Source of the DNA: Luteimonas rhizosphaericola
Lineage (GTDB): Bacteria; Pseudomonadota; Gammaproteobacteria; Xanthomonadales; Xanthomonadaceae
Assembly: GCF_029888045.1 (NCBI RefSeq)
Contig: NZ_JARXRN010000025.1
Span: 1 to 64,000 of the forward strand
DNA length: 64,000 nucleotides
Direction: 5' to 3'
The notes beneath the pieces were generated by a model that had not been told where the DNA came from, did not search any database, and saw only the letters and a list, made by a program, of their open reading frames with translations. Position numbers and translations under genes: made by a program. Of the stretch, positions 1 to 64,000 are shown piece after piece. Positions within the stretch are counted from its first letter, which is position 1, and every line of letters begins with the position of its first letter.

Positions 1-72
1 GCCAACGCCGAGTGAAACAGCAAATCTTGGAGCAAGCAGAAGCTCTAAGAAGTCGGTCACGTCTAAAGCCAC
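1..72 (-). CDS. Partial integron-cassette protein, unknown function (runs off left edge)
   Basis: On the minus strand a GTG at 72-70 opens 24 codons that stay open to the edge of the window (begins MALDVTDFLELLLAPRFAVS). A strong Shine-Dalgarno AGGAGAG lies at 85-79, six bases before the GTG. The frame starts only about 20 bases past a GTTAGGC recombination core, which is where cassette genes normally begin. The stretch is visibly less GC-rich than its neighbours, as expected of an acquired cassette. The hydrophobic start suggests a small membrane or exported protein, but the function is not recognisable. The C-terminus is missing. Confidence 0.6.
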   Translation of the reverse strand, partial: MALDVTDFLELLLAPRFAVSLGVG

Positions 73-88
73 CAGAAACTCTCCTGCC

Positions 89-95
89 GCCTAAC
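89..95 (-). other. attI: Integron recombination core site (attI/cassette junction)
   Basis: On the minus strand the bases read GTTAGGC, an exact match to the GTTRRRY core at which integron integrases insert cassettes. It lies about 160 bases upstream of the intI start, facing away from it, with a less GC-rich cassette frame immediately beyond. This is the expected intI - attI - first cassette arrangement. The full attI extent (about 89-251) is inferred. The far attC of the cassette is outside the window. Confidence 0.6.
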
Positions 96-251
96 TACTA
101 ATAGACCCCACGCCGGGGCATAGCGCGACTTTGCGCGCGGGCGGTAAGGGAGTCAATCAGGTGTTTCCTACCGGAAACAGGGGCTTGCGCCGATAGGATC
201 GGTTGGCGGGTCCCGGATGATGGCGTGGATATCCGGCATGGAGGCCGAGTA

Positions 252-1259
252 ATGCGATATGACCGCGAGCATGCCGGCGTATCGGCAGCGCAGGGCGCCC
301 AGGGGCGGCCGCGCCTGTTGGACGAAGTTCGAGCCCGGTTGCGGGTCAAACACTACAGTTTGCGCACCGAGCAGGCCTATGTGTACTGGATTCGCCGGTA
401 TATCCGCAGCTGCGGCATGCGCCACCCGCGGACTCTGGACGGTAGCGCGGTCGAGGCGTTCCTGACACGCCTGGCCTCCCAGGACAACGTCGCGGCCAGC
501 ACCCAGAACCAGGCCTTGTCGGCCCTGCTGTTCCTCTATCGCGAAGTCCTGGCGATGGAGCTCCCGTGGATGAAGGACGTCGTGCGCGCGAAGCGGCCCC
601 CGCGCCTGCCGGTCGTGCTGTCGGTGGGCGAGGTCGACCGCCTGCTCGCGCAGCTGGCCGGTCGCGATGCGCTGATGGCGGGCCTGCTCTACGGCAGCGG
701 CCTGCGCCTGATGGAATGCCTGCGGCTGAGGATCAAGGACGTGGATTTCGCGCGTGGAGAGCTGACGGTACGTGAAGGCAAGGGAAGCAAGGACCGGCGC
801 ACGGTGCTCCCGTCGCGGCTGCGCGAACCGCTGCAGCGTCAGATCGAGCAGGTGGCGCTCGTGCATGCGGAAGACGTGGCATCCGGGTTCGGTGAAGTCG
901 CGCTGCCGCATGCCCTTGCACGCAAGTATCCGAATGCCGCCACGTCCGCGGCGTGGCAGTACGTGTTTCCCGCTGCGCGGCGTGCCCGGGATCCGCGCGA
1001 CGGCAGGGCCAAGCGCCATCACCTGGACGAGAACGTGCTGCAGCGCGCGATCAGGCGCGCAGCGGCGCGCGCGGGGCTGGTGAAGCCCGTCACGCCGCAT
1101 ACGCTGCGCCACTCCTTCGCCACGCACCTGCTCGAGGCCGGGTACGACATCCGCACCATCCAGGAACTGCTGGGCCACAAGGATGTGGCGACCACGCAGA
1201 TCTACACGCACGTGCTGAACCGTGGCGCCGGCGGGGTGCTGAGTCCGCTCGACCGCTGA
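252..1259 (+). CDS. intI: Integron integrase IntI (tyrosine recombinase)
   Basis: A 335-residue tyrosine site-specific recombinase that inserts and excises gene cassettes at attI and attC sites. The SAM-like N-terminal domain spans about 22-105 and the catalytic domain about 120-325. All catalytic residues are visible: Arg152 (GSGLRLME), Lys180 (GKGSKDR), His283 and Arg286 (HTLRHSF), His309 (LLGHKD) and the nucleophile Tyr318 (TQIYTHV). The extra block at about 218-241 ([13 protein letters not shown]...QYVFPA) is the IntI-specific insertion that separates integron integrases from XerC/D. I chose ATG 252 because GGAGG at 240-244 sits seven bases before it; an in-frame GTG at 225 lacks such a site. 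The gene looks intact, so the integron may still be active. Confidence 0.95.
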
Positions 1260-1533
1260 GTCCCCGCGTCGTTCGGTGGTGTCACGACGTGGAGCATTTG
1301 AAGCAGGTGCGCGTTGCGGGTCCCGGGTCGACATCGTGTGCCCGCGCGCGGAATGACTTGTCTGCGGCCCCGACGGCCGGGACATCGCCTGGCAGCGCCA
1401 CGTCCCGTCGCTGCTCGCGGGTGCGGGGCGAAAGTCTCCGTCCTGACGTCCTGGTGGCTGCTTTGCGCAATGCATCGGTCAACCGCGCCGACGCTGCCCA
1501 CGGCGCGCGATTCGCATGCTAGCGTCGCCCGCG

Positions 1534-2496
1534 ATGCCCATCCTCCCGCTGCATCCGAAGCCGCTGCGGCGCATCCTGCCGATACTCGCCCTGCTCGTGT
1601 CGCCGGCAATCTGCGAACCGCTCTACGTCACCACCGACCATGTCGGCGACGGCAGCTTCACCGCGAGCATCGAAGGACCGGCCACCGGGCCGGATGGTGC
1701 GCTGTACGCGGTGAACTTCCAGCGCGAAGGCACCATCGGCCGCGTGACCGGCGGGCACGGCGATGCGCGCGTGGACCTGTTCGTGCAGCTGCCTGCCGGG
1801 CGCACCGGAAACGGCATCGTGTTCGATGCGGGCGGGCGGATGTACGTCGCCGACTACACCGGCCACGCGATCCTGCGGATCGATCCGCGCACGCGTGCGG
1901 TGGCGGTACACGCGCACGATCCACGCATGCACCAGCCCAACGACCTCGCCATCGCGCCCGATGGCACGCTCTACGCCAGCGATCCGCGCTGGTCGCACGG
2001 CGATGGCCAGCTGTGGCGGATCGACCGCGATGGCCAGGTCCACCTGCTGGAAACCGGCATGGGCACGACCAACGGCATCGAGGTCTCGCCCGACGGGCGC
2101 CGGCTGTACGTCAACGAGAGCGTGCAGCGCCGGGTCTGGGCCTACGACATCGATGCAGGCGGCGGCGTGTCCGGCAAGCGCCTGCTGATCGCCTTCGACG
2201 ACCACGGCCTGGACGGCATGCGCACCGACGAACGCGGCAACCTCTACATCGCGCGCTACGGCGCGGGCACGGTCGCGATCGTCTCCCCGCAGGGCACCCT
2301 GCTGCGCGAGGTGGCGCTGGCGGGACGCAAGCCCACCAACCTCGCCTTCGGCGGCAGGGATGGACGCAGCGTGTTCGTGACCCTGCAGGACCGCGGCGCG
2401 ATCGAAACCTTCCGCAGCGCCCATCGCGGCCGCGCATCCGGCGGTGCATCCCTGGCGCTCACGCCGACGGCAGCGGCAGCCCCCGGAACGCCTTGA
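1534..2496 (+). CDS. Secreted SMP-30/gluconolactonase-like beta-propeller protein
   Basis: A 320-residue protein with a Sec-type signal peptide (about 1-27: basic HPKPLRR, a hydrophobic run, then SPAIC), so probably periplasmic; the Cys could also suggest a lipoprotein, but no clean lipobox is seen. The mature part carries repeated propeller-blade motifs such as GPDGALYAV, DAGGRMYVADY, APDGTLYAS, SPDGRRLYVNES and DERGNLYIARY. These are typical of the SMP-30/gluconolaconase/LRE family, which hydrolyses sugar lactones or related esters. The substrate cannot be told from sequence. An in-frame ATG at 1516 would add six residues. The 3' end overlaps the convergent Lrp gene by 38 bases. Confidence 0.75.
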   Translation: MPILPLHPKPLRRILPILALLVSPAICEPLYVTTDHVGDGSFTASIEGPATGPDGALYAVNFQREGTIGRVTGGHGDARVDLFVQLPAGRTGNGIVFDAGGRMYVADYTGHAILRIDPRTRAVAVHAHDPRMHQPNDLAIAPDGTLYASDPRWSHGDGQLWRIDRDGQVHLLETGMGTTNGIEVSPDGRRLYVNESVQRRVWAYDIDAGGGVSGKRLLIAFDDHGLDGMRTDERGNLYIARYGAGTVAIVSPQGTLLREVALAGRKPTNLAFGGRDGRSVFVTLQDRGAIETFRSAHRGRASGGASLALTPTAAAAPGTP

Positions 2497-2935
2497 CCGT
2501 GCGCAGCACGAAGCTGGAGTTCACGTCGGCCACGCCGGCCTGGGCCAGCAGCCGGTCGAGCAGGAAGCGCGAGAAGTGCTCCAGGTCGGCCACGGCGATG
2601 TGCAGGAGGTAGTCCATGTCGCCGGTCAGCGCATGGCAGGCCACGACTTCCGGCCACTGGTTCACCTGCTCGGCGAACGTGGCCACGGACGCCGCGTCAT
2701 GTCTGGCCAGCTGCACGCGCACGAACGCCTGCAGCCCGAGGCCCAGCCGCTCGCCGTCGAGTTCGGCGCGGTAGCCGGCGATCATCCCCTCGCGCTCCAG
2801 CCGCTGCACCCGGCGCAGGCAGGCCGAGGCCGACAGGTGCACGCGTTCGGCCAGTTCGGCATTGGTCTGGCGGCCGGCGCGCTGGAGTTCGGCCAGCAGC
2901 TGCAGATCGGTGCGGTCGAGCGTGGATGCGGTCAT
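2459..2935 (-). CDS. Lrp/AsnC-family transcriptional regulator
   Basis: 158 residues with the classic Lrp layout: an N-terminal helix-turn-helix (about 5-60; LDRTDLQLLAELQRAGRQTN, then LSASACLRRVQRLEREGMI) and a C-terminal RAM ligand-binding domain (about 70-145, with the GDMDYLLHIAVADLEHF motif). Lrp proteins bind DNA as amino-acid-responsive oligomers. The gene is divergent from phhA across about 150 bases, followed on that strand by an aromatic aminotransferase, so it probably controls phenylalanine/tyrosine catabolism. That role is inferred from position. It converges on and overlaps the SMP-30-like gene by 38 bases. Confidence 0.9.
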   Translation of the reverse strand: MTASTLDRTDLQLLAELQRAGRQTNAELAERVHLSASACLRRVQRLEREGMIAGYRAELDGERLGLGLQAFVRVQLARHDAASVATFAEQVNQWPEVVACHALTGDMDYLLHIAVADLEHFSRFLLDRLLAQAGVADVNSSFVLRTVKAFRGLPLPSA

Positions 2936-3089
2936 TTCGTGCGCCAGACTCGTATCTCAGGCAATGATGATGCGCCGCCTGCCGTTCTCCGCGCAACTTC
3001 GCAAACCTGTTGCGCGTGGCTGCGGTTACGCTGCGGGAACCCGTTCCCCCCGGCCGTTGCCGCACCGGCCGCCTGCGCTGGAGATCGCC

Positions 3090-3980
3090 ATGTCCGCCCC
3101 GCCCCGCCGCGTCGAGAACCTGCACACCGACAAGGGCAAGGTGCCCGTCTACGCCACCGGCATCGTCGAGCAGCCCTGGGACGACTACAGCGCCGAGGAC
3201 CACGCCACCTGGGCCACCCTGTTCGCGCGCCAGCGCGAGGTGCTGGTGGGCCGCGCCAGCGCCCGGTTCCTGCAGGCCCAGGACGCGATGGGCATGAGTC
3301 CGCACGCGATCCCGAAGTACGCCGAGCTCAACGCCGTGCTGGGCGAGGCCACCGGCTGGCAGCTGATCGGCGTCGAGGGCCTGCTGCCCGAACTCGACTT
3401 CTTCGACCACCTGGCCAACCGGCGCTTCCCGGTCACCTGGTGGATCCGTACGCCCGAACAGATCGACTACATCGAGGAACCCGACCTGTTCCACGACCTG
3501 TTCGGCCACGTGCCGCTGCTGATGAACCCGGTGTTCGCCGACTACATGCAGGCCTACGGCCAGGGTGGCGTCAAGGCGCACGCCATCGGTGCCGAGGCGC
3601 TGCAGGCGCTCACGCGCCTGTACTGGTACACGGTGGAGTTCGGCCTGATCCGCGAGGACGGCGGCCTGCGCATCTACGGCAGCGGCATCGTCTCGTCGAA
3701 GGGCGAATCGCTGCACGCGCTGGAAAGCGCCGCGCCCAACCGCATCGGCTTCGACCTGGAGCGGATCATGCGCACCCGCTACCGCATCGACACCTACCAG
3801 AAGACGTATTTCGTGATCGACAGCTTCCAGCAGCTGATCGACGCCACCGCGCCGGACTTCACCCCGGTCTACGCGCGCCTGGCCGGGCAGCCGTCGATCG
3901 CCGCGGGCGACGTGCTGGACACCGATGCCGTGTTCCAGCGCGGCACCGGCGAAGGCTGGGCGAGCGACGGCGACGTCTGA
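3090..3980 (+). CDS. phhA: Phenylalanine-4-hydroxylase
   Basis: A 296-residue monomeric aromatic amino acid hydroxylase that converts phenylalanine to tyrosine with O2 and tetrahydropterin. The non-heme iron ligands are visible: His135 and His140 in EPDLFHDLFGHVPLL, and Glu183 in YWYTVEFGLI. There is no N-terminal regulatory ACT domain, as usual for the bacterial enzyme. ATG 3090 was chosen because GGAG at 3080-3083 is six bases upstream and the protein then has the family length; the frame is open further upstream but that part is not conserved-looking. It is divergent from the Lrp gene and followed by an aromatic aminotransferase, fitting a phenylalanine/tyrosine catabolic unit. Confidence 0.97.
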   Translation: MSAPPRRVENLHTDKGKVPVYATGIVEQPWDDYSAEDHATWATLFARQREVLVGRASARFLQAQDAMGMSPHAIPKYAELNAVLGEATGWQLIGVEGLLPELDFFDHLANRRFPVTWWIRTPEQIDYIEEPDLFHDLFGHVPLLMNPVFADYMQAYGQGGVKAHAIGAEALQALTRLYWYTVEFGLIREDGGLRIYGSGIVSSKGESLHALESAAPNRIGFDLERIMRTRYRIDTYQKTYFVIDSFQQLIDATAPDFTPVYARLAGQPSIAAGDVLDTDAVFQRGTGEGWASDGDV

Positions 3981-4038
3981 GCGCGGCGCGGGCGACGGTT
4001 CCGTCCGCAACGACCCGGCCGCGCGCCCGCGCGACTGC

Positions 4039-4044
4039 TAGAAT
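4039..4044 (+). promoter_or_regulatory. Putative -10 element (TAGAAT) upstream of the aromatic aminotransferase
   Basis: TAGAAT lies 59 bases before the GTG of the aminotransferase gene, in the short gap after phhA. TAGAAT recurs as a -10 in front of other genes in this window (rpmH, the 7805 gene). No convincing -35 was seen at 16-18 bases upstream, so this is a weak call. Confidence 0.35.
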
Positions 4045-4103
4045 CACGCGGTTTTTCGCCGCGTGCGCGGCGCCCTTCCCTCCTGCCTGCGACCACTGCC
4101 GCC

Positions 4104-5300
4104 GTGTCCTTCTTTGCCCGCGTCGAACTCGTTCCCGGTGATCCGATCCTCGGCCTGACCGAGGCCTACAACGCCGATGCCCGCGACACCAAGGTCAACC
4201 TCGGCGTCGGCATCTACTACGACGAGTCCGGGCGCATCCCGGTGCTGCGCGCGGTGCAGCAGGTCGAGCGCCAGCTGGCCGAGCAGAGCAAGCCGCGCGG
4301 CTACCTGCCGATCGACGGCCTGCCCGACTACACCCGCGCCACCCGCGACCTGCTGTTCGGCGCCCGGTCGCCGCTGGTCGGCGAAGGCCGCGCCGTCACC
4401 ACCCAGACCATCGGCGGCAGCGGCGCGCTGCGCGTGGGCGCGGAACTGCTGAAGAAGGCGCTGCCGTTCGCGCGCATCGCCATCAGCAACCCGAGCTGGG
4501 AGAACCATCGCGCGGTGTTCGGCGCGGTCGGGTTCGAGGTGGTGGACTACACCTATTTCGACGCCGCCGCGCACGGGCTGGATTTCGACGGCATGCTGGC
4601 CGACCTGGCCGCGCTCGAACCCGGCACCGTGGTGCTGCTGCACGCCTGCTGCCACAACCCGACCGGCGCCGATCTCACGCCCGCGCAGTGGGAACGCGTG
4701 GTCGCGCTGCTGCACGAGCGCGGGCTGTTCCCCTTCATCGACATGGCCTACCAGGGCTTCGACCGCGGCATCGACGAGGATGCGCTGGCGATCCGCCTGC
4801 TGGCCGATTCGCCGATCCGCAACTTCGTGGTCGCCAGTTCGTACTCGAAGTCGTTCTCGCTGTACGGCGAACGCGTCGGCGCGCTGACGGTGGTCAGCGA
4901 TTCGGCCGACGAGGCCCGGCGCGTGCAGTCGCAGGTCAAGCGCCTGATCCGCGCCAACTATTCGAGCCCCTCCACGCACGGCGCGGCGCTGGTGGCGGGC
5001 GTGCTCAACGACCCGGCGCTGCGCGCGCAGTGGGAGGAAGAGCTGGGGCAGATGCGCGAGCGCATCCACGCCCTGCGCGCCGGCCTGGTGGAGCGGCTGG
5101 CCGCACACGGCGCGCCGCAGTTCGGGTTCATCCAGCGCCAGGCCGGCATGTTCTCGTACTCGGGCTTGTCGCGCGGACAGGTCGAGCGGCTGCGCGACGA
5201 GTTCGGCATCTACGCGGTCGGGACTGGGCGCATCTGCGTGGCGGCGCTGAGCGCCGGCAACCTCGACTACGTGGCGAAGGCGGTCGCGGCCGTCAGCTGA
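4104..5300 (+). CDS. tyrB: Aromatic/aspartate class I aminotransferase
   Basis: A 398-residue PLP-dependent fold-type I aminotransferase of the AspC/TyrB family, interconverting tyrosine, phenylalanine or aspartate with their 2-oxo acids using 2-oxoglutarate. Visible active-site residues: Asn185 (CCHNPTGAD), Asp213 and Tyr216 (FIDMAYQGFD), the Schiff-base Lys249 (SSYSKSFSLYGERVG), and the N-terminal substrate segment VNLGVGIYYDESG. The start is GTG 4104, which gives the MSFFARVEL N-terminus typical of the family. Placement after phhA favours an aromatic rather than purely aspartate role, but aspC-like activity cannot be excluded. Confidence 0.9.
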   Translation: MSFFARVELVPGDPILGLTEAYNADARDTKVNLGVGIYYDESGRIPVLRAVQQVERQLAEQSKPRGYLPIDGLPDYTRATRDLLFGARSPLVGEGRAVTTQTIGGSGALRVGAELLKKALPFARIAISNPSWENHRAVFGAVGFEVVDYTYFDAAAHGLDFDGMLADLAALEPGTVVLLHACCHNPTGADLTPAQWERVVALLHERGLFPFIDMAYQGFDRGIDEDALAIRLLADSPIRNFVVASSYSKSFSLYGERVGALTVVSDSADEARRVQSQVKRLIRANYSSPSTHGAALVAGVLNDPALRAQWEEELGQMRERIHALRAGLVERLAAHGAPQFGFIQRQAGMFSYSGLSRGQVERLRDEFGIYAVGTGRICVAALSAGNLDYVAKAVAAVS

Positions 5301-5504
5301 TACGTCGTCCGCGCGCGCAGGCCGTACGCGCCCGCGCGATGCGCCATCGCCGCCCGGCTCGTCGCACGGCGGGGCCGGTTCGCCGCATCGCGCGCGGCCG
5401 CGTGTGCACGCGGCGCGCGGCGTCTGCCAGCATCGCGGCCACGGTGTCTTCATTCCCGATCGCGGAGACTGCGCGCCGATGATGTGCTTCCCGGTGTCTT
5501 CCTG

Positions 5505-7664
5505 ATGCGCGCAGGCCGCGCGCCCTCGCCCCTGCGCCATTGCACCCTGCTCGCGGGGTTGGCGGTGGCCCTGTCCGCGCACCAGGCGGGCGCGCAGGAC
5601 GCCTCGCCGGATCCGGTCACGCTCGACCGCGTCCAGGTCACCTCCGCGCGCCTGCAGGCGGTCGCCGCGTTCGACGTGCCCGCCTCGCTGAGCACGATCA
5701 CCCTCGACGGCAGCGCCGCCACGCCGGGCGTGAGCGTCTCCGAAGCGCTCGGCGGCGTGCCCGGTCTGGCGGCGCGCGAGCGCCAGAACTTCGCCCAGGA
5801 CACCCAGCTGTCGATCCGCGGCTTCGGCGCGCGGTCGACCTTCGGCGTGCGCGGCCTGCGCCTGTATGCCGACGGCATTCCCGCGACGATGCCAGACGGC
5901 CAGGGCCAAGTGTCGCACTTCAGCCTCGCGGGCGCGGAGCGGATCGAGGTGCTGCGCGGCCCGTTCTCGGCGCTGCACGGCAATTCATCCGGCGGCGTGG
6001 TGCAGATCTGGAGCGCGGACGGCGTCGACCCGACCCAGGGCCACGCGCAGGCCAGCGCCGGCCGCGACGACAGCCGCGTGCTGTCGGCCAGCGTGCGCGG
6101 CGCAGGCGACGTGTTCGGCGGCGCGCTCGCCGCCAGCCGCTTCGACACCGACGGCTGGCGCGACCACAGCGCCGCGCGCCGCACCTCGCTCAACGCGAAA
6201 CTGCATGCCGACCTACCCGGTGGGGGCCGCGTGCAGCTGGTCGGCAACCACTTCGACGCGCCCGATGCGCAGGACCCGCTCGGGCTCACCGCGGAGCAGG
6301 TGCGGGACGATCCGCGCCAGGCCACCGCGGTCGCGCGGCAGTACGACACCCGCAAGTCCGCGCGCCAGGACCAGCTGGGGCTGCGCCTCGAGCAGCCGCT
6401 CGGCGGCGGCCATGCGCTGGAAGCGATGGCGTACGCGGGCCGGCGCGAGATCGAGCAGTTCCTGTCGGTGCCGGTGGGCGCGCAGTCCAATCCGCTCAGC
6501 TCCGGCGGCGTGATCGACCTGGATAACGACTACGGCGGGCTCGACCTGCGCTGGCGCTGGGCCGGCAGCCTGGCCGGGCGCACGCTGGAATTCACCGCCG
6601 GCGCCAATGCCGACCGCCAGCGCCAGCATCGCCGCGGCTACGAGAATTTCGTCGGCGACACGCTGGGCGTGCGCGGCGCGCTGCGGCGCGACGAGCGCAA
6701 CCGGGTGCAGAACCTCGACCAGTACGCGCAGGCATGGTGGCAGTTCGCGCCGCGCTGGTCGCTGCTGGCCGGCGTGCGCCACAGCGACGTCCGCTTCCGC
6801 TCGCGCGACGGCTATGTCGCCACCGGCAACCCCGACGACAGCGGGCGCGTCGACTACGGCGAAACCACCCCGGTGGTGGGCCTGACGTTCGCGCCGCACG
6901 ACGACTGGCGGCTCTACGCTTCAGCCGGCCGCGGCTTCGAGACGCCGACCTTCAACGAGCTGGGCTATCGCGCCGACGGCGGCGCGGGCCTGGCCTTCGA
7001 CCTCTTGCCCGCCACCAGCACCAACGTGGAACTCGGCACGAAGTGGCGCAACGCGCGCGGCGTGCGGCTGGAGGCCGCGCTGTTCCGCGCCGACACCGAC
7101 GACGAACTGGCGGTCGCGCGCAATGTCGGCGGCCGCAGCAGCTACCGCAATGTCGGCAGCGCGCGCCGCGAGGGCGCGGAACTGGCGGCGCTGCTGCCGC
7201 TGGGCACGGACTGGTCGCTGGCGCTCGCCGCGACCTGGCTGGACGCCCGCTTCCGCGATGCGTTCCCGATCTGCACCGGCGCCGGCTGCACCGATCCGAC
7301 CGTGCAGGTGCCGGCCGGCACGCCGATTCCCGGCACCGCGCGTCGCCAGGCATCCGCGCGCCTGCAGTGGCAGCCGGGCGACTGGCGATTCGCGTTCGAA
7401 GCGGTGGGCGTGGGCCGCATCGGCGTCGACGATACCGGCAGCGAGCAGGCGCCGGGCCACGTCGTGGCGCATGCGGACGCGGCGCGCACGTGGAACACGG
7501 GACACGGGCGGTGGCGGGCGTTCGTGCGCGTCGACAACGTGTTCGACCGCGCCCATATCGGTTCGGTCATCGTCAACGAGGGCAACGGCCGCTACTACGA
7601 ACCCGCGCCGGGCCGTGGCGTGCTGCTCGGGCTGCGCTGGGACTGGCAGGCGGGAATGGATTGA
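5505..7664 (+). CDS. TonB-dependent outer-membrane receptor
   Basis: About 719 residues from ATG 5505, with a signal peptide ending near AHQAGAQD, a TonB-box-like stretch (LDRVQVTSAR), a plug domain (about 50-170, with LRLYADGIPATMPDGQGQ and IEVLRGPFSALHGNSSGG) and a C-terminal 22-strand barrel. Such receptors import siderophores, vitamins or glycans using energy from TonB-ExbBD. The substrate is not identifiable, and no cobalamin or thiamine riboswitch was seen upstream. An in-frame GTG at 5484 would add seven residues. The protein ends LRWDWQAGMD rather than on an aromatic residue, slightly unusual for a barrel C-terminus. Confidence 0.88.
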   Translation: MRAGRAPSPLRHCTLLAGLAVALSAHQAGAQDASPDPVTLDRVQVTSARLQAVAAFDVPASLSTITLDGSAATPGVSVSEALGGVPGLAARERQNFAQDTQLSIRGFGARSTFGVRGLRLYADGIPATMPDGQGQVSHFSLAGAERIEVLRGPFSALHGNSSGGVVQIWSADGVDPTQGHAQASAGRDDSRVLSASVRGAGDVFGGALAASRFDTDGWRDHSAARRTSLNAKLHADLPGGGRVQLVGNHFDAPDAQDPLGLTAEQVRDDPRQATAVARQYDTRKSARQDQLGLRLEQPLGGGHALEAMAYAGRREIEQFLSVPVGAQSNPLSSGGVIDLDNDYGGLDLRWRWAGSLAGRTLEFTAGANADRQRQHRRGYENFVGDTLGVRGALRRDERNRVQNLDQYAQAWWQFAPRWSLLAGVRHSDVRFRSRDGYVATGNPDDSGRVDYGETTPVVGLTFAPHDDWRLYASAGRGFETPTFNELGYRADGGAGLAFDLLPATSTNVELGTKWRNARGVRLEAALFRADTDDELAVARNVGGRSSYRNVGSARREGAELAALLPLGTDWSLALAATWLDARFRDAFPICTGAGCTDPTVQVPAGTPIPGTARRQASARLQWQPGDWRFAFEAVGVGRIGVDDTGSEQAPGHVVAHADAARTWNTGHGRWRAFVRVDNVFDRAHIGSVIVNEGNGRYYEPAPGRGVLLGLRWDWQAGMD

Positions 7665-7792
7665 GGAGGGTCCCGCGCCGCCGGTGCGGCCGTGCGGCCG
7701 CAAGGCGTGGCGCGCCGTCCACGCCGGCGACGTCGGCGTGGCCCGCACCCGCCCGCCGACGCGTCGTCGTCGCCCGCGCCACGGGCGACCGC

Positions 7793-7798
7793 TAGAAT
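7793..7798 (+). promoter_or_regulatory. Putative -10 element for a leaderless transcript
   Basis: TAGAAT ends seven bases before the ATG at 7805, so transcription would be expected to start at or next to the start codon. There is no Shine-Dalgarno between them. No clear -35 hexamer is visible. Confidence 0.4.
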
Positions 7799-7804
7799 CC
7801 AGGC

Positions 7805-8506
7805 ATGGACGCGCCCGCCGATTTCATCGAGGTCTATTCCGCCGCGCTCGATGCGGTGACGTGCGACGCGATCGTCGCGCGCATGCGCGCCAGCGATGCG
7901 CTCTCGCCGGGGCAGGTCGGCGGTGGCGTGTATCCGGAGCTCAAGCGCAGCCGCGACCTGTCGATCAGCGACCGCGCCGACTGGGCCGATGTCGCCCAGA
8001 CCTTGAACGTCGCCGTCTACGCCGGCCTGCTGGCATACCTGCGCCGGTATCCGCAGGCGCTGGTGGCGCCGCTGATGCTGCAGCAACCCGATGGCCAGGG
8101 CGGCCTGCGCCGCCTCTCGGCCGGCGACATCGCCGCGCTCGACGATCGCGCACTCGGCCAGCTCGCACGCACCTGCCTGCGCCCCGGCGCGATCAACCTG
8201 CAGTGGTATCGCGCCGGCGAAGGCGGCTATCCGTACTGGCACTGCGAACTGTTCCCGCGCGCGGCGGACTGCGAGACGCTGCACCGCCACCTGCTGTGGA
8301 CGGTCTATCTCAACGACGGCTTCAGCGCCGGCGAAACCGAGTTCCTCTTCCAGCAGCGCAAGGTCGCGCCGCGCACCGGCGACCTGCTGCTGGCGCCGAC
8401 CGCGTTCACCCACACCCATCGCGGCAACCGGCCCGAGGGCGGCGACAAGTTCATCGCCACCAGCTGGATCCTGTTCCAGCGCGCCGAAGCGCTGTATCCC
8501 GCCTGA
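7805..8506 (+). CDS. 2-oxoglutarate/Fe(II)-dependent oxygenase (prolyl-4-hydroxylase-like)
   Basis: A 233-residue protein whose C-terminal half (about 128-230) is a double-stranded beta-helix 2OG-Fe(II) oxygenase. The facial triad is readable as His146 and Glu148 in YWHCELFP (an HxE rather than the commoner HxD) and a distal His203 or His205 in FTHTHRGNRP, where the nearby Arg would bind 2-oxoglutarate. The beta-helix segments WTVYLNDGFSAGETEF and GDLLLAPTAFTH match prolyl-hydroxylase-like enzymes. The N-terminal third is not recognised. The substrate is unknown. The gene stands alone with a possible leaderless promoter. Confidence 0.75.
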   Translation: MDAPADFIEVYSAALDAVTCDAIVARMRASDALSPGQVGGGVYPELKRSRDLSISDRADWADVAQTLNVAVYAGLLAYLRRYPQALVAPLMLQQPDGQGGLRRLSAGDIAALDDRALGQLARTCLRPGAINLQWYRAGEGGYPYWHCELFPRAADCETLHRHLLWTVYLNDGFSAGETEFLFQQRKVAPRTGDLLLAPTAFTHTHRGNRPEGGDKFIATSWILFQRAEALYPA

Positions 8507-8584
8507 GGCACAGGCGGCTGCGGCCGGCTTCCGGCTGCGGGCGGTCGCCTCGACTGCCCGCACTCTCCACGCATCCCACGGTGC

Positions 8585-8613
8585 GTAGCCCGGATAAGCG
8601 CAGCGCATCCGGG
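8585..8613 (+). repeat. REP-like palindromic element
   Basis: The 29 bases begin GTAGCCCGGATAAGCGCAGC and end GCATCCGGG; the arms CCCGGAT and ATCCGGG are inverted repeats. A near-identical copy in the opposite orientation lies at 25331-25359 beside oriC. Both are intergenic, as expected for repetitive extragenic palindromes. Confidence 0.7.
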
Positions 8614-8717
8614 AATCGCGTCGCCGCGCGAGTCCAGCGCCCGCAGCGCGCCCTCGTCCGCCTCCGGCGCCTTCTCCCACGAGCGGGAGGAGGAACCGCC
8701 GGTACCTTGGCGCCCGA

Positions 8718-9158
8718 TCAGCCGGCGACGCGCGGCTGGTTGAGCACCAGCCAGTACAGCCCGATCTGCTTGACCACATCAACGAACTGCCCGAAAGCGA
8801 CCGGCTTGCGAATGTAGCTGTTGACGCCGAGCGCGTAGGTGGCTTCGACGTCGAAGGGCTCGTCGCTGGTGGTCAGCACCACCACCGGAAGCGAGCGGGT
8901 CCGCGCGTCGCCGCGGATCGCCTGCAGCACTTCGCGCCCGTCGAGCTTGGGCAGGTTGAGGTCGAGCAGCACGATCGCGGGCAGGTCGCGCGCATCGCGG
9001 CCGGCATGCACGCCCCGCGCGAACAGGTAGTCCAGCGCCTCGGCGCCGTCGCGTACCACCACCAGCTGACGATCGATTCCCGCCTCCGCGAACGCGATAC
9101 GGGTGAGCTCCGCATCGTCGGGGTTGTCTTCGATCAGCAGGATGTTGCTCTGGTTCAT
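8718..9158 (-). CDS. Single-domain response regulator (Rcp1/CheY-like)
   Basis: 146 residues forming one receiver domain without an output domain. Acidic pocket residues lie near the N-terminus (IEDNPDD), the phosphoacceptor is Asp66 (VLLDLNLPKLDG), the switch Thr is in VVVLTTSDEP and the conserved Lys118 is in SYIRKPV. The extended NPDDAELT opening is typical of Rcp1-type regulators that partner phytochrome-like or PAS kinases. It overlaps the upstream histidine kinase gene by four bases (ATGA), so the two are translationally coupled and almost certainly a pair. With no output domain it probably signals by protein-protein contact. Confidence 0.92.
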   Translation of the reverse strand: MNQSNILLIEDNPDDAELTRIAFAEAGIDRQLVVVRDGAEALDYLFARGVHAGRDARDLPAIVLLDLNLPKLDGREVLQAIRGDARTRSLPVVVLTTSDEPFDVEATYALGVNSYIRKPVAFGQFVDVVKQIGLYWLVLNQPRVAG

Positions 9159-10240
9159 GGCCTGTATTCCCCGCCCTCGCCGGCCACCGCCGGCAGTTCG
9201 ATGAAGAAGGTGCTGCCCTCCCCGGGCTGCGAATCGGCCCAGATGCGGCCGCCATGGCGCCTGGCCACCTGTTGCGCGATCGCGAGGCCCAGGCCGTCGC
9301 CGCCGCCCTGTTCGGCGCCGTGCAGGCGCTGGAACGGAAGGAACAGCTTGTCAGCATAGCGCATGTCGAAACCGCAGCCGCGGTCGTGGACCGACAGGCG
9401 CAGGCGATCGCCCGCGTGCGCGCCGTCGACGGTGATCTCCACGCGTTCGCGCCCGGCCGAGAACTTCCAGGCGTTGTGCAATACCTGCTGCAGCAGCAGC
9501 TTGAGCGCGTGTTCGTCGCCATGCGCCGTCAATCCCGCCGGCACGTCGACCGTGGCCGCGCGTGCGGGATCGGCGTCCTGCAGCTCGGCCGCCACCCATT
9601 CGCACAGCAGGCTCACGTCGACCTCCTGCGCACGCAGCGGCTGGCGCGCGGCGCGCAGCAGCTCGAGCAGCGCCTGCACCAGGCGTTCGGCACGCATGGC
9701 CGCGGCGCGGATGCGGACGAGATCGGACTTGCCCGCCTCGCCCACGGCGCCGGATTCGTCCAGCCTGGCGGCGAAGCCCGCGATGCCCCGCAGCGGAGCC
9801 CGCAGATCATGCGACAGGCCGTGCGCGAGGTGCTCCTGCAGCCGCGCCGCTTCCGCGTCCTCGCGCGCGCGGCGGCGTTCGGCGGCGATGTCCTCGCAGT
9901 GCAGCAGCCAGGTGCCATCGGCAAGCGGGGACAGGGTCACGCGCCAGGCGGCTGCGCGATCCGTGCCGTCCGCTGCGTCGAGGGTCCCGTCGCTTTCCAG
10001 AACCTGTCGCTGCGGCGCGGTCCCGGCCGTGGCGAGCGCGTTGGCCACGCGCCCGCGGAGCGACGGCTCGAACAGCTCCGCGTGCGCCCGCGCACCCACC
10101 AGTGCATCGGCATCCCGCCCGACCAGCCGGCACAGCGCGGCATTGGCGGCCAGCCAGTCGCCCTGCGGAGACAGCACGGCCAACGCGGCGTCGACGCCGT
10201 CGAACGCCAGGCGGTAGGAGGGCTGGGCTGGAGCTTCCAC
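9155..10240 (-). CDS. PAS-domain sensor histidine kinase
   Basis: 361 residues, no transmembrane segment, so cytoplasmic. Domains: PAS (about 10-120, containing LSPQGDWLAANAALCRLVG), the HisKA dimerisation helix with phosphoacceptor His144 (HGLSHDLRAPLRG), and the HATPase_c domain (about 240-350) with N-box HNAWKFS, G1 DRGCGFD and G2 GGDGLGLAIAQ. This architecture resembles the C-terminal part of bacteriophytochrome kinases but lacks a chromophore GAF-PHY module. It is co-translated with the receiver protein downstream. The signal is unknown. Confidence 0.92.
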   Translation of the reverse strand: MEAPAQPSYRLAFDGVDAALAVLSPQGDWLAANAALCRLVGRDADALVGARAHAELFEPSLRGRVANALATAGTAPQRQVLESDGTLDAADGTDRAAAWRVTLSPLADGTWLLHCEDIAAERRRAREDAEAARLQEHLAHGLSHDLRAPLRGIAGFAARLDESGAVGEAGKSDLVRIRAAAMRAERLVQALLELLRAARQPLRAQEVDVSLLCEWVAAELQDADPARAATVDVPAGLTAHGDEHALKLLLQQVLHNAWKFSAGRERVEITVDGAHAGDRLRLSVHDRGCGFDMRYADKLFLPFQRLHGAEQGGGDGLGLAIAQQVARRHGGRIWADSQPGEGSTFFIELPAVAGEGGEYRP

Positions 10241-10359
10241 GGCGGTTCTGGATCACGCGGGGACGGGCGTACGGGCGCCAGTCTACGGAACATCGGTGTG
10301 CAAGTTCGGTGCAAGGTCGATGAACGCGCGGGCGTTCCGGGCCGCCGCACGGCTGCGGT

Positions 10360-11466
10360 TCAGAACAGCTGTCCCTGGTCGCCGGGTGCCTCGGGCGGGC
10401 GGAACAGCGAGGTCTCGAGCGTCGGCAGGCGGGTGAATCCGAGCCGCCTGCGGGCGCGCTCGAACCGCTGTGCGAGCAGGTCGGCGAACGGGCCCTCGCC
10501 GCGCATGCGCGAACCGAAGCGGCTGTCGTAGTCGCGGCCGCCGCGCATCTGCCGCACCAGGCTCATCACGTGCGCGGCCCGGTCGGGGTGGTGCAGCTGC
10601 AGCCATTCGCGCCAGACGTCCTTGAGCTCGTGCGGCAGCCGCAGCAGGACATGGCCGGCGGCGCGGGCGCCGGCCGCGTGCGCGGCCTCCAGGATCGCCT
10701 CGATCTCGTGGTCGTTCAGCGCCGGGATCACCGGCGCCACCATCACTCCGACCGGCACCCCGGCCTCGGACAGTTCGCGCATCGCACGCAGGCGCGCGTG
10801 CGGCGCCGCGGCGCGCGGCTCCATCTTCGCCGAGAGCCGGTTGTCGAGCGTTGTGACCGAGAAGTACACCGTCACCAGGCGCTGCCGCGCGAGTGGCGCG
10901 AGCAGGTCGATGTCGCGCGTGACCAGCGCGTTCTTGGTGATCAGGCTGAAGGGGTGCCGGCATTCGGCCATCACCTCGATCAGGCTGCGGGTGATCCGGT
11001 AGCGGCGCTCGATCGGCTGGTAGGCGTCGGTATTGATGCCCAGCGCGATCGGCGAGCAGCGGTAGCCCTTGCGCGAGAACTCGGCCCGCAGCCGCTCGGC
11101 GGCATTGGTCTTGGCGAACAGCCGGGTCTCGAAATCCAGGCCCGGCGACAGGTTGAGGTAGGCGTGCGAGGGCCGCGCGAAGCAGTACACGCAGCCGTGC
11201 TCGCAGCCGCGATAGGGATTGACCGACTGGCCGAAGCCGATGTCCGGCGAATCGTTGCGGCTGACGATGCTGCGCGCGCGCTCCTCGTGCACCCGGGTGT
11301 CGGGGTGCGGTTCGGGATCGGTGTCGTCGCGCGCCTGCAGGCTGTCCCAGCCGTCATCCTCGGCGTGGGTGGTGGCGGTCTCGAAGCGCCCGGACACGTA
11401 GGAGGCCGCGCCGCGGCCCTTCAGCGCCGCGGTCGCCGGCGCACGCGCTTTCGTCGCCATCGACAT
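10360..11466 (-). CDS. PA0069-family radical SAM protein
   Basis: 368 residues with the radical SAM cluster motif Cys88-x3-Cys92-x2-Cys95 (YRGCEHGCVYCFARP), which binds a [4Fe-4S] cluster and S-adenosylmethionine. The following NTDAYQPIE, SLITKNALVTRD and VAPVIPALNDHE segments match the SplB-related PA0069 family found in many proteobacteria. The family is related to spore photoproduct lyase, but its reaction is not established. ATG 11466 was used; a second ATG two codons later is equally possible. It is divergent from the cardiolipin synthase gene with about 50 bases between starts. Confidence 0.85.
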   Translation of the reverse strand: MSMATKARAPATAALKGRGAASYVSGRFETATTHAEDDGWDSLQARDDTDPEPHPDTRVHEERARSIVSRNDSPDIGFGQSVNPYRGCEHGCVYCFARPSHAYLNLSPGLDFETRLFAKTNAAERLRAEFSRKGYRCSPIALGINTDAYQPIERRYRITRSLIEVMAECRHPFSLITKNALVTRDIDLLAPLARQRLVTVYFSVTTLDNRLSAKMEPRAAAPHARLRAMRELSEAGVPVGVMVAPVIPALNDHEIEAILEAAHAAGARAAGHVLLRLPHELKDVWREWLQLHHPDRAAHVMSLVRQMRGGRDYDSRFGSRMRGEGPFADLLAQRFERARRRLGFTRLPTLETSLFRPPEAPGDQGQLF

Positions 11467-11517
11467 CCCGCTAGCCTACGCCCCGGGCGTCGCAACGGTC
11501 GCGACGACGGAGCCGCC

Positions 11518-12963
11518 GTGCCGATCCTCGACGTGTTCAAGCAGGGCTGGGACGCGCTCGCCGGCGTGCCCTACCTGCGCCTGTACCTGACCCTGGGCTG
11601 GGCGCTGTACCTGGTGCTGCTGGGCGGCTGGATCATCCTGCAGAAGCGCGAGCCGGTGGCGACCCTGAGCTGGCTGCTGGGGCTGGCGCTGCTGCCCTAC
11701 GTGGGATTCCTCGTCTATCACGTGTTCGGCCCGCAGCGGATCGAGCGCCAGCGGCTGCGCCGGGCGCGGGTGCGCGGCGACCTGCCGGCCCAGGCCTTCG
11801 CCGAGGACGACGAGGTGGCCGAGCTGGCGCGCATGGCGCGCGCCACCACCGAACTGCCGATGACCACCGCCAGCGACGTGCGCCTGCTGGTGGACGGTGC
11901 CGCCAAGTACCGCGCGCTGCTGGACGACATCCGCGCCGCGCGCGAACACATCCACCTCGAGTACTACATCTGGGACCGCGGCCACAGCAGCGACGCCCTG
12001 TGCGCCGCGCTGGTGGAACGCGCGCGTGCCGGCGTGCGCGTGCGCCTGCTGCTCGACGCCATCGGCGCCTCCGGCGCGCGCAGGTGTTTCGGCGAGCTGG
12101 TGCAGGCCGGCGGCGAACTGGCCTGGTTCCACCCCACCCGCTTCGGCCACGTCTGGCAGCGGCCGTGGACCAACCTGCGCACCCACCGCAAGATCGTGGT
12201 GATCGACGGCCGCGTGGGCTACACCGGCGGCATGAATGTGACCGACGACCAGAACGAGACGGTCAACCCGGCCGCGTACCGTGACCTGCACCTGCGCCTG
12301 GAAGGCAACGCGGTGCGCGAGCTGCAGCAGGTGTTCGTCGAGGACTGGGCCTACGCCACCGGCGGGCGCGAGTTCATCGGCGAGGTGGTGCGGCAGACGC
12401 CGGAGCTGCCGCGCGGGACGGTGCGCGCCCAGGTGATCACCTCGGGTCCGGATTCGCCGTGGGAGGCGATCCACCGCGCCCATGTCGGCGCGATCCATGC
12501 GGCCAGGCGGCGGGTGTGGCTGACCACGCCCTACTTCGTGCCGGGCGAGGCGGCGATGATGTCGCTGACCTCGGCCGCGCTGGCCGGGCTCGACGTGCGC
12601 CTGCTGGTGCCGCGGATGAGCGATTCGCGGCTGGTGACGCTGGCCGCCCGCTCCTACTTCGGGCCGCTGCTGGTGGCCGGGGTGAAGGTCTACGAGTACG
12701 GCCCGCGCATGCTGCACACCAAGGCGCTGCTGGTGGACGACACGCTGGCGGTGGTCGGCAGCGCCAACTTCGACCACCGCAGTTTCCGGCTCAATTTCGA
12801 GGTCTCGGTGCTGTTCGACGATGCCGCGCTGGTGGCGTCGCTGGCGCAGCTGATCGAGGGCGAACTGGCGCACGCGCCACGGGTGCGGCAGGGGCGGCAC
12901 CGCGGCCTGCTGACCGCGCGCCTGCCCGAGGCGCTGGCCCGGCTGTTGTCGCCGCTGCTCTAG
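11518..12963 (+). CDS. cls: Cardiolipin synthase (phospholipase D family)
   Basis: 481 residues. Two N-terminal transmembrane helices (about 18-38 and 45-65) anchor the protein in the inner membrane. Two phospholipase D catalytic motifs follow: His223-x-Lys-x4-Asp (HRKIVVIDGRVGYTGGMN) and His400-x-Lys-x4-Asp (HTKALLVDDTLAVVGSANFD). These define cardiolipin synthases of the ClsA type, which join two phosphatidylglycerols into cardiolipin plus glycerol. The start is GTG 11518, with GGAG at 11509-11512 five bases before it; the length agrees with ClsA (about 480). The frame is open far upstream, but that part overlaps the radical SAM gene in antisense and is not real. Confidence 0.93.
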   Translation: MPILDVFKQGWDALAGVPYLRLYLTLGWALYLVLLGGWIILQKREPVATLSWLLGLALLPYVGFLVYHVFGPQRIERQRLRRARVRGDLPAQAFAEDDEVAELARMARATTELPMTTASDVRLLVDGAAKYRALLDDIRAAREHIHLEYYIWDRGHSSDALCAALVERARAGVRVRLLLDAIGASGARRCFGELVQAGGELAWFHPTRFGHVWQRPWTNLRTHRKIVVIDGRVGYTGGMNVTDDQNETVNPAAYRDLHLRLEGNAVRELQQVFVEDWAYATGGREFIGEVVRQTPELPRGTVRAQVITSGPDSPWEAIHRAHVGAIHAARRRVWLTTPYFVPGEAAMMSLTSAALAGLDVRLLVPRMSDSRLVTLAARSYFGPLLVAGVKVYEYGPRMLHTKALLVDDTLAVVGSANFDHRSFRLNFEVSVLFDDAALVASLAQLIEGELAHAPRVRQGRHRGLLTARLPEALARLLSPLL

Positions 12964-13061
12964 CGCGGGTTCGGCGGCGGGAGTCGGCATTCGTCGCACC
13001 GGCCGGGGGCGGGCGACGCCGGAGGCGGGATGCCGCCGCCGCGCGGAGGACGCGCGGTGAT

Positions 13062-13121
13062 CCGGACACGTCCGGGCGCGTCGGCGATTCCATCGGCGGG
13101 GCGCAGACGACACGTGTCCGG
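13062..13121. repeat. Inverted repeat between cls and the small membrane protein gene
   Basis: CCGGACACGT at 13062-13071 and its reverse complement ACGTGTCCGG at 13112-13121 are separated by 40 bases. The function is unknown; the spacing is long for a terminator. It sits in the 233-base gap after cls in which I see no gene. Confidence 0.4.
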
Positions 13122-13184
13122 AGGCCCGACGGACCGGCGGTAGCCGCAAGCCTCCCGGCGGCATGCGCCGTCCCGGGTTGCGGG

Positions 13185-13190
13185 TAGACT
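13185..13190 (+). promoter_or_regulatory. Putative -10 element for a leaderless transcript
   Basis: TAGACT ends six bases before the GTG at 13197, placing the predicted transcription start on the start codon. No Shine-Dalgarno lies between. Confidence 0.35.
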
Positions 13191-13196
13191 TGGCCG

Positions 13197-13502
13197 GTGT
13201 CCCAGCAGCGGAGCCTGCCCATGCCCTGGTTGTTCCTGTTGCTCGCGATCGCGGCCCTGGCGATCGCCTTCATGACCGCGTCGATGACGGTGGTGGTGCT
13301 CAGCCTGGTCGCGGCGCTGGTGCTGCTGGGGCTGTGGATCCTGGGGCTGCTGTCGCAGCGCATCGACACCCGCAGCCGCGACGACGCGCAGATGCTCGAC
13401 CCGCGCGAACTGCAGCGGCTGCGCGAGCTCGCCGAGGCGCGTCGCGCCGAGCCGGCGGTCGCACCGGGCCCGACCGCCATGGACGAACCGCGGGCGCCCT
13501 GA
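13197..13502 (+). CDS. Small membrane protein of unknown function
   Basis: 101 residues. Two closely spaced hydrophobic segments (about 9-27 and 30-52; [16 protein letters not shown] and [19 protein letters not shown]) are followed by a charged tail ([20 protein letters not shown]) and a low-complexity Ala/Pro-rich C-terminus. This suggests a hairpin inner-membrane protein with a cytoplasmic tail. The start could be GTG 13197 (favoured by the -10 spacing) or ATG 13221. It lies 29 bases upstream of pdxJ in the same direction and may be co-transcribed with it. I do not recognise the family. Confidence 0.6.
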
Positions 13503-13531
13503 GCGATGCGTCGCGCCAGGCGAGGCGACGC

Positions 13532-14284
13532 GTGAGCGTCCGCCTCAGCGTCAATCTCAACAAGGTCGCGGTGCTGCGCAACTCGCGCGGCGGCGCCGAA
13601 CCCGACCTGGTGCGCGCCGCCCGTACCTGCCTGGACGCCGGCGCGCACGGCATCACCGTGCATCCGCGCCCGGATGCGCGCCACACCCGCCACGATGACG
13701 TGCTGGCGCTGGCCGGGGTGTGCCGCGACTACGGGGTCGAGTTCAATCTCGAGGGCAATCCGTTCGCCCCGCCGCGCAGCGGCTATGCCGGCTTCCTCGC
13801 GCTGTGCGAACTGGTGCGGCCCGCCCAGGCGACGCTGGTGCCCGACGACGATGCCCAGCTGACCTCCGACCACGGCTTCGACTTCGGCCGCGACGAGGCC
13901 GCGCTGCGGCCGCTGGTCGCGAGGCTGGCGGATCTCGGCTGCCGGGTCAGCCTGTTCGCCGATGCGGGCAGCGATGTCGCACGCGCGGCGGCGATCGGCG
14001 CGCACCGGATCGAGCTCTACACCGGCCCGTACGCCGAAGCCTTCGCGGCCGGACGCCCCGGCACCGCCCTGCCCGGCTTCATCGCCACCGCGCGCGCGGC
14101 AAGCGCGGCCGGGCTCGGGGTGAATGCCGGGCACGACCTCAGCCAGGCCAACCTCGGCGCGTTCCTCGACGCGGTGCCGGGCGTCGAGGAGGTCTCGATC
14201 GGCCACGCGCTGATCGGCGAGGCCCTTTACGACGGCCTGGCGACCACGGTGCGCCGCTACCTGGCGATCATCTCGGGACGTTGA
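13532..14284 (+). CDS. pdxJ: Pyridoxine 5'-phosphate synthase
   Basis: A 250-residue TIM-barrel enzyme that condenses 3-amino-2-oxopropyl phosphate with 1-deoxyxylulose 5-phosphate to make pyridoxine 5'-phosphate, the last ring-forming step of DXP-dependent vitamin B6 synthesis. Characteristic segments: [15 protein letters not shown] at the N-terminus, [60 protein letters not shown] and [14 protein letters not shown] 13532 is preceded by GAGG at 13522-13525, six bases away. The length matches the family. Confidence 0.96.
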
Positions 14285-14293
14285 ACCCGGGCG

Positions 14294-14695
14294 CTACTGC
14301 CGGACGAAGCCGATGTTGGACAGGCCCGCGTTGCGGGCCGTGGCCAGCACCGTGGCGACGGCCTGGTAGTCGCAGTCACCGTCGGCCTCGATGCGCAGCA
14401 GCGGCTGGCGTCCGCCGCCAATGGCGTCCCGCATCCGGGCGGGCAGCGCGGCGCGATCGATCGCGCTCCCGTTCCAGGCCAGCTGGCCTGCGGCATCGAT
14501 ACGCAGGTCGATCGGCGCCGGTGGCGGCAGCGGTGCGTCCGTCGGCTGCGGCAGGTCGAGGTCGATCTGCTGCGAGAGCGCGGGTGCGGTGACCATGAAG
14601 ATGATCAACAGCACCAGCAGGACGTCGCACAACGGGATGATGTTGATTTCGGCGATTGCGGGCGTGGCCCGGTGGGTCGCATCAGCGAAAGCCAT
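14294..14695 (-). CDS. exbD: ExbD/TolR-family protein (third paralogue)
   Basis: 133 residues, one N-terminal transmembrane helix (about 20-42) with the proton-conducting Asp24 ([17 protein letters not shown]), then a periplasmic domain ending SNIGFVRQ. It is most like the adjacent ExbD2 (shared INIIPLCD...[10 protein letters not shown] and [16 protein letters not shown]) and looks like a duplicate of it. It is separated from the exbD2 stop by 289 bases containing a terminator, so it may be expressed independently. It would assemble with an ExbB-like pentamer to energise TonB or a related transducer; which partner is unknown. Confidence 0.9.
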   Translation of the reverse strand: MAFADATHRATPAIAEINIIPLCDVLLVLLIIFMVTAPALSQQIDLDLPQPTDAPLPPPAPIDLRIDAAGQLAWNGSAIDRAALPARMRDAIGGGRQPLLRIEADGDCDYQAVATVLATARNAGLSNIGFVRQ

Positions 14696-14898
14696 GACTC
14701 ACCTCCGTGGACGGGTGGGGGTCGCCTCCGACGCTACGCCCGGCGCGGGGTGGCGGCAATCGAGACCATGGTCGAGTACGGCGGCGCGAGGCCGGGCGCC
14801 GGCCGGGTCCCGGCCCAGGGCCGGGCGGCGCATGCGGCAGGCCGTCGGCCGCGCGGCCCACTGCGCGCAGCGGGTCCGCTGGCATGCCCACGGGACAC

Positions 14899-14924
14899 AA
14901 AAAAACGCCGCCCGGAGGCGGCGT
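14899..14924 (-). terminator. Rho-independent terminator of the tonB-exbB-exbD1-exbD2 operon
   Basis: Stem ACGCCGCC (14905-14912) pairs with GGCGGCGT (14917-14924) around a CGGA loop. Read on the minus strand it is followed by a run of seven T (14905-14899). It lies about 60 bases past the exbD2 stop and separates the operon from the third exbD. Confidence 0.85.
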
Positions 14925-14984
14925 TCAAACTTGCGTTTCGGTAAGCGGCCGGCGCGCTGCAGGCGACGCCGGTCGGTCGTGCGG

Positions 14985-15401
<417 letters not shown>

Positions 15402-15416
15402 CGTGCGTTCTCCGGA

Positions 15417-15842
<426 letters not shown>

Positions 15843-15866
15843 GTCGAATCTCCGTCAGTGTTTCGA

Positions 15867-16613
15867 TCAGCGCGCGACGTCGCCGACGCGCGAACCCGTA
15901 GCGAAGAAGTCGTGCAGGTCGTGCGCGAAGGTGTCGAGCTTGTTGTTCGTGCTGCGGTTGAGCCGCACGAAGAAGTTGTAGCCCAGCACCGCGGGGATCG
16001 CGACCGCCAGACCGATCGCGGTCATGATCAGCGCCTCGCCCACGGGACCCGCGACCGCGCCGATGTCGGCCTGGCCGGTGGCACCGATGCGGATCAGCGC
16101 GTTGTAGATGCCCCACACCGTACCGAGCAGGCCGACGAACGGCGCGGTCGCACCGACGGTGGCGAGCACGGTCAGGCCGGCTTCCAGGCCCAGCGACTCG
16201 CGGGTCACGGCCTGGCGCAGCGCGCGGTCGACGAATTCGGAGCGGCTGAGCGATTCGGCCAGGCGCGAACCGTCGTGGCGCTGGTGGTGCGCGGCGGCCT
16301 GGGCGGCATCGAGCGCGACCTTGGAGAACGGCTCGCTCTTGGGCTGCTCTTCCATGAAGCGGATCGCGTCCTGCGCGTTCGGGGTTTCCCAGAACGTGGC
16401 GATCACCCGGTCCGAGTTCTTCTTCAGGCGGATGTTCTTGATGAAGTTGTAGATGATCCAGTAGATCGAGAGAACCGACATCAGGACCAGGACCAGGAAC
16501 ACGATCCAGTTCACGACTGTCATGTGTTCCATCAGGTTCGCGAAGCCCATCTGGGTCAGGGCCTCGGCGTTGTTGCCTCCGGTCACCGGGGCGGCGGTGG
16601 TTTCCTGCAGCAT
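15867..16613 (-). CDS. exbB: ExbB biopolymer transport protein
   Basis: 248 residues with three transmembrane segments: one near 33-57 (VNWIVFLVLVLMSVLSIYW) and two in the C-terminal half (about 145-170 and 185-210; LLGTVWGIYNAL and AIGLAVAIPAVLGYNFF). A large cytoplasmic loop lies between the first and second. ExbB is the pentameric proton-channel scaffold that surrounds ExbD and powers TonB. It lies between tonB (76 bases upstream) and exbD1 (24 bases downstream). The conserved TVGATAPFVGLLGTVWGI block confirms the MotA/TolQ/ExbB family. Confidence 0.96.
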   Translation of the reverse strand: MLQETTAAPVTGGNNAEALTQMGFANLMEHMTVVNWIVFLVLVLMSVLSIYWIIYNFIKNIRLKKNSDRVIATFWETPNAQDAIRFMEEQPKSEPFSKVALDAAQAAAHHQRHDGSRLAESLSRSEFVDRALRQAVTRESLGLEAGLTVLATVGATAPFVGLLGTVWGIYNALIRIGATGQADIGAVAGPVGEALIMTAIGLAVAIPAVLGYNFFVRLNRSTNNKLDTFAHDLHDFFATGSRVGDVAR

Positions 16614-16689
16614 GACGCTTACCTTCTAGATGTTGTTGAGTGTAGGAAGTGGAACGGGTGTAGCGATTGGAAATCGTGGAGCGTGTCGC

Positions 16690-17358
16690 TCAACCGCCGA
16701 GGTTGAAGTCGACGGGGACGCGCACCCGACCGGCGGCCGGCTGGCCGTTGACGATCGAGGGATTGAAGCGCCAGCGACGGGCGGCCTGCATGGCTGCCCG
16801 GTCGAGGTCGCGGTTGCGGCTGGACTTCTCCACCGACACGTCGGTGACGTTGCCCTGTGCATCGACGCTCACCACCAGGATCACGGTGCCCTGGATGCCT
16901 GCGCGCAGGGCGGCCGGCGGGTACTGCGGCGGGTTCATGGCGCGCGAGGAGATGTCGACGCTGGCACCGATGTCAGGCGACGGCGCGGGCGGCGCGGGCG
17001 GTGCCGGCGGCGGCGCGGGCGTGTCGACCGGCGAGGGTTCGTCGAACACCACCGGCGGCTCTTCAGGCGGCGGCGGCAGCGGCGTGGGCTGCGGCGGGAC
17101 CAGCTCCTTGATCGGCTGCGGCTTCGGCGGCTCGGGCGGCGGCGGCGGCGGCGGCGGGGGAGGCGGCGGCGGTTCGATGATCACCACGCGGGTGGCGTCG
17201 TCGTCCTGCTGTTCGGCTTGGGGTGGGGTGGCGGGCGCCAGCAGCAGCAGCAGCGCTGCGGCATGGATCGCCACCACCAGGGTGAATCCGGCGATTCGCG
17301 CCCAGTCCAGACCTTCGTCTTCGTCTTTCTTGTCGGTCGTCGGCAAGCGGTCGGTCAT
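16690..17358 (-). CDS. tonB: TonB energy transducer
   Basis: 222 residues. A cytoplasmic N-terminus is followed by a transmembrane anchor (about 22-42) carrying the conserved His32 (LVVAIHAAALLLLL) that couples TonB to ExbBD. A long proline-rich spacer includes an uninterrupted stretch of 13 prolines (about 63-75) and PPPAPPAPPAP repeats. The C-terminal TonB domain (about 140-222) contains NPPQYPPAALRAGIQGTV and ARRWRFNPSIVNGQ. It spans the periplasm to contact TonB boxes of outer-membrane receptors; two such receptors are in this window. It is the first gene of tonB-exbB-exbD1-exbD2. Confidence 0.96.
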   Translation of the reverse strand: MTDRLPTTDKKDEDEGLDWARIAGFTLVVAIHAAALLLLLAPATPPQAEQQDDDATRVVIIEPPPPPPPPPPPPPEPPKPQPIKELVPPQPTPLPPPPEEPPVVFDEPSPVDTPAPPPAPPAPPAPSPDIGASVDISSRAMNPPQYPPAALRAGIQGTVILVVSVDAQGNVTDVSVEKSSRNRDLDRAAMQAARRWRFNPSIVNGQPAAGRVRVPVDFNLGG

Positions 17359-17507
17359 GCGTTGAACTCAAGTCTGGCCGGGCAGCGGGTTGCCCGTGGT
17401 CGTGTCATGCCGTCGCCGGTTTTCGGCGACGGGAACTTCCAAGCTTATACCAATCCGCTGGCGCGATACCAACCGGTGTCCTGTCCCGATCGTGTCACTG
17501 GAACGTG

Positions 17508-18716
17508 CTACTGCGAGCGGGCCAGAATGCCCTTGGCTTCGTCCGGCGCCCTGACGCCCTTGTCGATCGCCTGCTGCGCGGCCTGCTTGGCCTCGGCCAT
17601 GCGGCCCTCGTTCGCCAGCAGCTTGGCCAGGTTGAGGTAGGTCTCGCCGTTGGGCGCCAGCGGCGCTGCCTTCTGGTAGGCGGCGATCGCCTCGTCGATC
17701 TGCTGCGGCTCGCCGAAGTAGTGCGCCTGGGCGAGCGCGACGTAGGTCTGGTAGTCGGGCTTGAGGATGTTCTTCTCCAGGCCCTCGTTGATCACTTCGA
17801 TCGCCTTCGCCTGGCCGTCGTCCAGGCTCAGGTAGGAGGCCATCAGGTTGCGGTACTCGCGCTCGTCGGTGAGCTCGCCGCGCGCGCGCAGCGCCTCGTA
17901 CACCGCGGCCGCCTTGTCGTACTGCTCGGTCTGCAGATAGGTGGCGGCGAGATTGAGCTGCGAACGCTTGTCGTCGGGCGTGCTCGAGGCGATCTGTTCG
18001 GCGAGCCGGGTCGCCTCGGCGCCCTGGCCCGATTCGGCGTAGGCGGCCATCAGCATCTGGCGCCATTCGGGCTTGGCCTCGGGGGATTCGGCCAGCGGCT
18101 TGAGCGCGGCGATCGCTTCCGGGTAGCGCTCCAGGCGCAGCAAGATGTTGCCCCTGATCGCGGCGATGTCCGGATCCTGGGTGCGGGTCTCGGTCTGCAG
18201 GCGGTCGATCGTGGCCAGCGCCTCGTCGTAGCGCTCTTCCTGCGCGTGCAGCTGGGCGACGATGCTCATCACTTCGTAATGTTCTTCGTTGCCCAGACCG
18301 TTGGCCTCGAGCGCGCCCTGCAGGTACTGCAGCGACTTGGCGTCGTCCTGGCCGATCAGCAGCGCGCCGGCGATGCGGCCCGCGAGCGACTTCTCGTAGG
18401 CATTGGATTTCGGATCGGCAATGATCTCGTCGGCGATCGCCTGGGTCTGCGCCACATCCTGCGCCTCGTACGCGTCCGACAGCTTGCCCAGGCGGGTGCT
18501 GCTGGACCGCGACGACGGCTTGGTCTCCGGCTCCTCGCGGGTGGCGTCGGGGAAGCGGGCGGGACGCTCCGCGGCCTGGTCCTCGGCCTTGGCGGCCCGC
18601 TCGGCACGACGCTCTTCCGCGCGCGTGCTCTGCGCGAGCGCGGCAGTGGTGGCCAGCATCAGGCCAGTGGCCATCATCGCGGTCAGCAGGCGGGTCGGGG
18701 CGTGGGTCTTGGACAT
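17508..18716 (-). CDS. Exported tetratricopeptide-repeat protein
   Basis: 402 residues from ATG 18716 (AGGTGAG precedes it). A signal peptide (about 1-29, ending ATTAALAQ) and a charged, Ala/Glu-rich linker are followed by about eight TPR-like helical repeats (for example EERYDEALATIDRLQ, LERYPEAIAALKPL, TEQYDKAAAVYEAL, DEAIAAYQKAAPLAP, GRMAEAKQAAQQAID). TPR arrays mediate protein-protein interaction, here in the periplasm. It lies 149 bases upstream of tonB on the same strand and could be functionally linked to the TonB machinery, but this is only positional. A longer frame to 18743 is possible. Confidence 0.8.
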   Translation of the reverse strand: MSKTHAPTRLLTAMMATGLMLATTAALAQSTRAEERRAERAAKAEDQAAERPARFPDATREEPETKPSSRSSSTRLGKLSDAYEAQDVAQTQAIADEIIADPKSNAYEKSLAGRIAGALLIGQDDAKSLQYLQGALEANGLGNEEHYEVMSIVAQLHAQEERYDEALATIDRLQTETRTQDPDIAAIRGNILLRLERYPEAIAALKPLAESPEAKPEWRQMLMAAYAESGQGAEATRLAEQIASSTPDDKRSQLNLAATYLQTEQYDKAAAVYEALRARGELTDEREYRNLMASYLSLDDGQAKAIEVINEGLEKNILKPDYQTYVALAQAHYFGEPQQIDEAIAAYQKAAPLAPNGETYLNLAKLLANEGRMAEAKQAAQQAIDKGVRAPDEAKGILARSQ

Positions 18717-18791
18717 GGGCTCACCTCGGGTCATGCCGCGCATCCGCGGCAGGGTTGGAACGGATCGTTGCGTGGATGGGATGCAGCGCGG

Positions 18792-19583
18792 TCAGCGACA
18801 GGCCGGCCGGCGGCCGGCGGCGCGCGCCTGTTCGTAGGTGGGCACCAGCTGGGTGGCGCGCGCCTGCAGTTCGGAGATGCGGCTCTGCGGGTCGGGATGG
18901 GTCGACAGCCACTGCGGCGGGCGGCTGCCGCCGGCGGCGATCATGTTCTGCCACAGCCCGACCGCGGCGCGCGGGTCGAAGCCCGCCTGCGCCATCATCC
19001 GCTGGCCGACCACGTCGGCCTCGGTTTCCTGGACGCGCGAGCCGGGCAGCAGGAATCCGGTCTGCGCGAGCATGCTGCCGCCCTGGGTGGCGAGCTGGCC
19101 GTAGTCGCCGGCGACCGCGCCCAGCAGCTGCACCGCGCCGGCGGCACCCATCTGCCGGGTGATGCGCTCGTCGTGGTGGCGCTCGACCACGTGCCCGATC
19201 TCGTGCGCGACCACGGCGGCCAGCTGGTCCTGGTCCTTGGCGACCTTGAACAGCCCGGTGTTGATGCCGACCTTGCCGCCGGGCAGTGCGTAGGCGTTCG
19301 GCTCGTCGACCGCGAACACCGCGCTTTCCCACGCCATGGCGCGCTGGTCGCCGGGCAGCTGCTGCACCAGCGCGTTGACCACGCAGCGCACGTAGGCGTT
19401 CTGGCCGGAATTGGTGCTGAGCGGGCCCTTCTGCTTGGCCTCGGTGAAGGCCTGCGCGCCAAGCTGGTTGAGCTGCTCCTGCGAGACCGCGCCCACGTAC
19501 TGGGTACGTCCCGTGGAGGAGGTCGTGGTCGCGCACGCGGCGAGCGACGCGACGATGACCAGCATGGCGAAAGCGTGCTTCAT
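18792..19583 (-). CDS. M48-family zinc metalloprotease lipoprotein
   Basis: 263 residues. A lipoprotein signal peptide ends at Cys17 (VASLAAC), so the protein is probably anchored in a membrane facing the periplasm. The M48 catalytic motif HEIGH (His127, Glu128, His131) and the third zinc ligand Glu in ETEADVVG are intact, and the STHPDPQSRI segment is the usual M48 signature near the end. It resembles the LoiP/YcaL-type periplasmic proteases that act in outer-membrane protein quality control. It lies upstream of the TPR gene on the same strand, separated by 75 bases. Confidence 0.9.
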   Translation of the reverse strand: MKHAFAMLVIVASLAACATTTSSTGRTQYVGAVSQEQLNQLGAQAFTEAKQKGPLSTNSGQNAYVRCVVNALVQQLPGDQRAMAWESAVFAVDEPNAYALPGGKVGINTGLFKVAKDQDQLAAVVAHEIGHVVERHHDERITRQMGAAGAVQLLGAVAGDYGQLATQGGSMLAQTGFLLPGSRVQETEADVVGQRMMAQAGFDPRAAVGLWQNMIAAGGSRPPQWLSTHPDPQSRISELQARATQLVPTYEQARAAGRRPACR

Positions 19584-19758
19584 GGACCCTGTTCCCTGAC
19601 CGAAGGCGGCGAGTTTGGCGGCGGCCGTCTTAAATTTTCGTCAACCGCGTGCGGCCGATGGCGGCCGTCCGCGGGTCGCAGGGTCCGTTGCGATTCTTCC
19701 TGCCGCGAGCCTGCACCCGGGCGCGTGACGGCCGGGTGCGCGCCGCTGCCGCGGCGCG

Positions 19759-22263
<2,505 letters not shown>

Positions 22264-22282
22264 TTATAGGGACTGAGGCGGA

Positions 22283-22288
22283 ATTATA
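22283..22288 (-). promoter_or_regulatory. Consensus -10 element upstream of gyrB
   Basis: The minus strand reads TATAAT in an AT-rich island between recF and gyrB, 77 bases before the gyrB start codon. No good -35 is visible 16-18 bases upstream. It suggests gyrB can be transcribed separately from recF. Confidence 0.55.
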
Positions 22289-22360
22289 GCGCGTGGCGCC
22301 CGGGCACACCCGTGTGCGCGGACGCCGGAGGCGGGCGGCGGCTGGAACCGTGCACGGCGT

Positions 22361-23464
22361 TCATCGAACGTCCGATCGGCCGATCCGCCCCTGTTCCACG
22401 TGAAACACGACGGTCGGCCAGTCCGTGGACGCGAGCGCCGCCGGCGCCTGGGTGCCGGTGACGAACACCTGGGCGCCGCTGCGGTGCAGGCGCTCGAGCA
22501 GGCGGGTCTGGTGGGTCTGGTCCAGTTCCGCGGCGAGGTCATCGAGCAGGAACACCGGCCAGTGGCCGCGCTGCGCCGCGAAATCCTCCGCCTGGGCCAG
22601 CAGGCAGGCGAGCGCGGTGAGCTTGGCCTGCCCACGCGACAGCGCCTCGCCCGCCGGACGCGCGGCGTGCGTGATCCGCCAGTCGGCCCGATGCGGCCCC
22701 ACCGAGGTGAATCCGGCCGCGAGGTCGCGCTCCCGGGCCAGCAGCAGGGCATCGGCCAGCGCCAGCTGGTCGCGGCGCCAGCCCGGGCGGTACGCGAACT
22801 GCCCGCCGCCCAGCTGCGGCAGGAGTTCGAGCGAGAGCGTCTCGAGGCTCGGCTGCAGGCGCTCGACGTAGGCGCTGCGCTGGCGATCGAGCTGTTCGGC
22901 CGCTGATGCCAGTTCCGCATCCCAGGCATCGAGCTGGCGTGCGGGTGCCCGCTGCTTCAGCAGGGCATTGCGTTGCTTCAAGGCCCGGGCGTACCGGCGC
23001 CAGACCGGACGGAACGCCTGGTCGCCGTCGCGATCCACGTGGAACAGTCCCCAGTCGAGATACCGCCGGCGGGCCTCACTCCCGGCGGCGACCAGGGTGT
23101 GGCTGCCGGGTTCGAAGGTGATGGCCGCCAGCGCCGCGCACAGGTCGCCGAGTTGCTGCACCGATTCGCCATCGAGCCGCCCCGTCCAGACTTGTCCGGT
23201 ATGCCGGAGCCCGGCGCGGCGGCGGACGTCCCGGGGCTCCTCCCACTCCGCGAACACCTCCAGGGCATCCACCCCGGTCTGGACCAGCCCGTCGCGGACG
23301 CGCCCACGGAAGCTGCGGCCATAGGCGAGCAGGTGCACGGCTTCCAGCAGGCTGGTCTTGCCGGCGCCGTTATCCCCGAGCACGAGGTTCAGGCCGGGAC
23401 CGGGCTGCAGATCCAGCGGAGCGAGGTTGCGCACGCCCTGCGCGGTGAGCCGCGTCAGCCGCAT
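22361..23464 (-). CDS. recF: DNA replication and repair protein RecF
   Basis: A 367-residue SMC-like ATPase that binds single-strand gaps and helps load RecA with RecO and RecR. Walker A is at about 30-37 (LGDNGAGKTSLLEAV), the ABC-type signature is LSRGQAKLTALA, and Walker B is VFLLDDLAAELD near 305. ATG 23464 gives the standard MRLTRL start. Two parS-like sequences lie within the coding sequence (TTCCACGTG reads as Phe-His-Val in the LFHV segment; TTTCACGTG likewise near the C-terminus). A terminator lies between dnaN and recF, so recF may need its own promoter. Confidence 0.97.
   Translation of the reverse strand: MRLTRLTAQGVRNLAPLDLQPGPGLNLVLGDNGAGKTSLLEAVHLLAYGRSFRGRVRDGLVQTGVDALEVFAEWEEPRDVRRRAGLRHTGQVWTGRLDGESVQQLGDLCAALAAITFEPGSHTLVAAGSEARRRYLDWGLFHVDRDGDQAFRPVWRRYARALKQRNALLKQRAPARQLDAWDAELASAAEQLDRQRSAYVERLQPSLETLSLELLPQLGGGQFAYRPGWRRDQLALADALLLARERDLAAGFTSVGPHRADWRITHAARPAGEALSRGQAKLTALACLLAQAEDFAAQRGHWPVFLLDDLAAELDQTHQTRLLERLHRSGAQVFVTGTQAPAALASTDWPTVVFHVEQGRIGRSDVR
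22392..22407. other. parS: parS-like ParB-binding site, exact consensus
   Basis: TGTTCCACGTGAAACA matches the bacterial parS consensus TGTTNCACGTGAAACA at every position. It lies in the 3' end of recF, about 2.4 kb from oriC. Three further, less perfect copies lie within 1.2 kb. Confidence 0.85.
23031..23046. other. parS: parS-like site, degenerate
   Basis: CGATCCACGTGGAACA retains TCCACGTGGAACA, 13 of 16 positions of the palindrome TGTTCCACGTGGAACA. It lies inside recF. Confidence 0.45.
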
Positions 23465-23470
23465 GTCGCG

Positions 23471-23484
23471 GTTTCCCGTGGAAC
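23471..23484. other. parS: parS-like site, degenerate
   Basis: GTTTCCCGTGGAAC differs at one position from the core GTTTCACGTGGAAC. It lies just upstream of the recF start codon and could overlap its ribosome-binding region. Confidence 0.4.
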
Positions 23485-23510
23485 GTGGCGGATGGCGGCA
23501 CCCAAGGCGC

Positions 23511-23542
23511 AAAAAGACTTCGCCCGGCGCAAGCCGGGCGAA
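23511..23542 (-). terminator. Rho-independent terminator between dnaN and recF
   Basis: TTCGCCCGGC (23519-23528) pairs with GCCGGGCGAA (23533-23542) around GCAA. Read on the minus strand the stem is followed by GTC and five T (23515-23511). It lies 32 bases past the dnaN stop codon and would terminate or attenuate dnaN transcripts before recF. Confidence 0.75.
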
Positions 23543-23548
23543 ACGGGG

Positions 23549-23564
23549 GGTTTCACGTGGAACA
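23549..23564. other. parS: parS-like ParB-binding site
   Basis: GGTTTCACGTGGAACA matches TGTTTCACGTGGAACA at 15 of 16 positions. It lies in the dnaN-recF gap, ten bases past the dnaN stop codon. Confidence 0.75.
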
Positions 23565-23573
23565 GCGCTCCGG

Positions 23574-24674
23574 TCACAGGCGGAGCGGCATCACCACGTG
23601 GCGGCATTTGTCGCTGCCGGCTTCCCGCACCAGGGCCGAGGAATTCGCGTCGCGCAACTGCAGCACCACGTGCTCGTCGCGCAGGGCGCTGAGCGCGTCG
23701 AGCAGATAGTTCACGTTGAACCCCACGGCGAGGCCGTCGACCTTGGTGTCGGCCTCGACCTCTTCCTGCGCTTCTTCCTGTTCGGGGTTGTGGGCGTTGA
23801 TGCGCACCAGGCCCGGGGACACCTCCAGCCGCACGCCGCGATACTTCTCGTTGGACAGGATCGCCGCCCGCTGCAGCGACGCCCGCAGCGCCTCGCGATC
23901 GATCTGTACCTCACGGTCCGCGCCGATCGGGATCACCGCCTCGTAGTCCGGGAACCGGCCGTCGATCAACTTGCTGGTGAAGGTGACATCGTCGCGCTTG
24001 ACCCGGATGTGGTTGCGGCCCATCTCCAGCACCAGGGTGCGGTCGCCGCCCTCGAGCAGGCGCTGCAGTTCCTGCACGCCCTTGCGCGGCACGATGATCT
24101 GGCGCTTGGTCGGCACCGCCTCGTCGAGCGCGGTCTCGCACAGCGCCAGGCGATGCCCGTCGGTGGCCACGCAGCGCAGGCGGGTGTCGGCCAGGTCGAA
24201 CAGCAGGCCGTTGAGGTAGTAGCGCACGTCCTGCTGCGCCATCGCGAATGCGGTCCGCTCAATCAGCTCCTTGAGCGCTGCCTCCGGCACGCTGACGCGC
24301 TCGGTCGCTTCCACTTCGTCCACGGAGGGGAAGTCGTTGGCCGGCAGGCTCGACAGGGTGAAGCGGCTGCGCCCGGCCTGGACCGTGATCTTGTCGCCCG
24401 ACTGCGAGAGCGTGACCTTGCTGCCGTCGGGCAGGGCACGAACGATGTCGAACAGCTTGCGCGCGGGAATCGTGCTTTCCCCGTCCTGGGCGTCGTCGAC
24501 GCTGCTGCGCGCGACCATCTCCACTTCCAGGTCGGTGCCGGTCAGGGAGAGCTGGCCACCGGACACCTGGGTGAGCAGGTTGGCCAGGACCGGCAGCGTC
24601 TGCCGCCGTTCGACCACGTTGACCACTTGGGCGAGCGGCTTCAGGAGGGCTTCGCGTTGCAGGCTGAAACGCAT
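23574..24674 (-). CDS. dnaN: DNA polymerase III sliding clamp, beta subunit
   Basis: 366 residues, the ring-shaped dimer that tethers DNA polymerase III to DNA. Three repeated clamp domains (about 1-120, 125-245, 246-366) begin at MRFSLQREALLKPL and end with the highly conserved VMPLRL, where the last residues help form the clamp-binding pocket. Segments typical of bacterial clamps include VVERRQTLPVLANLL, GRSRFTLSSLPANDFP and YLLDALSAL. ATG 24674 fits the family length; the frame extends upstream across oriC but that part is not coding. It is followed by a terminator and then recF. Confidence 0.98.
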   Translation of the reverse strand: MRFSLQREALLKPLAQVVNVVERRQTLPVLANLLTQVSGGQLSLTGTDLEVEMVARSSVDDAQDGESTIPARKLFDIVRALPDGSKVTLSQSGDKITVQAGRSRFTLSSLPANDFPSVDEVEATERVSVPEAALKELIERTAFAMAQQDVRYYLNGLLFDLADTRLRCVATDGHRLALCETALDEAVPTKRQIIVPRKGVQELQRLLEGGDRTLVLEMGRNHIRVKRDDVTFTSKLIDGRFPDYEAVIPIGADREVQIDREALRASLQRAAILSNEKYRGVRLEVSPGLVRINAHNPEQEEAQEEVEADTKVDGLAVGFNVNYLLDALSALRDEHVVLQLRDANSSALVREAGSDKCRHVVMPLRL

Positions 24675-24692
24675 GCGGGGAGTTCCTTCTAG

Positions 24693-24913
24693 CAAGGCTT
24701 TTTGAACGGTAAGAACTTTAAAAGCGGTGGTGCTGGGGGGCCTGCACAACGGGCACAAGTCGCGTATGTGCCTGTTTTTAATAACTTTTCTGATGCGTTC
24801 GCGTTGTGGGTAACTTGCCGTGCCCGGTGCGGGCTGCCTGTGGATGGATTCCAGCGCGTCGCGTTGTCCACAGCTTGTGCGAACGCTGTCCACGGGCACC
24901 ACAATATCTAGTG
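24693..24913. other. oriC: Chromosomal replication origin (oriC), dnaA-dnaN intergenic
   Basis: The stretch between dnaN and dnaA holds the only markedly AT-rich DNA of the region (for example CTTTTTGAACGGTAAGAACTT near 24698-24718 and TGTTTTTAATAACTTTTCTG near 24773-24792), suitable as an unwinding element. Next to it lie DnaA-box-like 9-mers (consensus TTATCCACA): TTACCCACA on the minus strand at 24805-24813, CCATCCACA on the minus strand at 24839-24847, TTGTCCACA on the plus strand at 24864-24872 and CTGTCCACG at 24886-24894. Location between dnaA and dnaN is the usual oriC position in this group. The exact borders are inferred. Confidence 0.8.
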
Positions 24914-25411
24914 TAGCGAAGGTTGCAGACCGCGGGGCCGCGTCGCGTGGCCCCCGCCGATGTCGTGCGGTGGAGGGCGCTCGCGCGCGGCGTCGCCGGC
25001 TCGTGCCGACGTCGCGGCCGGTGGGTGGGTGCGGGCACGGAGCGCGCATGCGGCAGGCGCTGGCGGGCGTCGGGTGGCCGCATCCGCACGACCGGACCGC
25101 GGGGTCACGAGCCCGGGAACGAACCGATCGTGCGCGTGCGGGGCAGGCGGGTGCGTGGTCGGACAGGGGCGGGGTGCGACAGGCCGCGATGCGCATGCCG
25201 AGGAGGGCCACGTGTCGTCCATGGCCGCCGGTCGCGCTGCTCGCGGGATGACAGTCGCCCCGGACCGGCGATGCACCGCCAGTGTGCCGGTGCCAGGAGC
25301 GGTTCGGCTGAGGGCCCCAGGGACGGCTTACCCGGATGCGCTGCACTTATCCGGGCTACGGGTTGTGGCGGCCGGCAGACGACCGGCACGCGTTCCGGAG
25401 CGGGCAGGGGG
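24914..25411. other. Gene-free stretch between oriC and the dnaA stop codon
   Basis: About 500 very GC-rich bases. I see no ribosome-binding site plus frame that looks like a protein, no tRNA and no clear terminator for dnaA. The only recognisable feature is the REP-like palindrome at 25331-25359. Confidence 0.5.
25331..25359 (-). repeat. REP-like palindromic element (second copy)
   Basis: CCCGGATGCGCTGCACTTAT followed by CCGGGCTAC is, on the opposite strand, the same element as at 8585-8613 with one or two base differences. It lies about 50 bases beyond the dnaA stop codon. Confidence 0.7.
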
Positions 25412-26734
25412 CTACTCGGAGAGCTTGCGGATCAGCTTGTCCCAGTCTTCCCGCAACTTGCCGTCGGTTTCCATCAGGTTGCGGATCTGGCGGCAGGCGT
25501 GGAGCACCGTGGTGTGGTCGCGGCCGGCGAAGGCGTCGCCGATCTCGGGCAGGCTGTGCTCGGTGAGTTCCTTGGCCAGCGCCATCGCCATCTGGCGCGG
25601 GCGCGCCAGCGAGCGCGTGCGGCGCTTGGACAGCAGGTCCTTGATCTGCAGGCCGTAGTAGTCGGCCACCACCTTCTGGATGTTGGGGATGCCGATCGAC
25701 TGCTGCTGCGCGCGCAGCAGGTCGCGCAGGGTTTCCTGGGCGAAGTCGACGGTGATCGCGCGACCGGTGAAGTTCGCGCGCGCGGCGAGCGAGTTCAGCG
25801 CGCCCTCCAGGTCGCGCACGTTGCCGTGCATCTTCTTGGCCAGCAGGAACGCGACCTCGTCGGGCACCAGGGTGCCGCGCTCGCGCGCCTTGGCCAGCAC
25901 GATCGCGGCGCGGGTCTCGAAGTCGGGCGGATCGATCGCCACCGACAGGCCCCACGACAGCCGCGACTTCAGCCGCGGCTCCAGGCCGTCGACCTCTCGC
26001 GGATAGCGGTCGCAGGTCATGATGATCTGCTGCCGGCTCTCGAACAGCGCGTTGAAGGTGTGGAAGAACTCTTCCTGGGTGCGGTCCTTGCCGGCGAAGA
26101 ACTGGATGTCGTCGATCAGCAGCGCGTCGACCTGCTGGAACTGGCGCTTGAAGCGGTCGGTGTTCTTTTCCTGCAGCGAGCGGAAGAACGCGCTGTAGAA
26201 CTGCTCCGAGCGCAGGTACAGCACGCGCGCGGCCGGGTTGGCCTGGCGCATCGCATTGCCGGCCGCGAACATCAGGTGGGTCTTGCCCAGGCCCGTGCCG
26301 CCGTACAGCAGCAGCGGGTTGTGGGCGCGGTCGCCCGGCTTGAGCGCGGCCTGCCACGCGGCGGCGCGCCCGAGCTGGTTGCTGCGGCCTTCGACGAAGT
26401 TGTCGAAGGTGTAGTGGCCATCCAGGTGGCCGGCGAAGGCCTCGGGTGCCGGCCCACTCACCGCGCCGACCGCGGCCGGTGCCGGCGCACTCGCCGCGCG
26501 CGGCAGCGAGCCGATCTCCAGCGCCACCTCGCCGCTGCCGGAAAAATGCGTCAGCAGTTCGCGGATCCGCCCCAGGTACCGGCTCTCCACCTCGTCGCGC
26601 ACGAACGCGTTCGGCGCGTACAGCACGGTGCGGCTGTCGTGGCTGCGCGCCTGCAGCGGCTTGAGCCAGGTGTGCACGTCCTCGGCCGGCAGTTCGGCTT
26701 CCAGGCGTTCGAGGCAGCGGGGCCAGGCATCCAT
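25412..26734 (-). CDS. dnaA: Chromosomal replication initiator DnaA
   Basis: 440 residues, the AAA+ ATPase that binds DnaA boxes and melts oriC. Domain I (about 1-80; [32 protein letters not shown]) mediates self and helicase contacts; an Ala/Pro-rich domain II linker follows. Domain III has Walker [11 protein letters not shown], Walker [14 protein letters not shown] and sensor/arginine residues in [20 protein letters not shown]. Domain IV ends with the DNA-binding signature [18 protein letters not shown] 26734 gives [16 protein letters not shown] as in relatives; upstream in-frame codons overlap the promoter region. A weak -10 (TAGGCT) lies at 26814-26809 on this strand. Confidence 0.98.
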
Positions 26735-26871
26735 AGCGGTCAATGACGGCGAAAGCGGGGGCGGCCGGCGCGCGGTGCGGCCGGTCGTCGGGGGGTCGAG
26801 GGGAGGGCAGCCTACCACCCGCACCCGGGGTGCGCACCCGCGGCGGCCCGCCTGCCAGCGACGGGCCCGGG

Positions 26872-26901
26872 TTGACCACGGCGCCGGGCCACCGCTAGAA
26901 T
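26872..26901 (+). promoter_or_regulatory. Sigma-70 promoter for rpmH-rnpA
   Basis: TTGACC at 26872-26877 and TAGAAT at 26896-26901 are separated by 18 bases and lie 39 bases before the rpmH start codon. This is the best -35/-10 pair I found in the window. It is divergent from dnaA. Confidence 0.75.
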
Positions 26902-26940
26902 CGCCGGTTCTTTCCGCCCGCCGCATCGTCGCAGACCGCC

Positions 26941-27081
26941 ATGGCCACCAAGCGCACCTACCAGCCCAGCAACCTCAAGCGCAAGCGCGACCACGGCTTC
27001 CGTGCGCGGATGAAGACCGCCGACGGCCGCAAGATCCTGGCCCGTCGCCGCGCCAAGGGCCGCAAGCGCCTCTCGGCCTGA
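26941..27081 (+). CDS. rpmH: Ribosomal protein bL34
   Basis: 46 residues, small and very basic ([20 protein letters not shown] start, [17 protein letters not shown] end), the complete bL34 of the large ribosomal subunit. The position next to dnaA and upstream of rnpA is conserved across bacteria. A good sigma-70 promoter precedes it. Confidence 0.98.
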
Positions 27082-27134
27082 GCCGCCACGCGGCTGTCCT
27101 TCCGCCCGGCGCGCTGCCGGGCCCCGTGTCCGAC

Positions 27135-27566
27135 ATGACGATGGCGCGCTTCCCGCGAACGGCGCGGGTCAGGGCGCGCGCCGATTTCGACCGCATCTTC
27201 CGCGACGGCCGCCGCGTCGCGCTGCCCATGCTCGCCCTGCACTGGCATCCCGGGGCCACCACGCGCCTGGGCCTGGCCGTCTCGCGCAAGGTCGACCCGC
27301 GGGCCGTCGGCCGCAACCGCATCAAGCGCATCCTGCGCGCGCAGTTCCGCGAACTCCGCACCCGACTGGACGCCGGCGACTACGTGCTGGTCGCCCGCCC
27401 CGCAGCCGCGTCGGCGACGCCGGCGGCGCTGCGCGACGCGTTCACTGCGCTGCTGCGCCGTGCCGGTGCGTTGCCGCCCCCTGCCGCGGACGGCACAATG
27501 CCGGCCGCGGATTCCCGCCCGGCATTCCCGCCTTCCCCTGTCGCGCCGCGTTCCCACGGCGAATGA
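27135..27566 (+). CDS. rnpA: Ribonuclease P protein component
   Basis: 143 residues from ATG 27135; GTG 27126 and ATG 27141 are in-frame alternatives. RnpA is the protein cofactor of RNase P, which matures the 5' ends of tRNAs. The family core (about 1-110) includes RVRARADFDRIFRDGRR, RLGLAVSRKVDPRAVGRNRI (the RNR motif region) and YVLVARPAAA. An extra Ala/Pro-rich tail of about 30 residues follows. It lies directly after rpmH, and the stop codon is only 13 bases from the yidC start; the yidD gene often found between them is absent. Confidence 0.95.
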   Translation: MTMARFPRTARVRARADFDRIFRDGRRVALPMLALHWHPGATTRLGLAVSRKVDPRAVGRNRIKRILRAQFRELRTRLDAGDYVLVARPAAASATPAALRDAFTALLRRAGALPPPAADGTMPAADSRPAFPPSPVAPRSHGE

Positions 27567-27579
27567 GCCTGCCTGCCCG

Positions 27580-29307
27580 ATGAACCAGACCCGCACCTTC
27601 CTGATCCTCGCCTGGCTGATGGTGGCGGTGCTGCTGTGGATGGAGTGGAACAAGGAACAGGCCGCGCCTCCGCCGGCTGCGCCGACCACCGCCGCCGCGC
27701 CGACCGCGGACGCGGCCGCAGCGGTACCGGCGGCGCCCAGCACGACCGCGCCCGTTCCCGCGACCGTGCCCGACGCACCCGCGGTGCCGCAGGCGCCCGG
27801 CGCGGGCGCCGAGACCCGCGCCGCACCGGCGGCGGCCAGCGCGGTCGAGATCGAGACCGACGTGCTGCGCCTGGTGGTCGATGGCGGCAGCGTGCTGCGC
27901 GCCGAACTGCTGGGCTATCCGCAGACCCGCGAGCCGGGCAGTGCGCCGGTGGTGCTCTTCGACACCGACCCGGCGCGCTTCTACGCGGCGCAGAGCGGAT
28001 GGGTCAGCACCGGCGGCGCCGCGCCCAACCACCAGCAGGGCTTCGTGCCCCCCACCGCCGAGCGCCGCTTCGCGCTGGCGCCGGGCCAGGACGAACTGGT
28101 GGTGCCGTTCGTGTGGCAGGGTCCGGACGGGGTGAGCATCCGCCGCGAGTACGTCCTCACCCGCGGCCACTACGCGATCACCGTGCGCGACCAGGTGGTC
28201 AACGCCGGCGACGCCGCCTGGCAGGGCTTCCCCTATCGCCAGCTGCTGCGCGGAACGCCCGACGTCAAGCGCGGCATGACCAACCCCGAATCCTTCAGCC
28301 TCACCGGCGCGACCTGGTTCGGCGACGGCCAGGGCTACCTGCGGCGCTGGTTCACCGACTACGACGACGGTCCGGTCAACGCCACCGACAGCAATACCTG
28401 GATTGCCTTCGTCCAGCACCACTTCTTCAGCGCCTGGCTGCCGGACGGCGCCGGCGCCGCGCGCAACGCGATCGCGCTCGACACCGACACCAGCGCCGGC
28501 GCGCCGCGCTACCTGATCCGCGAGATGGCGGCCGCGCCGGTCGTGGTCCCGCCCGGTCAGCAGGCCACCACGTCGGCGCGGCTGTGGGTGGGCCCGAAGC
28601 TGGTCGAGCAGATCCAGGCGCAGCAGGTCCCCGGGCTCGAGCGGGTGGTGGACTACAGCCGCTTCTCGATCATGGCCTGGCTGGGCGAGGGCCTGTTCTG
28701 GGTGCTGGAGAAGCTGCACCGGCTGTTCGGCAACTGGGGCTGGGCGATCGTGGGCCTGGTGGTGCTGGTGAAGATCCTGCTGTTCCCGCTGGCGACCGCG
28801 CAGTACAAGTCGATGGCGAAGATGCGCAAGTTCCAGCCGCGCATGCAGCAGCTCAAGGAGCGCTACGGCGACGACAAGCAGAAGTTCCAGGTTGCGATGA
28901 TGGAGCTGTACAAGAAGGAGAAGATCAACCCCGCCGGCGGCTGCCTGCCGGTGCTGCTGCAGATGCCGATCTTCTTCGCCCTGTACTGGGTGCTGCTCGA
29001 ATCGGTGGAACTGCGCCACGCGCCGTGGATCGGCTGGATCCAGGACCTCACCGCGCGCGATCCGTGGTTCATCCTGCCGGTGCTCAACATCGCGGTGATG
29101 TGGGCCACGCAGAAGCTCTCGCCGATGACCGGCATGGATCCGATGCAGCAGCGCATCATGCAGATGATGCCGGTGGTGTTCGGCGTGATGATGGTGTTCT
29201 TCCCGGCCGGCCTGGTGCTGTACTGGGTCACCAATGGCGGCCTGGGCCTGCTGCAGCAGTGGTACATGCTGAAGAAGTACGCCGACGCCCCGACGGCCAA
29301 GGCCTGA
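27580..29307 (+). CDS. yidC: Membrane protein insertase YidC
   Basis: 575 residues. An N-terminal transmembrane helix (about 6-22) is followed by an Ala/Pro-rich linker (about 28-90), a large periplasmic beta-sandwich domain (about 90-350) and the conserved five-helix insertase core (about 365-560). The core contains [20 protein letters not shown], the [15 protein letters not shown] loop and [20 protein letters not shown]. It inserts and folds inner-membrane proteins with or without SecYEG. ATG 27580 gives [13 protein letters not shown], the standard gammaproteobacterial start. Confidence 0.97.
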
Positions 29308-29331
29308 CCGGTTCCCGCCCGAAGCCCGCCC

Positions 29332-29355
29332 GAAGCCCGCCGCCTGGCGGGCTTC
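29332..29355 (+). terminator. Hairpin terminator after yidC
   Basis: GAAGCCCGCC (29332-29341) pairs with GGCGGGCTTC (29346-29355) around GCCT, 24 bases past the yidC stop codon. The following T tract is poor (GCATT), so termination may be incomplete. Confidence 0.6.
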
Positions 29356-29473
29356 GCATTGGTGGGGCCGGGAGCCACCGCGTGCGGCGCCACGCGCGAG
29401 CCTAATGGCGCCGCGCGCGACGGTCGCGATGCCGACGCCGCAGGCACGCACCGCGATCGCGCTACGCTCTGGC

Positions 29474-29522
29474 GATTCCCGATTCCCGATTCCCGATTCC
29501 CGATTCCCGATTCCCGATTCCG
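29474..29522 (+). repeat. Heptanucleotide tandem repeat (GATTCCC) upstream of mnmE
   Basis: Six perfect copies of GATTCCC (29474-29515) are followed by a seventh with one change (GATTCCG, 29516-29522). The array ends 17 bases before the mnmE start codon, so it lies in the probable promoter or 5' leader. Confidence 0.95.
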
Positions 29523-29539
29523 ACCCGATACGCCTGCCG

Positions 29540-30883
29540 ATGACCGCGCCTGCCACCGACACCATCGTCGCGATCGCCACCGGCCCCGGCCCCGGCGCCG
29601 GCGGCATCGGCGTGGTGCGCCTGTCGGGACCCGACGCCGTCCGGATCGCCACCACCGTGTGCGGCCGGCGCCTGCGCGCGCGGCATGCCCACCATGTGCG
29701 GTTCGGCGAGGACGACGGCCGCAGCATCGACGACGGCATCGCGCTGTGGTTCGCCGCGCCGGCCAGCTACACCGGCGAGGATGTGGTGGAACTGCAGGCG
29801 CACGGCAGCCTGCCCGTGCTGCGTGCGCTGGTCGACCGCTGCCGCGCGCTGGGTGCGCGCGACGCGCGGCCGGGCGAGTTCAGCGAGCGCGCCTGCCTCA
29901 ACGGCCGCCTCGACCTGGCCCAGGCCGAGGCGGTCGCCGACCTGATCGCGGCCGCCGACGCGCGGGCGGCGCGCGCCGCGCGCCGTTCGCTGGAGGGCGC
30001 GTTCTCGACCCGCGTCGACGCGCTGGCCGCCACCCTGCTGGCGATCCGGATCCACGTGGAGGCGGCAATCGATTTCGCCGACGAACCGCTCGACACCCTC
30101 GGCGGCGAGGCCCTGCGCCAGCGGCTGGACGAGGCGCGCGCGCAGCTGCAGGCGCTGCTGGCCGCGGCCGAGCGCGGCCGCCGCCTGCGCGACGGACTGC
30201 ATGTGGTGATCGTGGGTCCGCCGAACGCGGGCAAGAGTTCGCTGCTCAATGCGCTGTCCGGCAGCGAGCGCGCGATCGTCACCGAGCTGGCCGGCACCAC
30301 CCGCGACCTGCTGCACGAGACCCTGCGCATCGACGGGGTCGAACTCACCCTGGTCGATACGGCCGGCCTGCGCGAGGGTGGCGATGCGATCGAACGCGAG
30401 GGCATGCGCCGGGCGCGCGCCGAACTCGCGCGCGCGGACCTCGCGCTGGTGGTGGTCGACGCGTGCGATCCGGCCGCCGGGCTGCGCGCGCTGGCCGATG
30501 ACCTGGACGCGGTGCCGCAGCGCCTGGTGGTGCACAACAAGTCCGACCTGCTGCCGCCCGACGCGCCGCCTCCCGATGACGGCGTCGCCGTGTCCGCTCG
30601 CACCGGCGCCGGGCTCGAGGCGCTGCATGCACGGCTGCGCGCGGAGGCCGCCGGGATCGACGCCGGCGAAGGTGCGTTCAGCGCGCGCGCGCGCCACGTC
30701 GAGGCGCTGCGCCGCACCGCCGCCGCGTGCGAGGACGCCGCCCTCGCGCTGCAGGCCGAACAGCTCGACCTCGCCGCCGAAGCCCTGCGGCTGGCCCACG
30801 ACGCACTCGGCGAGATCACCGGCCGGACCCTGCCAGACGACCTGCTGGGACACATCTTTGCCAGCTTCTGCATCGGCAAGTAG
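29540..30883 (+). CDS. mnmE: tRNA modification GTPase MnmE
   Basis: 447 residues. With MnmG it makes the 5-(carboxymethyl)aminomethyl modification of wobble uridine 34. The N-terminal tetrahydrofolate-binding domain (about 1-118; [20 protein letters not shown] and [14 protein letters not shown]), a helical domain and the inserted G domain (about 215-375) are seen. G-domain motifs: [14 protein letters not shown] (G1), [10 protein letters not shown] (G3), NKSD (G4). The C-terminal FCIGK carries the catalytic Cys. ATG 29540 gives the family N-terminus. A GATTCCC repeat lies just upstream. Confidence 0.97.
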
Positions 30884-31057
30884 GCGCGCGGCGTCACTTT
30901 CTGCAGCGCGTGCCAGCCAGCGGACTTTCGCGAAGCCGGTCACAGTTTCGCGCTCGGCGGTCTTCCAGACTCCGTGCCCACGGCCGCACAGTTGACAAAC
31001 GCCACGGCCTGTCGCGTCCTACGCGCGTACGTGATCCGTCATCACAGGGGAACATCG

Positions 31058-32110
31058 ATGTCCACGAACACCACCGCGACCGGCCGGAGGGGGCCGCGTC
31101 GTCTCGCGTCCGCCATCACGCTGGCCCTGGGCTTGGGCGTCCTGCTGGCCTCCTGCAAGCAGGAGGCTCCCGAGTCCGCCGCACCGGCCGCCGGTGACGA
31201 CACGCCCGCCGCCGCCGCGCCGGCCACGCCGCAGGTCCCGGCCGAGGCGGTGTCGGCCGAAGTGGCGGCGCTGAGCTCGGAGCAGCTGCGCGCCGCAGCG
31301 TCCAAGGCCTACCAGGAAAGCCGGCTCTACGCGCCCGGCGGCGACAACGCGATGGAGTACTACCTCGCGCTGCGCGACAAGGAACCGGCCGACGCCGGCG
31401 TCTCCAGTGCGCTGGTCGACCTGCTGCCGATGACGGTGATCGCGACCGAGCAGAGCCGCGACCGCGGTGATTTCGACGAGGCCCGCCGCCTGCTGGCGCT
31501 GATCGAGAAGACCGACTCGTCCTATCCGGCGGTGGAGCGGCTCAAGACCACCATCGCCAGCGCCGAGACCGACGCCGAACGTCGCGCCGAGCAGGAGCAG
31601 CTGACCGCCGAGCAGGAAGCGCAGCGGCAGCAGCAGCTCGAGCGCGAGCGGCTCGAGCAGCAGCGCCAGGCGCAGGAACAGGCCGCGCGCGAGCTGGCCG
31701 AGCAGCAGCAGGCCAGCCAGGAATCCGCGCGCCAGGAAGCGGCGCGGCAGGAAGCCGCCCGCCAGGAGGCCGCCCGACAGGAGGCGGCGCGCCAGGAAGC
31801 GGCGCGCCAGCAGGCGGCCGCGCCCGCGCCGGTCAACCGCCCGGCCGCGAGCGCCACCGAACTGCGCGCGATCAGCACGCCGGCGCCGCGCTATCCGCCC
31901 GATGCCCTGCGCTCCGGGACCGCCGGCGAGGTGCAGGTGGAGTTCACGGTGGCGGTCGACGGCTCGGTCAGCGCCGCGCGCGTGGTGCGCGCCGATCCGC
32001 CGCGCACGTTCGACCGCGAGGCGCTCAACGCCGTGCGCCGCTGGCGCTTCGAGCCCGTGCCGTCCGCGGTGACCACCCGGCGCACGATCAACTTCAGCCC
32101 GTCGCAGTAA
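31058..32110 (+). CDS. Lipoprotein with C-terminal TonB domain
   Basis: 350 residues. A lipoprotein signal peptide ends at Cys33 (GVLLASC). An Ala/Pro-rich stretch, a helical region (about 65-175) and a long Gln/Glu/Arg-rich coiled-coil segment (about 170-255) follow; the last part of the coil is a five-residue repeat (ARQEA five times, then ARQQA). A TonB C-terminal domain closes the protein (about 275-350; APRYPPDALRSGTAGEVQVE and VRRWRFEP). The lipid anchor in place of a TonB transmembrane helix means it lacks the ExbB-coupling segment, so it is probably not a normal TonB. ATG 31058 has AGGGG just upstream. The function is unknown. Confidence 0.75.
   Translation: MSTNTTATGRRGPRRLASAITLALGLGVLLASCKQEAPESAAPAAGDDTPAAAAPATPQVPAEAVSAEVAALSSEQLRAAASKAYQESRLYAPGGDNAMEYYLALRDKEPADAGVSSALVDLLPMTVIATEQSRDRGDFDEARRLLALIEKTDSSYPAVERLKTTIASAETDAERRAEQEQLTAEQEAQRQQQLERERLEQQRQAQEQAARELAEQQQASQESARQEAARQEAARQEAARQEAARQEAARQQAAAPAPVNRPAASATELRAISTPAPRYPPDALRSGTAGEVQVEFTVAVDGSVSAARVVRADPPRTFDREALNAVRRWRFEPVPSAVTTRRTINFSPSQ
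31727..31816 (+). repeat. 15-bp in-frame tandem repeats encoding ARQEA
   Basis: Six 15-base units, each a variant of GCGCGCCAGGAAGCG, encode five ARQEA and one ARQQA. The variants differ mainly at third codon positions, so the amino-acid repeat is kept while the DNA has drifted. Confidence 0.9.
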
Positions 32111-32136
32111 GCGCCCGACGCCTGCGCCACGACGAC

Positions 32137-32160
32137 GAAGCCCGGCGAATGCCGGGCTTC
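32137..32160. terminator. Bidirectional hairpin terminator
   Basis: GAAGCCCGGC (32137-32146) pairs with GCCGGGCTTC (32151-32160) around GAAT. It lies between the convergent TonB-like lipoprotein gene (ends 32110) and the NatB-like permease gene (ends 32263). T tracts are short on both sides. Confidence 0.65.
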
Positions 32161-32262
32161 GTGTTTGCGGAGGTTGCGGCGTGCGTCAGCCGCCGGCGCC
32201 GCTGCCGTGGCGGCTGCGCGGTCCAGGCCAGGACACGCGCAGCCGGCCGGGGGCGAGGATCG

Positions 32263-33428
32263 TCAGGCCGAGATCGCCAGCTTTTCCTGGTGGTACAGGC
32301 GCGCGGCCAGCATCCACAGCACCAGCCCCAGCCCGAACCCGGCGGCCAGGTAAACGCCCCATTCCTGGGCAGCGATCGCCTCGCTGCGGATCAGCTTGAG
32401 GATCATCTGGTTCTGCGCCAGGAACGGCACCGCGAACTGCCACAGCTCGTCCTTCACCGGATTGACCATCAGCATGATCGTCGGCACCAGCGGCAGGAAC
32501 ATCAGCACGCTCATGTAGCTCTGCGCCTCCTTCACCGACTTCACGCTGGCGGCGATGAAGGTCAGCAGCGTGGTGCCGATCAGCACCATGGGCAGCAGCA
32601 CCAGCAGCAGCTTGGCCATCACCGGCAGCGACACGTCCACCAGTTGCAGCGGACCGGGCGCGAGCTGGAAGGCGAGCTTGAACGCGAGCACGATCAGCAG
32701 CAGCGAGAGCATGCCGAACAGGGTCGCGGCGAGGATCTTGCCGCTCATGATCGCGCTGCGCGCCGCGGGCGTGGCCAGCAGCGGCTCGAGCGACTGCCGC
32801 TCGCGCTCGCCCGCGGTGACGTCGATCACCAGGGCCGCGCCGCCGAGGAAGCTGAAGAGGATCAGCAGGTAGGGCAGGAACGCGAGCAGCATGCCGCGGC
32901 GCGCCTCGGGCGTGGCCACGTCGCGCTGGCCGATCTGCACCGCGAACCCGGCCTCGGGACTGACCCCGCGGTTGATTCCACGCAGCACGCCCACCGTGCG
33001 GCTGTATTCGAGCAGCACGCCCCGCAGCCGGTTCACCGGCACCTGCGAATCCTGGCGCGAACTGTCGTAGATCAGCTCGACCCGCGCCGCGCGGCTGGCG
33101 CGCCACTGCTCGCCGTACTCCGGATCGATCTTCAGGACCACGTCGTAGTCCTGGTCGCGCACGGCCTGGTCGGGATCGGGCGGCGGATCCTTCGCCTCGA
33201 TGTTGCGGCCCTTGAGGAAGGCCACCAGGTTGGGTGCGTGCTCGGCGCCGACCACCGGCAGTTCGAGCGTGGACTCGAGCTGGGTGCGCATCTTCTTCTC
33301 GGCCAGCATGCCGATGCCCAGGATCAGGGCCGGCATCACGATCGGCCCGACCAGCAGGCCCAGGGCCACGGTCTTGCGGTCGCGGAACAGGTCCAGCAGT
33401 TCCTTCTTCGCCACGGTCCAGATCGACT

Positions 33429-33432
<4 letters not shown>
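32263..33432 (-). CDS. ABC-2 type permease (NatB-like)
   Basis: 389 residues. One N-terminal transmembrane helix (about 20-42; VALGLLVGPIVMPALILGIG) is followed by a large extracytoplasmic loop and five or more helices in the C-terminal half, with ABC-2 motifs LPYLLILFSFLGGAALVIDV and TAGERERQSLEPLLATP. The layout matches NatB/LinE-type sodium or drug exporters. It overlaps the ATPase gene upstream by four bases (ATGA), so the two form one transporter. The substrate is not known. Confidence 0.88.
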
Positions 33433-34187
<755 letters not shown>

Positions 34188-34289
34188 GGAGATTCCGTGA
34201 TTCGTGGATGGATGACGGGTGATTCGACGGCGCGGCGTGACGCGGGCGGGCGCTTGCCCGGTCCGGTCACGGCTCGCGAATCTCCGCGT

Positions 34290-35807
34290 TCACGGCTCCC
34301 AGCCGTAGTTGCCCGCGAACGGCGGCTGCGCGCTCAGGCGTTCCAGGCAGCCGGCGTCGAGGGCGCTCGCGTCGGTGGTCTCGATGAACTGGGCGAACAG
34401 CTTGGGCATGCAGCCGGTGCCGAGCACGCTGTGGCCCTGGCCGGGCAGCACCAGGTGACGGCCGTTGGGCAGGGTCTGGACCACCTCGTCGCCATAGCGC
34501 GGCGGAGTCACCGGATCGAGTTCGCCGCTGATCGCCAGCACCGGCACGTCGCCGCCCAGTGGCTGGCGGAAGGTGTCGGCGCGGCCGCCCCTGGGCCAGA
34601 TCGCGCACTGCTCGCGCAGCGTGTCCACCAGCAGCGAGCCCAGCACGGTGCCGTCGTCTGCGGTTTCCGGCCCGAACTCCAGGGCATCCTCGCTGCAGCT
34701 CACCGACAGCCCCATGCCCATCGCCATCGCCTCGCCCATCTGGGTGCTGAGCATGCGCGACTGCGCGAGCAGGCTTTCGTAGCGCTGCTGCGAGGCCTCG
34801 TGCAGCACCAGCGGCAGCGTGGCGGCCATCGAGGGCTGGTAGGCGTACAGGCGCAGCAGGCTGGCCAGGTGCGCGTAGCGCGGCACTTCCTCGCGCCATT
34901 CGCCGGTGACCGGGTCGCGGTAGCGCACGGGCGCGATGCCGCCGGCCTGCAGGCGCTCGCGCACCAGGGTGAGCTGCTGGCGCGGATCGCCGAGGTTGGT
35001 CAGGCAGGCCTCGTTCGCGCGGCAGCGCTGGAACTGCGCGTCGAGCGCGTCTTCGAGATTGCGGGCGTGGTCCTGTCCCAGCACCAGCGAGTTGGGCACC
35101 ACCGAATCGAGCACCAGGCTGCGGGTGTGCTGCGGGTAGGCCGCGGCGTACTGCTGCGCCACGCGGGTGCCGTAGGACACGCCGACCAGGTTGATCCGCT
35201 CCACCCCGATCGCGCGCCGCACCAGGTCCAGGTCGCGCACGTGTTCGCCGGTGGTGTAGTAGCGCAGGTCCGCGTCCTGCTGCAGGCGGTCGCGGCAGGC
35301 TTCGGTCAGGCGCACCAGCGCTTCGGGGCTGTCGTTGGCGGGGTCGGCGATGATGTCCTCGTCGCTGAAGTCGGGGCAGTGCAGCGGATGCGAGCCGCCG
35401 GTGCCGCGTGCGTCCACCAGCACGATGTGGCGGTTGCGACGCACGTCGGAGAACGCGTCGCGCACCATCGGGAAACTCTCCAGCGCGGACTGGCCCGGAC
35501 CGCCGGCGATCATGTAGATCGGGTCGGCCTCGGCCATGCCGCGCGCGGGCACCAGCGCAATCGCCAGTCCGATCCGGCGGCCGTCGGGCGCGTCGTGGTT
35601 CTCGGGCACCTCGAGCGTGGTGCACTGGGCCTCGACCGCGTCGCCGCCGGGCGCGCTCAGCGCGCAGGGTTCGAACGTCAGCTCGCCGTAGCGCAGCTTG
35701 CCCTGGGCGTCGGCGCGCGGGCCGGCCTGCGGGCGGGTGCCGCCGTCGCAGGCGGCGAGCAGCAGCGCGCCGGCGAGCAGGGAGAGGGGGAACAGCGCGG
35801 ACTTCAT
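34290..35807 (-). CDS. Alpha/beta hydrolase lipoprotein, S33/tripeptidyl-aminopeptidase type
   Basis: 505 residues. A lipoprotein signal peptide ends at Cys20 (GALLLAAC). The catalytic triad can be placed: nucleophile Ser in GVSYGTRVAQQY, Asp in AISGELDPVTPP, His in LVLPGQGHSVLG; the oxyanion segment is IYMIAGGPGQSA. The C-terminal TAP-like domain is typical of S33 peptidases of the tripeptidyl aminopeptidase/proline iminopeptidase group, which release N-terminal residues or esters in the periplasm. It overlaps the XRE-type gene upstream by four bases and may be co-transcribed with it. Confidence 0.88.
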   Translation of the reverse strand: MKSALFPLSLLAGALLLAACDGGTRPQAGPRADAQGKLRYGELTFEPCALSAPGGDAVEAQCTTLEVPENHDAPDGRRIGLAIALVPARGMAEADPIYMIAGGPGQSALESFPMVRDAFSDVRRNRHIVLVDARGTGGSHPLHCPDFSDEDIIADPANDSPEALVRLTEACRDRLQQDADLRYYTTGEHVRDLDLVRRAIGVERINLVGVSYGTRVAQQYAAAYPQHTRSLVLDSVVPNSLVLGQDHARNLEDALDAQFQRCRANEACLTNLGDPRQQLTLVRERLQAGGIAPVRYRDPVTGEWREEVPRYAHLASLLRLYAYQPSMAATLPLVLHEASQQRYESLLAQSRMLSTQMGEAMAMGMGLSVSCSEDALEFGPETADDGTVLGSLLVDTLREQCAIWPRGGRADTFRQPLGGDVPVLAISGELDPVTPPRYGDEVVQTLPNGRHLVLPGQGHSVLGTGCMPKLFAQFIETTDASALDAGCLERLSAQPPFAGNYGWEP

Positions 35808-36004
35808 GCGGATGCCTCCGGGAAGAAAATCGATTCGATGGTCGCGTCGAACTCGGCCGCGATCCGGAATGCCAGCGGCAGGCTCGGATCGTACTTGCCG
35901 GTCTCGATCGCGTTGACCGTCTGCCTGGACACCTCCAGACGCTCGGCCAGCTGCGCTTGTGACCAGCCGCGCGCTTCGCGCAGCTCGCGCACGCGGCTTC
36001 TCAT
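35804..36004 (-). CDS. Small XRE-family transcriptional regulator
   Basis: 66 residues, almost entirely a Cro/CI-type helix-turn-helix: RELREARGWSQAQLAERLEV, then SRQTVNAIETGKYDPSLPLA and the end IESIFFPE. Small regulators of this type commonly autoregulate with a neighbouring membrane protein. It lies ten bases after the membrane-protein gene and overlaps the hydrolase gene downstream by four bases, making a three-gene operon. Two 18-base palindromes upstream of the operon are the obvious candidate operators. Confidence 0.92.
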   Translation of the reverse strand: MRSRVRELREARGWSQAQLAERLEVSRQTVNAIETGKYDPSLPLAFRIAAEFDATIESIFFPEASA

Positions 36005-36014
36005 GCCGCGGCCC

Positions 36015-36653
36015 TCAACGGTAGCGCCGCATCACGAAGGCCTTGGCGAGACCGTACGTGAAACAGACCAGCGGGAACACCCAGATCATCGCCACCCCGC
36101 CAGGCACCTGCAGCAGCTGCGCCTGCTGCAGCAGGCCGCCGGTCATGTACAGCATCGACACGCTGAGCGTGGCGATGCCGACCGACTCGAGTTCGATCCG
36201 CTGCTGCATCTCGTCCAGGTCGCGGACGAAGCGGATCATCGCGCGCACCGCGAATCCGATCGGCACTACCGGCGCCAGCGCGATCGCGAACCGCAGCGGC
36301 AAGGCGTCCACCCGCTGGAGCAGCCACATGGACGCGAACAGCACCAGGGCATACACGCCCATCGATGCCATGAGCGACCGCGTGTAGCGGCGTTGCAGGG
36401 AGGGGCTGGCGGTGTCGCAGCCGTCGAACGCGTCGCGCCGCCAGGCGAACGCGAGCGCCAGCAGTATCAGCCCGGTGCAGACCAGGATGGCCGTGACGCC
36501 ATCCGGCGTGCCCGGAGCCAGGATCGGCAGCGCGACGCCGAGCGCGGCGACCAGGACCCCGGCCACCGCCATGATCCGCGCGGCGCTCACACGCGCGTGG
36601 CGGGCATGGTCGGACTGGTTGGGCTGGTTGGGCTGACCGGCGGGAACAGGCAT
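36015..36653 (-). CDS. Integral membrane protein paired with the XRE regulator
   Basis: 212 residues from ATG 36653, with about six hydrophobic segments arranged in pairs (IMAVAGVLVAALGVALPILA, VTAILVCTGLILLALAFAW, SLMASMGVYALVLFASMWLL, FAIALAPVVPIGFAVRAMI, then two near the C-terminus). A short cytoplasmic stretch (RDLDEMQQRIELESVG) before the last pair is typical of small-regulator-linked membrane proteins. The longer frame to 36710 would run into the palindromic operators, so 36653 is preferred; 36572 is also possible. The function is unknown. Confidence 0.7.
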   Translation of the reverse strand: MPVPAGQPNQPNQSDHARHARVSAARIMAVAGVLVAALGVALPILAPGTPDGVTAILVCTGLILLALAFAWRRDAFDGCDTASPSLQRRYTRSLMASMGVYALVLFASMWLLQRVDALPLRFAIALAPVVPIGFAVRAMIRFVRDLDEMQQRIELESVGIATLSVSMLYMTGGLLQQAQLLQVPGGVAMIWVFPLVCFTYGLAKAFVMRRYR

Positions 36654-36662
36654 GACGGAGCG

Positions 36663-36680
36663 TGTCAAGGATGCTTGACA
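36663..36680. promoter_or_regulatory. 18-bp palindrome, candidate operator for the XRE regulator
   Basis: TGTCAAGGATGCTTGACA has perfect seven-base inverted arms (TGTCAAG/CTTGACA) around GATG. It lies ten bases upstream of the membrane-protein start codon. Confidence 0.75.
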
Positions 36681-36704
36681 GAGCATGCTCCGGGCCGCGG
36701 CGCA

Positions 36705-36722
36705 TGTCAAGCACCCTTGACA
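36705..36722. promoter_or_regulatory. 18-bp palindrome, second candidate operator
   Basis: TGTCAAGCACCCTTGACA has the same arms as the site at 36663-36680 with a different four-base centre. The two centres are 42 bases apart, about four helical turns, so bound dimers would lie on one face of the DNA. Confidence 0.75.
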
Positions 36723-36801
36723 CCCAGTCCAGCCACGCGCGCCCGGGTGCCGGCAGGGAACTGCGTTACAGTCGCAGCTCGATCATCCAGGGAGTGGAAC
36801 G

Positions 36802-37377
36802 ATGTCGATCGACAGGTGGAGCCGCGCGTGGCGCGGCGTGTGGCTGGGCGTGCTGCTGGCAACGGCAGGCGGCGCGTCGGCGGTCCCGCCCGAGCCGCTG
36901 GTGCTGGACGGGGTCGCGTACGAGCATCGCTGGTCGAAGAGCGGCCAGCACGAGTACACGCCGCCCGGCCAGGAGGATCTGGCGCGCTGGGACGACATGC
37001 TGACCCTCATCACGCGGCCCGAGGTCGCCGACGGCGAGGCGTTGGCGGCGCTGGCGAACGGGGTGCTCGCCAACTACGAAGGCGCCGGGGTCATCCTGCG
37101 CACCGATTCGCGGCCGGCAACGCCGGACCAGCCGGCCGAGCACCTGTCGGTGGCCATCCTCGGCGGCGGGCCGATGGCGGAGGCCGCGTTCGCTCGCCTG
37201 CTGCTGCACGATGGCGCCGGACTGATCGTCGTCCGCTCGCGCCGCGCCTACGGCGAATCGGCGGCGCGGGACATCGGTGCATGGCTGCAGGCGAACGGCG
37301 CCGCGCTCGAACAGTCGCTCATGCAATGGGAGCCGCCGCCGGTGGCGACGCTGCAGGCGCTGCCGCAGGCGCCCTGA
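36802..37377 (+). CDS. Exported protein of unknown function
   Basis: 191 residues with a signal peptide (about 1-27; GVWLGVLLATAGGASA). The mature part has no motif I recognise. It contains a QHEYTPPGQEDLARWDDMLT segment followed by an alpha/beta-like region (EHLSVAILGGGPMAEAAFAR and LIVVRSRRAYGESAARD). GGAG at 36791-36794 is seven bases before ATG 36802. It is transcribed away from the membrane-protein/XRE operon; its promoter region may therefore share the palindromes at 36663-36722. Confidence 0.75.
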   Translation: MSIDRWSRAWRGVWLGVLLATAGGASAVPPEPLVLDGVAYEHRWSKSGQHEYTPPGQEDLARWDDMLTLITRPEVADGEALAALANGVLANYEGAGVILRTDSRPATPDQPAEHLSVAILGGGPMAEAAFARLLLHDGAGLIVVRSRRAYGESAARDIGAWLQANGAALEQSLMQWEPPPVATLQALPQAP

Positions 37378-37410
37378 GCCGGGACTATGGGTAGCTGGCG
37401 TACGTCTCGC

Positions 37411-37476
37411 GCACGCGCTGCGTGCGGCAGGAGATCCGGCGCCCGCGCCTACTTGCTGCTGACGTACTTCTCGCGC
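37411..37476. repeat. 66-bp direct repeat, copy A (duplicated 3' end of fpr)
   Basis: The 66 bases from GCACGCGCTG to TTCTCGCGC are identical to 37529-37594. Copy B carries the last codons and stop of fpr, so copy A is a duplicated, non-functional gene end. The 52 bases between copies include a perfect 16-bp palindrome, GCGAGGCATGCCTCGC (37497-37512). Confidence 0.9.
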
Positions 37477-37528
37477 TGGGCGGTCACGCCATGGTGGCGA
37501 GGCATGCCTCGCATGGCGTGGGCGCGCC

Positions 37529-37594
37529 GCACGCGCTGCGTGCGGCAGGAGATCCGGCGCCCGCGCCTACTTGCTGCTGACGTACTTCTCGCGC
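37529..37594. repeat. 66-bp direct repeat, copy B (contains the fpr stop codon)
   Basis: Identical to 37411-37476. Positions 37567-37594 encode the C-terminal residues of ferredoxin-NADP reductase (ending REKYVSSK) on the minus strand. Confidence 0.9.
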
Positions 37595-38331
37595 CGGATC
37601 CGCGGCACCGGCAACCCCGCCTCCTTGAGCGCTTCGAAGCAGGCGTCGACCATGTTCGGGTTGCCGCACAGGTAGGCGATGTCGCCCTCGGCGTCGGGCG
37701 CGAACTCGGCCAGGAACTGCTGCACGTAGCCGTGGCGCACGTCTGCGTGCGCCTGCGCCGACCCGGCCGCGGGCAGTTCGCGCGAGAAGCACGGCACGAA
37801 GCGGAAGCGCGGATGGGCGTCGGCGAAGGCGCGGAACTCGTCGCCGTACAGCAGCTCGTCGGGCGTGCGCGCGCCGAACAGCAGCACCACGTCCACCCCG
37901 CGCGTGGCCATCGCCTGCGCCAGCAGCGGCAGCATCGCGCGGTAGGGCGTCACGCCGGTGCCGGTCCCGATCAGCAGGTACCGGCGGTTGGCGTCGGCCG
38001 GCATCAGGCAGAAGCGTCCGAACGGGCCGCTCGCCTGCACCGTGCCGCCTTCGTCCAGGCCTTCGAACAGCGCGGTCGCGGCGCCGCCGGGCACGTAGCT
38101 CACCGCGATCTCCACCGCGTCGCCCGGTCCCAGCGCATGGTCGTGGATGGTGGCCAGCGAATAGGAACGCTTGGTCGCGGTGCCGTCGGCGTACTGGAAA
38201 TGCACCTGGATGAACTGCCCCGGGATGAAGTCCAGCGGCTCGCCGTCGTCGCGGGTGAACGTCAGGTGCGCCACCGATGGCGCAAGCATGCGCCGGCCGG
38301 TGAGCTTGAGCGGAAACTGGACGATGGCCAA
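37567..38331 (-). CDS. fpr: Ferredoxin--NADP(+) reductase
   Basis: 254 residues, a two-domain flavoprotein passing electrons between NADPH and ferredoxin or flavodoxin. The FAD domain (about 1-105) has the RSYSLAT (RxYS) flavin motif and GGAATALFEGLDEGG. The NADP domain has GTGTGVTPYRAML, LFGARTPDELLYGDEF and YLCGNPNMVDACFEAL. The end (REKYVSSK) differs from the aromatic-terminated enterobacterial Fpr but is common in this group. A 66-bp segment covering the 3' end is duplicated just downstream. Confidence 0.9.
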   Translation of the reverse strand: MAIVQFPLKLTGRRMLAPSVAHLTFTRDDGEPLDFIPGQFIQVHFQYADGTATKRSYSLATIHDHALGPGDAVEIAVSYVPGGAATALFEGLDEGGTVQASGPFGRFCLMPADANRRYLLIGTGTGVTPYRAMLPLLAQAMATRGVDVVLLFGARTPDELLYGDEFRAFADAHPRFRFVPCFSRELPAAGSAQAHADVRHGYVQQFLAEFAPDAEGDIAYLCGNPNMVDACFEALKEAGLPVPRIRREKYVSSK

Positions 38332-38377
38332 GGGAAAATGGGACGCTCTGGCCCGGAAGGCGGGCCGATGGGGCGCC

Positions 38378-38383
38378 TATACT
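38378..38383 (+). promoter_or_regulatory. Putative -10 element upstream of the YadGH-type exporter
   Basis: TATACT lies 40 bases before the ATP-binding protein start codon in the gap divergent from fpr. No convincing -35 is visible. Confidence 0.45.
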
Positions 38384-38423
38384 AGCCCCTTGCCGCGAGA
38401 CGCGGCCAAGGTCCCACGACGGT

Positions 38424-39389
38424 ATGACTCCTGCTTCCGACCCGGCTCCGGGCGCGCCCGCGCTGCGGATCCGCGACCTCCGCAAGACCTACGCCAACGG
38501 CGTGGAGGCGCTCAAGGGCGTCTCGCTGGACGTGCTGCCGGGCGACTTTTACGCCCTGCTCGGCCCCAACGGCGCGGGCAAGAGCACGCTGATCGGGATC
38601 GTCTCCTCGCTGGTGAACAAGACCGCGGGCGAGGTGTCGCTGTTCGGCGTCGACCTGCACGCGCACCGCGACGCGGCCATGCGGCTGATGGGCCTGGTGC
38701 CGCAGGAACTGAACTTCAACCTGTTCGAGAAGCCGATCGACATCCTGGTCAACTACGCCGGCTTCTATGGCGTGCCGCGCGCCGAGGCGCTGGCGCGCGC
38801 GGAGACCGAACTCAAGCGCGCCTTCCTCTGGGACAAGGCCAGGGTGATGAGCCGGACCTTGTCGGGCGGGATGAAGCGGCGGCTCATGATCGCCCGCGCC
38901 ATGATGACCCGCCCGCGCCTGCTGATCCTCGACGAACCCACCGCCGGCGTCGACATCGAGATCCGCCGCGGCATGTGGCAGACGCTGCGCGAGATCAACG
39001 CCGCCGGCACGACGATCATCCTCACCACCCACTACCTCGAGGAAGCCGAGCATCTGTGCCGCCACCTGGCGATCATCGACCGCGGGGTGATCGTCGAGCA
39101 GGGTCCGATGCGCGCGCTGCTGGCCAAGCTCGACGTGGAAGGCTTCGTGTTCGACATCGATGGCCGGCTGCCGCCGGCGCTGCCCGCGATCGAGGGCGCC
39201 ACCCTGGCGGCGAGCGACGACCACACCCTGGAGATCGACATGCCGCGCGCGATGGACCTCAACCGCGTGTTCGCCGCGCTCGACGGCGCCGGCATCCGGG
39301 TCCGTTCGATGCGCACGCGCTCGAACCGGCTGGAGGAACTGTTCGTGCGCCTGACCGGGCCCGAGGCTCGCCGGGAGCAGGCCGCATGA
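38424..39389 (+). CDS. yadG: ABC transporter ATP-binding protein (YadG-like)
   Basis: 321 residues. ABC ATPase motifs: Walker A LLGPNGAGKSTLIGIV (about 48-63), Q-loop LVPQELNFN, signature TLSGGMKRRLMIARAM, Walker B LLILDEPTAGVD and H-loop TTHYLEEAEHL. A C-terminal extension (about 230-321) is typical of the YadG/CcmA group. It is co-translated with the permease gene downstream (ATGA overlap at 39386). The pair probably exports a small molecule; the substrate is unknown. Confidence 0.92.
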   Translation: MTPASDPAPGAPALRIRDLRKTYANGVEALKGVSLDVLPGDFYALLGPNGAGKSTLIGIVSSLVNKTAGEVSLFGVDLHAHRDAAMRLMGLVPQELNFNLFEKPIDILVNYAGFYGVPRAEALARAETELKRAFLWDKARVMSRTLSGGMKRRLMIARAMMTRPRLLILDEPTAGVDIEIRRGMWQTLREINAAGTTIILTTHYLEEAEHLCRHLAIIDRGVIVEQGPMRALLAKLDVEGFVFDIDGRLPPALPAIEGATLAASDDHTLEIDMPRAMDLNRVFAALDGAGIRVRSMRTRSNRLEELFVRLTGPEARREQAA

Positions 39390-40198
39390 GCGCCGACGCA
39401 CGCGAGGCGATGCCGCCCGAGGGGAGCGTCGCGCACCGCAACTGGACCGCGCTGCTCACCGTCACCCGGCGCGAGGTGATGCGCATCCTGCGCATCTGGG
39501 GCCAGACCCTGGTGCCGCCGGCGATCACGATGACGCTGTACTTCCTGATCTTCGGCGGCCTGATCGGCAGCCGCATCGGCGACATGGGCGGCTTCAGCTA
39601 CATGGAGTTCATCGTTCCCGGGCTGGTGATGATGAGCGTGATCCAGAACAGCTACGGCAACATCTCCTCGAGCTTCTTCGGCGCCAAGTTCGGGCGCCAC
39701 GTCGAGGAACTGCTGGTCAGCCCGATGCCGGGCTGGGTGATCCTCGGCGGCTACGTCGCCGGCGCGGTGCTGCGCGGGCTGATGGTCGGCGTGATCGTGC
39801 TGCTGATCGCGATGTGCTTCACCCGGGTGCAGATCCCGCATCCGCTGGTGACCTTCGCCACCGTGCTGCTGGGCGCGACGATCTTCTCGCTCGCGGGCTT
39901 CGTCAACGCGGTGTACGCGAAGAAGTTCGACGACGTCGCGATCGTGCCGACCTTCATCCTGACTCCGCTCACGTATCTGGGCGGCGTGTTCTATTCGGTG
40001 ACCCTGCTGCCGCAGTGGGCCGAGACCGCGACCCACTTCAACCCGGTGTTCTACATGGTCAACGCGTTCCGCTACGGCCTGCTCGGGGTGAGCGACGTGC
40101 CGGTGTGGATCGCCTTCGCGCTGATGGCCGCGTTCGTCGCCGGGCTCGGCAGCCTGGCGCTGTGGCTGCTGCACAAGGGCGTCGGGCTGCGCAGCTGA
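39386..40198 (+). CDS. yadH: ABC-2 type permease (YadH-like)
   Basis: 270 residues with six transmembrane helices of the ABC2_membrane family (for example LVPPAITMTLYFLIFGGLIG, ILGGYVAGAVLRGLMVGVIV, LLGATIFSLAGFVNAVYA, IVPTFILTPLTYLGGVFYS). The conserved FIVPGLVMMSVIQNSYGNISS segment is typical of YadH. ATG 39386 overlaps the end of the ATPase gene by four bases. The stop codon overlaps the next gene by one base, so the reductase downstream may be part of the operon. Confidence 0.92.
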   Translation: MSADAREAMPPEGSVAHRNWTALLTVTRREVMRILRIWGQTLVPPAITMTLYFLIFGGLIGSRIGDMGGFSYMEFIVPGLVMMSVIQNSYGNISSSFFGAKFGRHVEELLVSPMPGWVILGGYVAGAVLRGLMVGVIVLLIAMCFTRVQIPHPLVTFATVLLGATIFSLAGFVNAVYAKKFDDVAIVPTFILTPLTYLGGVFYSVTLLPQWAETATHFNPVFYMVNAFRYGLLGVSDVPVWIAFALMAAFVAGLGSLALWLLHKGVGLRS

Positions 40199-41142
40199 TG
40201 CGCGTGCTGGTGCTCGGCGCCGGTGCCACCGGCGGCTATTTCGGCGGGCGGCTGGCGCAGTCCGGCGCGGACGTGACGTTTCTGGTCCGCCCCGCGCGTG
40301 CGCAGGCACTGGCGCGCGATGGCCTGCGCATCCGCAGCCCGCTGGGCGATGCCGACGTGGCGGTGCGCACCGTGACCGCCGATGCGCTGGCGGCCATGGT
40401 CGGGCAGACGCCGTTCGACCTGGTGCTGCTGTCGTGCAAGGCCTACGACCTGGCATCCGCGATCGCGGCGGTCGCGCCGGCGATGGGCGAAGGCACGACC
40501 CTGCTGCCGATCCTCAACGGCCTGCTGCACTACGACGCGCTCGACGCGCGCTTCGGCCGTGCGAACGTGCTCGGCGGCCTGTGCTTCATCAGCGCCACGC
40601 TGGCGGCGGACGGCACGGTCGTGCACCTCGGGCGCCCGGCGTCGATCACCTTCGGCGAACGCGACGGCGGCGCCGGTGCGCGCGTGGCCGATTTCGCCGC
40701 GCTGTGCGCACGCGTCGGCATCGACCATCGCGCCAGCGACGACATCGCCCAGGCGCAGTGGATCAAGTTCAGCTTCCTCGCCGCGCTCGCCGCCGGCACC
40801 TGCCTGATGCGCGCCAGCGTGGGCGACATCGCCGGCACCGAAGGCGGGGCGGCATGCATGGCGGCCCTGCACGACGAATGCCTCGCGGTCGCCGCTGCCG
40901 CGGGCCACCCGGTGCCGGCGCAGGCGCGCGACACCGCGCGCGCGGGACTGCTCGACGCGGCCTCAGACGTGAAGGCCTCGATGCTGCGCGACCTCGAAGC
41001 CGGCCACCGGGTCGAGGCCGCGCACATCGTCGGCGACCTCTGGCATCGCGCGCGCGATGCCGGCCTCGCCGCGCCACTGCTGCAGGCGGGGTGGGTGCAC
41101 CTGCAGTGCTACGCGGCATCGCGCGATCCGCAGCAGGCCTGA
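40198..41142 (+). CDS. panE: 2-dehydropantoate 2-reductase (PanE/ApbA family)
   Basis: 314 residues. An N-terminal Rossmann fold begins at once (MRVLVLGAGATGGYFGGRLA) and binds NADPH. The middle holds the catalytic Lys in QWIKFSFLAAL and the substrate segment LLPILNGLLHYD, and the C-terminal helical domain has SMLRDLEAGHRVEAAHIVGD. PanE reduces ketopantoate to pantoate in coenzyme A synthesis; ApbA-family paralogues of unknown substrate also exist, so the exact role is probable rather than certain. The start overlaps the permease stop codon (TGATG). Confidence 0.85.
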   Translation: MRVLVLGAGATGGYFGGRLAQSGADVTFLVRPARAQALARDGLRIRSPLGDADVAVRTVTADALAAMVGQTPFDLVLLSCKAYDLASAIAAVAPAMGEGTTLLPILNGLLHYDALDARFGRANVLGGLCFISATLAADGTVVHLGRPASITFGERDGGAGARVADFAALCARVGIDHRASDDIAQAQWIKFSFLAALAAGTCLMRASVGDIAGTEGGAACMAALHDECLAVAAAAGHPVPAQARDTARAGLLDAASDVKASMLRDLEAGHRVEAAHIVGDLWHRARDAGLAAPLLQAGWVHLQCYAASRDPQQA

Positions 41143-41207
41143 TCCGCGTTACGGTCGCTGCAACGGGTGCGGCGGCAGGTGCACCCGGCCCCGTGCCTCG
41201 CGGTGGA

Positions 41208-41999
41208 TCAGTCTTCCAGGCGGAAGAACGCCGTCGCCGTGGCGGTGGTCGCGGCGGCGGTGACGGCCACGTCCTCGCCGCGGTCGCGCGCCAGTTCCTC
41301 GACGATGTGCGGCAGGAACGACGGCTCGTTGCGGCGGTCCTTCGGCATCGGCACCAGCGTGCGCGGCAGCAGGTAGGGCGCGTCGGTCTCCACCATCAGC
41401 CGGTTGGCGGGGATGTTGCCGACGATCTCGCGCAGGTGCCGGCCGCGGCGCTCGTCGCACAACCAGCCGGTGATGCCGATGTGCCAGTCGCGGTCGAGGT
41501 AGTCGAACAGCTCCTCGCGCGTGCCGGTGAAGCAGTGCACCACCGCCGGGCCGAGCCGGCCGTCGAACTGCTTCATGATCGCGAGGAAGTCGGCGTGCGC
41601 GTCGCGCTGGTGCAGGAACAGCGGCTTGCCGGTGTCGACGCCGATCTGCAGCTGGCGCTCGAACGCGCGGCGCTGTGCGGGACGCGGCGAGAAGTCGCGG
41701 AAGTAGTCCAGCCCGGTCTCGCCCACGGCGACGACTTCGGCGTGCGCATGCAGCGCGCGCAGTTCGGCGTCGCATTCCTCGGTGTACTCGGTGGCGTGGT
41801 GCGGATGCACGCCTGCGGTGGCGGACAGCAGGCCCGGGTACGCCTGCGCGAGCGCCAGCGCCCGCGGCGAATGCTCGCGGCTTGCGCCGGTGACCACCAG
41901 GCGGGACACGCCGGCGGCGCGCGCGCGGTCGAGCACCGCGTCGCGGTCGCGGTCGAAGCTGTCGTGGGTGAGGTTGGCGCCGATGTCGATGAGCTGCAC
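41208..41999 (-). CDS. tatD: TatD-family 3'-5' DNase/metal-dependent hydrolase
   Basis: 263 residues of the TatD TIM-barrel nuclease family. It follows E. coli TatD rather than YcfH/YjjV: the start is LIDIGANLTHDSFDRD without the HxH motif, then TAGVHPHHATEY, VAVGETGLDYFRDFS (metal-binding Glu), PLFLHQRDAH, VVHCFTGTREEL, GITGWLCDERRGRHLR and MVETDAPYLLPR. TatD acts as an exonuclease in DNA repair and fragmentation. The start is GTG 41999, which gives the correct N-terminus. It is divergent from hrpB. Confidence 0.93.
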   Translation of the reverse strand: MQLIDIGANLTHDSFDRDRDAVLDRARAAGVSRLVVTGASREHSPRALALAQAYPGLLSATAGVHPHHATEYTEECDAELRALHAHAEVVAVGETGLDYFRDFSPRPAQRRAFERQLQIGVDTGKPLFLHQRDAHADFLAIMKQFDGRLGPAVVHCFTGTREELFDYLDRDWHIGITGWLCDERRGRHLREIVGNIPANRLMVETDAPYLLPRTLVPMPKDRRNEPSFLPHIVEELARDRGEDVAVTAAATTATATAFFRLED

Positions 42000-42171
42000 G
42001 GGACTGCGATCCGGAGATGTTCGAAGCGGGGTTGACGCGCTGGCGGCGCGCGGCCGCGCGACGGACTGGCGCAGCGCGCGATGCCGGAGCTGCGCACGCG
42101 CGGCAGGCAGTCCACGCACGATCACGGTCGCGGCGGGCGGCAAGCCGCGCAGTCTACCGCCTGCCGGCTCG

Positions 42172-42177
42172 TACACT
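42172..42177 (+). promoter_or_regulatory. Putative -10 element for hrpB (near-leaderless)
   Basis: TACACT ends seven bases before the GTG of hrpB, with no Shine-Dalgarno between. This is the third gene in the window with this spacing. Confidence 0.35.
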
Positions 42178-42184
42178 TGCGCGC

Positions 42185-44680
42185 GTGGACACGCCCGTCT
42201 TTCCCATCGCACCGCTGCTGCCGGAGATCGTGCGCAGCCTCGACGCGCATCCGCGCCTGGTGCTGGAGGCGCCGCCGGGCGCCGGCAAGACCACCCAGGT
42301 GCCGCTGGCGCTGCTCGACGCGCCGTGGCTGGCGGGCCGCCGGATCGTGATGCTCGAGCCGCGTCGCGTCGCCGCCCGCAGCGCGGCCATGTTCATGGCC
42401 CGGCAGCTGGGCGGGGAAGTCGGCGGCCTGGTCGGCTACCGCATCCGGTTCGAGTCGCGCGTGTCCGCGCGCACCCGGATCGAAGTGGTCACCGAAGGCA
42501 TCCTCACCCGTATGCTGCAGGACGATCCCGAACTCGACGGGGTCGGCGCGCTGCTGTTCGACGAGTTCCACGAACGCCACCTGGCGGGCGACCTCGGCCT
42601 GGCACTGGCGCTGGACGTGCAGGCGGGCCTGCGCGAGGACCTGCGCATCGTGGTGATGTCGGCCACGCTCGACGGCGAGCGGCTGGCGACGCTGCTCGAC
42701 GCGCCGCGGCTGTCGAGCGCGGGCCGGGCGTTCCCGGTGCAGGTCGCGCACCTGCCCGCGCGACGCGACGAAGCGCTCGAGGCCCAGGTCCGCCGCGCGG
42801 TGGACCAGGCGCTGGCGCAGCATCCCGGCGACGTGCTGGTGTTCCTGCCCGGCCGGCGCGAGATCGGGCGCGCCGCGGCCGCGCTGGCGCGGCTGGACAC
42901 CGACGCCGAGGTGCTGGAACTGCACGGCGAGCTTGCGGTCGAGCAGCAGGCGCGCGTGCTGCAGCCCGCGCCCGACGGTCGCCGGCGCGTGGTGCTGGCG
43001 ACCAACGTCGCCGAATCCAGCGTCACCCTGCCCGGCGTGCGCGTGGTGATCGACAGCGGCCTGGCGCGCGAGCCGCGCTACGACCCGAACAGCGGCTTCT
43101 CGCGCCTGGACGTGGTCGCCATCACCCAGGCCTCGGCCGACCAGCGCGCCGGCCGCGCCGGTCGCGTCGCCGAGGGCTGGGCCTGGCGCCTGTGGCCGCA
43201 GTCGCAGCGGCTGGAGCCGCAGCGACGGCCCGAGATCGCGCAGGTGGAACTGGCCGGGCTGGCGCTGGAACTGGCGGCGTGGGGCCACGCCGGCCTGCGC
43301 TTCGTCGATCCGCCGCCGGCCGGCGCGCTGGCGGCCGCGCGCGATCTGCTGCAGCGGCTGGGCGCGCTCGACGACGACCACCGCATCACGCCGGCCGGCC
43401 GCTCGATGCTGGCGCTGGGCACCCACCCGCGGCTGGCGGCGATGCTGCTCGCGGCGCGCGACGATCGCGACCGCGCCCTGGCCTGCGACCTGGCGGCCCT
43501 GGTCGAAGCGCGCGATCCGCTGCGCCAGCGCGACGACGGCTGGCGCGCGCGCTGGCTGGCGCTGGCCGGGTCGCGCGCCGGTCGCGCCGGCGATGCGCAC
43601 CGCGGCACGCTGGCGACGGTCGATGCCGCCGCGCGCCAGTGGCGACGGCGCACCGGCACCCGGGCGGAGCCGCCGCACGACGTGCCGCCGCATGCGCTGG
43701 GCGACCTGCTCGCGCACGCCTTCCCCGATCGCATCGCCCGCGTCCATCCGCGCGACCCGCAGCGCTACCAGCTGGCGAACGGACGCATGGCGCGTCTGGC
43801 CGACGACAGTACGCTGCGCGGCGAACCCTGGCTGGTGGCCAGCGAACTGCGCTTCGAGGCGCGCGACTCGCTGGTGCTGCGCGCCGCGCCGGTCGACGAG
43901 GCGCACCTGCGGCAGGCGTTCGCCGCGCACTTCGTCGAGCGCGATGAGGTGCGCTGGGGTGCCGAACGCCGCGCGCTGGTGGCCGAACGCGTGCGCCGCT
44001 TCGACGGCATCGTGCTCGACACGCGGCCCGCCGGCCGCGTGGACCCGGACCTGGCGGCGCGCGCGCTGTCCGACGCGGTGGCGGACCTCGGCCTCGACGC
44101 GCTGCCCTGGAGCGATGGCCTGCGCCAGTGGCGTGCGCGGGTGCAGTCGCTGCGCGCCTGGCTGCCGGACCTCGGCCTGCCGGACCTGTCCGACGACGCC
44201 CTGCTGGCCACGCGCGCGCAGTGGCTGCAGCCGCTGTTCCAGGGCCTGACCCGGCTCGACGCGCTGGCGGGCGACGCGTTCGCCGAGGGACTGCGCGCAC
44301 GCCTGGACTGGGCGCTGCGCCAGCGCGTGGACCAGCTGGCGCCGGCACGCATCGTCGTGCCCTCGGGCATGGAGCGGCGCATCGACTATGCGCTGGCGCA
44401 CGATGGCGCGCCGGAGGCGCCGGTGCTCGCGGTCAAGCTGCAGGAACTGTTCGGCCTGGCCGAGACGCCGCGGATCGCCGACGGCCGCATCGCGCTCGTG
44501 CTGCACCTGCTCTCGCCCGCCGGCCGCCCGCTGCAGGTCACCGGCGACCTGCGCGGTTTCTGGGAACGGACCTACCCCGACGTGCGCCGCGAGATGAAGG
44601 GCCGCTACCCGCGCCACCCGTGGCCCGAAGATCCCTGGAACGCGCCCGCCACCCATCGCGCGAAACCGCGCGGCACCTGA
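42185..44680 (+). CDS. hrpB: ATP-dependent helicase HrpB (DEAH family)
   Basis: 831 residues. Helicase motifs: I APPGAGKTTQVPLALL, Ia LEPRRVAARSAA, II DEFHERH (a DEFH variant of DEAH, usual for HrpB), III VMSATLDG, V ATNVAESSVTLPG and VI QRAGRAGRV. The HA2-like and HrpB-specific C-terminal domains follow (about 560-831), ending FWERTYPDVRREMKGRYPRHPWP, the HrpB signature. GTG 42185 is the best start. The cellular role in bacteria is poorly defined (RNA metabolism). A nearly full-length antisense open frame exists but is a GC artefact. Confidence 0.95.
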   Translation: MDTPVFPIAPLLPEIVRSLDAHPRLVLEAPPGAGKTTQVPLALLDAPWLAGRRIVMLEPRRVAARSAAMFMARQLGGEVGGLVGYRIRFESRVSARTRIEVVTEGILTRMLQDDPELDGVGALLFDEFHERHLAGDLGLALALDVQAGLREDLRIVVMSATLDGERLATLLDAPRLSSAGRAFPVQVAHLPARRDEALEAQVRRAVDQALAQHPGDVLVFLPGRREIGRAAAALARLDTDAEVLELHGELAVEQQARVLQPAPDGRRRVVLATNVAESSVTLPGVRVVIDSGLAREPRYDPNSGFSRLDVVAITQASADQRAGRAGRVAEGWAWRLWPQSQRLEPQRRPEIAQVELAGLALELAAWGHAGLRFVDPPPAGALAAARDLLQRLGALDDDHRITPAGRSMLALGTHPRLAAMLLAARDDRDRALACDLAALVEARDPLRQRDDGWRARWLALAGSRAGRAGDAHRGTLATVDAAARQWRRRTGTRAEPPHDVPPHALGDLLAHAFPDRIARVHPRDPQRYQLANGRMARLADDSTLRGEPWLVASELRFEARDSLVLRAAPVDEAHLRQAFAAHFVERDEVRWGAERRALVAERVRRFDGIVLDTRPAGRVDPDLAARALSDAVADLGLDALPWSDGLRQWRARVQSLRAWLPDLGLPDLSDDALLATRAQWLQPLFQGLTRLDALAGDAFAEGLRARLDWALRQRVDQLAPARIVVPSGMERRIDYALAHDGAPEAPVLAVKLQELFGLAETPRIADGRIALVLHLLSPAGRPLQVTGDLRGFWERTYPDVRREMKGRYPRHPWPEDPWNAPATHRAKPRGT

Positions 44681-44807
44681 GCTCCCGGCGCGCCGTGTGC
44701 GATGCCAGCGGCGCCAACCCGGCGGCGCGAGCGACCACCTTCCATCGCGACACGTTACGATGCCTGGAACGTGACGGTCAGCCACGACCGCCAACTCGAC
44801 TTTGCCC

Positions 44808-45791
44808 GTGCCGGACGACCTCCAGCTTCTCCTGCAGCCCGATTACCTGCCGTTCCGGCTCGACGTTGCGGAGGGGCGTCTGTTGCTGCTCAGGCTGTCG
44901 ACGCAGCAGAGGACCGATGCGGCGTTCCTCGACGAACGTGTCTGCGCAGGTCGTCCCGCTGGCGCCTGGGTGCCGTGGCAGGCCGCGGAAGAAGCGTCCC
45001 TGCGATGCGCAGACCTGCCGGTGAACTGGATCTTCCACATCGGCCACTGTGGCTCCACGCTCCTCTCGCGCCTGCTGGAATCGCCTGTCCAGCACGTGTT
45101 GCGTGAGCCACTCGCGCTTCGGGACCTCGCTTCCGCCGCAGTGGTGGGCGCGTGTCCGGAAGATCGACTGGGCCCGTATCTCCAGGCGCTGTCCCGACTC
45201 TGGGCGAGGCCGGTCGCCGCGCACGGATCCACCCTCGTCAAGGCGACAAGCAGCTGCAACGCGCTGGTCGGACCGCTGCTGGCGACGCGATCGGACGATC
45301 GGATCGTTCTGCTCGACATGCCGCTCCGACCGTACCTGGCGACCCTGCTCAAGTCACCCGCTTCGGTAAAAGATGCGCTTGCTGCCGCGGACGAGCGCTG
45401 GCAACTGCTGCGACGGGCTTGGCCGGACGCCCAGCTGCGATCGCCGCAGTCGGCCGGTGAAGCATGTGCGATGGGCTGGCTGGCGGAACAGGTCCGCTTC
45501 GAGGACATCGCCCGGCACGATGGCCGCGCCCTGCGTGTCGATTTCGAGCGAATGCTGGAGCAGCCGCGCGACACGCTGGAGCGTATTGTCGTCCACCTCC
45601 GTCTCGCCCACGAGACCACCGACTCCGCGATGTCCTCGTCCTGGTGGAATCGGTATGCAAAGGCCGGGGAACATGCCTACGGCATAGAAGACAGGCTCCA
45701 CGACCAGCGTCTGTCGATGTCGAGGTTCACCGGCGAGATCGAACGCGGCATCGGCTGGGTGCGGGCCGCGTCGGCGTCCCGTGCCGCCTGA
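44808..45791 (+). CDS. Sulfotransferase-like P-loop protein
   Basis: 327 residues from GTG 44808. The segment WIFHIGHCGSTLLSRLLESP (about 75-95) is a 5'-phosphosulfate-binding loop of the PAPS sulfotransferase type. Later segments such as VKATSSCNAL and LRVDFERMLEQPRDTLERIV resemble the 3'-phosphate region and the helix-rich end of those enzymes. The first 70 residues are not recognised. Sulfotransferases move sulfate from PAPS to sugars, peptides or small molecules; the acceptor here is unknown. The gene seems slightly less GC-rich than hrpB. It is convergent with a PKHD-type hydroxylase gene, 20 bases apart. Confidence 0.65.
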   Translation: MPDDLQLLLQPDYLPFRLDVAEGRLLLLRLSTQQRTDAAFLDERVCAGRPAGAWVPWQAAEEASLRCADLPVNWIFHIGHCGSTLLSRLLESPVQHVLREPLALRDLASAAVVGACPEDRLGPYLQALSRLWARPVAAHGSTLVKATSSCNALVGPLLATRSDDRIVLLDMPLRPYLATLLKSPASVKDALAAADERWQLLRRAWPDAQLRSPQSAGEACAMGWLAEQVRFEDIARHDGRALRVDFERMLEQPRDTLERIVVHLRLAHETTDSAMSSSWWNRYAKAGEHAYGIEDRLHDQRLSMSRFTGEIERGIGWVRAASASRAA

Positions 45792-45811
45792 AGGTTCGAA
45801 AGCGCTGGCGG

Positions 45812-46471
45812 TCAGGTATCGGCCCACATCCTGAACAGGTTGGTCCTCAGCGATGCGAGCAGGACCGTCAGGCGAGGATCCGCCGTGCCTGCCCGGGCGC
45901 GCGCTTCCTCGAGCTGCACGAGCAACTCGCGCTTCTGCGCGTCCGCCACCCAGCTCTGCAGCCAGGTAATCGCGGCCACGCGTACGCCCCGAGTCACCGG
46001 AGCCACCTGGTGGATCGTGGTCGAGGGATACAGGATGGCCTGCCCGGGGTCGAGCTTGTACGACAGCTCCTGTGCGCCGAGCTGAATGACCAGTTCGCCA
46101 CCGTCGTACCCATCGCGCGGGCTGAGGAAGATCGTGCACGACAGGTCGCTGCGCATGGGCGGCGTCGAGGTGAACAGGGCTTCGTCGACGTGCCACCCGT
46201 AAGTCATGCCCGGCTCGTAACGGACGACGGTCGCTCGCGCCGCACTGCGCGGTTGCGCGAGTACCCGCAATTCCGGGTGTCGGAAAAGTGCATCGCGCGC
46301 AATCTGCGCGACGCGGGCATTGACGGGATCCTCCTGCGGCGCCTGCAGGTTGCGTTTGACGCTAGAACCGGTATTGGTGACGCGTCCGTCGGCGAACCCG
46401 ATGCCGGGCAGGAGACCGTTGATGGCCCGAAGTTCCTCCGCGCCGAGCACATTGTTCAGAACGTGGATCAT
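45812..46471 (-). CDS. PKHD-type Fe(II)/2OG hydroxylase (PiuC-like)
   Basis: 219 residues. The start MIHVLNNVLGAEELRAI and the whole layout match PiuC/YbiX-type PKHD hydroxylases. Iron ligands: His and Asp in TYGWHVDEALF, distal His in STTIHQVAPVTRG; the Arg in RGVRVAAITW would bind 2-oxoglutarate. The family motif FLSPRDGYDGGELVI is present. ATG 46471 has GGAG just upstream. Relatives are often next to TonB receptor genes and linked to iron uptake; here the neighbour is a sulfotransferase-like gene in convergent orientation. The substrate is unknown. Confidence 0.88.
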   Translation of the reverse strand: MIHVLNNVLGAEELRAINGLLPGIGFADGRVTNTGSSVKRNLQAPQEDPVNARVAQIARDALFRHPELRVLAQPRSAARATVVRYEPGMTYGWHVDEALFTSTPPMRSDLSCTIFLSPRDGYDGGELVIQLGAQELSYKLDPGQAILYPSTTIHQVAPVTRGVRVAAITWLQSWVADAQKRELLVQLEEARARAGTADPRLTVLLASLRTNLFRMWADT

Positions 46472-46603
46472 GGCAACTCCGTAGGCACATCTATGATCCG
46501 CCAAGGTTCGAGACGCGGCAACCGCTCCTCACGGCGTAACGACGTCCCGGCGGAGAGACTGCGCTTCGCGACTCAAGGCCCCAGGGGTCATCAAGGATCC
46601 ACC

Positions 46604-46978
46604 ATGAGCAGACTCGATTCGTACACCGACAAGATGATGGACCTGGTCGGCCAGGTCGGCGACAACCTCCGGACCTCGCTGCCCGGCAGCGCCGGCAAGT
46701 GGCTGCAGACCGGGGCGGCGCTGGGTGCGGCCAAGGCCGGCACGCGCGTGGTCGGCACCCTGGTGCGGCGCAATCCGGCGGTGCTGGTCGCGGCGGCGGC
46801 GGCGGCCGGCGTGGCGTGGTATGCGGTCAACCGCCACCGCCGCAAGCAGGAAGCCCAGGATGCGGTGATCGAGGGCCAGTCGCGCCGGATCGACGCGCGA
46901 CGCGCACCGCGCAAGACCTCGGGAACCGGCACCCGTCGCAGCACGCGCAGCAAGGCAGGCACCAGCGGCAACGAATGA
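46604..46978 (+). CDS. Small membrane-associated protein of unknown function
   Basis: 124 residues. An amphipathic N-terminus (SRLDSYTDKMMDLVGQVGDN), a Gly/Ala-rich part and one short hydrophobic segment (about 59-75; PAVLVAAAAAAGVAWYAVN) precede a very basic tail rich in Arg, Lys and Ser. It could be a single-pass protein with a nucleic-acid-binding or disordered cytoplasmic tail. AAGGA precedes ATG 46604. A hairpin terminator follows. I do not recognise the family. Confidence 0.65.
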   Translation: MSRLDSYTDKMMDLVGQVGDNLRTSLPGSAGKWLQTGAALGAAKAGTRVVGTLVRRNPAVLVAAAAAAGVAWYAVNRHRRKQEAQDAVIEGQSRRIDARRAPRKTSGTGTRRSTRSKAGTSGNE

Positions 46979-47034
46979 CGGGCGACCGGCCGCCAAGCGC
47001 GGCGCGGACCGGGATCCGAATCCGCTGAGGATCT

Positions 47035-47070
47035 GCGGCGCGGCGGGCGATGCCTGACGCGCCGCTTTTA
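47035..47070 (+). terminator. Putative terminator after the 46604 gene
   Basis: GCGGCGCG (47035-47042) pairs with CGCGCCGC (47058-47065), loop 15 bases, followed by TTTTA. The T tract overlaps the stop codon of the convergent kinase gene. Confidence 0.5.
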
Positions 47071-48216
47071 GGCCACCGTTCCGGCGGTGTCCTCGGGTTC
47101 CGTGGCCGAGGCTTCGGGTGCCGAGGCTTCGGGCAGTTCCAGCACGAAGCTCGCGCCGCCGCCTTCGCGGTCCTCGTAGCGCAGTTCGCCGCCCAGTGCG
47201 CCGACGATCTGGCGTGCCAGCGACAGGCCAAGGCCGGTGGACACCGCATCGGTCGCGCTGTCGCCAGGGCTGGCGCGGAAGAACGGCTTGAACAGCGAGG
47301 ACTGCTGGTCGGCCGGGATGCCCGGGCCGCGGTCTTCCACCCGCACCTGGCGGAAGCCGGGCGCACCGGCCTGCACCGACAGGTCGATGTCGCTGCCGGG
47401 CGCGTACTTGATCGCGTTGCTGATCAGGTTCTCGCACACCTGGCGCAGGACCAGCGGATCGATCGCGACGTCCGCCTCCGACACCGCCAGGATCTGCAGC
47501 CGGGCGCCGCGGTCCTCGAGCTGCAGCGCATAGCGCTGCTCCACCCAGCGCACCAGTTCGCCCAGGCTCGCGCGCGCCGGCCCGGCCTGCGCCTGCGAGC
47601 GTGCGGAGGCCTGGGTCTCGAGGTAGCGGCGGATGTAGCCCAGCGCGTCCTCGGCGCTGTCGCGCACCATCTGCAGGTAGCGCGGCACGCGGTCCTCCCG
47701 CGTCTGGCCGGTGATCAGCAGGTCGCTGGCGAAGAAGATGCTCGTGAGCGGGTTCTTGAGATCGTGCGCGACCAGGTTCACCAGCTCCTGGCGCTCGCGG
47801 GCGACGCGTTCCAGGCGGTCGCGGGTGAGCTTGAGGCCGATGTGCGCCTGCACCCGTGCCAGCAGTTCCTCCGGCATGAACGGCTTGGTCACGTAGTCCA
47901 CCGCGCCCGAATCGAACGCACGCAGCAACAGGTCGCGATCGTGCGCGGCGGTCAGGAACACCACCGGCAGGCCGCGCCAGGCCGGGTTCTCGCGCACTTC
48001 CTGCAGCAGGTCGAAGCCGTCCATGCCGGGCATCATCATGTCCAGCAGCATCAGGTCGGCGGGCTGGCTCTCCAGGCGCTGCAGCGCGTCCTCGCCGCTG
48101 TCGGCGGTGTAGACCGAGTAGCCCCGCCTGGACAGCAGTGCGCTGATGATGCGCAGGTTGGACGGCTGGTCGTCGACGACCAGCACGCGCCCGGCATTGG
48201 GTTTCGAGTTCGGCAT
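47068..48216 (-). CDS. Response regulator-histidine kinase fusion
   Basis: 382 residues: an N-terminal receiver domain (about 10-125; VLVVDDQPSN, phosphoacceptor Asp in LLLDMMMPGMDG, Lys in DYVTKPFMPEEL), a short coiled linker, a HisKA helix with phosphoacceptor His in LVAHDLKNPLTS, and a HATPase_c domain (N-box ENLISNAIKYAPG, G1 VEDRGPGIP, G2 STGLGLSLARQI). There is no membrane segment. The receiver-first order suggests the kinase is controlled by an upstream phosphodonor. An Ala/Glu-rich tail follows (about 365-382). Partners are unknown. Confidence 0.92.
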   Translation of the reverse strand: MPNSKPNAGRVLVVDDQPSNLRIISALLSRRGYSVYTADSGEDALQRLESQPADLMLLDMMMPGMDGFDLLQEVRENPAWRGLPVVFLTAAHDRDLLLRAFDSGAVDYVTKPFMPEELLARVQAHIGLKLTRDRLERVARERQELVNLVAHDLKNPLTSIFFASDLLITGQTREDRVPRYLQMVRDSAEDALGYIRRYLETQASARSQAQAGPARASLGELVRWVEQRYALQLEDRGARLQILAVSEADVAIDPLVLRQVCENLISNAIKYAPGSDIDLSVQAGAPGFRQVRVEDRGPGIPADQQSSLFKPFFRASPGDSATDAVSTGLGLSLARQIVGALGGELRYEDREGGGASFVLELPEASAPEASATEPEDTAGTVA

Positions 48217-48324
48217 GCGCCCCGGCGGTTCCTGCGTGGATCCCCGTTGCCGGCGGTGGCAACCTGGGCAGGAAACGTTACCAGACCGCTCAGGCCCCGG
48301 GAATCCGCGGCGGGCGCGGCGCGT

Positions 48325-48882
48325 TCACTCTGGTTCCCCGCGGGCGTCGTCGAGCCGCCGCCAGTCGCCCGGCGCGAGCGCGTCGAGCGTGTGCGCGCCG
48401 ATCGCGATCCGCACCAGGCGCAGGGTGGGCAGGCCGACCGCGGCCGTCATGCGCCGCACCTGCCGGTTGCGGCCTTCGCGGATGCGCAGCCGTAGCCAGG
48501 CGTCGGGCACGGTCTTGCGCATGCGTACCGGGGGATCGCGCGGCCACAGGTCGGGCGGATCGATCGCCTCGGCCTCGGCCGGGCGGGTGGGGCCGTCGCG
48601 CAGCGCCACGCCCTGCCGCAGCGCCGCCAGCTGCGCCGGCGCCGGCGTGCCTTCCACCTGCACCAGGTAGGTCTTGGGCAGCTTGTGACGCGGGTCGGTG
48701 ATGCGGTGCGCCAGCGCGCCGTCGTCGGTCAGCAGCAGCAGGCCTTCGCTGTCGTGGTCGAGTCGCCCGGCGGGATAGACCTGCGGCGGCAGCCCGAACG
48801 CCGCCAGCGTCGGCCGCGGCGGCGTGCTGCGGTCGGTGAACTGGCACAGCACGCCGTAGGGCTTGTTGAAGGCGATCAGCAT
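48325..48882 (-). CDS. rluE: 23S rRNA pseudouridine synthase RluE-like
   Basis: 185 residues of the RsuA/RluE family without an S4 domain. The catalytic Asp is in the [17 protein letters not shown] motif; other family segments are [24 protein letters not shown] and [19 protein letters not shown]. RluE makes pseudouridine 2457 in 23S rRNA of E. coli. ATG 48882 gives the family N-terminus [10 protein letters not shown]. Confidence 0.92.
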
Positions 48883-49239
48883 GGTGTCAGGACGGCGAGC
48901 GATTGCGGCTGTGCGCACGACAGGCTGGCGGCGCGGGTGCCGACGCTCAATGGAAGAAGGATGACAGCGAGGGCCGCTGCGGTCGCGTTGCGCGCGGCCC
49001 GCACGACGTGCGCGTACGACTGCTGGCGGCGATCTGCCGCCGCCACTGGACAGGCGCACACTGCGCGGTCACGAAGAGCGCCGGACGCGACCCGTGCGTC
49101 GCCCGCGTGTGCGCGGGCGGTCAACCGGCCGGACGCGGGCGATGGACGGGACATCGCCCGTGGTGGTGCAGCGGAAGCGAAAGCGGGCGACGGAGCGCGT
49201 ATCACCCGCGGGCGCGGTGGCAGACCGTCGCCCTGCGGG
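48883..49239. other. Intergenic stretch without a supported gene
   Basis: 357 bases between rluE and the exported methyltransferase gene. A minus-strand frame ending at 48876 has a hydrophobic patch but no ribosome-binding site and no convincing protein-like composition. No terminator or RNA gene was recognised. Confidence 0.5.
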
Positions 49240-50121
49240 TCATTCGCCGGCCGACTTCACGAACCGCAGCGTCATGCGGTCGCTTTCGCCGATGGCGGCG
49301 TACTTCGCCGCGTCCTCCGGATCGTGGTTGTTGCCCGGCGGCAGCGTCCACACGCCGTTGGGGTGGTCCTTGGTGTCCTTCGGGTTGGCGTTGACCTCGC
49401 TCTTGGCGTCCAGCCTGAAACCGGCGGCCTCGGCCATCGCGATCACCTGCGCCTCGCCGACGTAACCCGACTTGTCGTCGGCGGGCACGTCGGTGGCCGC
49501 GCGATGTTCGACCACGCCCAGCACGCCGCCCGGCTTGAGCACGTCGAAGAAGCCCTTGAACATGCCTTCGGCCTGGCCGCTGCCGCGCCAGTTGTGGACG
49601 TTGCGGAAGGTCACCACCAGGTCGGCCGAACCGGGCGCACCGAACACCGGCGCCTTCGGATCGTAGGCGACCGTGGTGGCGGCATCGAACTGCGCCGGGG
49701 CGGCTTCGAACTTCTTCGCCAGCGCGTCCTTGCCGCGCTGCTGGTAGTCGCGGCCGCGGCCTTCGGGCAGCGCGGCCGGGTCGACGATCGCGGCGACATA
49801 GGTGCCGTTGCCGCGCAGGTAGGGCGCCAGGATCTCGGTGTACCAGCCGCCGCCGGGGGTGACCTCGACCACGGTCTGGCCGGGCTTGAGGCCGAAGAAG
49901 GTCAGCGTTTCGGCCGGGTGGCGGTAGGCGTCGCGGGCGCGGTGCTCGGCGCTGCGCCAGTTGCCGGCGATCGCCGCGGCCAGCGCCGCGTCCGGCTGGG
50001 CCGCTTCGGCGCCGGCTGCCGGGGTGTGGTCGTCGGCGACGGCCGCCAGCCCGGTGGCGGACAGCGCCAGGGCGAGCAGGGAGGCGGTCAACAGGCGGGG
50101 AGCGGTCTGGAAGCGGCGCAT
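49240..50121 (-). CDS. Exported class I SAM-dependent methyltransferase-like protein
   Basis: 293 residues from ATG 50121, with a clear Sec signal peptide (about 1-30; RLLTASLLALALSATGLAAV). The mature part is a Rossmann-type methyltransferase domain: motif I VVEVTPGGGWYTEILAPYL, a post-I acidic stretch, and VVTFRNVHNW and VLKPGGVLGVVEHRAA as motifs IV-VI. This is a known proteobacterial family of exported methyltransferase-like proteins. Because SAM is not known to be available in the periplasm, the real activity is unclear. Confidence 0.8.
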   Translation of the reverse strand: MRRFQTAPRLLTASLLALALSATGLAAVADDHTPAAGAEAAQPDAALAAAIAGNWRSAEHRARDAYRHPAETLTFFGLKPGQTVVEVTPGGGWYTEILAPYLRGNGTYVAAIVDPAALPEGRGRDYQQRGKDALAKKFEAAPAQFDAATTVAYDPKAPVFGAPGSADLVVTFRNVHNWRGSGQAEGMFKGFFDVLKPGGVLGVVEHRAATDVPADDKSGYVGEAQVIAMAEAAGFRLDAKSEVNANPKDTKDHPNGVWTLPPGNNHDPEDAAKYAAIGESDRMTLRFVKSAGE

Positions 50122-50179
50122 GGTGGACTCCGGGCGGAAACGGGACGCCAAGCCTGCCACATCGCCGCCGCACGCGGCG

Positions 50180-51079
50180 TCACGCCTCGTCGGCGGCCAC
50201 GTGCCTGGCGTGCTCGCGCGCCTGCGCGTGCAGCCACTCGCGGAACACCTGGAAGCTGCCGTGCGACCGCGAGCGTTCCGGATACACCAGCCAGTGGCCG
50301 GCCGCGGTCCGCAGCCGCTGCCGCGACAGCGCCACCAGCTGCCCCGATTCGAGCAGCAGGCGCGCGCGCGTGAGCCGGCCCAGCGCCACGCCCACGCCCC
50401 CGAGCGCGGCGCGGTGGTGCGCTTCGGTGTCGTCGAGCATGGCCACGTAGCGGGCCGGCGGCGGCTGCCCGACCAGTTCGAACCAGCGCTTCCACTGCCC
50501 GTCCGGATCGCCCACCAGCGGCCACTGCGACAACGGCGCCGCGTCCACCCCGCCCATGCGTTCGACCAGCGCCGGGTTGGCCATCGGCACCAGCCATTCG
50601 TCGAACAGGTGCTCGGCGATCGTGCCCGGCCATTCGCCGCGGCCCACGCGCAGGGCGGCGTCGATCTCCGGGTCGCGCACGAAATCGGCCACGGCCTCGG
50701 TCGACTGCAGGTTGATCTCGATCGTCGGGTGGGCGGCCAGGAATCCGGACAGCCGCGGCACCAGCCAGGCCGAGGCCATCGACGGCAGCGCGCTGACCGA
50801 CAGCACGTTGCCGCGCGGCGCCGCGAACGGGTGCAGGGCTTCGGCGATCGCGTCCAGGTGCGGGCCGATGCGCTCCAGCAGCCGCTCGCCGTCGGGCGTC
50901 GCGGTGACGCCGCGCGCGCCGCGCACCAGCAGGGGATAGCCCAGGCGCTGCTCCAGCGCGCGCATCTGGTGGCTCAGCGCGCTGACGGTCAGGTGCATCG
51001 ACTCGGCGGCGCGGGTCAGGTTGCCGTGCCGGACCGCGGCCACGAAGCCCTGCAGCGCATGCAGCGGGGGACGGGACAT
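50180..51079 (-). CDS. LysR-family transcriptional regulator (GcvA-like)
   Basis: 299 residues from ATG 51079. Winged helix-turn-helix (about 4-62; LHALQGFVAAVRHGNLTRAA, HLTVSALSHQMRALEQRLG) and a periplasmic-binding-protein-like effector domain (about 90-295). The segments resemble GcvA/AmpR-type regulators. It is divergent from a 69-residue protein gene with about 100 bases between starts. An inverted repeat CTTGA-N7-TCAAG at 51082-51098 overlaps its own start region and is a candidate T-N11-A site. Confidence 0.9.
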   Translation of the reverse strand: MSRPPLHALQGFVAAVRHGNLTRAAESMHLTVSALSHQMRALEQRLGYPLLVRGARGVTATPDGERLLERIGPHLDAIAEALHPFAAPRGNVLSVSALPSMASAWLVPRLSGFLAAHPTIEINLQSTEAVADFVRDPEIDAALRVGRGEWPGTIAEHLFDEWLVPMANPALVERMGGVDAAPLSQWPLVGDPDGQWKRWFELVGQPPPARYVAMLDDTEAHHRAALGGVGVALGRLTRARLLLESGQLVALSRQRLRTAAGHWLVYPERSRSHGSFQVFREWLHAQAREHARHVAADEA

Positions 51080-51081
51080 GC

Positions 51082-51098
51082 CTTGAGATCCCTTCAAG
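51082..51098. promoter_or_regulatory. Candidate LysR-type binding site
   Basis: CTTGA (51082-51086) and TCAAG (51094-51098) form an inverted repeat with a seven-base centre, fitting the T-N11-A pattern of LysR regulators. It lies directly upstream of the LysR start codon, so autorepression is plausible. Confidence 0.4.
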
Positions 51099-51180
51099 CC
51101 TGTGTTGCGGAAGATTCGCTTTTTCGGCCCGGATCATGCGCCTATGTTTCAAGGCACTCAAGACATGTCGGAGGTGCCCG

Positions 51181-51390
51181 ATGAAGAACATCTACGCCGG
51201 ACTGCTGTTCAACCAGGGACACGTCACCGATCCCGGACTGGCGCGATCGCTCGCCGGGGCACCCGTCGAGACGGACGGTCGCGGTCCGTCCCCCCAGGGC
51301 AGGGACATCGCGCAGGGCGTCCCGGCCGATCGCCCGCGGCGCGGGCTGCGCGCCACCCTTGCGCTGATCCTGCCGCTGCGCGGGCGCTGA
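51181..51390 (+). CDS. Small protein divergent from the LysR gene, unknown function
   Basis: 69 residues ([20 protein letters not shown] start). A perfect GGAGG at 51170-51174 is six bases before ATG 51181. No signal peptide or full transmembrane helix is apparent; the C-terminus has a short hydrophobic run [14 protein letters not shown]. The strong ribosome-binding site and the divergent LysR arrangement support a real gene, probably a target of that regulator. It is too short to assign a family by eye. Confidence 0.6.
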
Positions 51391-51497
51391 GCGACCGCCG
51401 CACGATGCGGCGACCGGGTGCGGAGTCGCGGCCCCGGCGCCGTGCGTGGCACGCGCCAGGGCGGCAGAGAATCCCGGCCCTCGCGCGGTGAGCGGCC

Positions 51498-53906
<2,409 letters not shown>

Positions 53907-54029
53907 TCACGCAACTTCGACGTCACATTCACCTCCTAGGCTTGCCCGCCTGCGACGTGGCACCGAACGGGCCTGCATGGCACGGGCCGGGTGTCGCTGC
54001 GCCTTTCTTTCCTCCCCGACGAGACCCGC

Positions 54030-56828
54030 ATGAGCCCGACATCCCGGCGTGCACGCGCCCACACGCCTCGCCCCACGCCCCTGAACCGCGCGATCGCCGC
54101 CCTGCTGGCCGCGGGCGCGGCATGCGTTCCGCTGCAGGCCGCGGCCCAGGACGCGGTGCCCGCCGCCGCGGCCGCGACCGAGCTCGACGCGGTGCGCGTG
54201 AGCGGCAGCTACAGCCGCAGCCTCGACCAGGCGGTCGACCTCAAGCGCGACAACATCGGCTTTTCCGATTCGATCGTCGCCACCGACGTGGTCGATTTCC
54301 CCGAGCAGAACCTGGCCGAGGCGCTGCAGCGCATGCCCGGCGTGACCATCGAGCGCAATAAGGGCCTGGGCACGGCTGTCAACGTGCGCGGGCTGCCGTC
54401 CGAGTACACCCACGTGTCGATCAATGACCTGGCCACCGCCTCGGGCAGCGGCGGGCGCGACGTGGAGTTCGACATCTTCGCCTCCGAGATCATCCAGCAG
54501 GTCACGGTGCAGAAGTCGCCCACCGCCGCGCACGAGGAAGGCGGCATCGCCGGCTCGGTGCAGATCTCGACCGCGCGGCCGTTCGACTACAGCGAGCGCA
54601 AGCTGGTGCTCTCCGCCGAGGGCGCGCACAACTCCATCTCCGGCGAGACCGATCCCAAGGCCTCGTTCCTCGCCAGCGACACCCGCGGCGACTGGGGCGC
54701 GCTGGTGTCGTTCTCCGCCGGCAGGCGCACCAACCGCACCGACGCGAACTCGGGCATCAACTTCCGCCCGCTGTCGCGCTTCCTCGGCGCCTCCGGCGAG
54801 CGCGGCGAGCAGGCGCAGGCGGTGCTCGAGCGCGACACGGGCGTGGTCATCGCCGACCGCACCGATCCCGGCGAGACCGACCTGATCGTGTTCCAGGACA
54901 AGGTCGGCGACCGCGTGTTTCTCAATGAACAGGAGAAGTGGGGCGCCACCGCCTCGCTGCAATACCGGCCCGGCAACCGTTTCAGCCTGACCTTCGACGC
55001 CCTGGTCGGCGCCTACGACACCACCGAGGACGAGTACGACGCCGCCGCGTACTCGGCCTCCAGCCGCAGCACGCTCGACACCGTCCACGAATACGACGAC
55101 ACCACCCTGGCCGGGCAGGGCATCGTGGTGCTGCGCGACGTGTCCTACACCGCGACCCAGCACGAGTTCCTGAGCAAGGAGCGCATCGGCGAGAACGACT
55201 ACCGCCAGTACAGCCTGGCGATGGACTGGATGGGCGAGCGCTGGAGCGTCGATGCCCTGGCCGGCTACTCGGGCGCCGACAAGCGGCTCGACTACGCCAA
55301 CCTCAAGCACGTGGCCTACGCGCCCTCGCGCACGCGCTGGACGGCCACCGGCGGCGAGACCATCCCCAGCGCCGATCCGGACACCATCGACATGTACGAC
55401 GCGCCCGAACGCTACCTGTTCGAGGCCTACGAGACCACGCTCGAACAGATCAGCGACGACAAGTACGCCGCGCAGGTGAACGCGCGCCGGTCGCTGGACC
55501 TGGCGTTCCTGCCCGCGCTGCACGCGATCCAGTTCGGCGCGCGCCACACCGACAAGTCCAAGGAGCGCGAGCGCGGCGTGCTCAACATCCACGGCCCGGG
55601 GCCGGGCGACACCTCGTGGGCCGGCGTGCGCACCCTGGCCGACAGCGAGCTGCGTCCGATCGGATCGCTGGTGCCCGGCGGCCACTACCGCGCGCGCGAG
55701 CTCGACTGGGCCCAGGTCTCCAACGACTACGCGCGGGCCACCTTCCGCTATCCCGGCTTCGCCACCCCGTTCCAGGAAGGCGAGTACTACCGCGTCGACG
55801 AGGAGGCCACGAGCGTGTACGCGATGGCCGATTTCGCCTTCGACCTCGGCCCGGTGCCGGTCTCGCTCAACGCCGGCCTGCGCTACGTGGACACCTCGGT
55901 GGTTTCGTTCGGCTACCACCCGGTGCAGAACCCCGACGGCACGCCGGGCTTCACCGAGGACCCGGTGTCGCAGTCGGGCGGGTATTCCAACGTGCTGCCG
56001 TCGCTCAACACGACCGCCGAACTCGCCGACGGCCTGCTGCTGCGCGCCGCGGCCTCCGAGACCCTGATGCGCCCGGCGCTCACCGACCTGGCCTACAAGC
56101 GCACCGCCAGCTGGAGCTCGTTCCGCTTCACCGACGGCAATCCGGGCCTGGAGCCCACGCAGGCCGAGCAGTGGGAGCTGGGCCTGGAGAAATACTTCGA
56201 CAACGGCGGCCTGCTGGCGGCCTCGTACTTCCAGAAGACGATCGAGGGCGTGGTGATCAACGCGCTCACCGGGGTGGTGCCGGACGTGGCGGTGTACAAC
56301 GCCAACGGCACGCTCAACGGCTACTTCGACTTCGACGTCTACCAGCCGGTCAACGCCAGCGGCTCCTACGACGTCGACGGCTTCGAGCTGATCGCGCACC
56401 TGCCGCTGGAATCGGTGCACCGCTCGCTCGAGGGCTTCGGCGTCAACGCCAACTACACCTCGCTCAGCAGTTCGCTGGCCGGCGAATCCGCGCTCGACAT
56501 CCAGACCCCGATGCCGGGGCTGGCCGAGAAAACCTGGAACCTGACCCTGTACTACGACAACGAGCGCTTCGACGCCCGCGTCTCGCACAACCACAAGGGC
56601 GACTACGTCGAGAGCCTGGGCTACAACATGTATCCGATCTGGCGCGAAGCCTACGGCCAGACCGACATCTCGATCGGCTACCGCGTGGCGGACAACATCA
56701 AGCTCAGCCTCAAGGGCATCAACATCACCGACGAGGCCACCACCGGCTACACCATGGACCCGTCGTTCCCGACCATGTACGAGCTGTCGGGCCGGCGGAT
56801 CAGCCTCGGCGTGCGGATCGAGTTCTGA
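54030..56828 (+). CDS. TonB-dependent outer-membrane receptor
   Basis: 932 residues with a signal peptide (about 1-40; LLAAGAACVPLQAAAQ), a TonB-box-like ELDAVRVSGSYSRSL, a plug domain (DFPEQNLAEALQRMPGVTIE, VNVRGLPSEYTHVSINDLAT, FDIFASEIIQQVTVQKSPTA) and a long barrel ending GRRISLGVRIEF with the usual terminal Phe. The plug motifs place it with the large Caulobacter/Xanthomonas-type receptors, often used for carbohydrates or complex nutrients. A metallophosphoesterase gene begins just after its stop codon, so the pair may take up a phosphorylated compound. ATG 53991 would add 13 residues. Confidence 0.92.
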   Translation: MSPTSRRARAHTPRPTPLNRAIAALLAAGAACVPLQAAAQDAVPAAAAATELDAVRVSGSYSRSLDQAVDLKRDNIGFSDSIVATDVVDFPEQNLAEALQRMPGVTIERNKGLGTAVNVRGLPSEYTHVSINDLATASGSGGRDVEFDIFASEIIQQVTVQKSPTAAHEEGGIAGSVQISTARPFDYSERKLVLSAEGAHNSISGETDPKASFLASDTRGDWGALVSFSAGRRTNRTDANSGINFRPLSRFLGASGERGEQAQAVLERDTGVVIADRTDPGETDLIVFQDKVGDRVFLNEQEKWGATASLQYRPGNRFSLTFDALVGAYDTTEDEYDAAAYSASSRSTLDTVHEYDDTTLAGQGIVVLRDVSYTATQHEFLSKERIGENDYRQYSLAMDWMGERWSVDALAGYSGADKRLDYANLKHVAYAPSRTRWTATGGETIPSADPDTIDMYDAPERYLFEAYETTLEQISDDKYAAQVNARRSLDLAFLPALHAIQFGARHTDKSKERERGVLNIHGPGPGDTSWAGVRTLADSELRPIGSLVPGGHYRARELDWAQVSNDYARATFRYPGFATPFQEGEYYRVDEEATSVYAMADFAFDLGPVPVSLNAGLRYVDTSVVSFGYHPVQNPDGTPGFTEDPVSQSGGYSNVLPSLNTTAELADGLLLRAAASETLMRPALTDLAYKRTASWSSFRFTDGNPGLEPTQAEQWELGLEKYFDNGGLLAASYFQKTIEGVVINALTGVVPDVAVYNANGTLNGYFDFDVYQPVNASGSYDVDGFELIAHLPLESVHRSLEGFGVNANYTSLSSSLAGESALDIQTPMPGLAEKTWNLTLYYDNERFDARVSHNHKGDYVESLGYNMYPIWREAYGQTDISIGYRVADNIKLSLKGINITDEATTGYTMDPSFPTMYELSGRRISLGVRIEF

Positions 56829-56856
56829 CCCGGTGGTCCGGCGCAGGCACGGCCGC

Positions 56857-59043
56857 ATGATCCCGCGCCTGCGCCGCGCCGCGGTGGCCGGCGCGGCCGC
56901 GCTGTCGCTCGCGCTCTCCGGGTGCGCCTCCGCCGAGGTCGCGGCGGTGGGCGCGGACGCGGACGCGCTTGCACCGGCGCCGAGCGCGTCGCCGCGGCAC
57001 GCGCCGCTGCGGATCGCGTTCATGCCCGACGTGCACTTCCATGACGTCTACGGCGACTTCCCGGACGGGACGTTCGACGGCCTGGTGAATCCGCGCAACG
57101 GCCGCCGCGCGACCATCCGCACGATGCAGGCACAGCTGGCCTCGACGCGCCTGTTCAACGAGAACCACTTCGCCTTCCTCGCCGCGCTCGACGACGCGGT
57201 GGCGCGCGGCGCGACCCATGTCGCCCTGCCGGGCGATTTCTCCGACGACGGCCAACCGGTGCACATGCGTGGGCTGGTCGCGATCCTCGACCGCTATGCG
57301 GCCGAACACGGGCTGGTGTTCCTGGCCACGCCCGGCAACCACGACCCGGTGCGCCCCTTCGACCGGCCCGGCGGCAAGCCCGACTGGCTCGGCCGCGACC
57401 CGCGCACCGGCCGGGTCGGCGCGCAGGCGGTCTACAGCCGCGGCGGCAACGCCGACTGCAGCGCCCTGTACCCGGGCGAACACGCCCGCCGCGGCGCGAC
57501 GGTCTGCACCGAGCAGGTGCGCACCCTGGGCCACGCCGGCATCACCGGCATGCTCGCGGGGCACGGGTTCATGCCGCGGCCCGGGGACCGCTACTTCGAG
57601 ACGCCGTACGGCTCCCGCGACGTGGCCGGCTACCGCTTCGAAACCGCCCTGCGCGAGGCCGACTGGACGCGCCGCCGGCACCGGATCTGCGGCGAGGCGA
57701 CGGCGGACGCGGACGCGCCCCGCGGCCAACGCTGGTGCCGGCAGGTGCCCGACGCCACCTATCTGGTCGAACCGGTCGACGGCGTCTGGCTGGTGGCGCT
57801 GGACGCGAACGTCTACGTGCCCACCGGGCCGGACGAGTTCACCGGTTCGGGCGGCCAGGGCTTCGACGCGATGCTGGTGCACCGTCCGCACGTGGTCGCC
57901 TGGCTGCGCGACGTGGTCGCGCGCGGCGCGCGCCTGGGCAAGCAGGTGGTGGCCTTCAGCCACTTCCCGATGGGCGAGTACTACAACGGCGCGTCCGACG
58001 CGATCGCGCAACTGCTGGGGCCGGAGGCGATGCAGCTGCAGCGGCGGCCCGCGGACGCCACCACGCGCATGCTGGCGGACACCGGCCTGCGCCTGCACGT
58101 GGGCGGGCACATGCACTTCAACGACCTGGGGCGCCACCCGGCGAGCGACGGCGGCGCGCTGTTCAACCTGCAGGCGCCGTCGCTGGCGGCGCACGTGCCG
58201 GGCTACACGCTGATGACGCTGCATGGCGGCGGCCAGGTCGAGGTCGAGACCGTGCGCCTGGCGCAGGTGCCGCGCTTCGACGAACTGTTCGACCTGTACC
58301 GCGCCGAATACGACCAGGCGCCGGCGCCGCCGTGGGAGCGCTCGATCCTCGACGCGCGCGACTACGGCGAGTTCACCTGCCGCACGTTCGACCAGCTGGT
58401 GCGTCGGCGGCTCCTGCAGGCGTGGTCGTGCGGGATGCGCGAACTGGTGCAGAGCCCGCTGACCGGCGCCGACCTGCTGGTGCTGTCGCAGCTGCGCACC
58501 CGCATCCCGGTGGGTGGGCCGGGCTCGCTGCCGGGCGGCGGCGGGTTCTCGTCCGCCTTCCTCGAGTGTCCGGGCATCGCGCCGACGCCCACGGCACCGG
58601 CACCGCTGGACGCCGACTGGCGCCGCGCGGAGGCCGCCGCGCGCGCGCTGGCCGCCGCGCGCGGGCTGCGCCTGGAGGACTTCGCCCGGTGGCAGGCGCT
58701 GGACCTGGCGACCGACGTGCTGCGCGTGGCCAATGCCGGCGACCTGGCCTTCGACGAGATCACCGTCGCGCGCGCCAGCCAGTACGCGGTGCTGGCGCGG
58801 GCGCTGGCCGGCGCGGACGGGGACGCGGATACCGGCCGCGTCCGCGCCGACGACACCCCGGGCGGTATGGTGCGTGCACGCATCGGCCCGCTGATGGCGA
58901 TCCTGCGCATCCTGGCCGAGGGCGCGCCGGCGCGACACGTCCGGCTCGACCTGGCGGACGGTGCCATGCAGGAACTGGTCGCACGCCCCGCCTCGCTGCG
59001 CGCGCTGCTGGACGAACCCGCGGGCACGCCGCCAGCGCGATAG
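56857..59043 (+). CDS. Metallophosphoesterase lipoprotein
   Basis: 728 residues from ATG 56857 (GTG 56833 is an alternative, four bases past the receptor stop). A lipoprotein signal peptide ends at Cys23 (LSLALSGC). The calcineurin-like metal-binding blocks are complete and in order: MPDVHFHD, LPGDFSDDG, TPGNHDP, SHFPMGEY and GGHMHFND. Long insertions between blocks and a C-terminal region of about 270 residues without a recognised domain follow. It probably hydrolyses phosphate esters at the cell surface or in the periplasm. It is translationally close-coupled to the TonB receptor upstream. Confidence 0.88.
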   Translation: MIPRLRRAAVAGAAALSLALSGCASAEVAAVGADADALAPAPSASPRHAPLRIAFMPDVHFHDVYGDFPDGTFDGLVNPRNGRRATIRTMQAQLASTRLFNENHFAFLAALDDAVARGATHVALPGDFSDDGQPVHMRGLVAILDRYAAEHGLVFLATPGNHDPVRPFDRPGGKPDWLGRDPRTGRVGAQAVYSRGGNADCSALYPGEHARRGATVCTEQVRTLGHAGITGMLAGHGFMPRPGDRYFETPYGSRDVAGYRFETALREADWTRRRHRICGEATADADAPRGQRWCRQVPDATYLVEPVDGVWLVALDANVYVPTGPDEFTGSGGQGFDAMLVHRPHVVAWLRDVVARGARLGKQVVAFSHFPMGEYYNGASDAIAQLLGPEAMQLQRRPADATTRMLADTGLRLHVGGHMHFNDLGRHPASDGGALFNLQAPSLAAHVPGYTLMTLHGGGQVEVETVRLAQVPRFDELFDLYRAEYDQAPAPPWERSILDARDYGEFTCRTFDQLVRRRLLQAWSCGMRELVQSPLTGADLLVLSQLRTRIPVGGPGSLPGGGGFSSAFLECPGIAPTPTAPAPLDADWRRAEAAARALAAARGLRLEDFARWQALDLATDVLRVANAGDLAFDEITVARASQYAVLARALAGADGDADTGRVRADDTPGGMVRARIGPLMAILRILAEGAPARHVRLDLADGAMQELVARPASLRALLDEPAGTPPAR

Positions 59044-59089
59044 CGCGGGCGCGCCCCGCGCTCCGCTCGATGCGCGTTGCCCGGATACG

Positions 59090-59115
59090 ACGATCCCCGC
59101 CGCGGCGGGGATCGT
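59090..59115. terminator. Perfect-palindrome hairpin between convergent genes
   Basis: The 26 bases from ACGATCCCCGCC to GGCGGGGATCGT form a perfect palindrome. It lies 46 bases after the metallophosphoesterase stop codon and before the convergent lipoprotein gene, so it could serve both strands. T tracts are short. Confidence 0.6.
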
Positions 59116-59202
59116 TCCGGTGTTGCGGGAAGCGTGCCTCCGGCGCGGCAGCGGCCCTCGCGTGGGAGGGCGCGACGACCGCTGCGACGCGCCGTGCCCC
59201 GG

Positions 59203-59691
59203 TTACTGCACGTCGAACTCGCTGGTGTTGACCACCGCGCCGTCGAGCGAGACCTCCAGCCGGTACTTGCCGGTCGGCCAGCCATCGGGCTTGCTGATGT
59301 GGAAGTCGGTCATCTGCGGACCGGCGGCGATGTTCTTGGTTTCCTCGGCCACGGTCTGGCTGCTGTCCAGGTGCGTCCACTTCGCGGTCAGCTCCGCCGG
59401 CGCGGCGCCGTCGGTGGCGACCGAGGCGTGGATCGTGTCGCCGGTGGCGAACGTGCTCATCGGCGTGCCGACGCGGTTGTTGGCGTCGATCGCGTTGCCG
59501 AGGGTGACCGACCCGACGCTGGCGGATGGCGCGGCCGGCGCAGGGGCGGGGGCCGGTGCAGGCGCCGGCGTGGTCTCCGCCGGAGGGGTGGCGGGGGGGG
59601 TGGGCGCGGGCTCTTCCTTGCGGCAGCCGGCCAGGGCGACGGCGCCGAGCGTGGCGGCGAGCAGGGCCTGCGACAAACGGGTGCGGTTCAT
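59203..59691 (-). CDS. Lipoprotein of unknown function
   Basis: 162 residues from ATG 59691. A lipoprotein signal peptide ends at Cys23 (LGAVALAGC). A low-complexity Pro/Ala/Thr linker (about 27-60) precedes a compact, beta-rich domain (about 62-162; VGSVTLGNAIDANNRVG, then IHASVATDG and GWPTGKYRLEVSLDG), which looks like an Ig-like or carbohydrate-binding fold. No catalytic motif is seen. It lies 19 bases after... upstream of this strand is the LysM gene end region, 36 bases away, so the two could be co-transcribed. Confidence 0.75.
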   Translation of the reverse strand: MNRTRLSQALLAATLGAVALAGCRKEEPAPTPPATPPAETTPAPAPAPAPAPAAPSASVGSVTLGNAIDANNRVGTPMSTFATGDTIHASVATDGAAPAELTAKWTHLDSSQTVAEETKNIAAGPQMTDFHISKPDGWPTGKYRLEVSLDGAVVNTSEFDVQ

Positions 59692-59727
59692 GGGATGTCC
59701 TCGCTGCAATGGATGGGGTGGCGCGGC

Positions 59728-60090
59728 TCAGGCCGCGGCCGGGTCGTCGGGCGTGCCGTCGCCGTCGGTGTCGATGGCGGGCAGGGTGATCACCTGGCCG
59801 GGATAGATGCGGTCGGGATTCTCGATCCCGGCGCGGTTGGCCTCGTGGATCTGGCGCCAGTACTTCGCCTTGCCGTACACGCGCTGGGCGATCGCCGAGA
59901 GCGTGTCGCCCTCCTCGATGGTGTAGCTGCGCGCGCTGCCCGCCGGCGTGCCGGGCACGGTGTCGGCGCCGCTGACCACGTTGGAGAAATCGGGCCTGGC
60001 GCCCGCGAGCGTGCCGCTGCCGCCGCCCGCGGAACGGGTGTTGGCGCCGCTCTGGACGTTGGAGAAATCGGGCTTCTTGTCGTTGCTCAT
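59728..60090 (-). CDS. LysM-domain protein
   Basis: 120 residues. A LysM peptidoglycan-binding motif occupies about 52-105 (YTIEEGDTLSAIAQRVYGKA, ANRAGIENPDRIYPGQVITL). The N-terminus carries a duplicated stretch, KPDFSNVQSGANT and RPDFSNVVSGADT. There is no signal peptide, so the protein is either cytoplasmic or exported another way. It resembles the small YgaU-type (Kbp) LysM proteins, but lacks their BON domain. The end DTDGDGTPDDPAA resembles a calcium-binding loop. Confidence 0.85.
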   Translation of the reverse strand: MSNDKKPDFSNVQSGANTRSAGGGSGTLAGARPDFSNVVSGADTVPGTPAGSARSYTIEEGDTLSAIAQRVYGKAKYWRQIHEANRAGIENPDRIYPGQVITLPAIDTDGDGTPDDPAAA

Positions 60091-60176
60091 GCCGGGCGCT
60101 CCTCACCATGGATGGTGCGGCGCGAAAGTGGCACGCCCGGCGTTAAGACCGCATCGCGGCGGCGTGGCGGTCGGCG

Positions 60177-60989
60177 CTACTGGCGCAGCTCGCGCCGCGG
60201 CGGCGGCGGGGGCTCGCCCGCGGTTGCGCGCCAGGGGTTGATGTCCAGCCCGCCGCGCCGGGTGTAGCGCGCTTCGACCGACAGCCGCCGCGGAGCGCAG
60301 CGCGCCAGCAGGTCGACGAAGATCTGCTCCACGCACTGTTCGTGGAAACCGGCGTGGTCGCGATAGGACACCAGGTAGCGCAGCAGGCCGGCCTGGTCGA
60401 TGCGCGGGCCGCGGTAGGCGATGTGCACGCTGGCCCAGTCGGGCTGGCCGGTCACCGGGCAGTTGGACTTGAGCAGGTGGCTGCACAGGACTTCATCGGC
60501 CTCGTCGCCGGCGGCGGCCGACAGCAGCTCCGGCGCGGGCGGGCCGTAGCGGTCGACGTCGAGGTCGAGCGCGTCGATGCAGGTCGCCGTCTCCGCGTCG
60601 CCCAGCGGCGGCAGCCCGAACGCCACCGACACCGGCGCGCCGGCCGCCTGCGAGAGGTCGGCGGCGATGCGCCCGCGCGCCGCGTCGGGCGTGTCGAAGC
60701 GGCTGGCGTTGAGCGAGTTCAGGTACAGCTTGAGCGACTTCGATTCCACCAGCGACGGCGAGGTGGCCGGCACTGACAGGGTCGCGGTGGCGACCACCGG
60801 CTTGCCGCGGCCGTCGAGCCACGACAGCTCGTACGCGTGCCAGCGATCGAGGCCGTCGAACGGCAGCGCGTCGCCCAGGCCCAGCGCGGCACGCGCCGGC
60901 GCGCGCGGGATCGGGAACAGCAGGCCGGGGTCGTAGTGCGCCGGATAGGCGACCTCGCGGCCGAGCAGGGAATCTTCGGGACGTGCCAT
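60177..60989 (-). CDS. queF: NADPH-dependent 7-cyano-7-deazaguanine reductase QueF
   Basis: 270 residues, the long (two-T-fold) form found in proteobacteria. It reduces preQ0 to preQ1 in queuosine biosynthesis. The catalytic Cys is in [12 protein letters not shown]; other family segments are [43 protein letters not shown] and [16 protein letters not shown] proline-rich tail ends the protein. No preQ1 riboswitch was seen in the short gap upstream. Confidence 0.96.
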
Positions 60990-61025
60990 GCGCGCATTCT
61001 AGGCGCAGCCGGTCGACCGGCCGGG

Positions 61026-62333
61026 TCAGCCGCCCGCGCCGTCGAGGTAGTCCAGCGACACCTGCAGCATCGCCCGCAGGCCGACGTCGAGCGCGCCCTC
61101 GTCGAGCAGGAATTCGGGCGAGTGGTTGCTGGCCGCGGTGGCCGGATCCCGGCCCTGCGCGGTCGCACCGACGAAGAAGTACAGGCCCGGCACCTCGCGC
61201 GCGAAGAACGAGAAATCCTCCGCGCCGGTGATCAGGCCCGGGTCGACCACGTTGCCGGCGCCCACCGCGCGCTCCAGGCTCGGGCGCAGGCGTGCGGTGA
61301 GCTCCGGATCGTTGGCGGTGACCGGATAGTTGTGGTCCAGCGGGATCGTGGCCTCGACGCTCGCCCCGTGCGCGGCCGCGACGTGTTCGGCCACGTTGCG
61401 CAGGTCCTCGAAGATGTCCGCGCGCATGCCGTCGTCGAAGGTGCGGATGGTGCCGATCAGCTCCACCGAATCGGGAATGATGTTGTGGCGGATGCCGCCC
61501 TTGACCGCGCCGAAGGTGACCACCGCCGGCAGCCTGGTGATGTCGGTGCGGCGGCTCACGATGCTCTGCGCGCTGGACACCAGGTCGGCCGCGGCGACGA
61601 TCGGATCCACCCCGTTCCACGGCCGCGAGCCGTGCGTCTGCCGGCCCTTCACGGTGATCTCGAAGCTGTCGGAGGCCGCCATCATCGGCCCCGGGCGCAC
61701 CGACACCCGGCCCACGTTGAGCGCCGAACTCACGTGCAGGCCGAACACCGCATCCGGCCGGAACGACGCGAACACGCCCTGCGCCAGCATTTCCTCGGCG
61801 CCGCCCACCTCGCCTTCCGGCACGCCTTCCTCGGCCGGCTGGAACACGAACAGCACCTCGCCCGGCAGCTCGTCGCGCATCGCCACCAGCGCCTCGGCCA
61901 CGCCCATCAGGATCGCCACGTGCGCGTCGTGGCCGCAGGCGTGCATCACGCCGACGGTCTCGCCGCGGAAGGTGGTGGTGGCGGTCGATGCGAACGGCAG
62001 CCCGGTGCGTTCGGTCACCGGCAGCGCGTCCATGTCCGCGCGCAGCGCGATCCGCGGCCCGGGCCGGCCGCCCTTGAGCACCGCGGTGACGCCGGTGGTG
62101 GCGATGCCGGTCTCCGGCGCCAGGCCCAGCGCGCGCAGGTGATCGGCGACCAGGGCGGCGGTGCGGGTCTCGCGGTTGCCGAGCTCGGGGTGCTGGTGGA
62201 TGTCGCGGCGCCAGGCCACCACCTTGTCCTGCAGCCGCTGCGCGGCGTCGGCGACCTCGGCGCGCTGCGCCTCCTGGGCAGGCGCGGGCCATGCGGCGGC
62301 GATCAGGCAGCAGGCGAACAGGCAGCGGATCAT
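61026..62333 (-). CDS. Exported M20-family amidohydrolase (paralogue 1)
   Basis: 435 residues with a signal peptide (about 1-20; LFACCLIAAAWPAPAQ). The M20D metal-binding segments are present: MHACGHDAHVAILMG, the Glu pair in FQPAEEGVPEGE, and a His in QTHGSRPW. The C-terminal end has the catalytic-site segment GAEDFSFFAREVPG. The family contains N-acyl-amino-acid and hippurate hydrolases and related aminoacylases. The substrate is unknown. It is followed upstream on the same strand by a closely similar gene, 55 bases away. Confidence 0.9.
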   Translation of the reverse strand: MIRCLFACCLIAAAWPAPAQEAQRAEVADAAQRLQDKVVAWRRDIHQHPELGNRETRTAALVADHLRALGLAPETGIATTGVTAVLKGGRPGPRIALRADMDALPVTERTGLPFASTATTTFRGETVGVMHACGHDAHVAILMGVAEALVAMRDELPGEVLFVFQPAEEGVPEGEVGGAEEMLAQGVFASFRPDAVFGLHVSSALNVGRVSVRPGPMMAASDSFEITVKGRQTHGSRPWNGVDPIVAAADLVSSAQSIVSRRTDITRLPAVVTFGAVKGGIRHNIIPDSVELIGTIRTFDDGMRADIFEDLRNVAEHVAAAHGASVEATIPLDHNYPVTANDPELTARLRPSLERAVGAGNVVDPGLITGAEDFSFFAREVPGLYFFVGATAQGRDPATAASNHSPEFLLDEGALDVGLRAMLQVSLDYLDGAGG

Positions 62334-62388
62334 GGCGGTCTCCGGGCGGCGGACGCCCGATCTTAAACGCGCGCCGCGCCGGCGCGGG

Positions 62389-63720
62389 CTAGGCGCCGGC
62401 GCCGTCGAGGAAGTCCACCGTCGCCTGCAGCAGCGCGCGCACGCCGAGGTCGAGCGCGGATTCGTCCGGGGCGTACAGCGGCGAGTGGTTCATCGGCGCA
62501 CTGTCCAGCGCGTCGCCCCGCGGCGTGGTGCCGACGAAGAAGTACAGCCCCGGCACTTCGTTGGCGAACACCGAGAAGTCCTCGGCGATGGTGTAGCGCG
62601 GCACCTCGACCACGTTGCCGGTGCCGGCCGCGCGCTCCAGCGACGGGCGCAGCCGCTGCAGCAGGGCCGGGTCGTTGGCGGTGGCGGGCGCGTTGCCGGC
62701 CACCTCGAGGGTCGCGGTCGCGCCGCTGGCCGCGGCGAAGTGCTCGGCGGTGCTGCGGAAGCGGTCGATCACGTCCTGGCGCACGCCGGCGTCGAAGGTG
62801 CGCAGGGTGCCGACCATGGTCGCGGTGTCGGGAATGATGTTGAAGCGCGTGCCGGCCTGCAGCTGGCCCGCGGTCAGCACCACCGGGTGCGCGGTGATGT
62901 CGACCTGGCGCGCGACGATCGCCTGCGCGCCCAGCAGCACCTGGGCCGCGACGGTGATCGGGTCCACGCCCGCCCAAGGCTGCGAACCATGGGTCTGGCG
63001 GCCGGTGACGGTCAGCGTCCACTCGTCGGCGCTGGCCATGAACGGGCCGGCGCGCACGCCGATCTGGCCGGCGTGCAGGCGCGACCACACGTGCAGGCCC
63101 AGTACCGCGTCAGGGGTGAAGTCGTCCCAGATGCCTGCGTCGAGCATGCGCTTCGCGCCCGCCACCTCGCCGGCCACCGGCGGGCCTTCCTCGGCCGGCT
63201 GGAACACGAACATCACCTCGCCGGCGAGCTGCTCGCGCATGCCGGCCAGCGCCTCGGCCACGCCCATCAGGATCGCCACGTGCAGGTCGTGGCCGCAGGC
63301 GTGCATCACGCCCACCGGCTGGCCGCGGTATTCGCTCTTCACGGTGGAGGCGAACGGCAGGCCCGTGGCTTCGGTCACCGGCAGCGCGTCCATGTCGGCG
63401 CGCAGCGCGATCCGCGGGCCCGGGCGCGCGCCCTTCAGCACCGCGACCACGCCGGTCGGGCCGATCCCGGTGCGCGGCTCCAGCCCCAGCGCGCGCAGGT
63501 GGTCGGCCACCACGCCGGCGGTGCGGGTCTCCTGGTTGCCGAGTTCGGGATGCTGGTGCAGGTCGCGCCGCCAGGCGACCACCTTCGGCTGCACGGCCGT
63601 GGCCGCGGCGTCGATGCGCGGATCCGCGGCGCCGGTGTCGTCGGCCGGCGCGGTGGACTGCGCGCAGGCGAAGGCGGGCGCGAGGGCGAGGGCGAGCAGG
63701 GCGGGTCGGAAGCGGATCAT
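62389..63720 (-). CDS. Exported M20-family amidohydrolase (paralogue 2)
   Basis: 443 residues from ATG 63720, with a signal peptide (about 1-21; LLALALAPAFACAQ). It has the same domain layout and metal ligands as its neighbour (MHACGHDLHVAILMG, FQPAEEGPPVAGE, GRQTHGSQPWAGVDP, IAEDFSVFANEVPG). The two clearly arose by tandem duplication; the second metal-binding acidic loop and C-terminal segments differ, so substrates may have diverged. It is the first gene of the pair. Confidence 0.9.
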   Translation of the reverse strand: MIRFRPALLALALAPAFACAQSTAPADDTGAADPRIDAAATAVQPKVVAWRRDLHQHPELGNQETRTAGVVADHLRALGLEPRTGIGPTGVVAVLKGARPGPRIALRADMDALPVTEATGLPFASTVKSEYRGQPVGVMHACGHDLHVAILMGVAEALAGMREQLAGEVMFVFQPAEEGPPVAGEVAGAKRMLDAGIWDDFTPDAVLGLHVWSRLHAGQIGVRAGPFMASADEWTLTVTGRQTHGSQPWAGVDPITVAAQVLLGAQAIVARQVDITAHPVVLTAGQLQAGTRFNIIPDTATMVGTLRTFDAGVRQDVIDRFRSTAEHFAAASGATATLEVAGNAPATANDPALLQRLRPSLERAAGTGNVVEVPRYTIAEDFSVFANEVPGLYFFVGTTPRGDALDSAPMNHSPLYAPDESALDLGVRALLQATVDFLDGAGA

Positions 63721-63848
63721 GCGGCACCGGGGACGGGCGTGGCCGTCCATCCTAAGCCCACGCGCCGGGTGCGACCGCATCGTGCACGCGCTGGAGCCGG
63801 ATGCCTGGGGCCCGCGTCGTCGCGACGCCGCGACGCCGCATCGAGCCG

Positions 63849-64000
63849 CTACGGGAAGCTCGCCGCCGCCGCGCCGCCACCGCCGCCGGCGCCGGGCGTG
63901 GAGGATCCGCCGTCGTCGCCGCTGCGCTCGCGCGGCGGCTGCGGCACCGGCTCGCCGCGCCAGCGCCGGGTCGCGCGCTGGAAGAACAGGCTGTTGGGCA
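63849..64000 (-). CDS. C-terminal end of an unidentified protein (partial, runs off right edge)
   Basis: The minus-strand frame entering from the edge reads PNSLFFQRATRRWRGEPVPQ, then an Arg/Ser/Asp-rich stretch and a Gly/Ala-rich tail (GAGGGGGAAAASFP) to a TAG at 63851-63849. Codon use looks coding. Only about 50 residues are visible, so the protein cannot be named. It lies about 130 bases upstream of the M20 pair on the same strand. Confidence 0.45.
   Translation of the reverse strand, partial: PNSLFFQRATRRWRGEPVPQPPRERSGDDGGSSTPGAGGGGGAAAASFP

Follow-up and report, generated by a model that had tools for sequence, protein, structure and literature searches.

Attachment sites without an adjoining integrase at conserved chromosomal loci in Luteimonas, and the single resident integron integrase that probably serves them

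The DNA analysed here, called the window below, comprises the first 64,000 bases of contig C17 (641,926 bases) of Luteimonas rhizosphaericola (genome G000; G000:C17:1-64000), so that base 1 of the window is also the first base of the contig. Its left edge carries an integron integrase gene, an attI site with promoter-like sequences and the beginning of a gene cassette.

1-87, minus strand: start of the first gene cassette (its 5' part), truncated where the contig ends; a GTG open reading frame runs from 72 down to 1, 24 codons, and is still open there
88-175, minus strand: attI plus putative Pc unit, oriented from Pc toward the cassettes (covariance model R2, 69.1 bits)
89-95, minus strand: recombination core GTTAGGC, read from the sequence; GTTAG is invariant among 31 integrase-adjacent attI sites
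106-118, minus strand: CCCC/GGGG inverted repeat adjoining the core, conserved and with compensatory changes
128-156, minus strand: Pc promoter-like pair with -35 TTGACT (156-151), 17 bp and -10 CAAAGT (133-128), from the sequence, the alignment and a consensus test on related sites
225-1259, plus strand: intI, an intact integron integrase of 344 amino acids (GTG start; ATG at 252 possible), from profile and structure-protein matches
1516-2496, plus strand: SMP-30/gluconolactonase-like gene, a member of the conserved flank
25412-26926, minus strand: dnaA, which marks the oriC region, named by recognition from its translation

The translation of 225-1259 matches the TIGR02249 integron integrase profile with 488.6 bits (E = 8e-147; cut-off 265) and also matches Phage_integrase and Phage_int_SAM_4. 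Its residues 32-344 align to IntI4 of 2a3v (E = 6e-89), and the alignment includes the additional IntI-specific domain as well as the residues that we take to be the catalytic motifs R, K, HxxR, H and Y. This agrees with a first-pass annotation of the same DNA, which had described a complete IntI with catalytic residues and IntI-specific insertion, a GTTAGGC core on the opposite strand with a reading frame just past it, and the order intI, attI, first cassette. Its placement of the locus about 25 kb from oriC is also correct, because gyrB, recF, dnaN and dnaA can be read from window translations at 19.8-26.9 kb.

The attI lies beside the divergently oriented intI, and the TTGACT-17-CAAAGT pair has the form expected of a cassette promoter. 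Model R2 finds no comparable site within the 64 kb, where the second-best match reaches 7.1 bits (E = 1.3). The attC searches gave 0 matches in the window, no LexA-type site was seen upstream of intI in bases 1-300, and a comparison of window bases 1-1500 with the whole genome reported no place matching bases 1-88. The window integrase is the single one found in the whole of G000 at E ≤ 1e-30.

Sedentary chromosomal integrons include the Xanthomonas ilvD integron and the Vibrio superintegron. The locus studied here resembles them in its IntI, attI and Pc and probably in a long array of species-typical attC sites. It differs in that its flank is not ilvD and in that several attI platforms per genome accompany one integrase. 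The first-pass annotation had likewise seen that the neighbouring gene is not ilvD, but the insertion context that it thought might be new is shared with two other genomes, G038 (86% identity over 11 kb) and G046, whose orthologous intI loci carry attC arrays. Judged by its sequence, the left edge of the window is the attI end of a sedentary chromosomal integron with an intact integrase, and taken alone it would be an ordinary one.

Sites of the attC type are abundant elsewhere in this genome. A pattern derived from contig C12 has 54 matches in G000 at up to three mismatches versus 0 for a reversed-pattern control. A covariance model built from 22 sites finds 71 matches at E ≤ 3.1e-13 on contigs C1, C8, C11, C12, C18, C25 and C27, of which a few may be counted twice because C11 and C18 have an identical 280-base end. 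The stretches scanned with it were the window and the small contigs, 20 kb from the start of C8 and of C12, 3 kb from the start of C24 and of each remaining large contig, and the final 7 kb of C12 and of C17. The possibility that C12 carries the opposite end of the window array was considered and rejected. C8 and C12 instead bracket a separate array beside a tRNA-Leu gene, and the two flanks of that array have their syntenic counterparts at a single locus in G038 and likewise in G046.

The tRNA-Leu array has an attI of its own. Bases 1367-1413 of C12 repeat the window attI with 89% identity over 47 bases. This second site heads three attC (L006 2-963), and the two cassette reading frames closest to it encode COQ7-family and SMI1/KNR4-family proteins. 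On its Pc side about 300 bases lead to the tRNA-Leu gene, and tblastn found nothing significant that resembles IntI beside it. The region C12:1-1438 contains two or more attC and no nearby intI on the Pc side, the array side ending at the contig end, and would thus be classed as a CALIN. The usual reading of CALINs is that they are dead relics; second integrons would have been acquired or duplicated, lost intI and left decaying arrays. In accord with this, the DNA next to the C12 attI and the start of the window intI have an exact match of 14 bases, at a similar distance. Other blastn patches between the two are not significant (E = 0.56) among the matches listed.

Comparison of the tRNA-Leu locus in G000, G038 and G046 separates parts with different histories. 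Pairwise identities across the 49 bases that hold attI and the -10 region are 92, 96 and 88%. For the adjoining 42 bases, which include the -35 region, they are 93, 55 and 55%, the lower values being those against G046, with TTGAC kept. From there to the tRNA terminator the values are 80, 57 and 60%. On the cassette side identity is 33-46% and the cassettes are unrelated. All three species have this junction to the tRNA region without intI, so the absence of intI predates their divergence and the present first cassettes arrived afterwards. Within the array, G000 and G038 are 91% identical over 863 distal bases that include attC sites, whereas attI-proximal parts match in attC only. This polarity is what insertion at attI predicts, and loss in G038 could contribute to it. 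In two further genomes, G002 and G005, an attI likewise lies by this tRNA-Leu gene, with intervening DNA that is unalignable and leaves common descent unproven.

A pattern search allowing three mismatches missed a third platform in G000, and model R2 was built for this reason. R2 is a covariance model made from 31 integrase-adjacent (cis) attI sites only, the window's own included. Read toward the cassettes, these sites consist of GTAGGA, TTGAC, about 17 bases, a -10-like hexamer, the CCCC/GGGG repeat, TAnTAG-like bases and the core. An attI with no intI match (E ≤ 1e-60) within 1 kb is called an orphan. In an alignment of 80 cis and orphan sites (79 distinct), which was fitted to R2, the arms of the inverted repeat pair in 95.5% of cells versus a maximum of 83.1% for slid positions. 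Compensated cells number 19, where shuffles give 2.8 and slid positions no more than 14, and the covariation score is 0.230 versus a maximum of 0.060 for slid positions. The 31 cis sites alone give a slight signal, with three compensated cells. In the window, the repeat at 106-118 is predicted to fall close to where the Pc transcript begins. It may act as a stem at the mRNA 5' end, a paired protein-binding site or a folded form of attI. Pc-like pairs occur in 40 of the 62 genus orphans versus 3.2 in shuffles; excluded from this comparison were 11 rows, 7 orphan and 4 cis, that belong to seven genomes of other genera.

This anatomy bears on the idea that orphans are attG-like secondary sites, at which IntI used ordinary genomic motifs and likeness to attI arose as a by-product. 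Insertion at attG is known and is mentioned in PMC12444791. However, the conserved unit includes Pc-like hexamers and a covarying repeat, most of the 91 model positions lie on the non-cassette side, and the same loci are used across several species. The attG-like reading is strongly disfavoured, and we regard it as very improbable.

Orphan platforms are widespread in the genus. Applied to 52 genus genomes at E ≤ 1e-5, R2 finds 32 cis and 52 orphan sites, one of the latter (in G007) being a 31-base match at a contig start. An intI is present in 40 of the genomes. At least one orphan occurs in 31, of which 23 have intI and eight have none that could be found at E ≤ 1e-60; cis site and orphan occur together in 21. 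The eight genomes imply that some platforms outlive the integrase, at least temporarily, as would be expected of relics. G000 itself has the site at C17:88 next to intI, orphans at C17:455478 and C12:1366, and a weak partial match at C12:168513. Five genomes (G046, G039, G047, G048 and G087) hold the cis site and at least one orphan on one long contig, and artefacts of contig edges therefore cannot account for the pattern.

The orientation of these platforms is nearly uniform. It was scored on the set of 80 sites, which came from earlier attI searches and includes 11 sites outside the genus; some of the arrays end at contig ends. Within 1.5 kb, attC is found on the cassette side of 58 of the 64 orphans with enough sequence and on the Pc side of 2 of 69; the corresponding figures for cis sites are 7 of 8 and 0 of 11. 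The six orphans that lack attC include those of G136 and G083, which have weaker covariance-model matches, and the weak site at C12:168513. On the Pc side, a long IntI match is present at 11 of 11 cis sites and at none of the 69 orphans. Sixty-two orphans have no IntI match there, and seven have fragments of up to 111 residues from the N-terminal third, a point in favour of relics. Judged by their flanks, three of the 69 orphans (G024, G025 and G028) group with cis loci, and these three may be canonical loci after loss of intI.

In the wider family, 111 of 198 genomes have an attI site at E ≤ 1e-5, and by the per-genome table 60 have at least two; attC was looked at in a few regions of this set. 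An integrase match at E ≤ 1e-30 is present in 53 of the 60 multi-site genomes, and nine of the 53 have two or three such matches, some of them fragments. Two intI genes are seen in G023, G179 and G182, the two copies in G182 having identical match statistics. G179 and G182 are plain double integrons because both attI adjoin an integrase.

Several individual loci display other arrangements. Four attI-like sites with attC between them lie within about 13 kb of one contig in G041 (L322, C78, 2924-15706), as tandem platforms. In G022 (L309, C1:2977000-2992000), an orphan attI and its cassettes occur twice, 7 kb apart, with long identical blocks, looking like a recent tandem duplication. Contigs C29, C32 and C2 of G185 each have an attI next to the N-terminal part of a truncated intI, matched over 137-173 residues, and at E ≤ 1e-30 the genome yields no match to a full-length intI. 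G279 has four strong attI sites and one intact intI; a remnant with two stops lies beside another attI (C1:590864-591339). In G057, an attI near 5811 of L360 directly follows a gene whose translation reads as ilvD. No intI was matched in this genome at E ≤ 1e-60, and the site is a canonical-looking Xanthomonas-type locus that has kept attI and attC.

Orphan platforms recur at orthologous loci in up to eight species. At the eight-species locus, the attI and -10 region align cleanly and the DNA from there to the upstream gene does not. The stem variant at this orphan goes by clade with that of the resident cis attI. Four genomes with a CCGC/GCGG stem in their cis attI have the same stem at the orphan, three with a CCCC-type cis stem have a CCCC-type orphan (in G039 both stems are imperfect), and the eighth has no cis site. 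Across 42 orphans in 21 genomes, the mean similarity of an orphan attI to the cis attI of its own genome is 0.762 versus 0.641 in permutations, none of 5000 of which reached the observed value; four orphans (two in G041 and two in G022) were skipped, as no core could be placed. The resident cis attI ranks first of 26 for 19 of the 42 orphans (median rank 2) and lower for the other 23. Among the sites of G000, the resident attI ranks second for the orphan by the tRNA-Leu gene, 23 of 26 for the weak site C12:168513 and last, 26 of 26, for C17:455478. Recent duplication within a lineage would equally produce resemblance between cis and orphan attI at non-orthologous loci.

The cassettes next to these conserved sites turn over. 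First cassettes have no similarity in 50 of 51 pairs of orthologous orphans drawn from 11 clusters, a test that omitted the cluster G022/G022/G041 and a mixed cluster with cis loci. In the single pair that shares one, the first cassettes are 80% identical over 152 bases. Cassettes are also shared between arrays of one genome. In G046, the cis and orphan arrays lie 2.1 Mb apart and have one entire cassette in common, attC included, at about 99% identity, which drops inside the neighbouring attC. Matches between cis and orphan arrays reach 94% over 471 bases and 98% over 194 in G048, and 99.9% over 712 bases in G002, where they lie at two contig starts. Some of this turnover could come from homologous recombination. 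Sharing also occurs between species. A 232-base cassette stretch of G000 (L041 698-929) is identical to one in the orphan array of G046, a probable recent cassette transfer between genomes whose IntI are 83% identical.

Two explanations that deny present-day recombination at the orphans can be weighed against these data. If the platforms were dead relics, their attI should not be conserved where the surroundings are not, nor should its variants so often track those of the resident cis attI. The replacement of first cassettes at orthologous orphans and the near-identical cassette in both arrays of G046 argue against decay in the same way. The IntI fragments, the 14-base patch and the genomes lacking a detectable intI are on its side, and we consider this explanation unlikely. 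The second holds that Pc and the leader stem are kept for cassette expression, that recombination at orphan attI has ceased, and that turnover reflects homologous recombination of one array with another. The conserved parts do include Pc-like hexamers and the stem. The bases between the stem and the crossover point are conserved too, however, and often vary with the resident attI, whereas the -35 block at the tRNA-Leu locus diverges strongly from that of G046. At the common G046 cassette, identity is lost inside attC, the outcome expected of site-specific exchange, although repeated attC sites recombining with each other could also produce it. We give this second explanation a slim chance.

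The reading that we favour, and consider probable, is that one resident integrase serves several attI platforms in trans and that the orphans descend from copies of the integron. Under this model, the integron end would have been copied to several chromosomal loci over time, and intI would have been lost from all copies but one; the N-terminal pieces that seven of the 69 orphans keep would be traces of this loss. Selection would keep orphan attI recognisable to the resident IntI. The remaining integrase would go on using every attI and inserting cassettes there, so that the newest cassette at an orphan is placed next to that platform's own Pc. Each platform would thereby lengthen and be renewed from the attI end, with a Pc of its own. 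Observed directly in the sequences are the anatomy and orientation of the platforms, their arrays, the absence of intI, the conserved orthologous loci, the frequent likeness to the resident attI, the turnover of first cassettes and the sharing of a cassette. That the integrase recombines orphan sites in trans, that orphan Pc are transcribed, that the platforms descend from integron copies and how such copies arose we infer from comparing sequences.

Parts of this arrangement have been encountered before. According to passages of PMC12444791, about 50% of Xanthomonas genomes have CALINs that lie apart from intI at conserved loci, and those passages do not report a look for attI at them. The orphan arrays described here would score as CALINs and lie at conserved loci as in Xanthomonas. 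They depart from the definition of a CALIN, which is made without attI, in beginning at a conserved attI and Pc. The usual integron program misses attI outside class 1 (PMC9024848). One prophage CALIN with its own attI is described in part of PMC9892861. As the nearest precedent found, it combines one replicon, one integrase and a second array headed by an attI. It is a single case in one cryptic prophage, unlike a set of conserved chromosomal loci, and service in trans is not stated in that part of the source. Displaced attI copies can recombine when IntI1 is present, as sections of PMC12901181 report for the delta-attI gene cassettes and the attI1-flanked cassettes found in mobile integrons. 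These are also attI copies away from the usual place, but they sit within cassette arrays instead of forming separate platforms. No description of conserved multiple attI platforms under one integrase was found in the open-licence literature searched, including sections of PMC7148499 and PMC11089894.

The origin of CALINs, and whether they are alive, is an open question in the field. The multi-platform arrangement appears well supported by comparison among genomes, and the short attI model makes the idea directly testable across the family. For Luteimonas and its relatives, we lean toward a distributed integron in which one integrase would drive a set of conserved attI-Pc platforms, attI would evolve in concert, and many CALINs of the family would be live remote arrays. 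If integrase-less arrays do begin at real attI sites with promoters, cassettes could be gained and expressed at several places simultaneously, and each platform would let a different first cassette be strongly expressed.
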